Below are positions 1-64,000 of a DNA stretch of 64,000 nucleotides, piece by piece (within the stretch, counting starts at the first letter, position 1; every line of letters begins with the position of its first letter). Both the position numbers and the translations under genes were made by a program. Below the pieces are notes generated by a model. It had not been told where the DNA came from. It was given only the letters and a program-made list of their open reading frames with translations, and searched no databases. The stretch is from Manduca sexta (Eukaryota > Arthropoda > Insecta > Lepidoptera > Sphingidae). The stretch lies in contig NC_051140.1 in assembly GCF_014839805.1 (NCBI RefSeq), positions 15,459,826 to 15,523,825 of the forward strand. The letters run 5' to 3'.

Positions 1-2039
1 GTGTAAAATACAATATGTACTAGAGCATTTATTGTGTTTTATTTTTTTTTTAATTTTTTACACTGCCTCAGTGGCGTATTTATATTGCAGAATGACTTTA
101 GTACTGAGGTCCTGGGTTCGCATCCTTCGCAAACTTCGCTACTTTGGATTGCAATCGCTAGTTTCTGTAACCGACCAGGCTATACAAGTATACAGGTATA
201 TTGTTTGTTTGTTGGAATGCACTAATCTCAGGAACCTTGTCGAAGAAATCTTGTCGAAGTCACTTTTGCTATTTCGTTTTAAAGTTATCGTTTCCAGTAC
301 AAGAAATTAGTTCCATATTTTAGCATATCATGGCGAGGTTTTTATTTTCTTGGTAAATTATATAGTTATGGTATATTCATTGTTATATAAAACCTGTTAT
401 TCTTATAGGAACTCTGATAATATAGAATGTGGAAATCAATATAATTTCCTGTATACTAACTTTAAAACAATGAGAACGCCTGCCTAAAGAACGATGTTTA
501 TTTTTTATTTTTTTGACAGTCATGAATTTTTTATTATTTATGTCTGTCATCTCTTCATTACCTAGTAAATGCATAGAAAATAATTTTGAGATTAAATCCA
601 CATGTATAACATATAACAAATTAATTTATTATAAAGCATCAATAAATATATTATTATAATCCATTTTAAAACCTAATAGTACTTAGTGTAAATTTTACAG
701 TTTAATTTATTGAATACGTTCCAATTTTATATTAATTTCTTTAAAATATTTTTTTAATATATAAATTTATTGGTATAAGTAAAATTAAACTGCAATGCCC
801 AAGTTTGGCAGATGCGCAAACCGCGCCTTGCTAAAGAGAGAGAAAAAAAATCCCAAGCTTTCGTATCATGGGCTTCAAAACAGCTATAATAACGTAATAC
901 TAAAAATAAAGTTAAGAGAAATATTTCAAATGTATATCGCTAGTTCACTATTACAATGTCTTATGTTATATTTGATGCGCAAATCGAGTAATATCACATG
1001 ACTCTAAGTCTTTTTCAGTGAAAAATCCCTATAATCCCGAAAGACAAAATTAATAAAGGTGAACAAATTATTAAATTATTGTTTTTTATAATTTTTACCG
1101 ACAATCATTTTTAATCTTATTTTTGCAACATAAGAAAACATTAACTTAGGACTTTGTAATAGTAATGCTGCTATATAGTGAAAAACTTATAAAGATTTGC
1201 TAAATTTTTCGACTTATACTTAATTTTATACGTAGTTACGATTTGCAGCATTAAACCTTTAAATATTATTTTTTGATATATACCTACAAAGTATTAGATC
1301 ATAAATAGCGTTTTTAATTGTGTAAATGGAACTTATGTAATAAAATGTAAATTGTTCGAAGTCTCTACATGATAAGTATTCTTATTGCTGACATATGTAG
1401 TTATTTTTAATTCTAAAACAATTTTCATTTTGTAATGTGGATTGCTGTATACATGTTATTATTAATGGAAATATTTTTTTAATATAAAGTATTAAATAAT
1501 ATATTTTCTCAATAATATAGAGTTAATGCTCTATAGTTATGTGCATGTGTGTTTATTATCTGATTAATATTGGTTTTATTACTAAAGCTAGGCATAATAT
1601 TAACTTTAAAAAATACCGGAGAAATTATTCAAGATATGAGCTAATAACATAAATATATAATGTTGTAATATAATTACGTTAAATATTTATACAGTGTATG
1701 CAAATCTATGAGATAAAGTCTTGTAACATTACCTCTGTAATGTAATTAGAAAAGTTTTAAGTTCCAACATCAGGCTTATCGATTCTTGTATACATTACTC
1801 CTTGTTACATCTCATTAAAAAAATCTAAAACCTACTAATCATTTCAAATAGCCAGAGACGCCTATTTCTTGCTAAATGAAGTTGCAATTTATCTCCAACA
1901 TTAACCATCGCTTCTAATTAAAAACGCTCATATACAACACATTAATAAACATGCAATACCTACACCTACAGTAAAGTACAAATAAGCTATATATTAATAT
2001 GAAATTAATGAAAGCGAGATGCGTGGTGGATGAGCGCTA
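1..2039. other. AT-rich 5' flanking sequence, no gene seen
   Basis: This stretch is very AT-rich, with stop codons frequent in all frames. The short open frames in it have no recognisable domain or codon structure. Apart from a degraded SINE head near its left edge I see no gene, RNA gene or organised repeat. It lies upstream of the CpG-rich block taken as the distal promoter of the GATA gene, so it is probably 5' flank. Confidence 0.6.
63..130 (+). repeat. tRNA-derived SINE head (degraded fragment)
   Basis: The sequence reads 'CCTCAGTGGCGTA' (A-box-like), then about 40 bases later 'GAGGTCCTGGGTTCGCATCC', a near-consensus polymerase III B-box (GGTTCRANNCC). This pairing is the head of a common lepidopteran tRNA-derived SINE. 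The body downstream is not recognisable, so this is a truncated or decayed copy. Seen: the two boxes at correct spacing. Family membership is from memory of the consensus. Confidence 0.5.
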
Positions 2040-2488
2040 GAGATTCCATACAGTGATCCATGAAGCGCGGAGTTCGCGCGGCGACTGAACGCACACCAGC
2101 GCACGCCCAAAAAGAGAAAAAGAAAATGTGAAAAGGGAACACTCCCATCGCGTGCGTGGATCCCGCCCCGAGCCGCGGCGGGCCAATGAGCGGCGACAGC
2201 TCGGCGGCGGTGGCGGCGGCGGCGCGCGGCCTGCCGCCGGCCCCGCCGACCCACAACAAAAACTTGCCACCGGTTTAGTGTCGGGTTGCGTCCCATAGGC
2301 GCCGCATCACGTGCGCCACTCCACGCGGCCGCTAACGCGCAAGCGCTCTTAACATGGACTGTTTTTGTTATTTTAACCTCAACCTGTAGTGCGAACTGCG
2401 AACCGCCTGTGACCTGTGATATGTACGAATTTTAAATTACGAACATGCGCGCGGAATGGAGCTCATGATTTCAGTGTGTTTTTATCTA
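2040..2488 (+). promoter_or_regulatory. grn: CpG-rich putative distal promoter of the GATA gene
   Basis: This is an abrupt CpG- and GC-rich island in AT-rich surroundings. It holds a GC-box-like CCGCCCC (2163-2169), a CCAAT box (2183-2187), a run of GGC triplets (about 2200-2240), an E-box CACGTG near 2309, and GCGCAAGCGC (2337-2346). Initiator-like TCAGT motifs lie at 2471-2475 and 2489-2493, and no TATA box is obvious at the right distance. The next strong 3' splice site in the same orientation that leads to coding sequence is at 17681. The inference is a housekeeping-style promoter for a non-coding first exon of the plus-strand gene. It could instead be an enhancer or the promoter of an unseen minus-strand transcript. 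Confidence 0.45.
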
Positions 2489-2557
2489 TCAGTATTACCA
2501 GTGATATATAGTGATAGTGAACAACATTGTGATACGGCGCTTGTGAGGACATTCGAG
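2489..2557 (+). other. grn: putative non-coding first exon (5' UTR) of the GATA gene
   Basis: From the initiator-like TCAGT at 2489 the sequence runs to a 5' splice-site match GAG|GTATTT at 2557/2558. There is no long open frame, which fits untranslated leader. The coding exon at 17682 begins with a strong acceptor, so at least one upstream leader exon must exist. This is the best-placed candidate because it lies at the downstream edge of the only strong CpG island upstream. Transcription start and donor are inferred; other starts in 2300-2490 are equally possible. Confidence 0.35.
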
Positions 2558-4369
2558 GTATTTGTGGCTTATCATTATATTTATATATTACAAAGAAACC
2601 GATTTCAACGGCACTGCTAATAAATTATACAAACCTGTAAACTAAAACATATTCTGAAAAAATATTTTTTCAGTATTGTAAGCACTGGGACAAACATTCA
2701 AAACATTGCTCAAGAATTTATAAACAAAAATTTTTTTTTATGCAGACATTAAGCCGCCACATTAAAGATACAAATTGACAATAATCTTAGCAATAAATAA
2801 ACGTAAATATCACATAAATTTTGCATAATTATCCATACATTTATGTGGAGTGTTAGTCCGTATAAACATTTAAATATAAATAAATAAAAATAAATGTATA
2901 CAAATGAAATTATTAATATTTTATAAGCGTTGTAACACTAATCCTTCGTCCGACGGTAAGACAAAATACGCGCGTACTTTTAAACTGTTATATTATCTAA
3001 ATACTTATTAATTAAACTTGTTACACCATAAATATTTATATTTAACATAAACAGATTATAAATGTCTGTATATAATCTTATGGCGTGCTCCATTTATTAT
3101 GTTTAACGCAAAAGTACAAACAAATTAATAATAATAGTTATTATAATTAAAAGATGTTATCTATATTATTATACGAATAACTGTTATCTTAACAATGGTA
3201 AAATTTTGATAATTAATATAATAACAAAATATGAAACGTAATAAATTAAATTTTATGACACATATATGTATTTATAAGTGTTTATGAGCGTTAAATATTA
3301 ACAGTTATAAGTGATTAAATAATGGTAGATCATTGATTTGTGTCCTGTGTGCGCGGACGTCGGCGGCGTGCAAAAGACATAAACGAACGTTAATATTTAT
3401 TTATGCGCCTGTCACAATTATTATAACATCATTTCAATAGTAATAATGTTATGTTAATTTATCTTCGTACATGTAAAATAATACGTTGTATTTACACTGG
3501 TTTTGCTTGAGATTTATTCTACATATAGTAGAGTATTTGAAGTAGTCAATAATGTTTTTAGTTGAAAATACTAGTGTAAGGTTAATTTTAAAAAATAATT
3601 TACTCAGGTATCTAATAAGATTGTCTAAAAACTAACCATGTATCTTATTATACTTATTTAAATCTATATAAAACAGAATATATTTATGTCTCTACATGCA
3701 AATAACGTATATAGCTTATGTTATGCACAAAACAAATAATCATGTATGGCTACATGGCTATATTGTTGACAGCCAATGGAGTCACCAACTTCCATAAAGT
3801 TTTTTCTTATTACGATTTCTTAGCCGGACTGATATTACACTCTTAAAGAAAATGGATGTTGCTTAATTCTGTGGTATCTGTTATTTAGGTCTTAAACAAT
3901 TTCTTAATCCCTCCTATTAATCTTAAAATACAAATAAATTTAAACTACAAATGATTATACTCTAATTATGAGAAATTCAACAGTTATTTACGCATAATAT
4001 GTAGATGCACATTACACAAGTTAAATTATAGAAGTACTAAAAAATATATAAAAAGTAAATAACAAGAACATTTTATTGCTAGTATATTTAGTTAAGTTAA
4101 CGGACCTTTATGTTGGCAGCATCATACTACATAGTGAAAGGGTTTGGAGAACAGTTATTTAAACTGTCTAATCAACCATTTAATTAATGAATTCCTTTGG
4201 GACAAATTGTCCAATAACAAGAATACTGGCAGGTACATAAACCTTTTTACTCATAAAAGTGATGCAGCAAAGGCAGGATTATCGAAGGATAAATCATGTC
4301 TAACGTACAGTCGATGGTCTTTGTTTAAATTTCGAACAAGTGCCCGAGCACCGACCAATCAATGTCAAT

Positions 4370-4545
4370 GTCACCTCACTTCGTTTTCATATCGGGCCGC
4401 TCGGCAGTTTTCGGCGGCACGATTGGCCGCCATGACAGTTCGCGTTCCAAATTTGAATGCGGATCGAGATGCGCAAGCGCACCTATCGATTAAACGATAA
4501 GACGGTTTACGTGTGTGCGTTGTGTGTCAACGTTTCCGGCTGATT
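4370..4545. promoter_or_regulatory. CpG-rich islet with GATA and NRF1/Ewg-like motifs
   Basis: A GC-elevated block in AT-rich intron carries TGCGCAAGCGCA (4470-4481), immediately followed by CTATCGATTAAACGATAAG, which holds two GATA cores on opposite strands. It could be an enhancer or an alternative promoter. There is no convincing coding content: the 118-codon open frame running 4144-4500 shows no domain and half of it is AT-rich low complexity. Confidence 0.3.
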
Positions 4546-6394
4546 GTATGTGTGTGTATCCTGTTCTAAGTGTTTAACTAGCTTTAGTATTATCATAGAG
4601 TTTTGTAATTAGAATAGATTATAATTAAATTTTGTTTTACACATAACCGACACCATATCTTTTTAATATACATGCTACTCATGTCCACATATAATTACAA
4701 TGTTTCCTAAAAAAATGTGTGTGTGAGTGTCCCACAAAAATCATTGTCAAACTGTACATGGACATCACTAAATATCAATATAAGTTTACCTCAAACCCGG
4801 TAATTGAACCCAAGATTTTACAGGTTTCACTCTTTGAACTGTTGGGGAACTAGTGATACGATTTACACTAAAAGTTTTCATATTCAGCATGAGAAAACTT
4901 ATTGGAAGGACACAGTACATACTTTAAAAAAGAAATGTAACACTGAAGAAGTGTATTTCTAAGTTGACTTTTCCTCTGCTATATTTTTTTTTTACTTTTG
5001 CTATAAAGTTTGTATTACTTATTAAATATTCATACAAAACTATTTCTCAAATAAATTTCACATGGCACCTACGTGGGCGCCTTAACCAATAAATCATAAT
5101 CACAATGTTAAGTAACAAAATTAATATTAATCTAAACGGTTGGTTTGTAATTATTTGACTATCACACTGATCTACAAATTGTATGCGGTTAATAAATATT
5201 TAAACGTTTAGATAAACGCCAATCAGCATCCGATTAAAGGGTTTTTACGACAAAAAACAACAGGCAGTGTGAAACTGACGCGTGTTAAAATTATTATTTA
5301 TTGGTTCCGTACTTACGTCTGTTTGTTATTAATATAGTCATATTTATTCAGTAAGAGCTAGGGAATCCTAATGATTATTCATTACTATATCTTCATATAA
5401 CGTTTCATCTTAAACCAGTTAATCAAAGTCTCACAATTTCGTTGTAAACATACAAAAAAACATCCTTACTCATGTTTTCACCACACGGATCTCTAATAAA
5501 TGGACTCACAATAAATTATTCAATCTGTTGTTCATTTTAAAATGCATCCATCAAACCCTATCGGGGGCCGTGTAAATAAACGAAAATAACGCGTTTCTAT
5601 AAAAGATTATTGTTTAAGGTACGGTTCTGAACATGACCGCAGCGACAAACGCAGACTTCGCTTGTAGACCACGCGAGGTCGGGTCATGCCGCCGGGAATT
5701 ATAATGTACTAATATTGTAGATGTAAGCGTTTGTAAATATATTTATATGTTTGTTTGGTATGAAATTTAGTTCAAATAACGCTTAGTCTTGGATAGTTTT
5801 TTAAAATATATTATGTAGTTACTTCTACCTCGGATCAAAGCACGGTGGAACTTATTGGAAAAAACTCAATGAAAGACGCGAACGAAAATATGAAGAATTC
5901 AATCTGCGTCAGCATGTTCGGAATCGCACCTTTACCAACCGGTTACAGAGTATGAGTATATTTTTAAGGATTTGGTTTAATCGCCTTTGTTTCTGTTGAT
6001 TTGTATGGAAGTTATTACAGTTTGATTGTTGGAATGCTCGTATTAGTTTTGGATAAGTATAAGAGTATTAAAGTATTAGGCAGTCGATGGATAAGGTCAC
6101 GGGGTCTCAGAACCTTGTCTATAACGAATATTATCTTAGTTGTTATTTTCTTTATAAATTCGGAAGTTTGTGAAAATGTTTGGATGTTTGTTGAAGGTAA
6201 ACGCGGAAATGCCTAAGTAGATTTAGATGCAATTTGGCACACGGGTAGGCCATGTCTTTCTTGGATTAACACGTGTTACTTTCATATTTTTACCCTGGTA
6301 ATTCGCTCCCATAGTAAAAAACGTTTTTTTTTTATCTGGATCTATAATTACTCGGCGCTTGCGTCGTACGGATTGCGCTATGAATCCCTACAAA

Positions 6395-6461
6395 TTTTAG
6401 GCACTCTTGTAGCCGGGAAAGCCGGCTTTTCACACGGACGAATCCGCGAGCAATACCTAGT
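6395..6461 (+). repeat. remnant of Helitron-like repeat 3' end
   Basis: The end reads 'CGGACGAATCCGCGAGCAATACCTAGT', resembling the 'GCGGGCGGAGCCGCGAGCAAAAGCTAGT' end of the better copy at 13.96 kb. It is preceded by a small perfect hairpin, GCCGG-GAAAG-CCGGC (6412-6426). A terminal hairpin followed by CTAGT (CTRRT) is the 3' signature of Helitrons. The 5' boundary is not visible. Confidence 0.35.
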
Positions 6462-8880
6462 ATGAATAATTTCAACCAAATACCTATACATAGGTTATTA
6501 AATTGATGATCAGTATCGTTCGAAATTGTAACACACCTTTTGAACTAATGCAACCCTGCATCTCAAAGAACTTTGTCCTAAATCGAACATATATCTACCC
6601 CTAACCAAGCACTAAGGCGTTCATACACTAAGAATACACCAGCTATTCAATTTGTCTATTTCAACACACGATAAAGACATAATTGCACCTTACGTTATAA
6701 CACACATAAAAACCCGATACTCGTAGGCGGAATAACAAAGGAGATAACATGACCGTTAAAACATGTTCATATCGGAAAACATTTACCCCTAGGTCACTTG
6801 ATGTGGTCGATAAAGCGTCGGCCGGTCGTTTTTTTAAGTTAGGCCTCGCGGTGCGGAGGTCCGAGAGGAATCAATTATCTTAATTGGAAGTTGGGCTAAT
6901 CTTAATAAGAGTTGATAAAACTAAGCCGGGCCCACGTGCTCGTTACAACACGTTCGATTAATTTGTTTGTATTTACGTCCGCTCGTCTCTATGTTAAGTA
7001 GTATACTTTACCGATAAGCTTTACGCCTCAGTTTAATTGGTTTTATTGTTTTGTGTAATTGATTAATTTTTATTGAGTGTATTTTTAATGCGGTTTTATT
7101 TGTCAGCGGCCTTTTTGATATGTTCGATTTTTAAATTTAAATATAGAATTGATAAATTGCATTACACGCAAATAAAAAACAAGTTTGTGTTCAAAAGTTG
7201 TACAAAATTATTAATAATTAATTGATCTGACTGCTTCGTCAGATATTGAAAAGCTATTTAAAATTTAAAAGCAATTTACCTATCTACATCAATTTCATGT
7301 GAAAAGTAAACACTTACATTATTGCAATATTTTTTATTACTTCTAAAAAGAACGGTGTCCACACTCGAGTCTGTTATTTAAAAATGTAGTAAATAAACAT
7401 CATGTTCAGAACATTGTTAATGAGTTTCACATACTTTTGGCAACATCACAAAAAATTAGATTAATGGTGCAATAATACATCGCAGGTGTAGTAATATTAA
7501 TACAAAAGTATAAAAAAGGTACTAATTAGTATTTATAATTGGTGCAAACACAAAAACTCCTTAAGAATCTTTTAATAAGGATGAATTGTTTTATTCATTT
7601 ATGGAGACAATAATCATGCTTTGTCATTAAAAACAATATATAACTATTCAAATATGTTCAAGATGCAAGTTACTATAATATTTCATTATTTCCAAACGTA
7701 CCGATGCGCAATATTAATTATTAAAGTGTTTCTATTAACCTCGCCTATAACTTGGTAAAATTATAACACCTACATAATTTAAAAAGTATTTTCAGTCATA
7801 TGTTCATTTTGTATGGACTTTAAACGTTTCAAAAATATAAAGTGTGATGCCATCGAGCTTTATTAATTTAAAAGACAAATAAATTATTAAAAGACAAAAT
7901 AACAAATAACTTTTACAATATTTTTAATTTCAAACGCCTTCCTCAATAAACCTTTTTATTTCATAATTTTAAATTTGGAATTTGTCAATTTAAATATAAA
8001 TTGGATTATGGAGATAATCTAAGATTTTAAAGATAAAAAAATGTTTAGAAATTTATTTATTTTATGACTTTTGCGCTTCCATATAAATATTAATGTAGAT
8101 TTAAATGATAGAGATCTAAAATCATATACGGATATAGGTAAGCACATGATATTCTTCATATTAAATTTCGTTTGAAGCCAAAGCAATATTTGTCATACAA
8201 ATAATTTACAATACTTTACGAACACTGGACAATTCCAGTTTGATTTTAACAAGTCTTCTTAACTTATGTAAATATTGTAAAAGAATAGAATTTACATTTA
8301 TGTCGATTTCTTTATGACATAAATATTTAATATAATTTGCAAAATATTAAATATTTTTTATAAATATGACATTTGAATTAATCGGGACAGTTTGTATGCT
8401 GATTTGGTGTTATGATTTGTAATTTGACACTTTTTCATATTAATGCTACTTTTCAAGTAAGATCACGCATCGCCTCAGCTTTATACCTATTAACATCTAC
8501 TAGTATATTTACACATGTTATTATAAATTTTAAACATATACACACAAAGTATACATATGTACAAATCAATAAACGCCATTATCTTGCTATCATTTCAAAG
8601 TTATTTAGTCAGCCAATCGCATTAGGTCGGAAACCGGCTTATAATAAAATGAAAAATACTTTTAATCAATCCTAGATAAGCCTGCAGGTACTTCCCGACA
8701 TTCACGTAGCAAATTACTTTATAGATAACATTTTATTATGTTAACACTTTTCTACTAATTAGTTACCAAAAATATCGAGATGTATCACAATCTAATCGAG
8801 TCATACTCACTCATAGTTCACAGATGTGGAATACATAGTTTATCGTATATGATCGTGGTTGATTTATAGTGTTGCACTAC

Positions 8881-8950
8881 CGTGCGATAATATCGATACG
8901 GCTGATAGGCCTATATCGATGTCGGTGGATGCGCATCGATCACGTGATCC
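8881..8950. promoter_or_regulatory. dense DRE/GATA motif cluster with palindromic E-box
   Basis: Within 70 bases there are CGATAA (8885-8890), TATCGATA (8891-8898, the DREF/BEAF-type DRE core), TGATAG, a further ATCGAT, and the perfect 12-base palindrome GATCACGTGATC (8938-8949) centred on CACGTG. The density stands out against the AT-rich surroundings. The inference is a candidate cis-regulatory or boundary element. Confidence 0.35.
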
Positions 8951-9251
8951 AGATCTGAACAAATAAAACGCTATATTGTCCATGCTTAATTGGCGTTTAT
9001 CCCGCGCATGTTTATTCATAGTTTTTTCCCACAGTATTCTAGTTTTTATTACAATCTATTTATGGTTGTTACTTGTTCTTGGTGTGGACTAATGCTTCAC
9101 TAGTTGTACATAGTTTAGTACACCATACTTAGCCATATTTGGCTAATTGATTGGGTAGGTTTTTTCAAACTGTTTCTACCTTTACTCTTCGGGTGGGAGT
9201 GTTGACAATATTTTTTTTACTTAGTATATCTTAAGGTAATTAAAAAGTGTT

Positions 9252-9562
9252 GTTAGCCTAGTTGGGAATGGTATGCTCTGCCGAGTCGAATACCGCAGGT
9301 TCAAAACCCAAAGCATACACCTCCGACGTTTCGAAGGTCCGTGTGTACTGACTGTCAATTATCGCTCGCTATAACGGTGAAGGAAAAGATCGTGAGAAAA
9401 CATACATACCTGAGAATTCTCCATAAGAATTTTAAAGGTACTTGAAGTCTGCCAACTCGCACAGGGCCAGCGTGGTGGATTATGACCTAAACCCTTTCTG
9501 TGGTAGAGGAGATCCGCGCACAGCAGTGGCCAGTACATAATACGGAACTGGTACATTAATAA
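9252..9562 (+). repeat. lepidopteran tRNA-derived SINE, near full length
   Basis: The head has 'GCCTAGTTGGGAATGG' (A-box) and 'CCGCAGGTTCAAAACCC' (B-box). The body has 'ATAACGGTGAAGGAAAAGATCGTGAG' in the conserved SINE core region, then 'GCCAGCGTGGTGGATTATGACCTAA', 'TGGTAGAGGAG' and 'CAGCAGTGGCCAGTACATAATA' at the 3' end. The same blocks in the same order occur at 41.2 kb and, reversed, at 54.4-55.1 kb. It has no coding capacity; a small minus-strand open frame across it is fortuitous. Confidence 0.8.
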
Positions 9563-10985
9563 GTACCATCTCATTTTATTTTAGTCTGCATTGACATTAA
9601 AAAGTAGTGTAGAGTTATTCATTCCTTTGTTACTGCTCATTCAGATACGAAACGTAAGTTCTCCTTACAAATAACTACAGTCTCCCTATATCCACTTTAA
9701 TAAGAATCATTTCAACACCACGAAATATATTATATGAAACGGTGCTATTATTTATAGTCGGTTATATATTGATATATAATAAACATAATGGCCGTATACA
9801 GCATTTGTTACTGAAAATTACATAAAGCGGAAAAGAAATAAAAGCCAATAAACCGGTCTTTAATTATAGGTTGGTATATAAAAGTTTAGAAGCGCATTAT
9901 CGCACAAACTAAAATAACGGCAAAGCAATTTTAAACAAATTTAATATATCGGTATCATATAGCCTTTTTTATTATTAAAGAGACATCGCACTAAGATAAA
10001 GCAAATTCATCAGCTGATTGTGAATTTCAAAACGATTTTCTCACTCTCTGATTACCGTTTGATAAATATCTCAATAGGAAAATACATTTTGGTCGACCGT
10101 GTCCAATGTCTTCCTTTTCCGACGTACAAAAAGGATTTAATGAAAAGCTGGTTTTTATAGAAGTTTATATCAGTACGCCATTGTTGGTTTAATTGAAGCT
10201 GACAGCGCAAAAACTGCGTGTGAATTTGTATTAATAAAGAAAGAAAATAAAATGCTTGACGTACAACCTAAGCTTTGTTTTTTATATTCCTAAAATAAGC
10301 ACTAAATTAACTATGTATGTACTTTAAATGTGGAGTTTTTGTATTACGTGTTCATTTTGAAATGGTGAATTGATTTCTTTTCCAGGCTTATTTGTTTTAT
10401 TGTTTTGTCCAGATTAATTTCTATTTAATAGATTTACGTATGTTGTCACCTTAGTTTAGAATTCGGAATTAAAAATTTTTTTATAGGTATTTTTAACTAA
10501 TTGCGTTTTTTGTTTTCAATTTAGGTTAATACCTATTTCGTAATCAATATTTTTAATGTAATTGTGGCTAAGTGTGGACGTAGTTATGCCATTTGCATTG
10601 ATCCTACGTGCCAAAAGACGTGTAGTATCTTTCGTTGATAATGTTTAATGCAATTAGTATGTAGATTGATAAAATTAAAAAATGAATATCCATTATTCGA
10701 TGGCAATCTACATAAGACAGCATACACAAATATATACTTAGCGATTTTGGTGTGCCTTAATAAGTATGATAAGTAAATTGATTAAAATAATCTTTGGGAA
10801 TATAAAATACCGCCTCAGGCACTGTGTCTACATATGTTCTTGTATATTGTATGGATAGCAAAACAATAGCAAGACTTTTACAATATAATACCAATCCCTA
10901 ACCTTAGGTTCAAGTTATATTTTTAAAATTATAAAATAACGGATTTTCTCATTAATTTAAAAAATCATATCATACGCAAATCCAT

Positions 10986-11125
10986 ATTATAAAACAAAGT
11001 CGCAGCTGCGTCTATCTTTCTGAACGCGATTAACTCAAAAACTACCTAACGAATTTCGATGAAATAGACTACTTTCTATACCGAAAAAAATCATGCGGGC
11101 GACACTGCGAACAAAAGTTATTTAA
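10986..11125 (+). repeat. Helitron-like non-autonomous repeat copy
   Basis: It opens 'TATTATAAAACAAAGTCGCAGC', has the internal 'CTCAAAAACTACCTAACGAA' and 'GACTACTTTCTA', and ends with 'GCGGGCGACACTGCGAACAAAAG'. The opening, internal and closing blocks match those of the copies at 13759-13962 and 13975-14154, with decay of the terminal CTAGT. Confidence 0.55.
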
Positions 11126-11746
11126 GTACATATTTATGTAATTATTGAAAATGAATATTCTGGGCAATACATACATTTTGAATCCGATTAATATAATAGT
11201 TGTATCTTGGTTTTCGGGGCACGTTCTCTATAGCAACTATGTAGAGCGTAGCTTAAAAGAGCTCTTAGAGTCACGGAGGGCCTCTACACTTTGTCCTATC
11301 TTACTACGTGGTTGCACAAATCACGTGTTTGCAACGAGCAAGCTATTATTTCTTTGCAAACCTTTTTTATCAACGGCACGATTTATTTAAGGGCCAATTA
11401 TATCTGTAGTGTGATCTTGGAAATGTTAACTTGTTATTGTTATTTCTTGATACTATTATAATACTATATTTACCTACTAATATATTTATATTTGCGCGGC
11501 TAAAGGACTTTGATGCCACATTATATGATTGGCAAGTTGCTTTTATTTCCATCACTAGTGTTGCACTATCAGGCCTCCAGGAGAGGTAATATAATCAACT
11601 TAAATAATACAACGATCACACAAAGTAATAAAAACATCTCCGCAGCAATAAACCGACTCGCATACGAAATCTTTTAAATCGCCTTCAAAAGGCTAATAAA
11701 CCTTGAAAGCTGCGAATTAGTGAAAAATAGAGATTAAATTGTGTAG

Positions 11747-11823
11747 TGGCCACCGCCACTATCGATATTTTATCGCGTGACATTACGAGGAAATCAAAAA
11801 TATGAACGTAATTTGCGATAAAA
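11747..11823. promoter_or_regulatory. GATA inverted-repeat element
   Basis: The block has CACTATCGATA, then TTTTATCGC (11768-11776) and its perfect inverted copy GCGATAAAA (11815-11823), 38 bases apart. Each arm holds a GATA core. It sits directly upstream of the candidate exon at 11866. The motifs are seen; regulatory function is inferred. Confidence 0.35.
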
Positions 11824-11865
11824 CGTATGATTTCTTTATATTATCTACAAATCCTTTTTTTTCAG

Positions 11866-11972
11866 TCGATTGGCAGATAGCGGCGCTGTCGGTTGTGATG
11901 TATCGCCATTCGACTGTATCCCCTATGTATTGATCAGAGAATTATCATCAGCGGCCAGATTTCATCTTATCG
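11866..11972 (+). other. candidate cassette or alternative leader exon
   Basis: The sequence is bounded by a strong acceptor (CCTTTTTTTTCAG, ending 11865) and a strong donor (ATCG|GTGAGA at 11972/11973). The 107-nt interval is more GC-rich than its flanks. It stays open for 35 codons when read from its second base, which is uncommon in this AT-rich intron. It lies between the putative leader exon and the first supported coding exon, so it would most simply be a 5' UTR cassette exon. I see no homology to any protein in its translation. It may equally be a chance pairing of splice-like sites. Confidence 0.3.
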
Positions 11973-12847
11973 GTGAGATTTTTGTTTGATCTTGTAAGTT
12001 TGTGTCTTTGTGTCCATACAACGGATATTCTATTAGTGGGAAATTCATTGATCCGCATTCTTGAAATTTAATTGACGATGATTAACTTTAGTATAATTTA
12101 ATATTTTATTTCCCAATAATAGGAATTTTATTGTCTGGTGTCTTTGTATTTCGTTGCATATTCTCCATTGCAACTGATCAATTTTCCAGAGTTAAAATTG
12201 GTCTTCTAATTTCGTTGTAACTATTTTGAGTGAGCTATTGTATTTATTGGAATATATATTAGATTAATTGTTTAGGGAATGTGTTTTAATAACCAAAATG
12301 AAGTTAATCGTTTTTTTATGGCCGTCAAACAATGTTCTTATAATGATTTTATATTTTCTTTATTTTTTGTCCCCTTACATTTTAATTCAACCTAAATCCA
12401 TGTAAATTCCTGATTTGATTCTGAAACTCTAGTAATAACTGTGGCATTATTAATTTAGAGCTCAACAGGCATAATCTGCCAGAGTCCGGTGGCGCTTTGC
12501 CCAACATTTGTCGCTTAATTTACAATGTCCACTGCTAATTGTATACATCTTTGTTTAGTTTCAAAGTTAGATATACGTTCTCTCAGCCTCTAATAAAAAA
12601 AACCGTTATATATTTAATCTGCTCCTCAAACTCTTAAATTATCTGAAATATAAAACAGTAATTACTTACATAAATCATTGATCAATAACGTCACTTGAGG
12701 TCGCTAAAGAAACTTTGCTTCTCTCGTCATCTATACTTATAATAAATCTGTAGAGAGGTCAATTCTGTACATGAAATATATTTCCAAAATAACTATCAGG
12801 GGGTGATTAGGGATCGATACTGATGCCAAAAATGCAATTAGTAAATT

Positions 12848-12850
<3 letters not shown>

Positions 12851-12896
<46 letters not shown>
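12851..12896 (+). repeat. (GTCT)n microsatellite, about 11.5 units
   Basis: An uninterrupted GTCT array of 46 bases lies inside the Helitron-like repeat. Length polymorphism would be expected. Confidence 0.95.
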
Positions 12897-13256
12897 ATAA
12901 CCGTTATAGAAACAAAAACTACTCGACGGATTTTAACGAAACTTGGTACAATTATTTGTCATACTCCTGTGCTGGTTATAGTATACTTTTCATCACGCTA
13001 CAATTAATAGGAGCAGAGCAGTGAAGGGAAATGTTGGGAAAACGGGAGAAGTTACTCCATTTTTAAGCTTCCGTCGCGTGTGCAACCTTAATGGTTAAAG
13101 CTACATAGAAATCATGTATGACGGAAATGTTCTCCTTAAAATTATGTAAAAAATATCCCACGACAGCATATGTCTATCTTTTATGGTTGACTCACAATGA
13201 CACGTGTAACTCCCGATAGCTTAGCAGTTCGAAGCTTTCTCATTATATTTGTTTAC

Positions 13257-13626
13257 TAATCTTAGGAACTATCGGTCCAAACTGAAAAATTCTTTTTGCG
13301 TTGGATAGCCCTTTATTTGTGGAGTGCTATAGGCTATATATCATCACGCTATGACCCAATAGGAGCGCAGCAGCAATGGCTAATCTCTGGAACTACCGGT
13401 CCAAACTGAAAAATTCTTTTTGCGTTGGATAGCCCTTTGTTCGTGGAGTGCTCTAAGTTATATATCATCACGCTATGACCAATAGGAGCGGAGCAGTAAT
13501 GGCTAATCTTAGGAACTACCAGTTTGAACTGAAAAATTCGTTTTGTGTTGGATAGCCCTTTATTTGTGGGGTGCTATAGGCTGTATATCATCACGCTATG
13601 ACCAATAGGAGCGAAGCACTAATGAA
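13257..13626 (+). repeat. three tandem units of about 123 bp
   Basis: Units begin 'TAATCTTAGGAACTATCGG' at 13257, 'TAATCTCTGGAACTACCGG' at 13381 and 'TAATCTTAGGAACTACCAG' at 13504. Each carries 'ACTGAAAAATTC', 'GTTGGATAGCCCTTT', 'ATCATCACGCTATGACC' and 'AATAGGAGCG'. Periods are 124 and 123 bases. Unit divergence is modest, consistent with local amplification within the element. Confidence 0.9.
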
Positions 13627-13758
13627 ACATGTTACAAATACGGGGACAATTTATTAGTTTTGAGAGCTTCCGTTGCGTGCGCTGCGTAAACGGTTAAAGT
13701 TATGCAGCAATGATGTATGTCGGGATTATTCCTCTTAAAAAGTTCTAAAAAAATATAT

Positions 13759-13962
13759 TATAAAACAAAGTCCCCCGCTGCATCCGTTTGCCTGAACGTC
13801 TTAAACTCAAAAAGTACCCAACGTATTAAGATAAAATTTGGTATGGAGACAGTTTGAAACCCTGGGAAGAACATAGGCTCCCGGGAAACTACTACTTTTA
13901 TAATGCAAAACTTTAGCCTGAAAAACTTTATAACGCGGGCGGAGCCGCGAGCAAAAGCTAGT
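13759..13962 (+). repeat. Helitron-like non-autonomous repeat, complete 3' end
   Basis: It begins 'TTATAAAACAAAGTCCCCC' and has internal 'TTAAACTCAAAAAGTACCC' and 'GGTATGGAGACAGTTTGA'. It ends 'GCGGGCGGAGCCGCG...GCAAAAGCTAGT' with a CGCGG/CCGCG hairpin just before CTAGT (13958-13962). The hairpin plus CTRRT terminus fits the Helitron 3' rule. It abuts the preceding complex element. Confidence 0.6.
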
Positions 13963-13974
13963 AAATCAATATAA

Positions 13975-14154
13975 TATTATAATACAAAGTCCCCTTTTCT
14001 GTCTTTCTGTATGTTATCGATTTCCTCAAAATCTTCCGAACGGATTTTCATGAAATTTGGTATGGAGATAGTTTAAGACCCTGGAAAGGTTATAGGCTAC
14101 TTTCTACCCCTGGAAAACTCCTGCACGCGGGAGATGCTGCGAGCAAAAGCTAAT
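13975..14154 (+). repeat. second Helitron-like repeat copy in tandem
   Basis: It begins 'ATAATACAAAGTCCCC' and shares 'GGTATGGAGATAGTTTAAGACCCTGG' and 'GATGCTGCGAGCAAAAGCTAAT' with the copy immediately upstream. The terminal hairpin is degraded. Two related ends within 200 bases suggest repeated insertion near the same spot or tandem end duplication. Confidence 0.55.
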
Positions 14155-14489
14155 TTAAAATATTGCAATGTTTCTGGTGAGTGTTATCTGGTTCTGGGAT
14201 TATTCTCTTGCACATCTTGCTATCAGTACACGCGGTAACACTTATCACAGATCGGATGCGCACAGACGGAATACTTGCGTCTTTAGAACGTCTTGCGTCA
14301 AATCTACGCAAACTGCTTATCTCTTTGTCGTCTGAGATTGAAGTTTGTTAGTCACACGATTTTTCCATTGACGTGTTTTGATTTTGTTTTTATGTGAATG
14401 TAGAATTGTATAGACTAGTGCTTTCGGAAGGTGAAATTTTGCTTTGTTTGTTTTAGTTAATTCATTATAATAATCATTTCGGGTAGATG

Positions 14490-14656
14490 TAGCGGCGATA
14501 GTTTAGTTGGAAGTGGACTGGATGGTTGAGACGAATGTCCGCAGGTTCAAAATTCAAGGGAATGCACCTTTGACTTTTCTAGATCTATCTGTGTATTCTT
14601 TGAGAATTATCACTTGGTTTAACGGTGAAGGAAAACATAGTGAAGAAACTGATACT
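14490..14656 (+). repeat. SINE, 5' half only
   Basis: The sequence 'AGCGGCGATAGTTTAGTTGG' followed by 'GAGACGAATGTCCGCAGGTTC' and 'TTTAACGGTGAAGGAAAACATAGTGA' matches the same SINE family as the copies at 9.25 and 41.2 kb. Similarity stops near 14656, so the 3' half is missing. A 100-codon open frame starting at 14507 lies over it and is not a gene. Confidence 0.7.
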
Positions 14657-15689
14657 GTATTTTTAATCAAGTTTTTTAAAAACAAAATAGACAAGGAAAA
14701 AGATAAAGGTGTAGGAAACATATTCATTTATAACAAGTATACTATAATGATTAATAATTCAATTAAGTGGCTACACAATGTAAAATTAATACAACTCAAT
14801 TGGAAATAAGCCTATTAATTTTACAAGTTGAGGACAAAGAGTGTAACAATAGCGACTAGTCATGAATCGATTTTATTAATCAATTTGATATTACCTTGAA
14901 CAAAAAATAATAATTAAAAGCATCACAATAGGAACTGTATATAATTTAATATTAATTAAATAGGCGACTATTACTCACAAGAAGTTAAGTATTGGAAATA
15001 TATATTCCATTTTATTTTATGTGATTTAGAGATTAGATTATGATACAAGATTATGCTTTGGTTTATAATTTTACACATTTGTGTATTTATGTCGATCATG
15101 GTGATTATATGCTGGCCGAAATAACTGGATTTATGAAAAAACAAATAATATTTTCAAAGATCGAACAGACGAAATACCTCACACCTCCATCTAAAGCCTT
15201 TTACGGCTTAATTCATATGTTAATATACGTTATTTATAGATAAATTACAGTGACATACTAGTACCATATCTAATTCAATTGTTTAAGCCCTTAAGCCCAA
15301 CGGGCTATACACGGCTGATAATAGAGAATCGTTATTATCATTATAGCAATATCTGACGTCTCTTATCTAAATTATAATTGATTATCGAAAAATCAATTAA
15401 GTGTGTATCGAATCATTGAAAAATATTGATAGCGACCACATCACTAGGCCGGTGGAAATGTGGCTAAAAATAAGTGTTGCCGGTAGCGCGGTGTCTGGAA
15501 CATTTTGATAATAAATACATTTTTATATTCTATGTAAAGTACATAAGGTTTTTATTCGAATAGAATTTTATCGTTGAGTAATATTCCGATCGCTTCGGAA
15601 ATTGTTTGCAGCATTACTTTTACTTTTATGAAATGTTAACTTTAATTAAGAAAACTCGAGAGCGATTCAAAATTTTGTGTTTTTATCGT

Positions 15690-15745
15690 CGCAATGGTCT
15701 AGTTTGGGCGAGATGTATAATATCTGAGGTTCGAATTAGGCAAAC
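15690..15745 (+). repeat. degraded tRNA-like polymerase III promoter (SINE relic)
   Basis: The A-box-like TGGTCTAGTTTGG (15694-15706) and B-box-like GGTTCGAATTA (15728-15738) are spaced about as in a tRNA. No cloverleaf can be formed with matching acceptor arms, so this is a SINE relic and not a tRNA gene. Confidence 0.35.
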
Positions 15746-15894
15746 GATATTTCTGTTGATCTGTGATCCTAAAAACGTTAGCAAGGACCTGGAATGTGCA
15801 TGATGTTCCAATCGTCTCATATCCTGAATGTGGGTCAGAATTAACCTTAGCGAAGCGGCGCTATTACTTAAGCTTGTATTTTTGTATTTTACAC

Positions 15895-16140
15895 GTAAAA
15901 CAAACGATTAAAAACGCTTGGTAAGTGCGGTTTGAGACAAGCTGTGAAATTTAGATGAAAATTTTCCTACGCTGAATAAATAATTGAAAATGGCGAAGCA
16001 GTTACATAAATATATACGTAATTGATATTTGTATCTATAACAAATATTTACAAATGATTAAAAACTCTTGGTAAGTGCAGTTTGAGGCAATAAAACTGTA
16101 AAATTAAGTTTATAATTTTCCTACGAAGAATAAATCATTT
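15895..16140 (+). repeat. two-copy tandem duplication, period about 150 bp
   Basis: Blocks 'GATTAAAAACGCTTGGTAAG' (from 15906) and 'GATTAAAAACTCTTGGTAAG' (from 16056) are each followed by GTGCGG/GTGCAG-TTTGAG, 'ATTTTCCTACG' and 'GAATAAAT'. The copies are clearly diverged, so the duplication is not recent. No coding content. Confidence 0.7.
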
Positions 16141-17377
16141 AATAGAAAAAAAAAATGTAAAATAGATGCCATAAGTCAAAATTTGTTGAAATCTATGACG
16201 TCTATAGCGCTGTCGGAGTGTACCTACTGCGACGTTCACCTCATTAGTACACAGGGTCGCAGTTCCATCTAATTTTGTGTCCAGAAAAACATGTCTAGAT
16301 CTTTTATATTCAAACATCATACGAGGCATCTAACAAACAATATGTGTCTACAACACATTTGAATGAAATACAAATGTTTTGAATTTATTATCTAAAATAG
16401 AAAAGTTATTTTGTTCGCGGTAGGTACCAATTACTACACGTCTTATGGCTCGGTAGCTGATTAAGAATTCTATTGACAAATTTGCCTATTTACATAATAC
16501 GTCGATTTCAAATGGGTATTATGCCGAATTAAGGATTTAATTGCTTGTAATTTTGTTGATAGTGGTGACATTTCGCGCGTTTTGCGCAAAAATGCACCAG
16601 ATATACAAAAAATATGTCGAAATTAAAACGATTTTCATGTCGAATACAAATTAAATATTTATTGGTTAACTCTCATACATTTATTTTGAATATTGATGAT
16701 AAGTCATTTAAATTAATTGTATATTATTATGTGTCAATAATGTCACAGTCACCTTTCAATGAAGTTTGCCTGGAAGGGAAATAAACAATTAATTTGCAAT
16801 TCATAGATTCTGTAGTTGATTTTTATTAGATATATAAGAGTGTAATAAAACTAATGTTCAAATGTTAAACGATAAACCGTTGGGTTGGTTTTACGATGCC
16901 TGTAGTGTTGGAACAATCAACATACTTGAAATGGATCTCCAAAGATGTTTTGCCGGAATTTAAATACTCATATATTATGTTTATTTTATTCGACGTTTTA
17001 GTGTAAATAAAACACAATTTATTCTATTTAAGTATTGGAATTAGAGTGGAATAATTTATTAATCTTTTTCTACATTGTTATTTTTGTCAATAACCATTTT
17101 CAACAAGGTCGCTTCTATTTATAAAACGCGTTTCACTACTCATTAGAATTTTGATATTAAATATAACCCAATGAGTATACAAATTCCATTCAATTACGTG
17201 TTTTATTGTTTAATCTAATCGCAATAAGAAAATTGAAGTATACAAAAGTGCAAACTAGACATTTAGCAAAATAGCCGATAAGTTGAAGTGGCTACAAAAC
17301 AGATTAAGTATGGACAATCGCAGCAAGTTTAGTGGTAATAAAAATCACAGCTCCGTTGGCTAACAACGCTTAATGCG

Positions 17378-17490
17378 CGGTTATCGCTTATCGCGGCGGT
17401 ATCGAGTGTTGTTTGCATCGTATCAGTTAATCAAATTGGGAGCGTATCGATATCGGCGACGTCTCTGATACCGCACCACTATTATCTTAA
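17378..17490. promoter_or_regulatory. GATA-site cluster just upstream of the coding exon
   Basis: TTATCGCTTATCGCGG (17381-17396) contains two adjacent GATAA cores on the minus strand. It is followed by TATCGAG, GTATCAG, TATCGATATCGG, CTGATACC and ATTATCTTAATTGATTG up to 17495. It lies 190-300 bases before the acceptor of the first supported coding exon. GATA factor genes are commonly autoregulated, so an intronic autoregulatory or alternative-promoter element is a reasonable inference. Confidence 0.45.
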
Positions 17491-17681
17491 TTGATTGTCC
17501 GCTTTTTGACAAAATACCGGCTTCGACTCTTTGATGTGGAAATCGACGAATTGTGTACGTGCACGATAATTTGTTAAACACATAATCGGATTTTTTTTAG
17601 AACTTCTGGCAATTAATTAAAAATGAAGTAATTAAAAACACCAGTCGACGATGTGACTTACATAGTTTCTTTTATTTGCAG

Positions 17682-17888
17682 ATACAGAAATTATGCATCG
17701 CTCGTCATAGCTGAGGGCATAGTGGGGCTGTTGTGATTGATGATGCTAAGACTGAGCTCGTTCGCTGACTCCTGGTGATCGAGCGCGCTTCACAGACTCC
17801 TCGGACTTTGGAAATGAAGATAGGGAAGTGGACTTACAGTGCGTGTATATAAAAGCGATGCATGGTGTGTGAGGTCGGTGCCGCGGTC
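17682..17888 (+). promoter_or_regulatory. grn: 5' UTR segment with four short upstream ORFs
   Basis: The exon starts after a strong acceptor (TTTCTTTTATTTGCAG, ending 17681). Before the preferred start codon it holds uORFs at 17693-17710 (5 codons), 17740-17778 (12, with two in-frame ATGs), 17814-17852 (12) and 17858-17872 (4). The last overlaps the first in-frame ATG of the main frame (17862) out of frame and ends before the ATG at 17889. Such a leader would repress or condition translation of the GATA protein and favour initiation at 17889. The frames are read directly; the translational effect is inferred. Confidence 0.6.
17844..17854 (+). promoter_or_regulatory. grn: TATA-like motif inside the leader exon
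   Basis: The exon contains TATATAAAAG (17846-17855), a near-perfect TATA box on the coding strand, 34-43 bases before the ATG at 17889. If used, transcription would start near 17875 and give a very short leader ahead of that ATG, skipping all four uORFs. It may be coincidental in a leader sequence. Confidence 0.25.
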
Positions 17889-18120
17889 ATGGACATGAGC
17901 GGAGAGGGAGGCGGGGCGGGCGCGGGGGCGGGCGCGAGCGCGCTGCAGCAGCGCTGGTACGAGAGCCGCGTCAACGGCAGCCCGGCCGCCGGCGACGTCA
18001 ACGCCGAGCCCAATGGCGACGGTTTCTTCCACTCACCGCTCGAGGGCGGCCACCACAGCCGCGCCCGCTACTACCACCAACAAATGCATGCCCCCTATTC
18101 GGCCGCCGTCGGCTCGCACG
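17889..18120 (+). CDS. grn: GATA1/2/3-class transcription factor (grain), coding exon 1
   Basis: This is the N-terminus of a GATA zinc-finger transcription factor, a nuclear DNA-binding regulator of development. Residues 1-77 plus the first base of codon 78 lie here. After a Gly/Ala run (about residues 7-16) comes QQRWYESRVNG (20-30), resembling the QPRW...VLNG motif at the start of vertebrate GATA2/3, then a His/Tyr-rich tract ending in GSH. The donor is CACG|GTAAGC in phase 1, matching the next exon. I prefer the ATG at 17889: its context (GGTCATGG) is good, MDMSGE parallels the vertebrate MEV start, and a uORF overlaps the earlier in-frame ATG at 17862, which would add nine residues. An in-frame stop at 17850 closes the frame upstream. 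The frame also stays open 285 bases into the intron. The exon is much more GC-rich than its surroundings. Confidence 0.88.
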
Positions 18121-21100
18121 GTAAGCACTATCTTCTAATATCTCTTACGATAACGTACGTTAATTGGCCCCTAAATCACCACTTGATGTACATTGAACAT
18201 AATGTCTTACAAGAACTGGACGTCGTAACAATTAAGCATGTTAAGCGGGTCCCTAATTCCGCGAGCCCGCCAGAAGTAAGCAAATTGCCCCTACGGACGG
18301 CAGCAGCCCGCTCGACTGACGTTATCGCCCATCGGACGATATCTCATCAAAACTCGACAATTAATTCACAGGACCCGACCAGTCAAAATCGCCATTCTGT
18401 AAGGTGACAGTTTAGGTAAACACGATCTAAAATGGCCCTCGGTCGTAAAAGAAAAAAAAAAAACGATTCCATACTTATTGTTTTTTCTTTTGAGGTTTAA
18501 ATTTTATGGCGGCTATAAAGTTTTTCGTGGAGACAGGTGGCTCTTCTTTATATTTTAACTACTCGCCGGGGCGCGTACAAAAGTTCGTCTACAGCGCGGT
18601 ATTTAGGGACTAGATTGGCATGTGGCCGATATGGGGACGATTAGAATTTATTTAGCGGTCCGTCGGTAGTGATGTGACACTTAAGAAACTGTATCACTTC
18701 TCAGAATCGGAACTGGGAATTGATTTCTTCGCGTCCACAGCAGTTATGTGTGTTGTTTATGAGCGGGGTGGATGTGTGCGCGGGCGCGGGCGCGGGAGCG
18801 GGCGCGTGTACGATTTTCGGGTCCGTTTGTAACCGCTGTTATCGCTCAGGGTCTCTCGGAGCGGCTTCTTGCTCCGATTGTATCAGTGACTGGTAAATCT
18901 GAGCGGACACGCGGCGGCCTTTCGATTAGGTTACTTACATATAAAATTATGTGAGACATTGATCCCTCGAGATAAGTAAATTAAAAAATATCAACGGAAC
19001 TCGGCTCGTTTAAGTTAGCGCATGTAAATGACGCGCGTTACTCTCCAAGTTTTATGTTTTAAGTTGCGCATAAATAAGTGTTTTTTGATATGTCTCTTTG
19101 TTGGTTTGTAGGGAGTGCTTCCCCGCGCCCGGAGCATCGGCCACGGAGTTATAAAAAGTAATTTTAAGCGCACAGGGGCGGGCATAAACTTACTACGATG
19201 ACAACTCAGATCGTTTTCACTTTGGTCAGCGACTTTATTGCCGACCTTACGACGCGTCGCATCATCGATGTTCCTTATTATGGCTATTTTATTAAAGAAT
19301 TAAACACGAACGTGTTCAACGCCTCTCGTGTAAATAATAACAGCTATAGTTTGTTTGGTAAATAATTTAGTTGAACACAACGTGTTGATCTAACGTGATC
19401 GCGGAGGTATGCCGAGATTTCCAATGAATGAGATATTTATACAAATTATGTACATTCCTTTAAGTTCAAGACTATTTGAATAAATTATTGCAATTTAACT
19501 AAAAATAAAGTGGTATTTTAATTTTTGAAAATTAAATCAAATGTTAATATGAGCTATCGGTTAAACGGCTTCATTTAATGCTCCTTAAAATAGCTAGAAT
19601 AATTGCATTTAAATGCGTCTGCATTTTTATTCAATTGCGGGTTAATTAAAGTCGCAAGTCGGTTGCCATGGTAACGGGTTGTAATGTGATATACCTGTAG
19701 TTTGAAGCGCCTAATTTATGGCCCTTTGACACGATTGATAACGTAGTGGAAATTATTTATCTCATGCCGATGCGGACTCACTTTTATTGTTTTGGTGCCC
19801 TTCAACTTCTGTAATGTTACACCTAGTTTAATGTCTGGGTTTATGTTGAAGCCTCTAGATTTACGACTTGAGATGAAGTTTATATGGAAGAAAGAATATT
19901 TTAGTTTTTTACGGATCATCTGTGATATATCTTGATCAAGTTATTTTAGTAATTATGTGATGTTTATGTTGATTGATTTAAGTACATTAATGGATTGTAA
20001 AAAATCCTTCTAACAGATATAAACTAGCGTTTAAAGAATTTGGCTTTCCGACGTCCAAAAATTTCAAGGAAACTTGATAAGGTTCAAAAAAGAAAAATAT
20101 ATTCGTAATGTTAAGTATGCTATAAGGATACTTATGGTATACTTTTATAAACTATGACGTTTGATATTTAACAGACACAAACATGGAATAAAGCCTAATA
20201 TTATTTGTTTTTCTTCACCTCGTTCTTGCAGTCGCACAAACATGTTTCTGTGTACTAAACTTTTGTCTCATCGGTTTTATGATCGCGTGCTTGGAGTCAG
20301 TCCTCTGGAAATACTTGTAGACATTCCAGATATTTAATGGCTTTACTTGGAATGTTACCATGGTATTGTAGAATGGGCAACAGAATCCCAATATTGGCTT
20401 GCGTATGCTTTTTTAATGGTTTTAAACGTCTTTTTATTTATTTATTTTTATTTTTAATCTACTAACAGATGACACAATTTTCAACTTACACATATAAAAC
20501 TTATAACAAGTCTTATATTGCTCAACTAATTAGAGGCAGGCACAACCACGTTATATAACTAAAGAAGCCGATAATTACAAATTATAGACTCAATTATAAT
20601 TGTGCCGAAGAACTTTTTTTATTTGTTTATAACACAAACATTGTTTATTAACACAATTTTAAAAGAAACAGCTTAAGGTATTAAATTTAATACGACGAAA
20701 TTTTAAAGGCCGAAATATCCATGCATATTAATTATTTTTACGTTTTTCTTTCAACTGCGAGAACTAATCACTAACTAGACGTGAATTTAAATTCTTTACT
20801 TGTCAATACTTGTTTAGTTACCAAGATTAAAGGTGAAACAAAATGTATGAAAATGGACCTTAAGCTATAACCTTAAACTCATATTAATTTTTTTTACGAT
20901 GAATAGAGCTGTGTTCCTGTGCCGAATTATATCTTTATTTAGGGTATAGTGCAACTGATTTCATAGTAGTATTTTCCTAATATTACCTGATAACAAAACT
21001 AAGACGAAAATCCTACGTTTTGGGCGTATATGACTTTATATGTATTTTATTATTACTTCTTAGGCATATTTGTTTGCAAGTGATATGTAAGCCTGAAACC

Positions 21101-22477
21101 GATTTGATTATCCTTTTCGTTTATTGCATTCACTGATCGCATCAAAATACATCGGCAAGTCGACAAAAACAGAATACGACCGTTATCCGGTCCTATCGAA
21201 ACCTCACGGCCAATTTCACACCTATTGACCTATGACCATCGCTTCCAATGCCTTACCAAATGTTGAACTTTGGATTTGGGTGATAGAGTTCAGATTGCAA
21301 TGTAATTCTTGAATGTATTGTTTGAATTCTCGGGTTATTGTTTTCGAATATGGTAGGTATTACAAGTATTGCATTTTGTGTTGTGACTTTAGACTGTTAG
21401 TTTTGTTTCGTGTCTAATTAGATGAGACGGCAAAAAGGTTTGGAAAAATGAAAGTATATTTTTTAGTACTTTAAAATGCATTCGTTATAATTGATTTCAT
21501 GGTTTATTCCTTATTTTATTTTAATGGGACATTCAACATAAGAGTTTAAATAAGTATATAGTTAAAAGTATTGTACAAAGTTCCTCAAGGTTCTAAAGAC
21601 TTGTTTTCTTCCTCAAAGGTTATTTGGACGTAGTTCTGAATATTGGTAATAGGGTGACTGTATATTTGCCAGATATAATACAAAATATTTTAACTAGTTT
21701 TGGACAACAGTATGTATTCATTGAATTTTGGAGAATGAACTTAATACCGTACAAAATTATTATTAGTTACATAATATTTATAAAAAAAAAAATGCAACAA
21801 ATATCACACGAATGCAGACGCATCTTTAATTATTACAACAGATCTCAAAGCTTGCAGCATTGTGAAAGAAAAATGGCGTCCCGCGCCGTACTGGGGTCCA
21901 GACGTTTGCTTTTTGTTCCTTCATCACAAGTTTACTTCACTAGACGGGTGAAAATGAGATTTTTCCAATTACCGAGTACTGTTCGTTAAATAAATGAAAG
22001 ATCCCGTCCCGTACGTCACTACGCGCTATTAAAATCGTCTGTTCTGAAAACTCTGCTTTCGCTGACTAAATTGAAATGCGAATGCAATTATTTGATGTCC
22101 TTTATTAGGTATTGCGTAGTAACTGGGAATAAGACTGGTTTGTTTTGTTTGAGCTCTACCAGCTTGGTACAGTGGAGGTATAAAATCATTAGAAAAGCGA
22201 GTCAGTATTTTTAATAAGTTTATTTCCTACATTTCATAAGATAAATTCAATAAAAAATCAATGCTAAAGTAAACTAGTATTTTATGCTTTCGTTTGAACA
22301 AGCTCTTAGGCAATAAATAATACGAGCAAAACATTTTACCTATGTTCAAAGCCGTCTAAATCCATATACCATATTCATAACATGCCTAATACGTATACTT
22401 CCAAATAGACATGAACATTAATCTCTCACAAAACCTAATTACAGTCATTGTGACATGTGTATTTTCATTAACGGTCC

Positions 22478-22630
22478 GTCTGTGACGTTTGTGTGCGTGT
22501 GTGCGTGTGTGCGTGCGCGCTTCTCCCCACAGATTGGCGCAATTAGCGGCGCGACGGGCGGGGCCTGCGCAAGCGCAGCGACGTACGCAGCACGCACTAC
22601 GCACACTAGTACGAGAGTACGATGGCACGC
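22478..22630. promoter_or_regulatory. CpG-rich islet with (GT)n tract and NRF1/Ewg-like site
   Basis: An impure GTGCGT/GTGT repeat (about 22485-22520) leads into a CpG-dense block with GGGCGGGGCC and TGCGCAAGCGCA (22566-22577). The same 12-mer occurs at 4470-4481. There is no recognisable coding content on either strand; the overlapping open frames here are compositional. Confidence 0.3.
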
Positions 22631-25600
22631 ATTAGTGTGTATGGGTTAATTGTTTGGTATAAATGTACGGGAGTAGTATCTAAAGTGAGAAATTACGGGT
22701 GACTGAGAAAATGGTTTTGTTGCGACGAACACAAAAATTGTAACTTAAGTTATTGTGTAGGTGAGAAAATGTTAATTACAAGCAAATTAATTTTAAATGT
22801 TAAGATTATTTATACATTCATGCAGTCATTACCAATACTAAGGCAGGGATTTTCGGTGTACTTAATTAAATCCTCTTCACTGATAATTATAACATGGATG
22901 AGGGAGATACTTATAATAATATCTAGATGAAGTATTTAATATTTTGTGTTGTGGTTTATTGATACACACGTATAAAATACTTACAAAACTTGTGTGTGTG
23001 TGATTGTACAAGGATAACGACGGCCACAGACGACGCTTCTAAAACGTATAATTGAGTCTATGTACCTACTGAATTGAGTACACTGAACAACAGAGTTTCT
23101 TTCTGAGTATTATAAGACTTCTCTATGGAGACTTTAATTTTAAATAACTTCAAATATAATAAATAATAATTTACAGTATAGTTTGATTTCAATTATAATA
23201 TCTGATTTGGCTTTATAATTATATCATCCAATTAAAAAAAATAAGAGACAATCATATTTTTTTCTAACAACTATTTTGTCTTATCTTAGTATAAGCAAGT
23301 AAATAGGGTAGTAGTAATTAATTTTTTAGTTTGTTTAATTTTGCTTTTGTAATTGTAAATTATATTTAATTAATCATAACAAAATATAATTTTGAAAGGC
23401 ATTAAGCACACTCATCATTTATTACAACTGTACGAATGACGTAACATAGATTTTAGCATAAGTACAACATACTATTCTAAAAATATACAGAGCATTACAT
23501 ATAGATTCGCATAAAATATACTACATAGTCCGAGCAAGAGTCGAGATGCGGCGACGTGACGAGAATAAACGTCACAAGCTTTTCTATAACATGGGCGTTA
23601 CGAAGAGCTATTATTAGGCTTCTTCGTCAGTGTTGTACTATTTTAACTGCCTACTGTTTTTGATTGGCTACATGACGTAGAAATAAATAGTATTGTTTTG
23701 TTATTGGGTATTGTTTTTAAGGTTTATTGGTACTGCTGATGCCCAGACTGAGGTATATGTTTGTATCTAGATTATCGGATTAAATCAGTTGATTATTATA
23801 TTAAATTAAAATGAAAAAAAAATTACGACAAGGGAACGGGACATGGGAAATTGAATTCACAGGAGAGACGTTTTAAGTGAAAAATATAATGAATTTTATA
23901 ATACTAGAGCTTTCTTAATGAGCGTTTTGTGTAATTCAAGAATTTTTAATTTATAGCAAAAAAAAGAATTGTATCTAAGCTTATAAAAGGCATGGAAATA
24001 ATAAATTTGCATTCTAATGGAAATTTTCTAAAAATCGATTTAGCGTAGTGTTAATTGCTGGTATGGAAATATAGTTTTATTTTTATTAATTTTCACCGTC
24101 TGTAGGTGTATGATATTAAAAACGCAGAACGCAAATGCGAGGTTAAATCTCATTTTGTGTTTTTAAATGCTTGTAGCTATAAAATTCTTGACTTTACATT
24201 CTTATGCTACAGCTACCTTCGCGATTCTAGTTGTTTTATTTATAATTCGCTATAAATACAAAACTACGAATACAAAATGTTCTATTTAAATACTTGTTTT
24301 ATTTGTACTTATATTTTAGTGAAAAATGTACTATGTAGTTTGTTTAAACTTTTTTATTTCCTTTTATGTGGTAAGAGGTGATCACCTTGACATATCACAA
24401 TAATTTGCAACTCATCATTTTTTGTTATTTTTATTAAATAGCCTAGGACTTATAACGTTACATTTTATAATCCAATTACCTACACACTACAATATAGACC
24501 AAAAACAAATTCCCAATAATATTATATTTAATACTAACAAAACAAGCAAACATGTACGAGGTGAAAGCGACTGCTTCGGATTGTCTACAAGCTTTAATCG
24601 AAAGTTGCGCACACGCAGAAGCAACGCTTCACGATTAATTAAGTCAAACTGGCCCGTTATTCATTAGAACGGCCGTTTAAGCCGTCACAATACATTTAAC
24701 CGGCGGTCACATGAAAGAAAAAAACGCACCGCTACCAACTGGATATATATTGTTATAAAATGTAGAGATTATGTCCTTGAATGTATGTTACTTAAAAAAC
24801 TTTATACAACATGGTAGAGCTGTAGATTTATCTTATAATTCATAGTAGATTAGAATTTAATATTCCTTCACAAATTGACAAGCAAGATTATTTAACACAA
24901 GAAATTCTGAAAGATTTAAATTACTCCTTCATCCCCTAAGGAGTTGATAGCGACATAACGCATTAAAAAAATGGTCATATCATTCATAAAACTGGCCACA
25001 ATTAAAAAATAAAGTCGACGAATGGAAAGTCCTCAGTGGTAAAACCAACTACAATTAGAAATATCGATTGGACAAACAAACAGCGTTCAACAACAACGCT
25101 TAGTTTTATTGATGTACTCGACCGTAGTTAAAACTTCACCCTACCACGATCGATATTGCTTCAGAACGCGGGACCGTTTGACCTAATTACTTTACTTTTT
25201 AATGCTCGACTTTTGCTTTGTCTTAGCGGTTAAAAGTAAGTGCTTAGATTTGTGGTTTGATAATCTGATTTTGATTCTTATGGAGTGTTTGATAAGTGTT
25301 AAAATTCAGTGCAATAATATCTGATAAGCTTGAAGTATCTATGGGATATTGTAACCATTATCATTGATTTATAAACGAGCATAGGATCCTTATTTTATCC
25401 TTTTGTGGGGCCAGGAAGAGTGTCCAAAATCCTAGATATCATGCTAAAGTAAGGAAGTAATAATGAAATTAATATTATTTAATACTTAAATTAATTCACG
25501 TCATCTAACGGATCTACAGTAAGCAGCGAATGTTTTCCGAATTAATTCATCTCTTATAATTAGCATTTGTACGCGGCGCGTTCGGTCCATTGGCTGTCGG

Positions 25601-28600
25601 CTCCCTCCGGCCCTCTCGCTTGCAACGCCAGCTAATTAATATTCAAACATGCTTACGTCATGACAATGTACGTAATAAACTGAGCGCACAAGTTCCCAGG
25701 GCGTTTTTTGTCCTAATCGGTCATTATCAAACTATACACAAAAAGTCCTCCGGTAGATCTCGCTCCGCTACACCCGACGCCGTCCACTAAAGAACTTAAT
25801 GTATTCATTTTGCTTTTATATCTTTCGCGTGATTAACTTTGATTGATTGCATCCAAATATTGATATTTGATATTAAATTCAGGCGTCCGTTAGTGTAGGA
25901 CAAGGACGGAGCTAAGTGCGCACGTGCACGTTAGAGTGAGATAGGAGACAATTTTCGCCGCCGTTTGCATGATAATGAATAATAATTGTGCCCGCGACAT
26001 GTACGGGAGCGTTGTATTGAAATATAAATAGCAAAAAACATAAAAAATAAACATTTTTGTTAAGGTTGAATCATGTTACTATGTTCGATTTGCGGTATCG
26101 CGACTTCGGAACATCGGATTTTTATTGTCTTATTTAAATTTGGAATGTTTTGTTTTTATTTAACACGCAGGACGCTAGTAACTCTGATTCAATTATTTTT
26201 TGTATTTTATTTTGTTTTTTTTGTTTAACCATTTTATATATTTTGGACGTAATGTAATTCAAAGGTTGCCAAGGGTCCTCGTTATTTCCGGTCGATTGCC
26301 ACCTTGAAGGTGATGCGCGCCGAACTTGATGGATGAAGGCAGCACAAGCGCAGGCATGCGGCTCGCCCGCATCAATTCGTGTAGACAACCACAAATTTAA
26401 CATTATCCTCTATGAAATTATAATGGCAGCCTTAGCGCGCGGGCACAAGGTCTAGTATCATAAACAACCCAATTAATACGACGTTGGAATTACAGCGCGT
26501 AGATGAGTCGGTGGTTTTGTCACGATTTGTCATACATCGATATGCGGTTACATCCCTAGAAATGGCTGCAGCCTAAACTTAAGCAGGAGTTATGACAAAA
26601 ATGCCATGGGAACGGCCGATGAACTATGCCGTGCTTGGCCGTTCGGCCGTGTTCCGTTTTTAATTGATTAAGCTCGTATATCGGACTAATGGCGATCGTG
26701 CTCCAAACAAAATGACTTGTTAACAGATCGACCGGCAATGAACTAAGACTTAATTATTAATTCACGATTTATAGTCGCACATGTATTAAATCTCCGCACT
26801 TGATAGAGATAAGATTCCAGATTTTGTGTTTATGTTGGTATCATGTTTCATTGACACGAGGTTTATTTATGAAAATTACTGCGTGCCAAAAATATTCGAG
26901 GTCTTATATATAGGCCCTTATACTTTCGTTATTTCGGATTTATGAGAGGAGATTGGGTATGTTTGGAACTAAGCAAAAAAAAAACTAAATATTATCCCTA
27001 AGTCAGTGTTAATTTCTACATTCATTGATATTTATTTTTATTTGCAACAAAACTATGTTGATTTGCTCTAATGAGAGCATGTAAGATTCCAGCTACGATG
27101 TTATCCCTTGCATATTTCAACTGCCACCCGCATTTACCAAGTCATCATTCTATGTGGTCAGTTGCACAAACTCCAGTCATGCTCGTAAAGCTTTGATCAA
27201 ATAGTGAACCCTCTCTTTGTAGCCGAAGTATTGGCATAAACATCAATAATACTGTAATTTAAAGTTTGAGATAGGGATTGGATAAGGTTTTGGTACCTTA
27301 TATTTCAAATAGTTTTGGTTTATTGTTGGCATACTAATATCATCTCTGCCTACCTAAATATGACGAAATCTAGCGGCCACATGTTCGGCCACAGATCTAC
27401 CTGTTGCTGGTTGTAAGCCTCCCTTCGTGTGCACTAGTAAATCCAGTTTTCATATCCAATATGGCAAAATAAAGGGCATTTAATAATTCATATTGTAAAT
27501 AAGTCATCAACACTAATCGTCTATTTGCAAATAACATTACCTATTACGCATCAATATATCTTAGGCAGTAAAGAGAGGCCGGCGGGTAATCTAAACTGAT
27601 ATCCATCGATCTTTGCCTTTATAAAGACATTTGGCGCGTGTTGATACTACTTAACTCCAATTTATATGGCAAAAATGTAGTAGTCTTTTCCGTAAATACA
27701 TTTTGCCGTAATAAATAATTGCTGTATTAAAATAACTTTATTTTTGTACCTTATATTTTTTTAAACTATAGCCGGTTTGCCCTTACTTCCCTAACAGTTT
27801 TTATGGCCATTAAATAAAAAACAATTAAACCTCAAATATATTTTCATTAAAATTTAATATCAAAAACATTTAGGCTAGAGGGCGTCTCGGTCCGAGTGGA
27901 AGCCTATTTTCGCAGCACATTACCGAGGATGAATGATTTCCTGGCCGCCTTGATTTATACCCCACTGTTTCAGCTACCACATAGACTTGGCCGCAGAGCG
28001 GACAGTCTTCTTTACATTAGTGCATTTGGGTTCTTTATTTAAAAAGAAATAAAGACCATGTATAAGATTTTTTTTGTTTTGGCACTGGTAAATTAAAAAC
28101 CCTGGGAAATATATCTTGCGTATAATTAAGAAAAATTGTGACGTATTTGTGACTTGTAGATTATAATTTAAAAAATACTTATTATATAGCGTAGATTTTC
28201 TTTATCACGATATTCAATATATCTTCTTTCACATACATTTATTCAAGGCGGAGTAGGCCCAACGAATTTTAAGGATGTTCCAAAAGCTATGTACATCTAA
28301 CCGAATCAAAAACTATTATGGTTATATATAAATACTAAATCGCATTTTTGACCATGCACTGTTATATCGGTTCTGCATGCATTAGTCTTTGACCGTAACG
28401 CAAGCGGTTGCACGCTCGCTTGCCTTTCTTTCTGATGGCACACATTCAAATAGGATGAATTAAAAACACTATTTAAATGCGTATTTAAGCTCTAGCATAA
28501 ATTACTAACGATATTAATTAAGTAATAAATTAAAGTCACTCGCTGTTACTTTTTGTTACACATTCGTGCATCTATCTATGGAAGTACATAAATATAACTC

Positions 28601-29066
28601 TAATAGTCTCAATAAAGGATGTTTTATTATTGATGAATTGTTTTTATAATTACATATTTATACATAACTTATAATCATTCATTTCCTGCATAGAGAATAC
28701 TAGATATTTTATCATATATACCATTGGAAATTAAATAAGTTTTAATGGTAAAGTATAACAACGAGCATTCTATAATCTATCGAAAATTATAGCACGTTAG
28801 TGTACACTGAACAAACTCATAGTTCGAAACGAGTTTATTTGTAAGAAGTTTATTTGACTCCATAAAATCTACAATATAATTTTCCTATACTACCGATCTG
28901 TACTGTGCACTCGCCTGTACCAGGGTACAAAGTTGCGAACTGTACGCGATTGTACACTACGGATAATAAGTGGTCGCAGTTGTCCGAGCGGTCTGCGTCA
29001 AATAACCGTCATCAGCGAGCCAGGTGCATTCGCGGCACTAATAAACAATATTAAATACGGAAATAT

Positions 29067-29130
29067 AAAATTGTTTTATTATTTTAATTTTGTACGATTT
29101 AAAATTGTTTTATTATTTTAATTTTGTACG
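29067..29130 (+). repeat. 34-bp tandem duplication, two copies
   Basis: 'AAAATTGTTTTATTATTTTA' followed by 'ATTTTGTACG' occurs at 29067 and again at 29101, essentially identical. The identity indicates a recent slippage or replication duplication. Confidence 0.9.
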
Positions 29131-32100
29131 TTATTTTGTGTAAACAGAATTTTGGAAAGTCAATTTAGTCACTAAGCCGAAATAAGATATTTTTTTAAAT
29201 ACCATTTTTTTAAAGAGCCAGTTATAAATATAAAATAGGTTATATTACATTGGTACAAAACATTGCAGATTAGAGCCAAATGCTCTACCAACATAATTTA
29301 AAGTTGGGTAAAAAGTTTCATCATCCATTAATATTCTCGTATTTATATACACGAAGTAACAAATGCTTGAATGTGCATAGTTTGTATTGACAAAATTTAT
29401 ATTGTGTGTTTAACAAAACATTTGTCTTGTCTCTATGTCACTATATTTAAATTTATGGCAATACAAAAAGAAACTATAAAACACATAAATATCGGTTTTA
29501 GTTTATTCAATAAATAATATGAACGCGTTGAAATAATTCTTAATGTAATACAGAATCTCAAACCCAATTCGATCATGTTTGAATTCCAAAACGATCAAAA
29601 TATAAAGAGTAGATGATACCAATTCTTGCATATTATGATTAATTTTGAATAAAATGTTGAGTTTAATGCCTGTCTTCTCCAATGCCTTCTCAACCTAGTC
29701 TATCATAAAAATAAATATCAAAGAATAAATACTTATTTGAAAATCCTTAACGTGTTCAACAAACACGAATATTATATATCATACAGGTATATACAAATTA
29801 TGTGTTACTGCACATAATTACATAAATCATTGAGTACGTGGCTAAAGTAGCCATGTGTCCGTATATTAAATGAATAAGCAGTTTGTTGAATCGTGTATAA
29901 ATAATTCTATCTCAGGATTTCGATTAGTCAGTTTCTTAAGTTTAATCTTTATTCTGAGATTTTATTATCTAATTATTTTTTTCAATTACTAGTTAACTGC
30001 TTGCTTTATATCAGTTAGTGATTATGTAAATTGAAAAAATATTCGCTAACAACGCAAAATTGCTATAACAAGTTGTACTCTATTACCATACAACAATGTA
30101 GAAATTGGCTTAACTGGAGTACATTATTACGGTTATGATTTGTACTGGCCTTTATTACGTTGAGTAATATATTTGAAATTAGAATTACACCGATATTTTA
30201 TTTTTAGAATAATTAATACTACCTGCCAGCAATATTTGAAAGTAAAAAGCTTTTAAACATATTATCTGTGTTTTGCCTTCACATTTTTAAACCTTTCCAT
30301 CCTCTTTTAACGTTTGCAGAATATGATTTGAATTGGAATTTGGACCAACATCAATATGAATATCGCAACTATGTTTTAAATATAAGCCCTATTTATTCAG
30401 TAGTTAGCAATTTGCACAGCCTAAAGGTCTAACGCTACTAATATCTATGACTAACAAAAAGACATTCGACTGATTTATCACCATAGAATGGAAGCGATCA
30501 CCGCGGGCACGGGACGGCGATCGGCGCGATCTGTCATTCGCCATCGCAATAACACTGATTAAAATGTCCACTAAGTAAGTAATAATGTACCGTTTGATTT
30601 ATTACGTTACATTGTTGCATAGTCTATGATAATAAGGTGATAATTGAATCAAAAACTTATTCCATCACGGTATAAAATGTGTGAGGTCGAAAATTTTTAT
30701 TTAAATTTGAAAATGGAATTAGTTACAAACTGTGCCGTGCGCTTGCGCTCGTGATGTATTTATGCGGTAGATCCAATAATTAAAAACATTTCCATAGATT
30801 ATTCTAAATGCATTTTTTTTGTTGATCATTACTAGATACATCTAACTTTTTGCACGGATATAATCTATGGTATAAAGTAGGCTATCAAACAAGTTTGAAG
30901 GCCCAAAGGTTTTTCGCAACTATTTAAATGTATATTTCATTGTCATAGGAGGTCTTAGACACAGCATGTCTAGCGGGATTAAGTTACAGCTTGTTGACGA
31001 TCCATAAACGAGTTAGATATTGCGTGCGCAGGAACGTATTAAGGCGGTTGTGTATTTTAATTGACAAACATGGTTAATATGAGGTTTTGCGATGAGTACA
31101 GTTTGTAGGTTATTACAACGCCATGTTAATTAAGACTGCAATTTAAAGTACTTATAAGACAGACAGGGGGGAAAGGAGTAATATAAAAGCACATTCAAAT
31201 TATAACACAAGTATTGGAAACCAAAATATATATTTTTTTTCCGTTTTCGACTTGGAAATATAAGATACCGATTTTTTTTACCATTTTTCTCGAACCATAA
31301 TTCCAGGATTAACTGCTTGGGATTAGTGTCTCAGATTTCTCTATGTATTAGGGCACGGGATTATTAATTACAAACTTTTGTAGGCGGATTAACACCCTGA
31401 TATTTATAGCCACAAATGATTCCAAATGTAATTATTAGCTATTAATAAAAGCTCGGCATGACATATTGTTTTCATCACGCAATTACACACGAGTGCTATT
31501 CAATAAGAAGTAGCGTGTTTACTCCCGTGTTTTTGCCATTGTCTGCCATGTTTTTTTATTTAATTCAATTTATATCAAACATGGATATGTTAATTTAAAT
31601 TTCCATAGAATGGTACTATTTTATAAATAAAAGTAAAAAGTGATTACGCAAAGAAAACTGGCGATGTTAATTAAAGCTTGATTAGAAGCGTTGCCGCATT
31701 GTTAGTTTTTGTATTGTGGTGAAATTAATTAAAATTTTATTTTACTTTTATCATAACTTGCACTTTATATTTATTATATAACGGTTGTTGTTTGCTCGAC
31801 TTATTATTTATATCTTTAAGTTTTTTTTTATCGTAAGTCAATAACCTATATTATCATGTCTTTGTCTGTTATTATTTCCTGAACATAACCCATCGACAAT
31901 AATATATGGATCGTTAATATATTTAAAACTGGTTTAGAGAAACTCACTCATACTTTGTTTTTTTTAAATTATATCCTACATGAACTTATGACAATAAAAT
32001 TTATATTCTATAACAAACATAAACATGAGTTTCCTTGCAGCGTCAATCCGTCCCTGCGGGCAGTGGATTCGTATTTTTCTCGACGATACCGTAATGCGCA

Positions 32101-34439
32101 AGTCACGAGCGGTTATATAAGCATGCTGCCGGTCAGCCATCATTATAGGCATTATTGCAGGAACACTCGGCCTCTCGGGCCATTGTCAAGATTGCGGGGT
32201 CAGAACGACCCCGACGTTAACCAACTTGTAATTTCGCAACTATTCCTATATCCCAATAAATCGTAGCTTGTAAAACAATTTGCGCGATGAAAACTCTTGG
32301 CTTCTATGATCGTGACCGGTTATTAATTATGGTAATGATGACGAGTCATGCGTGTGTACGTGCTAGGGTCGCGGTGTTTAAGGGCTTATTTAATTATGCT
32401 TGGGTTTTTTCGCTGTATAGTTTTACGTCAGTCTGGATGAACGCGGTGCTAGCCGGTGTCCACTTAGAATTATTTGTATAAATTCCCTTCTTTAGGTTTG
32501 TAATGTGTTTGTTTAACAAAATAGTGGAGATTTTGTCAAAATGTATTCACTATTCAGTGATTTTGGTGATGTGCTAACACAACAACTTTTCTGTATTACA
32601 GCATATTAGTAGCATATATGTAGCCATTATTCATGTTGTATTGAAATGTATTTCTTGACAATGCATGGTCTTCAGTTGGATCTAAATGAGTGTGAGCGTG
32701 TCAAAATATAATTGTGTTACTAGTTAGATATCTGAAACATATATTTCAAGTTTTAGCACTCAGATAATCATTGAATAGCTAGAGCATTGCTTAATAATGT
32801 AAATTCATAAACCGAACTGGAAAGTGTTATAAAAAGTGAAACTAAAAAGGTTCGAATGTCCATAAGCCTAGCGTAACTCCTTCGGCCGATTTAGATGAAA
32901 CCCGATATTAGTGAGTTTTGGGTAGAATTCCAATGAGTTTTTTATGGGCCGGTGACTAGACTGGGGTCTCGATGACTGGTTCGAATTCCACTAGTTCTAG
33001 CTTGGTGATAAAATATAACCCATAATGGCTCACAAACTACGTTCAGAGCTGCTGAAGGTGCCAGTATCTTTATTCGGGTAAATGTTACTTTAGGGCAGCC
33101 GTTGTGAAACTTTTTGGCCACTGAACTCTTTTGGAAGTCTAAATATTTGATAAAAAAAATATGGTACATGTTATGGGAGGTATTTATGAAATTGTTTATT
33201 TTTTTCATCAATTGCTTGATATCAGGCTAGAAGAGTTGAAGTCGCTTGCCAGGTTCGGCATACATTCTAGTGCTAGTCTTTATTTTGTTTCTATTTTTTT
33301 TATAACATGTTGGAAATATCATTATCAGCTACATAATGTACACTGCTGAACAGGCCTTCTCTAAAGATTTCAAACCTTTGCAACCTTTATAAAGTTGATC
33401 TGTATGTTGCAATGTTTAACAATTATTTAACTCTCCAACCTTTACAACTTTAGTATTTTCTCTAATATAATTTCTAGTTTCATGGAATACACTTCGAGAA
33501 TGATTGTTTTAGGGTACAGTTTCTATTCCATGTGTTTCAGTTAGTATTTTAATTCTTGGCCATATATTGTTAGGGATAGAAAATGTGTTCGTGTTCAAGA
33601 GGATAATGAAGAAGGGATATAAAGGACTTTTGCAATAAAACTTTCTATCTAGGGGACACAAATTTTTAAGACAGACAAGACAATGTAAAGCACAAAACGA
33701 TGTACAGTTAAAAACGATATAAGACTATTACTTCGTTTGTGCCCTTGTTTGCAATGTGTATGCATTAAAGAGTTTGTAGTGTATTGTACTGTTATTGTAA
33801 ATCGTTGCTGGATATCAAATCCATTTGAACTGTAAACAAAATGTCTACACTACCATTTTCATCTATTACAAATTCATAATCTAAAAGGACGTGTACAAAT
33901 CAATTGAAACATTACTAACCACAGGACCTGGACAAATGGTTTGTATGTGTATTTAATTATTAATCATTACCGTCAGTTATAAGATATGCATCAGATATAG
34001 ATTTATGATTGGAGTTTGCATGACGTATAAGACTACGGGACACGAGTGATTAGGCTGCACGATTGAAACATTGGAGGTGCGAATGTAAGGGAGAATTAGT
34101 TTTTAGTTATTTTTTTATCAGAGGATTATACTGTTTACATTACCTGATTAGAGAGGTGTAAATAGGAATGGAGGCTATATTTTTGTGTAGAATAATTATC
34201 ATATATGATTATTGTATTAGTAAAATTAACATGATCGCGTAGAGACGGTTATGTTATGCGTAAAATGACGCATAGTAGCTACAATTTTGTTTTTGTTAGA
34301 AACAATTGTTTTCAATTTTGACGATCGATACTTTCTTTGTCAGTGTTTAATAATAATCTCTAACCTCTGATTCGTTTCATGTTATAGAGTCTTGTATGTA
34401 CTATTACGTTAAAAGTAAAGATATAAACAAATTACCCAC

Positions 34440-34660
34440 AAATCGCTTCAGCCGACGTCTTAATACATTGAACGGCAGCGACTCATTATCGTATTTTCGC
34501 GTTCATCTCTAATATCTATCAGGCGCACCTGTCAGGTGAAACGTAGTGTAAACCGTGGCAGGTTGCGATTGCGTACGCGGCCGGCATGGCAAAGAACGCG
34601 GCGCCTTTGATCTCGCGCCGTGGCATATCCCATGCGGTCACTTCACGGATCTATGAACTG
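34440..34660. promoter_or_regulatory. candidate enhancer: palindromic E-boxes, TCF site, GATA sites
   Basis: A GC-elevated islet in the long intron contains ATTATCG and TCTATCAG (GATA cores), the perfect palindrome CACCTGTCAGGTG (34526-34538, two abutting CAGGTG E-boxes) and CCTTTGATCT (34604-34613), which is the TCF/Pangolin consensus read on the minus strand. Motif combination and composition are seen; enhancer function is inferred. Confidence 0.4.
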
Positions 34661-35354
34661 TTAGACGATACGCTATTGTGGTCTAGTTTTGATATAAGGT
34701 TAAGAAAGAATGGGTGAGTTAAGTCGATGATCTTTGGGAATTAAAAAAAAAATATCAATAAAATTTATACGCAAAGTATTATCTATGGGTATAAGAAATA
34801 GGTTCTATATTCTACACATTTATAAGGCATTCACATTCAATGAACGAAATGCCACCAATAAACAAAAACAAAAGGTGTATTTCCTTCCTAAATAGTCGGA
34901 AACGTAGAGATGCCCATTGACAAACACATGGAACAATGAGAAATTTATTAAAATGCAATAACAATAAAATTCGTCTCCGGACATTAGTGATGTTAAGTTA
35001 TTCTCCAAACGCCACTTAATGAGAAGTGATGGGTTCGTAAGAAAATAAAATAAAAACACAATGTACCCACCCCGGGTTCCAACGAGCGGGCACATTGCGT
35101 ATGCAACGCGCATGCGCTTGAAATTACATGTCCTGTATGCAAAGAAATTCCTTTCACGGTCGCCTTACAAGCGAGATGTTGTCGAATCATCTCGCTGCGT
35201 AATTAGCCACTTTATCTTTATGTATAAACGGTTCCGATTTAAAAACCCGAAACTAACTGTGACTTAACTCCGAAGTGATCGAAGTGCTTCGAACCGAATC
35301 AATCTGGTGTTAGGTACAGTGGTTCGTGTTTTATAAGTTACTAATTTAAATAAT

Positions 35355-35565
35355 ACTAGTTTATGCTCGCTGCTTTGCTCCCGTGACAAGATTTTCCGGG
35401 ATAAAAGTCTCGTTATGTATTTTCCCGGGATAAAACATAGCCTCTGCCCTTCGCGAGGTCTCAAATTATCATCCCAAATTTCACCACAATTCGTTTGGTA
35501 GTTTTTGAGTTTATTCCGTTCAGACGGATGAATGCGATGTTGTCTTTATTTTATAATATGTCAAA
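35355..35565 (-). repeat. Helitron-like non-autonomous repeat, minus orientation
   Basis: Read on the minus strand it begins with ATAAAATAAAGACA, includes 'AACTCAAAAACTACCAAACG', 'GTGAAATTTGGGATG' and '...CGGGAGCAAAGCAGCGAGCATAAACTAGT', ending at CTAGT (35355-35360 region). These blocks match the copies at 11.0 and 13.8-14.2 kb in the same order. Confidence 0.55.
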
Positions 35566-38039
35566 ATATGCATTAAATGTTTGTGTTCAAAGTTAATCTA
35601 TTTAATACGTGAAAACAACCTTGTTTCATGTATTCCGAATTAAGTAAAGTAAATTAATTCTATTATTTCGTGAGGGTATTCCATTAAAGTTTTTATTTAC
35701 CCATATAAAAGTGAACTAGTCTTTAACATAAACATAAAATCAAAAAGTTCAAAAAGGCAATAATATTTAAATCTTTATTTACATTATTTTAAATTATAAC
35801 ATAATGTGAAACGTTCTATTAGTTTTGTTTGAAATTAAGTTGTTTATAATATTTTATAGTATTTTAAAGCGACGGAATTTCGTGTATTTAAAATTAATTA
35901 TAATAAATTGACTATTTTTTAACTCAACGTAGTTAGATCAAATTAGAATTTGCACGTCTAATGATATGCTTGTCTTTACTCAATTAATTTTCAAATTCAA
36001 AATGCATACATATTAAATTTAATAAATTCAATAAGACAGTAATTAATTAAAAATATAATTTAATAAAGTGTATGTAGTATGTAAAATTAACGAGCTTTAG
36101 TGCCATTATCGAAAGTCGATAATTGTATCGATGGCGACCAATAAATCTAAGACACCCACGACGTTCACATGTACTTAGAGCTTTAATCCGGTGACGTTTG
36201 ATCGTTTCTGTCGTGTCGAAACTCTACTTACGTCGCTGTTTATAACCCTGCTAATTAAAACAACTGGTTTATTAAGTAGTTATACTTTTTGTGCGGCTAC
36301 CTCTTTACTTATTCATGGTATTTTCGTCTTGTAAACTGGTTTGGACTACGATTATTAGTATCGTTGTGATGTTTGTAATCCGGAATGTGATTGCTCATAA
36401 TGCTTACCTATTTGCAATTTAAAATTCAAATTTAGAATCCAAGTTTTAAGTGCCAGCGTCATTTATGGACCTACCATGGAGGTTACTTAAAAAAAAAACT
36501 TAATACAATTATTTTAAATTAGTTATTAATACAAGCGAAGGCACATATTCGATCATCCCTATCAGTTGGACGTACATCAAAGCCAAGAAGTAGTCGGGAC
36601 TGGACTGGACAGCTTTTCCGTCCATACTAGTTGTTATTCCCTACGTCGTCTGTCACACGCCACTCGGTAGCACCCATCCGTAATAATAAGAAACGTAATA
36701 TAAAAGCATTATAATCCAATCATAAGGTAACTTGAAGTGTGACCGCCCGGGTGCTCGATTTACCATTCCACTCGCGTCGGCGTCGATCGTTAAATATTTT
36801 TGGATGTACAACACTAAAAGGAATTAGAAGTAAATAACGAGTGTAAGACACACACGTCGCTTGGTCGCGTTCGGTCACTTTCGTCTTCGCGCGTTCCGAG
36901 AACTTTGGAGTTCGTTGACGCAATGTCGATCGATACGCGAATAGGTTCACGTATTGTACACGGATTTAAAAATATATTAATATGAATTAGATGAAGGTTT
37001 ATGACTTGTGCAATATCGAGTCCAAGTATTTTCAAGGAATATTTTTCTTAGTGGTTGATATTTTTGTGGTTAGTGTTATCGATTTGAGGAATAGTGTCGA
37101 TTCGTGATATTAGTTTTGTGTCCTTATTTCAACTTCGCTTATTTCGCAAACAACGTGATTTCCTTTATTTATATTAAAGAGAACTTTGTTCTACATTACG
37201 TGACGTTTTGAGAAATTACTACCGTAACAGTTTTATTGTTTGATAAAATCTAATGAGAAATACATAGTTAAAATTAATAGATTTAAGCGTGTGATGTGAT
37301 TTTTAAACCAAAACAAACATAGGAATTCGTGAAACTCAACGTAGGTGTGTGGAATTCGGCCCGCGAGCGTATGTTTCCTTTTGCTCAGCAAGGGTTTATT
37401 ACGTAGATTTAATCTTCAAATATGTGGAAGGTTGTTATAACTGATTTTCTACATAGAAACGAATATTATTTCATTAACTATAATGTCTATCAATGTGTAA
37501 ATAGTTCTAAGATTATTGACCCCAAAAAGTCGTGTTCACATCTACGTTTAATGTAGCCTCGCCGTCCGTTTATTGAGAAGTATTCGCGGTTTGGTCGACC
37601 AACACACGACCTCTTACTCTAATATAAAATGCAATGGAAACAGTTCATACGAGATGTTGAGGATAAAGTATAGCGGAGATAGGAATTTAATTGCAACAGC
37701 AATATTTTAGCGAGCCAAAGGCCAATGTTGTAAATAAATACTTTAAAAGCAAAGCAGCGTTGCGACGTTAGTAGGCACCTAAAATACTCGTCGTCGATAC
37801 GACGATCAATAAATTAAAATTAATTCGGCGTGCGAACGGAGAGATCCGATACGCGATACGGACGCCTACATTTATCATTCGCTAACACGGCGGACATTTC
37901 ACAGGGGACGCTTGTCGCGCGAACATCGCTCTTAACACGTTAGACATAAGAGTCACGGGCACCGAGAATGATGTAGCACGTAATGATCCGCCGCGGGAAC
38001 AAAGTATAACACGTCTAAAGACAATATGTGGAAGGGATA

Positions 38040-38215
38040 AGTTGGCGCGGGTGTAAAGGCGTGGACACATGCGCGTCGCCGCACGCCGCTCGCATGCGGA
38101 TCCGTCGCGGCGGTGGTGCGGCGTGTCGCGGCGTGCGAACAGACCGCGGCAGACTGAGCGACGCGAGGCGCGACTCGTGACCTTGACGCGTTCCGGAAAC
38201 TTCTCACGATATTCG
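38040..38215. promoter_or_regulatory. CpG-rich islet of unknown role
   Basis: A dense CpG block (CGTCGCCGCACGCCGCTCGC and similar) lies in the long intron. It produces overlapping open frames on both strands because stop codons are rare at this composition, but none shows domain structure or flanking start context. It could be an enhancer, an alternative promoter or an origin-like element; I cannot tell which. Confidence 0.25.
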
Positions 38216-39659
38216 CGTTGGACTTTCATCCTGAGCTTGATCCACCAGCTCTAGCCGTTTCTATGATTAATTTATTACAAATATCCGAGTAAGATTGATA
38301 AATCAAACTGATATTAAGTTATAGCTGCCGAGCAGCTGAGGTCAGTACTTAGTCAACTTGTATTTCATTTGTGCACATAAACGTGCAGGTTATACTGAAA
38401 TTTAATACAGAAAAAATGTTACAAAATACGCCCTATTAATCTAATTCGGTATCGTGGAACGGAACAAATTCTAAACAGTACAATTTTGTGTAATGCCAGC
38501 ATGCCTATCACAATGTATTACATAAGTTAGGGAGAAATAATTACAGTAACAACAAACGGAAGAAGTCACGCTGCGAACGGCATGCGCACATTAGTTTATT
38601 ACGTACATGTGCACCAGTTACAAGGCGGTTTAAATCGAAAGGGGCAATTTTCGCCGCGAGCCAACGCACATAAAAACGGAGGGCAGCTTACTTTCGTTTG
38701 GCCACGCCTTAATGCTTTTGTGGAATAACTGAGGGGCGGATGAACTGAGCCGATGAATTTCACGGGATTAGCGCATTCAAAACATTTCAATGGAATGCGA
38801 TTTCAAACATGTAGCAAACGTACAGTTATTCTAAGCATGCATTCACTATCATCGCACTGTTTTTGCGACGCACGTTCCAACACTCATATTTTTTGAATGC
38901 GTCATCTTGTCTAGGTATGTTACTACTTGAACATCTTCGTTTGTATCGGATCTATGCTTAGCATGAAGTGGTATCATTTATTATACGTGAATAATTTTAA
39001 AATATTCTTCTACTAAGTTAAGGGAATTTAGCAGTGACAAAATAAAACGCAGCGAATAAAATGCAATTTTTTGTTTAAAAAAACTTCGAAAAGGGTTGGT
39101 AAAACCGTTACATAGAATAAACAAGACGGGTGTTAGCAATGTATCGTCAATTTTTAACAACACTTGTAGGACCCTGTGGCGCGTGATGATAAGATCTTGG
39201 CGCTGCATCTGCCGGGGCCCCGGGAGTGGGACACATGCCCTCATGTAGGGGTTCAATTCCGGTGTTTTGTTTTGGTGCTCCGCTGTGGGAATTTTCTGGC
39301 TTCATGATTAGTTTATGATTTGATTTAATGGTTGTAATTTAATTTTATGTGGGCAATATTGGTTTGACTAATATGTTTTGATAGCAATTTGTGCGTTTAA
39401 TATTTAATAGATACTAAGATACTGTGTTCTACGCTATATTATATACCATTTTTGTATAATGTGTTTAATATTAATGTAAAACAAAAGTATTTACTTGGTG
39501 ATTGTAATATAAGTGAACGATTTCTTTCCCATTTCCGCCGCTTACTGCCTACGTGAATAGTTTTTGTTTTCTATTAGCCACGATGCTTATAAAACACGAA
39601 ATCCTATAACAATCAAGGCTTAGTGGCACACAAATGCGTATCTAGTACAATGGCCGAAA

Positions 39660-39965
39660 CTTGCAGCCCTCTAATGAATAAAAAGCGCCGGTAGCCAGCC
39701 GCTACCACGTAATCGACACGTTTGCGGCGATACAATATTGTAGCAAGGGATGTAAAATTTCGTACTTACGCTGTCGTTTCGTGCTGTGGTAGGAGGGCAG
39801 GTAGGGCATGTGGCGAGATGGTGCGATAACAGGAATTATTCATACGCGCGTTATCGGTCCGCCATCGCGGTGCTATTGTGAACGCGGCTTAACGTGCGAG
39901 GGGTGGCTCCCGGTTGTCGCGGACGTTGTCAAAACGTTGTTGTGTGTACTCGGCCTAATGTGACG
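39660..39965. promoter_or_regulatory. CpG-rich islet with GATA motifs
   Basis: Composition rises from AT-rich to CpG-rich. Motifs include GCGATAAC (39824 region) and CGTTATCGG shortly after, plus CGGCGATAC. No open reading frame of note. Candidate intronic regulatory element, on composition and motifs only. Confidence 0.25.
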
Positions 39966-40499
39966 CCGGTACGGATTGATTATTGTTTTATACTGCGTTG
40001 TTTACTATAATGATTCTAGAGCTCGTTGGTTTGTTTTCATTTGTTTGCTTTATGTTTAGCGGTTTTTGTGTTTCAAGTACGTGGTTGGAACGATATTTAC
40101 TTGTTCAGCGGCTATTTGGCGGTTATGAGCCTCGTGTTGCTCTTAAAATGGTTTATTATTACCATTTAGATGTGAGAGTCGTGAACAGGCGCTGGCTTAC
40201 CCTGTTGTTAATGTTGTATGTTTGTACGTAATTCTATACATCTTATGTTATAATAAAACTTTAAACTTGATATTGCCGCTTATAATCTTAAAAAAACTAC
40301 TAAAGAGGCAGATTTATTGATAAATAAATACCCAGCGAACGTGTACACGTATTAAGTCTACATAAAAAAAACGTCTTGTTCCGTCTAATTTGTTTCTCAA
40401 CCACGAAATGTTTGAACATCAGAAACATTTTTACCAACACATTAAAGCCTGCATCCAAACCACTAATCAGATTAGTAATTAATTAAGTTTCGACATACA

Positions 40500-40640
40500 T
40501 CGCGCAGTTCATTCCCCCACCGGGCCTGCTAGCCGTGACTAGGCCGTAATGTACGGGTGCCCTTGAGATAACTATCGATAATCTCTACTGCGATCGGCAC
40601 CTGGATCGAACGATGCGGGCCCGCGTCCATACTACTCTAA
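40500..40640. promoter_or_regulatory. GC-rich islet with near-palindromic double GATA/DRE site
   Basis: GAGATAAC followed by TATCGATA and ATCTC (40565-40585) makes an imperfect 21-base palindrome holding GATA cores on both strands and the DRE core TATCGATA. A CACCTG E-box lies about 20 bases downstream. Candidate regulatory element. Confidence 0.35.
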
Positions 40641-41201
40641 TGTTGCAGACTGAATGTTGAATAAGTTATTTATACTACGGCGTACATGTAAATGGCTAAT
40701 TAGGGTTTGGAAGTAAGCTGAAGTCTTAATTAAATACGGTAGACTATATTGCCTAAGGTTTTACAAGAAAATCTTTATTCCAAAGATATATCGATTTCTT
40801 ATAAGTTATAAGGAGAAATGTACTAAGTTGCATTTAATATAATCGCCTGGAGTTGAGCTTCAGATATTATATAAATTACCCAATTGTCCAATATTCTTCC
40901 ACAGCTTGAGGAATTAATTTAACTCGACATATAGCTGTCTTTTGGGAAAGTTCAATAGAGTATTAATTCGTTTCTCACTTCTCAAGATATGTCGATATTT
41001 ACTATTGTTTGAAATTGATTGATCAAAATCGAGTTACAATTTTTATGTTGTAAGAGCTATCTTGATTTCAGGTTGTACATTAATCGGAAACCTGTTTAGT
41101 CTTATTATCATAAAGATCTTATGTAGTAATTGCTTAAGTCTTAATTAAACTTATTGGTATACAATAAAATGATTTATTAGTAATGCATAGTTACTTTTTA
41201 A

Positions 41202-41502
41202 TTTGGTAGGCATACGGATTGCCGAGACGAATGTCCGCAGGTTCAAAACCCAAGGGCACCTCTAACTTTTTTAAACTTATATATGATTCTGAATTATCGC
41301 TTGCTTTAACGGTGAAGGACGACACCGTGAGGAAACCTGCATACCTGAGAAGATCTCTATAAGGAATTTTGAGGATGTGTGAAGTCTACGAATCCGCATA
41401 CTAGCGTGGTAGACTAAGGCTTAATCCCTCTCTGTAGTAGAGGAGGGCCGTGCCCAACAGTGGGACCATACATATTAAGGCTGATATTATTATTATATTT
41501 TT
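41202..41502 (+). repeat. lepidopteran tRNA-derived SINE, 5' end altered
   Basis: It contains 'GCCGAGACGAATGTCCGCAG', the B-box GGTTCAAAACCC, 'TTTAACGGTGAAGGACGACA', 'GTGAAGTCTACGAATCCGCA', 'AGCGTGGTAGACTAAGGC', 'CTCTGTAGTAGAGGAGG' and 'CCCAACAGTGGG', ending in 'GCTGATATTATTATTATA'. This is the best-preserved 3' end in the window, with the (TTA)n tail. The usual GCGATAGCCTAGTTGG head is replaced, so the copy is 5'-truncated or mutated. Confidence 0.85.
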
Positions 41503-42654
41503 AGGCACCAGTAACTTAGAAATGTATAAATCAGTAACAAGGATAAGGTTTTATTGACTGCGCACTAAGAATAGATCTTAATTCATAATAATAAATTAGT
41601 AAACGGCATAACTTTTAGTCGATAAATCAATGCAAATTGTAACGCAATGAATACGAATGGTCTTTAAGTAACTCAAATTAATTGTCAAGGTAATAGGATT
41701 GCGGTTAAAGAACACTAAAACTAATAAAACATGATTGAAATTAGGCCAGATTCAGGGACACGATTACTTAATTCTTAGTAATATAACAGATATGAATATT
41801 ATAAATGTTTGTGAAGATGTTAGGATCTTTATTAGAAGTAAACGCTAGAACTGCTGAATTCATGTATATGAACTTACTTACAGATAGACAGACATTGGCT
41901 TAAAACATAGTCTATATTTCTGGAAAAGTACATAGTTCCAGTATTGTAAAAATATCTCACTTCTATTCACTATTTTATAGGTTCATTTAGTCTTTACCAG
42001 TTGCGAAGTGTGGAATTTTCCAATAGGGAATCCGACACAACATATAGGTACCAATAATATACATGAAGGAGATTTGCAGATCGTTCTAATGATAATTAGA
42101 TATTATATGAATTACGAAAGGCAAGCCTGCAAGAATTGGGTTGTATGGACCTTCGCCACTGGTCTCTACCAAGTCTATATCTGACTTCTATTTCTTGAAG
42201 CTATTGAAAGTATTAGGAATGTATACGCCGATCACACTTAATTAAGAGCCTATTTCGCAATGTTCAAGAAAATATAATCCGCTATTAGTAGACGGCTAAT
42301 GTATGAGCATTTGGTTTGATACTTATTTGGTATGGTTGATAGTATAATTTTTTATTCGTGCTTGTTACATGAACAGCATATAATCAGATAATCAAACAGG
42401 CGGTAAAGACCCGTATATAGGAGGTCAATGCGGTAAACTAACATCGGTTATTCCAAAATGGCATTAAGACCCAATATCTTTATGTTAGAGTAAAAGTAAC
42501 AGAGCTAAAGTAAAGACAAAAGGAAAAAATGTACAAGTAACAATAACTATAACTGTTAACGAAGAAAGTAGCCTTTAGATGCGCGTAAAACTAAAGCACA
42601 TAGCGTCATACAAAGCACAGTTTCTAGTATATAAATCAGTAACATCAGTAAGTT

Positions 42655-42785
42655 AATTGGAACCAGCTACCCGCAGGTCCCAGCAGGGAGTCTCGTTGCG
42701 AGTTCTGAAGGGAAGAGCGTGGAGGGCTGTACCCTCGCCGTCCAATCGATGAGTCCACAGCCACCCTTGACGAAATCCATATGCT
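42655..42785. other. isolated GC-rich block of unknown origin
   Basis: About 130 bases from 'AGCTACCCGCAGGTCCCAGC' to 'CAGCCACCCTTGACG' are much richer in G and C than the flanks. There is no open frame, no clear repeat match and no splice signals at its edges. It may be a decayed transposon end or a regulatory element. Confidence 0.2.
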
Positions 42786-43962
42786 TTCACTCTAATAAAT
42801 AATAATTGAAATTAAAAAGGGGAATGAATTGTATTTGTATAGCGAGCAGATGTTATGTGACTATGTATTATTTAAAGTTTTGTATTAAAGCGTTGTTATT
42901 CTTGTTAAAGCCGAAAAGACTATATTTGTGAAATTTAGACTTGGCTTTTGAAATAAAAAGAAACAATTTATTTTAACCTATTTAATATTATTTAGATACT
43001 GTCAATATTAACTAAAATATTAACACCAGTTCGGAAAGCAGTTTTCCCCAAGGAAGTACGGATAATATACTCTAGTGCTGCTCTTTTCAAAATCAGTTTG
43101 AGGTCATAAAGACTAGTGTTATATTATTATCATGTCAGTATTTCATGTTTTTCTCGATTCATTAGTTGGTTTTGTAATTACATGTTAAATAAAAAATATT
43201 GTCTTATTTAGTTATTACAGATTCACAATCATTTGTAAGTAAAAAATTACCTAGGTAGTTATATTTTGACATACGCAAAGAAAGTAGAATGAAAATGTAA
43301 TATAATAAACGAATATAAATATTTACATGGTAATTCTGGATAGCGATTACCATTTTCACCATAATTGAAATTACTTCCTTAATTACTAATGTAGAGTTAT
43401 TTTATAAAACCCTTCACGACAGGAAGGCTTAATCATCAATTTAATGCACTTTTTATAAACGTGTAAGGAACTTTATATGCAAACAATTCAACAGCGTGTA
43501 TCATCACCGACAGTACGTACTGAACGTAGGTAATTAATGAAGTTTCCACTTGGCCTACTATTTTAATTGCTCCGTGTTACGCCGCTTTTGAAATATTTCG
43601 AAAACTAAGGTCTTTTGTTAGTGAGTGCATCGAGACCCTCTTCTTGACACATCTATTATTTGTTTATCAAATAGCCATTACCTGGGCATTCGTGCTAACA
43701 CTGAAATGAAGATGTCGTGTGAAAAACCAGTTGTTAAACATAAATGATATTAATTTAGGAAAGCGCAGGCGTGCCTACAAAACGCCTCCAAATTGTAGTT
43801 AATGACAACAAGTTTGATATTTTGGACTTGTGTTACAATGATTCTACTATCTGTGGATCTCCGGCCACGATAATGGTTAGTTAAACGCTCGTAAAATTTG
43901 AGTGTCGAGCGCGAGGTATCGTTTTTGTATGCAGTATTTTAATGGGAATATTTTGTGTGCAG

Positions 43963-44505
43963 GTCGGAGTCTAAGCGGAGGGAGCGGGCAGGTGTGTCGG
44001 CCGCACTTCCACACGCCGCTGCATCCATGGCTCGAGTCGAAGGCGCTGAGCAGCGGTGCCTGGGGCGGCGGGTTTCAGCAGGATGCGGCACCGGCGGACA
44101 AGCCTCTCTCCCCCGCGCAGCATCACCACCCCCACCCCCTGTTTTCGTTCCCGCCTACGCCTCCGAAGGACTCAACGCCGGACTCGGTGGCGGCGGCGGC
44201 GCTCGGCCAGCAGGACTACCAGGCGGCGGTCGCGCACGCCACCGCCATGAGCGTGGCGTTCATGCAGCAGCAGCAGGAACTGCCGCTGTGCGGGGACGTG
44301 AAGCCCATGATGGGCGCGCCGCCGTCGAAGCAGCGCGAAGGTGCGCAAACGGACTCGTGCCCCCAGGAGTCGAGTCAGCCCTCCGGGGAATACAACGCGC
44401 AGTACAACGCCGCCGGCGGCGACTACTACAACTACCAGGGGAAAGGGTATAACGGCACGCAACAGCAGAGCAAGCCGCGACCGAACAAGACGCGAACTAG
44501 CGCCG
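43963..44505 (+). CDS. grn: GATA1/2/3-class transcription factor (grain), coding exon 2
   Basis: Residues 79-258 (numbered from 17889), plus a split glycine at 78 and the first base of codon 259; phase 1 at both ends. The exon encodes the transactivation region. QVCRPHFHTPLHPWL (87-101) parallels QVCRPPLLHGSLPWL of vertebrate GATA3. FSFPPTPPKDSTPDS (138-152) is the class-specific FPPTPPKD motif, a Thr-Pro site used in GATA2/3 for CDK-linked degradation. Both are characteristic of the GATA1/2/3 class and argue against pannier or serpent. A short Gln run, Gly/Tyr-rich tracts and a basic KPRPNKTRTSA end follow, the last corresponding to the linker before the N-finger. The donor is CCG|GTGAGT. 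The frame stays open 209 bases into the intron, so intron retention would give a finger-less protein. Strong GC bias creates spurious open frames on both strands here. Confidence 0.93.
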
Positions 44506-47379
44506 GTGAGTCCTCGGGGACCGCGCACTGCACTCTCGCTACGACGCACTTGACACACTCACACGGTATCGCCGTACGCTTATCCGATCACAGGCTTCTA
44601 GCAGGGTATACTCACTGTCCCTCTCGGCTCTGTCATGTAACCCAGCTTTCACTGAAATTCTCTGCTAATCAGTTAATAAATCAAATAGCCAAAGAACCGT
44701 TCAAGGCTTGTTAATCGCGGCCGTACAAAACGAGTGCCACGATAGCGCGCGTAATTAGAATCTCTATAGAGATTGTCCCATCAACAATTGCGATTTATTA
44801 ATTCGATAAATATGTCAAGATTATTATTTCATTTGGTATTTCTAAATGGCATCGCGGAATGATATTTGGAACGAGATGTGTTCGGATAAGCGTAGTATCT
44901 TGCACCGGGGTTGTGGCGCCACACGTTTTCCATCTAACAAGTCCGTCGAGCCATCGAACGCTTGGGTTCATCGGTGTTACTAACGCTTCATATATGTGAT
45001 TAACAGCTGGTTTACGGTGGAGGTTTATTAACACATTGGCTTTTTGCAGTTATCGGCGTGCTCACTCGTGTAGACGTGTAATTCCGTCTCCCAGATAGTT
45101 AAGTCGTGTAATTCGTTTCAATAGACCGGCGTGTAGGAAGTAGATAGGATTTGGAATTAGCAAGTCACTATTAGACGTTTAAGCGGGAGATGCGTCGGCG
45201 CAACTCGACATTGTCTGGCTCCATGTGAACTCACGCGGCATTTTCTAATGTTGTTTAAACCAGACGTTTCACATTATTTAATTGCCGTTTCCATTGTTTA
45301 AAGTTGTAAATAAACAAAAGCTTTTAACTATATTCATTTTGGAAATAAATTTAAAACTCTTTGTTCTCTTTCACATTTATTACGTTATGAAATAAATAAT
45401 TATTGCAGTCATTGTTACTGAATAAACAGTAGCGCCGGTAATTTCATCTAAATGAACAATCAACATAAATTACGAAATGACGGTTCAATTCACAATTGCA
45501 TACAGTAACTTCGTAAATAATAAAATATTAATTAGGAATAAACTTAGCTAACACTATTACACATAATGAGATCTAATTTAATTGTCAAGCTATAAATAAC
45601 CTAAGAGACTGGTGACTATACACAGTAAAGGTTAAAATTTGCATTTCCACCATGAGTTGCAGGGCTCTATGATAAAGTTATGTGTAAACCAATTTTGCAA
45701 CACATAAGCCAACAATGTATTACACAACACTAATTGTATTAACACCGCATAATGACGATTTATTTTACTTTTAAAAATGTAATTACATCTCTCATAGTTG
45801 TTAAACTTTGACAATGGACGGGAACAAACATGGCCGCCTTATTGTCTTCAATATTAGAATAATGAATGCACAGAATTATATAGAATGACTGTTAATACGG
45901 GTCGGTCACGGTTGCAATTAGATGTATTCAATATTTTGTTAAAACTGAATTAGCATGAACATGGAATCGGTACAGCGTTACGTGATTGTACATTCATTAT
46001 ATTATACAGATATAAATTGTAGGGATTCTGTCCAAATTGGTTTAGTATTAAAATGTTTTACATTCAGTTTCCAATTATTGTCTGACTATCGACTTGTTAT
46101 CCGCTACATCCTTATAAATAATTGACGTCTGAAACTATGAACTTTAGAGAAAAACCTAGAAGAATAAACAATAACAGTTAACACTTTCCTAGATGGTAAC
46201 TAGATCTAGATAAATGGTTTTCCCATGAGATAATCGCAAACGTATTGAAAAAGCGGCGACGGGCGTTAATTGTGTCGGGTAGCATTTAACTCGTGTCGAA
46301 ATGGTAATTTTGTACAACTAACTAGTGAAGTAACTGTTGGTGTCAATGTTGATGTCAAAATGGCGGGAAATTATATTAGATTCATGTATCGCCCTTATAA
46401 AAAACAAGCGTCCGACTTGATGTTTATTGATAAATAAATATCCATAATACTAGAGAAATATTTTAGACGCTTAGAGAAAACTTACTTTAATACGAAACTT
46501 AGTGACTTAATTATTTAACTATTCAGTAGTGTAGTTTGGATCCATCACATTCATCCTATGCCGGTTTGTGAGTCGACAGACCCTGATTTAGCTACATAGG
46601 TGCATAATGCATCACATACGGGTGAGGTTAGTCTCCATTCTGAAGTTCTATTATTCCGAAAGTTGATAGACCAACGCGAGTTTAAATTTAAGATGTTGTA
46701 AGTGTAGATTTGAGAGCATAAGGACAGACAATCTCATAGGAATGTCAATAACCACAGTGATATAAACAACCTTGGATTAAGTCTGGACGAGGTCTAGAAT
46801 AATATCATGTTAAATTAAATCAGTTAAAACAAATTAAACGTCCCTGTTTACAATCAAGTTTGTGAATGAAGTCTTTAAGTCTACCTACAGGTATTCTGTA
46901 ATTGTGATCAATTACATTTAATGAATGAATGATAATTGGTTTAAGGTATTCTTTTAAACGTTTTGTACTACTGCAAACAATGCAGTCCATGTGATTGGCT
47001 AACTATTAATTTAATATGAGACACGTAATTTTTTTACGGGGTTAGTTATTACTATTTGCATTCGAATTCGGATTTCCAAGACACAGCAATTCTATGAAAG
47101 AAAAAGTAAATTAACCCTGTGTTTATTGGTGCTAGGTACATATTCGCTTAACGTATTACTCGATGTATCAGACCTAATACAGTACAGGTTACACGTGCGT
47201 TAGAATGTAAAACATTCAAATATTACGAACAGGTACAATTTATAGCTGTGTACGGTTACAATGACCTTTGCAAAATCCATTGAACAGCGCGAATCAAATA
47301 GTTCAGTGTTCAAAAACAATAGTCATTAAATTAGTCGTAGACATTCAAATTGCTCGTATAAAGTGGTATAGGCGCTAAA

Positions 47380-47525
47380 ACATTATTGCTGCGGTCGGTG
47401 CTGGCGGTTCCTTGGTGGAAGTATTATGATAATACGCGGCGGCCGGATGTGGACCATTCCATTGTTGGCCAGCCGATCGGCTGACCTCGAGCCTCCTAGC
47501 GTTCCGCGCCACGCTATACAACAAA
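47380..47525. promoter_or_regulatory. GC-rich islet with 14-bp perfect palindrome
   Basis: CAGCCGATCGGCTG (47470-47483) is a perfect palindrome. Nearby are CATTCC (TEAD/Scalloped-like), CATTGTT (Sox-like) and a TGATAAT GATA core. The element lies in the intron before the N-finger exon. Candidate cis-regulatory element; no coding content. Confidence 0.3.
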
Positions 47526-49539
47526 TTAAAATTTCACGTTCCTATACCAACGATTGAATGCTAAATAGAGAGTACTACAGCTAAATCAATCGAAAAATCG
47601 TGACCTAAGTCGGTATTTGAAGAATTTCATGGAAAGGGCGAACGACATAATAATCGGTCAGTAACAATTGCAAGCTGTTATTTATACCGCGGCTATTTCT
47701 TAAATGGTTTCATTCAACACTTTCTAAAACAATGTTACGTTCACTTAAGCCGTATTCAAATTCGACGATTTTGTGTTCTATAATTTGAATGCGTTTTGTA
47801 TTGTGAATGCATTTCTATTGTATCTTATGATGATGGTATAAAGGTCGTATTGCATTGTTTGATGGGCATTTAAAGTGTTGTTTGTATGCAGCTCACGGTT
47901 CGCGTTGCAGCAACCAATGTTGCGAAGGTTGCGCAACCAATTAGCCGGGTGTACGTGCGCAGACATGAGTCGGTGGATCATAGGAACTCAGGCGACTGTG
48001 GGCTTTACGTATGTCCAAAGCGCACTTTTTGCATGCGGAGTTATACACAATAAAACTGCAAGTAATTGGCCGTCAAAAATACATGGTAGGTAATGTATTC
48101 GGATATTTCCAAACAAGCTGCTAATGAATATTTTCGTGTTGAGTATACAAACAGTGGTTAGGTGGAGCGAATTGGTCACGGTCTGCCGACTCACGCTGGG
48201 ATACAGTTGCATCAGTCAAAATTTGCATTTTACGTTGGACATCCGCGGAACGTTAGCGATTAATTCAAACGTTAAATTATAGGACAAAGAGGTTTTCGTT
48301 CATTTGCATAATGTTCAGCCATTGAATTCTTTACCGCGCAGACACTACATTGTATTCTAAATATTTAAGCTGATGAAAATGTTTTTAATTCATCATAAAA
48401 CTAATTTCATCGTGAATTTTTCTACTCCATTTCACTTCGAGTATCGTATTACAAGTTCCTTGTACATTAATAGTACAATATTGAAGTTATTGAAGCCAAT
48501 TTATTCCTAACAATAGTTTGCTCGGAGGATCGCGGAACAATGTTCTTACACTACTTCGATATACAAGTTCTTAAGTTTATGATACTAACTTATGTTCTTA
48601 CTAACTATACGCGTTAAGAGTTTCCTTAAATTATATTTAACAACAATAAATACTAAGTAACTTTTACCTTTGTAAATGACAAAAACATTATGGAAATAAT
48701 TATTAAGCATACTATCATTAATATAACTGGTTACTCAGAATTAGAAAATAACAACAATGTAGCGATGCAGACGCGTCTTTAAACCGTGTCTTAGGCATCA
48801 TACATGGCCGTACATAGTAATTAAGTAAGGTTGAGCGCAAGTTGCAACCGAGCGCCATTGCAGCGCTCGTCACACGTAATTATCTCGCAGTACGCTAATA
48901 ACGAATGCAAATATGATCGTCCGACCGTCTGACCAACCGTCCGACCGACCGCTGCAATGCTACTCCGAACGGAGCGCTGTGCCGCGGTATGTGCTATGAA
49001 AATGGCTTCATTTTACATGCTCTCTCGTTAACATTTCGAATGCAACCCCAAACTAAAGTGAGGAGCTCTATGGAAACATTTAACATCGAGCATTAAGGAA
49101 TTTAGATCTGAATCGTTCCGATCACAGTGTTTGTATACAAACCAGTAATACAGTTCATCCAAGTCAATGACTGGTAAAATTCATTTTACAAAATCCCATA
49201 CACAATACCCAATTGAAATAAATTCTCGCAAAATCACGAGGTCCGATTAAATATTTCTATTTGCATACCAGTATGTAATTAAAGCGTAATAACAGCGTCT
49301 GTGGCGCAACAAAGAATAAGTTTTGAGCAATAATTTAATGGTTTGTATGCAAAATAGTCTAACCGTTACGTGTTGATGGGCCGATGCGCCGAGAGTCCGT
49401 CATGGTACAGGGGAGCGAATTAGTCCTTCATTTAAATTACATTACCCCGCTCACATTAGTGCTCAACGTGACTCCGATCGAGTTTTTACACGACCGTTTC
49501 ATTGAGGAGTAACGGGCCGGCTTCGTTTGTCTGAACGCA

Positions 49540-49830
49540 TCGATAGTTCCGAGCGTGCGGCGCGGCGGCACATCACTCGAGTTTGCACTCTCAGCCAATT
49601 CAGCATACGAGGTGTCGCGACGCCGCGCCGGCGAAATGTTTTCCCTGCGTGGACGGCCCGTGTGAAAACTTTGCGAGTTCTTGACGGGCCCGAGTGCGCT
49701 CGCCTCGAGACTCTCGAAAAATAAAAACCCGCCCACTCGGCTACGTAAATATGGCAGATGAAAATCTTTTATCGCGGTCACGTAGCGCCGCCGCGTCACG
49801 ACCGCACGTCACTCCGGGCAATAAAGAGCG
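49540..49830. promoter_or_regulatory. CpG-rich island in intron, possible regulatory element
   Basis: About 290 bases of CpG-dense sequence with few stops on either strand. A 120-codon minus-strand frame and a 65-codon plus-strand frame overlap here; neither has domain features, and the composition explains them. It could be an internal promoter for a shorter GATA isoform, since it lies 2.2 kb before the N-finger exon, or an enhancer. Undecided. Confidence 0.3.
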
Positions 49831-51688
49831 AGCCGCATTCTAATTTTGAACAAACACTGGAATTTTTCGCTTAAACTTCATACTGGCCGCTTTTGTTCAG
49901 GATAGGCACTCTAGCGTACGGTTACACGTTATATAAAATCATATCTTTATTGGACGTCGAAGGCACGTCCGGCGCGAGTGGCATCGCGGGTCACTCGGAA
50001 TAAAGATATAACTCATACTCTGTGGAAGAATTAAAATGTTAACATTAATCCGGTTCGTACAATTACGTCGCATAGTAATTAATAAGAAATACTACTCTCG
50101 TTAATAATACGTGTAATATCGACGCACGTATGAGAGGCAGGCAGATGTAAATCTTGTAAAACACCACCGCCCCCGGCACTACTGACTTTCACAAATGTTT
50201 TTACCAATAGAGACGTTACTATAGAGCACGAATCACTCTTAAAAGCCAGAGACACGATCGTAAACCATCGCTCGAGTAATATCCTGTTATTTTTTCCTAA
50301 TAATCGTTATTGATGTTTATTTATTACAAACTTCGATACAAATTACGGGTTTTATCGATCCAACAAAAAACATAAAGGGTTAGACCAAAAAGTGAGTCGT
50401 CCGCCGCGCTGCCCTGATCGCAATAAGTTTTCGATAAGGTCCGGGAGATTTAATTGCCGGGTTTGATCTGGTTTTACATAAAAAAGATGAATTGCCGCAC
50501 AGCCTAAAGCTCGTAAAACATTTTCGGTTCGTTTATCGTATTTTTTTCCTATCATATCGGATCACTTACACGCATATTAATATAGGAACGTCGGTCACCG
50601 TCTATTATTGTTTATTCAGGGTGCCTCGCTCGTCTGGGGATATAGATAATCAGATCTAGATGCGTGTTATGATACGAATAACGCTTGATACGCATCGACG
50701 GCTACCGCTATGTATAAAAACTTTATCATAAATGTAATTGCGTATCATTGTATCGAAGAATGCTCGGTTGAGAGCCGCCGATGTTTCCCACAGAGATTTC
50801 AGTTAGGCATTCGTGATGAGGTTCTAAATTCGTTCTCGGTAAATCATCGTTCGAGTAATCGAGTAGAAAGAGATTGTGGGCGGCGCGCACGCATCCCACC
50901 TGTGAACATCCTCTCGATAAACATGTAAGCGATTTTACGAAATAGTTTAAAATCAATCAATTCTGTTGATTACAAATTTCCCTGGAGGGAGGCTCGTCCT
51001 GGGGTCAATAATTGCATGCGTAGTATAGTATCGTGAAATTGCTTTTTCTGTCGTTCAGTTTGTTGAACCAATTTGTAAATCGATTTATGTTATGCTTGCG
51101 TTGAAAATATACGTTCATAGACAGAACATAGTTAAATTAGCATGTAGGTAACACTTTATAGCCCCGTTTATGCTCTGTTTAGTTCGGTAGACGCTCTCGA
51201 ACATTTTTGCAATAACTATTTTGATTTCGTAGCAATTCACTTTTGTTGCAATCTTGTAAATCTTCATTGCTCATGTTAAAACTACGTTTCTTACGATGTT
51301 TTACTACGTTTATAATTATTTTGATCATGTCTTAGTGATGGAGTGAGTATTTTGTGTAATAAGCATGGTTTCCGTGGTTTAATGTAAGGGCATTTCGCAC
51401 CCGTCGGAGAATGTACGTACCTGACGCTAACGTTACTTTCTCTCGATTTTTCTTTGCGTGTAAAAAATCTTGATAATTTTTCTTTGAGTGAAACTCGTCG
51501 CGCTTTCTCTTGTTAATTGAATATTTTAGTGTTTCTTAGTAATTGCAATTACGTTGATGTGTAGATAAAAAAGTTGTAAAGGATGATGCAGTATGTTTAT
51601 GTAATAGAATATTTATCCGCATGCTTTGTTAGATAGTCAAATTCTATTTGTAATGTTTCTGAATGTGATATTCTCTCGTCTTCCCCAG

Positions 51689-51703
51689 CCTGCCAGGAGA
51701 CAG
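51689..51703 (+). CDS. grn: candidate 15-nt in-frame micro-exon before the N-finger
   Basis: A near-ideal acceptor (TTCTCTCGTCTTCCCCAG, ending 51688, with TTTCTGAAT as likely branch site) is followed by CCTGCCAGGAGACAG and a donor match CAG|GTAAAT. The length is 15 nt, and both ends fit phase 1. Joining exon 2, this piece and the finger exon inserts Ala-Cys-Gln-Glu-Thr between RTSA and EGREC without disturbing the frame. The downstream acceptor at 52037 is weak, consistent with regulated splicing. Alternative isoforms are known for the silkworm GATA-beta gene. Transcript evidence is absent here, so it is a strong candidate only; the finger exon also joins correctly without it. Confidence 0.5.
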
Positions 51704-52037
51704 GTAAATTCTAACTCTTATGTACTAGAAACGCTGTGCAAATTATGTGGCGTAATTTTTGCATTTATTTCGGTGTTGGTTTCGTATGTTAATTTACTTA
51801 TTCAATTCAACCAGCTTATTTTCACATCCTGTAATCATTTATTGTATATTTTTTGCTTTGTTATTTTGATTATTGTTCACGATTACATAAAACCTTTTCT
51901 TTATTTTTAGTCAAAATGAGAAGTACAATCGTGAAGACTAGTGCTGTTGTATTTGTTTCGCGGTTGGTCCTAAGACTTGTTTGACCCGTGTGCGTAGTGT
52001 TGTGTGCAGTGTTCTGACGTGTGTCTGTATGCGGCAG

Positions 52038-52183
52038 AGGGTCGGGAGTGCGTGAACTGCGGCGCGACGAGCACTCCGCTGTGGCGGCGCGACGGCACCG
52101 GCCACTACCTGTGCAACGCGTGCGGCCTCTACTACAAGATGAACGGTCAGAACCGACCGCTCATCAAGCCTAAGCGAAGATTG
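52038..52183 (+). CDS. grn: GATA1/2/3-class transcription factor (grain), N-finger exon
   Basis: The exon completes Glu259 and encodes residues 260-307. The N-terminal GATA finger is complete: C263-VN-C266, 17 residues, C284-NA-C287, with LWRR (273-276) and the [20 protein letters not shown] core. The [14 protein letters not shown] tail is that of GATA1/2/3 and grain rather than of pannier or serpent. In this family the N-finger supports binding at composite sites and recruits FOG/U-shaped cofactors; Glu and Val flanking the first Cys (262, 264) correspond to FOG-contact positions in GATA1. KPKRR is a likely nuclear-localisation element. The exon ends at TTG|GTGAGT in phase 0 directly after KPKRRL, a boundary shared with vertebrate GATA genes. 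The C-terminal DNA-binding finger must be on a later exon, not present in the window. Confidence 0.97.
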
Positions 52184-52714
52184 GTGAGTGTAAGAATCCG
52201 ACCAATTTTGTATTGTTCGTAGCTTAAGCGGGTGTTTTGCTTATTTGTAGCCCTCCGTTTATGGCATCGAAACGTGTGAATCAAGCCTCATTAATTCCAC
52301 ATGTACCTATATAAACCGTAATATTTATGCATATCGGATTAACCGTTGACGCGCTTGAATACCTACTCTCATTATAAATTCCAGTTTTTTTTATTACGTT
52401 TGGGCGCAACGCGGTTTCCCGGAAGACGCGCATATTACATCTTATGTTTTCGAGATAAAATACCATCGTCTACAAATAGCATTCCGAGTCGACCTTAGCG
52501 AGAATGGGTGTTGTATACAGTTAAGGGGCAGCAATAAAAAGGCGGAGCATGCACGCCGGAGCACGACATCGCATTAAGCGCTCCCACAAATTGGGCTCTT
52601 ATGAAAGTTGAACGTTTCGACGAAAGACCACAGTGTCCACTAAACTAGTCTCCGTGACCGCTATAAATCTTCGAGTTAACATTTAATCTAAGGTCGGGTA
52701 CGCATAAAACTGAG

Positions 52715-52850
52715 ACAATGCGACTTTCGGCGAGCGCTCGTGGCCGGAGCGAGCGTCGGGCCGGCGAGCGGCGTCACGTCACAGCGCAACCGAGAGCTGG
52801 CTAACGAGTGGCCCGTGCGCGCAATTCTACCTACAATTTACCTTAATACC
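52715..52850. promoter_or_regulatory. CpG-rich islet just inside the intron
   Basis: A dense CpG block (GGCCGGAGCGAGCGTCGGGC and onward, with CGTCACGTCACAG CREB-like repeats) lies 0.5 kb after the N-finger exon. No coding frame. Candidate regulatory element by composition only. Confidence 0.25.
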
Positions 52851-54435
52851 CGTCTCGCAGACATAAACTAGCGGAATGGCTCGCTATATTTGCCTTTTGT
52901 TGACCAAATTACTTAATATCCGAGCGTTATGATTTCATTGCGGCGTTCCATCGGTAGTTTGTTGCGCGAGCACGCGGCTCTTCGGTAACTATCTATATTG
53001 TTACTAATTTGAAACACAGTTTGTGCCGATAATTAAAATATTTCTTTATTGATTTCATCATGTTGGATGGATTTACAGATTCTGGATATTAAGTTAACAT
53101 TTATAAATGTATTTATTTTGATTTATTTTTCGGGATCGATGCCTAACTTTAAACACAATCTGGCAAGGGTTTTGTACCTTTAATTTCTCACAGAGACACA
53201 GCCTCATATACTAGTAAGTTATCATACAAGGATCAACTTATACTGGTGAATCCGCGACTGGGACTAGCATACTACTATAGCAAAAGGTATACGTAATTGG
53301 AGCGATTTTAAATATAATTTAACGCAGCTACTTACCTCACGTCTCAAGCCGGATGTCGGTAACGCTGGTTTAATATTTAAATTCACTGTACTGTGGAAAC
53401 ATACCGTTAACGTTATGCGAATAAGATTGAATTCTCACTTTTATTTTCGCAGTGGGAAGTGCGGGACAATGCAAGCCATGTCTCATGATGACACTACCGT
53501 GTTGTTTTTAAAGGTTTCAAAAGTTCATTCAAATTGCAATGATGTTTAATGTTGTTTATTGAAGTTCGCAAAATAGTTTCTATGCGGATTGATTTTGTAA
53601 GATTCTTGATCACTGTTATGCTGCAATAGTTGTTAAGCATTAGGGTTTTATAAACAATCTTATCGTTCACCGAATAATCAATATTATTTTCACCCATATT
53701 AATTTCTGAAATTAATAAATTCAAGTTAATTATAAAGCAAAGCAAGTGCGGCAAATAAATGCACTCATTACGAAACCAAGACCTTGTTCGTAACCACATA
53801 ATTGGACAATGCAACTGAGACCGACAATAAAGAATTAAAAAACAATTTCTACTCATAATAATTAGATTAGACCCCAATTAAGCGGACGCACTTGACATGA
53901 ATTAGAAAATGAAGTGGGAATCCACTGACAATAAGAATTGTGCTGTGGACGCTAAATATTGTAAAATATCAACCTTGCCACCAAACAATAGGATTACAAA
54001 AATTAATGGCTCCTTTGCACAATTATTAAGCGTTAATATCTCGAAATACCGCAGTTCGATTGCAACAATGCATTTTTAATGAAGGTATGCGTTTTAATTA
54101 ACCGTTTTGAAACTTATTTACGCATCCCACGTGTAATGAAAAATATGTGAATTAATTAAAAACATTTATTCGTCAAACAAATAAAAAAGAGTCAATATTT
54201 GATTGGCTTAACCGTTTCAAATAACATAATGATTGATATACTCTTACACAGATACTCTTGCATGTATTCTTGGTGGTTTTGTAGAGCCGTTTTCAAGTAA
54301 TTTAATTTCGACGTTTCGTTACTATTTGTATTATAAATGCAAAAGTTAGTAAGGATATTTAAATGTTTATTAGACAATATAAAACCCGCAGAATGAATGT
54401 TGCCGATATCAAAGATGGCGCAAGTCATGGGATAT

Positions 54436-54528
54436 AAATAATAATATATAATAATAAAATCAGCTCTGTATTATATACTGTCTCACTGCTAGGCACGGGT
54501 CTCTCACTATTGAGAGAAATTAGGCCTT
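54436..54528 (-). repeat. SINE 3' half, minus orientation, split by an insertion
   Basis: Read on the minus strand: 'AAGGCCTAATTTCTCTCAAT', 'GAGACCCGTGCCTAGCAGTG', 'ACAGTATATAATACAGAGC' and a TTA-rich tail. This is the 3' end of the same SINE family seen at 41.2 kb. It continues at 54885-55118 on the other side of an inserted element. Confidence 0.75.
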
Positions 54529-54884
54529 AAAATAAAAAAAATAAAATAAAATACTTTATTTATCACGTAGGCGAACAAAGTTGCACTTATGATACGTCAA
54601 AACAATGAATAAGAATAATTATTATTTCTAAACAACTATTAAAATCACTTATATAACTATGGAGATTTTAAATTAGGGATAAAGATTATACAAAAGACTA
54701 GGTACAAAAGTACGAAGTAACCAGCTCGGGCTGGCAAGTAGGGGAAATAGAAGGGTAACGCGTCGCGATCCTCACCGGTGAGGACATGAGCCCTAGCCTA
54801 GCTAACCTACCAGCCTTTCACTAGCTACCTAAGTGATGACTACCCGAAGAAGAAAGGCAGAAAGAAACTCCGGGCATTTCTTTT
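54529..54884 (-). mobile_element. truncated LINE-like 3' end inserted into a SINE
   Basis: About 355 bases separate the two halves of a SINE. On the minus strand the segment runs from 'AAAGAAATGCCCGGAGTTTC' through 'TTCTTCTTCGGGTAGTCATC' to '...GATAAATAAAGTATTTTATT' and an (TTTTA/TTTTTT) tail beside the SINE. An A/T-rich simple tail at one end and abrupt truncation at the other are typical of a 5'-truncated non-LTR retrotransposon 3' UTR. It has no reverse transcriptase frame. The family is uncertain. Confidence 0.55.
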
Positions 54885-55118
54885 CACCACACTGGGCTAG
54901 TGCGGATTGGCATACCTCATATACCCTCATAATTCCTATAGAGACTTTCTCAGGTATTCAAGTTTCCTTACGATGTTTTCCTTCACCGTTAAAGCAAGCG
55001 ATAATTCATAAAGAATACACTCATCACTTTAGAAAAGTCAGAAGTGTGTGCTAATGGGTTTAAACCTGAGGACATTCGTCTCCGCAGTCCGTACCACTCC
55101 CAACTACGCTATCGCCAT
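54885..55118 (-). repeat. SINE 5' half, minus orientation
   Basis: Minus-strand reading gives 'GCGATAGCGTAGTTGGGAGT', 'GACGAATGTCCTCAGGTTTAAACCC', 'TTTAACGGTGAAGGAAAACA', 'TCGTAAGGAAAC' and 'CCAATCCGCACTAGCCCAGTG', in SINE order, stopping at the insertion point. Head and B-box are well preserved. Confidence 0.8.
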
Positions 55119-58100
55119 TTTATATACCTATCCTACTATAATCTTATATACCTAATACCTATCCTATAATCTATTCCAGTGGAGCTTCTATTTCTTAGGG
55201 GTTAGGAGAGGCGGGTCTGTTACCTTCGCAGTTGGATTCGAGAGTAAAACCTAGAATAACTTACTGTGCCGATAAACGATTAGATACATTGTAAAACATT
55301 CCTTTTTGGTTGTCAACTATACATTTGACTTTCTACTACATATTTTTTCTTGTCTACGATACATATAAGATGTTATCATTTGAATGATCTACACAACATA
55401 TGTTAAGAGAGTTCAAAATTAATGTTATCATAAATAACAGCAAATGATTGCTGGCTGTCCCAATGGTCGCCTACCGGTTAATTTCTAGTCATTTGTAATA
55501 AATATAATAGTTTATAACTTAATCTCGGCAGTTCGTGCAAAAGAATGCAAATAACCCGCATTGATATATGCCACGAATGTTTGTAAAAATGCGAACATTT
55601 TTCCGCTATCTCGTTTCTTGCAAATGTTATGAAGTAATTAGATATTTCTCGCTAACACTATTTATAGTTACGGAATTTAATAATTTCAAAGATACAATCT
55701 TAGAATAACTTTACCACTTGCTTGATTTACAATGTGAATATGGAAAAAGGAATAAATATATGAGTCATTAACTTCATCAAATACGGTAGTCCCCTATGAA
55801 TACTTTAGTACGAGCGTGTTTTATTAAATTAATTTCTGTTAACAATATAGCGATCCTTTTTAATGTAGTAAAATTATAAAAGAGATTTAATGAAACAGTT
55901 CTAGTAGCACACGAGACGTCTAGAAACGATTAGTTCGTTCTGGAATTCAATCCTTTCACGAACGTTGTGAGCACGAACTGTTTTTTAGTTCGCCACGCCG
56001 TTTGTCACTCAACATTAAACATGCACAATAAATAGCGCAGATATAAAGTAGAATTGTGGAAATAAAACTAAGAACGCATTTGCACCTGCACTTATTTTGT
56101 AAAGTCACCGATACACTTGGACGTTATAATATCTTTTTGCCGATGTCATTTATGTCGCGCACTGACAAATGCATGAATTTATGGTCTTGTACAAAAAAAT
56201 ACGGCACCCCATTTACATTTTATTTAAGTAAGGAAAGTGGTGGTGTAGCTTTCTTTGAGACATTTGCCGTGTATAGTACAAGTTAATTTATGATTATCTT
56301 TGAAATTTTTGATCGATCCGCCAACACTGGACAGAATCGTTATTCCTACCTGATATCCTGAAGCTACTTCTTTAGTACCATTTATCTTCTGCTAGCCTAA
56401 TATCTTGTAGTTAAAATTGAATATAGAACAGTTTAAAAATTACCTTACTTTGGCGTTTTAATAAATAAAGCCTACTGATTGAGTGGCCAAATTTATAACA
56501 AAGATGGCGGATTAATCAGATATTCCAAATTCAAAAAATCTCAGCGGTGTGTCCAAGTCTTTACGCAGCAATAAAACTGCTCACTCCAGCAGACTATAAA
56601 CAGTGCTATGTGTTATGTGAGGTATCATGCAATATATTCCGCTACCCCGCTTTGCTTCGTGAGGGAGCCCGGGGAAAAATGTACGGCCGTACGTGTGAAC
56701 ATCGCATGCTTTTATTTGAATATGATGTAGAGCCGGGGATGTTTGCAATGGTTTTCGAGGAGAATTGTTTACTCACTTGCAACACAGTTTTATATGGTCT
56801 TTTTTATCATGTTTTGTTTTGATTTTGTAATTGGAATCTTTTTTTCCTTAAGATGCTGTGTAGGTTAAACGGCAAATACATTTTAAAAAATAATTTATAA
56901 TGTATTCGATTGTCTTTCTGTAGTCACATCAATAAAACTAGCCGTAAAATAGTAAACGAGAGAAACACGTTTTATTGGTCTACCAAGAATTCAGTATTAG
57001 TCAACACATCAAATATCGTTTATCAAATTAATTTTATTACTCAACGATACATCTACAATGTATTCGTAACGCATGAACTTAGAACATGTATTACATATTT
57101 AAGTTTTAAACAACGTCGCGGAAAACGGACGGTCATAGAACTTTCCTATTTGGCATTCACGAGCCGAACTGGTGCCAAATAAACTATTACAATAAGAATC
57201 CGATGACCTTAAATGTGGAGGCAGGAATCGGTCCCACACTGTCTGCCTGATCTATAATCGCTATGATGTCATAAATTACCGACAATTTATTGTGTATGTG
57301 GCTATTCAAATCAGTTGGTTGTCTTTGAAGTTACTCAGTGTGAGTTCTAGCCGCAATAAACCTATTACTACTTATTGACATTTAATATTGTCTGTGGCTA
57401 AGATTGTGATAAAATAAGAAAAACCAAACATACAAAGTTTATTTCTTAAAGAAAACATAAGAATGACGTTTTAATTAAAGCTAATTTTGAATTTAGAACG
57501 TGGTAAATGTTTTCGAATTTGGAACGGTAGTGGCCGTTGTCCGTGTTCTCTCGGTGGCCGGGACAAGTCTCACCGGTCATCGATCACCGCGCGCCATCGT
57601 ATAAATCGTGCCCGCTGGTGTGGTCCAAGTAAAAATTTCACAAGAACCAATCAATATTCCTATGGCACATGTTGTTTCCTTTACAATTTTATTGTTTTTG
57701 GTCATCTATTTTTTATCTGATTATGAACGTTATGTATTTCAGATTAAGAATAATTACGGGCGTAATAAAAGAAGTCGAGTTAAAAAGATATTATATTTTG
57801 TTATCTAAAATTGAATTATGTTCTTTTATGTAACGTAATTTTTATGGTTGTATGGTATGAAATAAGTGCCCTAGAGGCAATGTAATGGAACTAAGTGAAT
57901 CGTATCATGTCACTGGGTAACCGATTGTGCGGTTCGTTCGCTCACGATTTGCGGTCGCTAACTATTAGGGACTGGGCCGTAAGTTGATATGCCGATGTGT
58001 TGTTTACGTACATTTTTAAAAGCAAGGTCGTGTTTTTGTCAGTCATAAAATTCATTTTTGCATGACAGCAAAAAATTATTTAATACAAAATGTAGAGTGA

Positions 58101-58533
58101 CAATATTAATAGACATAAAACAATATTAGCTATTAAAATATAAAACACGCCGTGAAACTAAAAACAGATTTAAATTTATAGAAATTGAACTATATTCTAG
58201 TTTTTGACCATGAGTGATACAATCCGATGCTTTTCTCATAATCGATTTGAACTAATTCTGCCAGTAAGTCTACACCATAATGTGCTCTAATTGCTATTTG
58301 CTTTAAACTAATTATGAGGTTTTAACTTGGTCCAAACGCGTCCTCGCGATGCCTTCCCTTACCGCGGCCGAGTGACAAAGTCGTCCCTGTTTACGGACGT
58401 TCAAAAACACATTGGTACGAGATCAGGATTGGATTTAAAAACGTTTTTACTTAAATAAAATTAAGCGTACCTTATTAAGATACCGTGTATCGTTTGTGAG
58501 TTATTTTTTTATTGATAATTTTTTTTACAGATT

Positions 58534-58573
58534 TCAGATGCTATTCTGAAATCGGTTTTAGAATGGCATCTGA
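58534..58573. other. perfect short hairpin flanked by T-runs
   Basis: TCAGATGCTATTCTGA (58534-58549), an 8-base loop and TTAGAATGGCATCTGA (58558-58573) form a 16-pair stem as RNA, with two G-U pairs. T-runs flank both sides. It is too short for a typical animal microRNA precursor and has no recognised role. Confidence 0.4.
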
Positions 58574-60894
58574 TTTTTTTTATTTGTGTGTATATATGGA
58601 ATCTATATTAATATTCTTATGGTGATCTTTCTATCATTTGTCTTATCTCTTTCTCACAAATACTAAACAAGACAATTACATTTATTGTTATTATAACAAG
58701 TAATAGTATTGTAAATAATAATAGTTCAGTGTTAAAAATATACTTAGTTTTATGTATAGGTAATCAAAATACGCGATTTATATCTTAAAAGATTTATTAA
58801 TAAAATGTTCTTTGCAAATAAAACAAAAATTAAATAAAAAGCGTCGAAAACCTAGGTCACTCGCAGTCGCAGTCTCCGCTATAAATCGTGTCCGAATTCG
58901 AAGTTTATTCGTACACGTCAATAAGTTAATAATAAGGTGTAAATAAATAAAGAAATTCGTATTAAAGAGGTGCAAAAAGCCTGCTCAAGAGTACGAGAGT
59001 GTGGTCACCCTACTCGGACATTGAGTGACATGGGGACTATCCGCTCGGCGGGGGGCTCAGCGCATTTTTACCATTACTCGATACCTGGCGAGTCTTCCTT
59101 GAGGGCTTTGGATGGGTTGAGGTTCGATTTTTATTTGGTTGCAATTTGTAATTGAAAAATTACATCTCATAAAAGTTTTTTTCGGTTGTGCGTTATGAAT
59201 CCAGTAGTTCGAATCGAAACTGTCTCGTGTTTCGGACAGTAATATCTAAATTTGTGAAATAGCTATGTTACGTTAATCAATTATCTCATTTATTTATGTA
59301 AGCAAAACTGCATGTATAGTGTCCGCAAACCGTTCCCTTTTATTGTATTTCCATAAACACGGACCCTTTTTTCATCCCACGGGCCAGCGTCGAAAAAAAA
59401 TTCCACTTTTGTCAACGCCTTGATTGATACGGTATACCTTCCCTTGTTTTAGCAATAACCCAAGTCTTTAGTTCGTTTTTTCCCTCGTCTCGTACATTTT
59501 TATTTGTCGCGTCGAACTCGTTTGACATATCACTAAATTTTGTAAGAAAAATTACTATTCGTTAGATTTTTATACCGGTGGCCGGGTGTTATAAATTTAA
59601 GAATGTTTTTTCGATACTGACTCACCGTTTGTTGTGCGAGGGATTGTATGTTTTTTTCACATATTTTTATAGTTTTGGTACCTGTGCTAGGCGCCAGTGG
59701 CTGTGACATTTATGGGCAGGATATTGGGACACTATTATTCGATATTAATTATGAGGAAACAAACTTGGCGGGAGGCCGTAAATTTGTATGATGCAGTGCA
59801 ACGGGAAATCATGTCAATAGTTTTTGCTTAGGGGCTCGTTTTTGTTGATGGTACGCGTGGGATGCTAATAAATAAATTGGTCACGTGATGTTTGTCGACC
59901 TGTGCATGACAAATGTATGTTTTGGCCTCTTGATAGTCTGGGTGTTGTACGACTTATTACAAAGACTTTTATTAAATAAAACACCAGAACAAGCAACTGA
60001 ACTTATAACTGAGCGACACAACTAAACCATATCAATGCCGCGACCACATCTCTACTAATCGCATAACCGTAAGCACCGAACGCAACCCGTCCACTACCCT
60101 CTGCGGTATTCTAAATTTGAACCGCTAGTCTAATATTTGAATACGTTACTTAATAGAATAGGGGTGTGCGTAATCGATTTAGGCGGTAATCGTATCGATG
60201 GTAAATGAGAGCGCGCGCTCGATTTCACGCGGTGAACCGGGCCGAATCGATTGGCAGGCCGTGTACGTGCTCCCATTCATGGGCCCGGGAGCCGTCGCTT
60301 GCCTCTACTTAATCTTGTACACCTATTACAACAGACAAACTAATAGCCCGCACTGTGCGTCAATGGTTATCGATTTTGATGGAATAATTTTTTAAATCGA
60401 TTGCTGGCTTGGCTAGGTAACTTAATTAGTAAGAGTGTTGAAGTTTTGTCCTTGTGCATTCTAGTGTAATGATCATTGCATTATCAATGTGCACTCAGCT
60501 ATATTGTTTGGTAAATGACGGAGTTACTGCCACTCGAATAGCTAAAACATCAAAAGACATTTTGCACAATGACAAATAAGAATCCCGGGGAGACCGATCC
60601 TAGTGAGTCGCGTTTAAGGCCAGTTGGTGTGTAATTTGTTTGTAACACGGAGACTAGAGCCTATAAGAGTTGCTAATAGACTTAATTTTCCGAGTGATAA
60701 GGTCTTTTTTAACATAAAAAGTTTTTTTGCAAATGTCTGCCACACATTAGAACAGGTTGTAAAAGTAACTTACGATCTAAATAAATCATCTGTGGTCTAC
60801 AAAATAACACTTTAAGAGATCTGTATTCGATGCACAATTTATGTCCAATATAATAACTTAATAAAAACAGTTGGTTTGCAGTTGTAAGCGGAGG

Positions 60895-61025
60895 ATTCTC
60901 TTGTTACGCTAATCGCGGTGCGGGGCGTTGCGCGCTGTTATTTATCGGTAGCCGACGAGCCGGCGGACGAGCGACGTCTCACCTGATTTAGAGCCTTAAA
61001 TTGCACGCCTCGCCATTACCCGAGC
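60895..61025. promoter_or_regulatory. GC-rich islet with Stuart-like CpG density
   Basis: GCGGTGCGGGGCGTTGCGCGC, then TTTATCGGTAGCCGACGAGCC and CACCTG. Composition contrasts with the AT-rich flanks and a GATA core is present. Candidate regulatory element only. Confidence 0.2.
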
Positions 61026-61499
61026 AATCATCTCGATTTAGCCTCGCGCAATCAACACTTCTGTACTTTTAATGCATCCAACCCGACCACGGACACGGCA
61101 TAGATAATCTAAATTAAACTAAAAACAGGTCCACATAAACTCAACGCAGTGTCAATAACTCATTTCAGATCACTTCGCGTTACATCACTAGTGGTATTGC
61201 GAATTAAGAATATCCCAATTGCGCAAAGCTATTCATAACTATCGCGCTGTTACGTCTAAAACAAATAACTTGCAGATTTCGAGGCAATTTATCATTGATA
61301 AAAAAATCAAGTGCCACGAATTCGTAACAGAGTTTTTGTCCGACCGGAGCTCGGCAATTAAAGGCATTAAGCAATCGTTTGAATGGCACCAGAGACAAGC
61401 AAACTACCGTATTACGTTATAATCTGAAATAAGCCTCGTCCAGACTGACAGACGGCTAAGTGCTTCAGCTACCGAACGTGACGCAACAAACAAAAGCAA

Positions 61500-61870
61500 A
61501 ACATCTAATAAATAATGCGATGCGCCCGCGTAGCCGCGGCATGGCTGCAGTGGCGAGCGGAGTGGCGGCGCGCGGCGTGCCAGCGCCTATCCACTTCCTC
61601 CCGACAATTAACGGAGCAGGAAGCGCGGGCTGTCATTAACCCGTCAGCGCTCGGTAGCGCCAACTGTTCCAAAAAGCATCGTCCGAATCACAGTCTGTGC
61701 TCGCTACTCGCCGATGTAATTAGGATTCGAATGCTTTACAAATACAAATAAATAAAAGTGGCTGTGCGAGGTGGCAGGCCGCAATTTACCGGTGCGTTGG
61801 CCCAGAGCTCGGCGCGTTCAAATTGCCGGGTTGGGGCCCGCGTCTCACTGACTAATGACGCGACTCCTGG
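61500..61870. promoter_or_regulatory. CpG-rich island in the last intron
   Basis: About 370 bases rich in CpG. A 78-codon plus-strand frame from 61515 ('MRCARVAAAWLQWRAEWRR') is open by composition; it has no family match and no donor site preserving it, so I do not call a gene. It could be an alternative promoter for a short isoform containing only the C-finger, or an enhancer. Confidence 0.25.
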
Positions 61871-64000
61871 ACAATACCAAACGCTATGTTATGAGCATAT
61901 TTAATAAGTCCGCTTTTCAATTATTGACATCGGCCATATGCCGCGGGTTAGGAGAGCTCCAGTACGATTTTTATTCATGTGCCGTGTGCGTAGGTGAGCG
62001 GCTTCCTTCTGTGCGATCGTTCACTGAGCCGACGAATATATCACTACGATGTTTGCATTAACATTAATAAGTGATTATTAATGGGCACGCTCGTCGAGTG
62101 GCTATTTATTATATTTATGAGCTATTTGCCTAGCTAGATAGGACTCCGCGTTTACTTTACTAACTTCGGCTGGGGGGCAAAAGTATATCATGTATTTTAA
62201 ATCATTTCACTGGCAGCATATTGCTTTTTATGGATTCCAATTGAATAATAAATATAGCAATTATATTATAATGTTTCTCAACCTGCATAATTCCCAACAT
62301 TATTTCACTTTATAAATATATAATTTGGTCTAGTCATTTAATTGTCTTTTGCAGGAAATTGAGTGAAATCTTATAACAAGCCTTTACTAAGTCCGAACGC
62401 AACAATGCACGTTTCAGTTACCAATACTTTATTGCCTGTACATAACGTGAACTTACGCGTTCGCGTCATTTCTCAGTATTTCTAAACTATCTGCAATCGT
62501 TAGCATTATATCCATATAACGGTAGGGTAAAGCCGCTATTTTGTCAATGTGTTCCGTCCCACGCGCGGCGTGTACAAGCCACCGGCCCTCGGACCTCCGT
62601 CGTTCGCTTCCGTGTCTTTGCTAAATAGAACATATGAATTCCCATTTTGTCTAATAAGACGGCTGGCTTCTTATTGGTTTCGAGTAAAATTTGTTGGGTA
62701 TGGAATTGTTTTTCGCGGAAGGAAATGAGTATTAAAATATTTGTAGAACCGATGGAATTTAAATTGAATCTCAAGTCTACAAATCGTATTAAGTATTTCG
62801 AATTTTGGTTGACCTGAGGATTCTTCTTACGCGTAGTGGTCTTTGACAACAACGATATTACACTAGCAAAAAGAATATTTCTGAATTGTATACTTATTCC
62901 ATGGCACCAAGTTATGTGTTTTGATACGGCCGAGGCGTTGTCTGAATTGATTGACGCGGAATTTTGTTGGGAATTCGCCTCACAAGTAATAATAAAAACA
63001 ATTCTTAAGGCATATTTACACTGTGATTAATTTACGTTTTTTTCACCGCCAAATGATAATGTTTAAAAATAGCTTTTCTTTGGTCGAGGTTTTAAAGAAG
63101 TCATGGGGATGGTAATTTTATTTTTGAATAATAATATCAGGTAAAGTGTATTAGTGTCATGGTGTAGTTCTCTGCTATATGTCCAAGGTCCAACAAAATC
63201 CATATGTCGCAAGTCTTCTCATAACCAGAAAGTAAGGCAATTCTTTAACCACCTCCTAAGCTTACCTTAACCAACCACGAATAAGTATATCAGCGTATAC
63301 CACAATCGTTTTACGGTCGAAATCTCCATACCCCTACAGCGCAAATAAAGGTCGTTGCATACAATACATTTGTATGTATCGCGCGTCCGAGCTGCGTCGC
63401 GTAATTGACGCAATCCGATATTATCCGCGATGTAAGATCACGCATCGTATCCGATAGCCTTATCCGATGTGACAGTATTTACCCACGTGAAATGTTTAAT
63501 GAGATTCGCATTAGCATAATTGTGTTTTTATTTTTAAATGGCGTTTATTCCGTTTGCCTATGTGCTAAAATTAATCGAATGTTGTCGAAGTGTTTCCTAT
63601 TTTCCTATTTATACAACCGATCAAATATCCCGCTGCTTTATGAATATATTATTATCATATGCATACAAATTCATAACTGATTGACAGTAGTGGCCCAATG
63701 ACTAATCCATAACACAATCATAATTGGGTGTCACAGCGCGACACCGCAGCGAATGCCCATAAAAATCGTGTCAAAAATGTAAACATAAAACATCTAATGG
63801 CAAGAGATAAACTGCTATGTATAGAGTGATCATTGTACGTGTTAAAGACCGGTCGGTGCGGTAACGAGCTTTTCGTATACAATAGACCTTTTAGTGTCTT
63901 GTGTTTGAACGTCAATCGCGGAGACGCGGCGGGACGTCGGCCGGTGAGCGCGCTCCTTTATTGCGTTGCTCACGCTTCACACAGATTTATCTAGGACACA

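Follow-up and report, generated by a model that had tools for sequence, protein, structure and literature searches.

A probable 15-nt alternative micro-exon before the N-terminal zinc finger of grain/GATAc in Manduca sexta

The 15 nt at positions 51689–51703 of the window (the whole stretch of 64,000 nt of Manduca sexta DNA that was analysed) very probably form a genuine alternative (cassette) micro-exon of lepidopteran grain/GATAc, which inserts the residues ACQET before the N-terminal GATA zinc finger (N-finger). This reading is based on the splice-site anatomy, on the phases and on annotations of relatives that contain this insert; from these we infer that the micro-exon is used in M. sexta and that the relatives encode ACQET as a separate 15-nt exon. 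The exon is already machine-annotated in relatives and is no new kind of element. Judged from sequence, the alternative micro-exon is most likely common to moths and butterflies, and would then be a small, well-defined difference beside the DNA-binding domain of a conserved developmental regulator, so that what the N-finger flank does in GATA factors could be tested through a 15-base difference. The case also illustrates how annotations of related species can serve to check a short exon first noticed by eye in raw sequence.

The window contains the 5′ part of grain/GATAc (GATA-binding factor C) on the + strand, the strand of all gene features given below. Coding exon 1 (17862–18120) starts with ATG (MVCEVG...) and ends in phase 1 at the donor ACG|GTAAGC. 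Coding exon 2 has a long form (43963–44505), which ends with ...KPRPNKTRTSA in phase 1 at the donor CCG|GTGAGT and matches the Vanessa cardui protein (P0001), and a short form (43963–44340), which ends with ...SKQRE, also in phase 1, at the alternative donor AAG|GTGCGC at 44341. Coding exon 3 (52038–52189) has a weak acceptor and encodes the N-finger. The joined exons of the window share 93.7% identity with Vanessa cardui GATA-binding factor C-like isoform X1 (P0001). The exon of the second GATA finger follows on this contig, 24.9 kb separating the two fingers, and reads SLQSAARRAGTSCANC..., in agreement with the C-finger of P0001. The gene was assigned to grain/GATAc by its two GATA fingers and its GATAc-type N-terminal region. 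No Rfam family matched the window at gathering scores. The N-finger exon is closed by tandem donors 6 nt apart (52184–52195, TTG|GTGAGT|GTAAGA; GTGAGT at 52184 and GTAAGA at 52190), the second of which adds Val-Ser. Of the 345 distinct proteins fetched, those of Vanessa, Danaus, Spodoptera and Pieris have the form with Val-Ser (RRLVSSLQS), as do five others, and the form without it (RRLSLQS) is seen in many insect proteins, especially of beetles.

The micro-exon itself, CCTGCCAGGAGACAG, is read from the split codon G|CC through TGC, CAG, GAG and ACA to the split codon G|AG, giving A C Q E T E. It has the features that define a micro-exon of this kind: 15 nt, a multiple of three, AG and GT at its borders, and phase 1 on each side, the phase in which exons 2 and 3 both join it. 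Its acceptor region (51637–51688) consists of a 50-nt AG-free stretch (51637–51686) with a pyrimidine-rich end (TTCTCTCGTCTTCCCC), followed by AG, and its donor (CAG|GTAAAT, 51701–51709) lacks a G at +5. Scored with approximate splice matrices, the acceptor of the micro-exon reached 6.7, the strongest of the three acceptors scored (exon 2, 1.3; exon 3, 0.9), and its donor reached 4.9, compared with 4.8 and 8.2 for the short and long donors of exon 2. Most of what the initial annotation had described holds when the sequence is read and translated, namely the 15 nt with their AG/GT borders and both phases, the pyrimidine tract with an AG ending at 51688, and the addition of Ala-Cys-Gln-Glu-Thr, with its extra cysteine, directly before EGRECVNC; the weak acceptor that it ascribed to the following exon agrees with the 0.9 scored by these approximate matrices. 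The "strong branch site" that it had also described was not found: there is no CTRAY or yUnAy motif within 50 nt of the micro-exon acceptor, and the best branch-like motif is an imperfect CTGAA that starts 30 nt upstream of the acceptor, within the AG-free stretch.

Other splicing arrangements were considered for the same 15 nt. Recursive splicing was ruled out because the micro-exon does not start with GT. An alternative acceptor of exon 3 was ruled out by the 334 nt between the 15 nt and exon 3 and by the GT that the 15 nt have of their own. At exon 3, a NAGNAG-type shift was ruled out as well, since the next AG follows after 2 nt, which would break the frame.

We also estimated how often such a candidate is expected by chance, scanning for in-frame, stop-free exons of 3–30 nt scored by the approximate matrices. 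At the observed scores, the 7,532-nt intron contains one candidate, the micro-exon itself, and it was still the sole candidate when both thresholds were lowered by 4 bits (in the intron only). At the observed scores, no candidate was found in 101,653 bases of control sequence (+ strand 18121–43962 and 52190–64000, plus the whole − strand), nor in 200 dinucleotide shuffles of the intron. Since the scan is post hoc, its controls were run at the observed scores only (the lowered thresholds being applied to the intron and not to the controls) and its matrices are approximate, we use it as support only.

Protein searches showed that the same insert is annotated in relatives. ACQET is found at the identical junction in two predicted proteins, Spodoptera litura GATA-binding factor C isoform X3 (P0003) and Pieris napi GATA-binding factor C-like isoform X5 (P0004), and a gene model of S. 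frugiperda (P0251) joins CQET to the EGREC of exon 3, with P replacing A and a different upstream sequence. The insert is skipped in Vanessa cardui P0001, Danaus chrysippus P0002 and Iphiclides podalirius P0005. Its presence in some lepidopteran entries and its skipping in others is the pattern expected of an alternative micro-exon and supports that reading. It also contradicts the statement in the initial annotation that standard gene finders miss exons of this length, because standard annotation found the exon in these relatives.

Among the 345 distinct proteins fetched, 310 contain GRECVNC and three contain CQET (P0003, P0004 and P0251). Lepidopteran-type exon-2 sequence was recognised in 22 of the 345, and five of these 22 extend to the N-finger (two with the insert, three without it); counting P0251, the insert is present in 3/6 recognised lepidopteran entries that reach the N-finger, a split that is uninformative on the frequency of the insert because each entry represents a 90% cluster of the protein database (142 sequences for P0001, 27 for P0003 and 5 for P0004). 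No single species was found with both inclusion and skipping among the fetched entries. The matches listed were the best 120 of 2,729, the best 120 of 2,713 and the best 120 of 977, and the search giving 2,729 matches scored the 7,970 candidates with the most shared words.

In both P0003 and P0004, ACQET comes after KQRE, the end of the short exon 2, for which the window has an equivalent donor in the same phase (44340|44341). The junction from 44505 to 51689 proposed in the initial annotation, i.e. from the long donor, is in frame, but it occurs in none of the 345 fetched proteins, and P0003 and P0004 use the short donor (here 44340) instead. All four combinations (long or short donor, with or without the micro-exon) keep the frame open in the window. 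The long-donor form with the insert (TSA-ACQET-EGR) was found neither in the 345 proteins nor among the matches listed; its absence is not established by this, because the database is clustered at 90% and cluster members are invisible. Of the lepidopteran entries, 2/2 short forms have the insert and 3/3 long forms do not, very few data that again come from cluster representatives. KQRE or KPRE is joined straight to EGREC, with no insert, in 29 of the 345 fetched proteins, which include beetles, flies, bugs, barnacles and a horseshoe crab and none recognised as lepidopteran. As such joins occur across arthropods, the short donor seems ancient and the micro-exon an addition. A KQRE short isoform is annotated in many arthropods, and use of the donor at 44341 drops a 55-residue segment carrying the basic stretch before the N-finger.

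Inclusion of the micro-exon would place ACQET in a flexible linker immediately before the N-finger. In the AlphaFold model of P0003, the insert (residues 208–212) is found within a low-confidence segment (180–213, pLDDT under 50), and the N-finger is modelled confidently (block means 81 and 89, residues 221–240); as a whole, the model is of low quality (mean pLDDT 48.2, pTM 0.24) and is useful just for telling the low-confidence linker from the ordered finger. The long form carries the basic stretch KPRPNKTRTSA before the finger. Over the 20 residues that precede EGREC, the net charge amounts to +4 in the long form, +3 in the long form with the insert, +1 in the short form and 0 in the short form with the insert, so that the choice of donor accounts for most of the change and the insert for just one unit. 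With the short donor and the micro-exon together, the basic stretch would be lost and replaced by a Cys-containing linker of little net charge, and the altered linker may in turn change the contacts of the N-finger with DNA or cofactors. For GATA2/3, binding of the N-finger to GATC motifs depends on its adjacent basic region (Pedone 1997, as cited in PMC8844375); because of this dependence, weaker binding through the N-finger would be expected for the short form with the insert, and the extra cysteine is a further possibility. We offer, as a tentative proposal, that the two choices act as a coupled switch within one lepidopteran GATA factor: the short donor and the micro-exon would swap the basic flank of the N-finger for the Cys-containing linker, the N-finger would stop reading its own DNA sites or would respond to redox or partners, and other arthropods would independently have placed optional inserts at this junction. 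The way the insert is divided between the few short and long lepidopteran entries agrees with such coupling.

The 15 nt could instead be a chance or cryptic splice-like site, unused in mRNA. The donor without a G at +5 and the imperfect branch site fit this, as do the three of six lepidopteran entries that reach the N-finger and skip the insert, but the controls gave no comparable candidate, and five identical residues at an identical junction in a separately annotated moth and butterfly can hardly have a chance origin; we consider such a site highly improbable. Low-level splicing noise in the relatives, i.e. a real junction without function whose rare form was kept by machine annotation, would explain why the insert is missing from P0001, P0002 and P0005, and gene-prediction pipelines can retain rare junctions. 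It is nevertheless unlikely, given that the peptide and the reading frame are identical in S. litura and P. napi and that the length preserves the frame.

The micro-exon could also be a neuronal one of the Srrm234/eMIC programme described in Drosophila, and Grain has neural roles. Fly eMIC exons are described as having an AG-free zone, UCUC motifs, an extremely weak 3′ splice site, a nearby UGC and CUAAY branch points (PMC8797185), and two of these listed features, a long AG-free zone upstream and UCUC motifs, are present here. However, where an extremely weak acceptor is expected, that of the micro-exon has the highest score of the three (by the approximate matrices); upstream of it, TGC occurs no nearer than −67, and CUAAY is absent from the preceding 100 nt. 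With the weak 3′ splice site (by these approximate scores), the nearby UGC and CUAAY all missing, the exon was not classed as an eMIC exon; since two eMIC features are present and three are missing, neuronal use is not favoured, and we regard membership of this programme as improbable. An alternative micro-exon of grain/GATAc remains our preferred reading.

No paper among the literature matches listed (for part of the searches, the best 15–20) is evidently on this exon. Drevet reportedly described, in 1995, the splicing of silkworm GATA-beta, which may or may not be the grain/GATAc gene. A term search of the main text of a Drosophila Grain paper (PMC8530363) gave no occurrence of the word "isoform".

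The closest known counterparts of the micro-exon are the S. litura X3 (P0003) and P. napi X5 (P0004) isoforms, which share the gene, the junction and the ACQET insert with the window; they differ in being predicted isoforms of other species in which the insert is joined to the short exon-2 donor, and no experimental description of them was found in the literature searched. Micro-exon 8 of Drosophila homothorax is likewise in frame and adds to a linker between conserved domains of a developmental transcription factor, for which isoform-specific functions are reported, but it is 3 bp long, arises within a 48-nt exon through the choice of donor and belongs to another gene family (PMC7392893). The serpent isoforms SrpNC and SrpC are likewise products of a GATA factor alternatively spliced around the N-finger; there a whole N-finger exon is swapped, whereas the micro-exon adds five residues before the N-finger (PMC8844375). 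In Argiope (P0097), another insert is seen at the same junction before EGRECVNC. GATA-2-like isoforms of horseshoe crabs (Tachypleus P0063 and P0075, Limulus P0067) also carry an optional Cys-containing insert in the same place, before EGRECVNC, which occurs both after KPRE ends and after SSA ends. This insert differs in having 17 residues (GTCYRWKLGLNPVCQYA, with S for N in P0063) and need not be homologous to the lepidopteran one.
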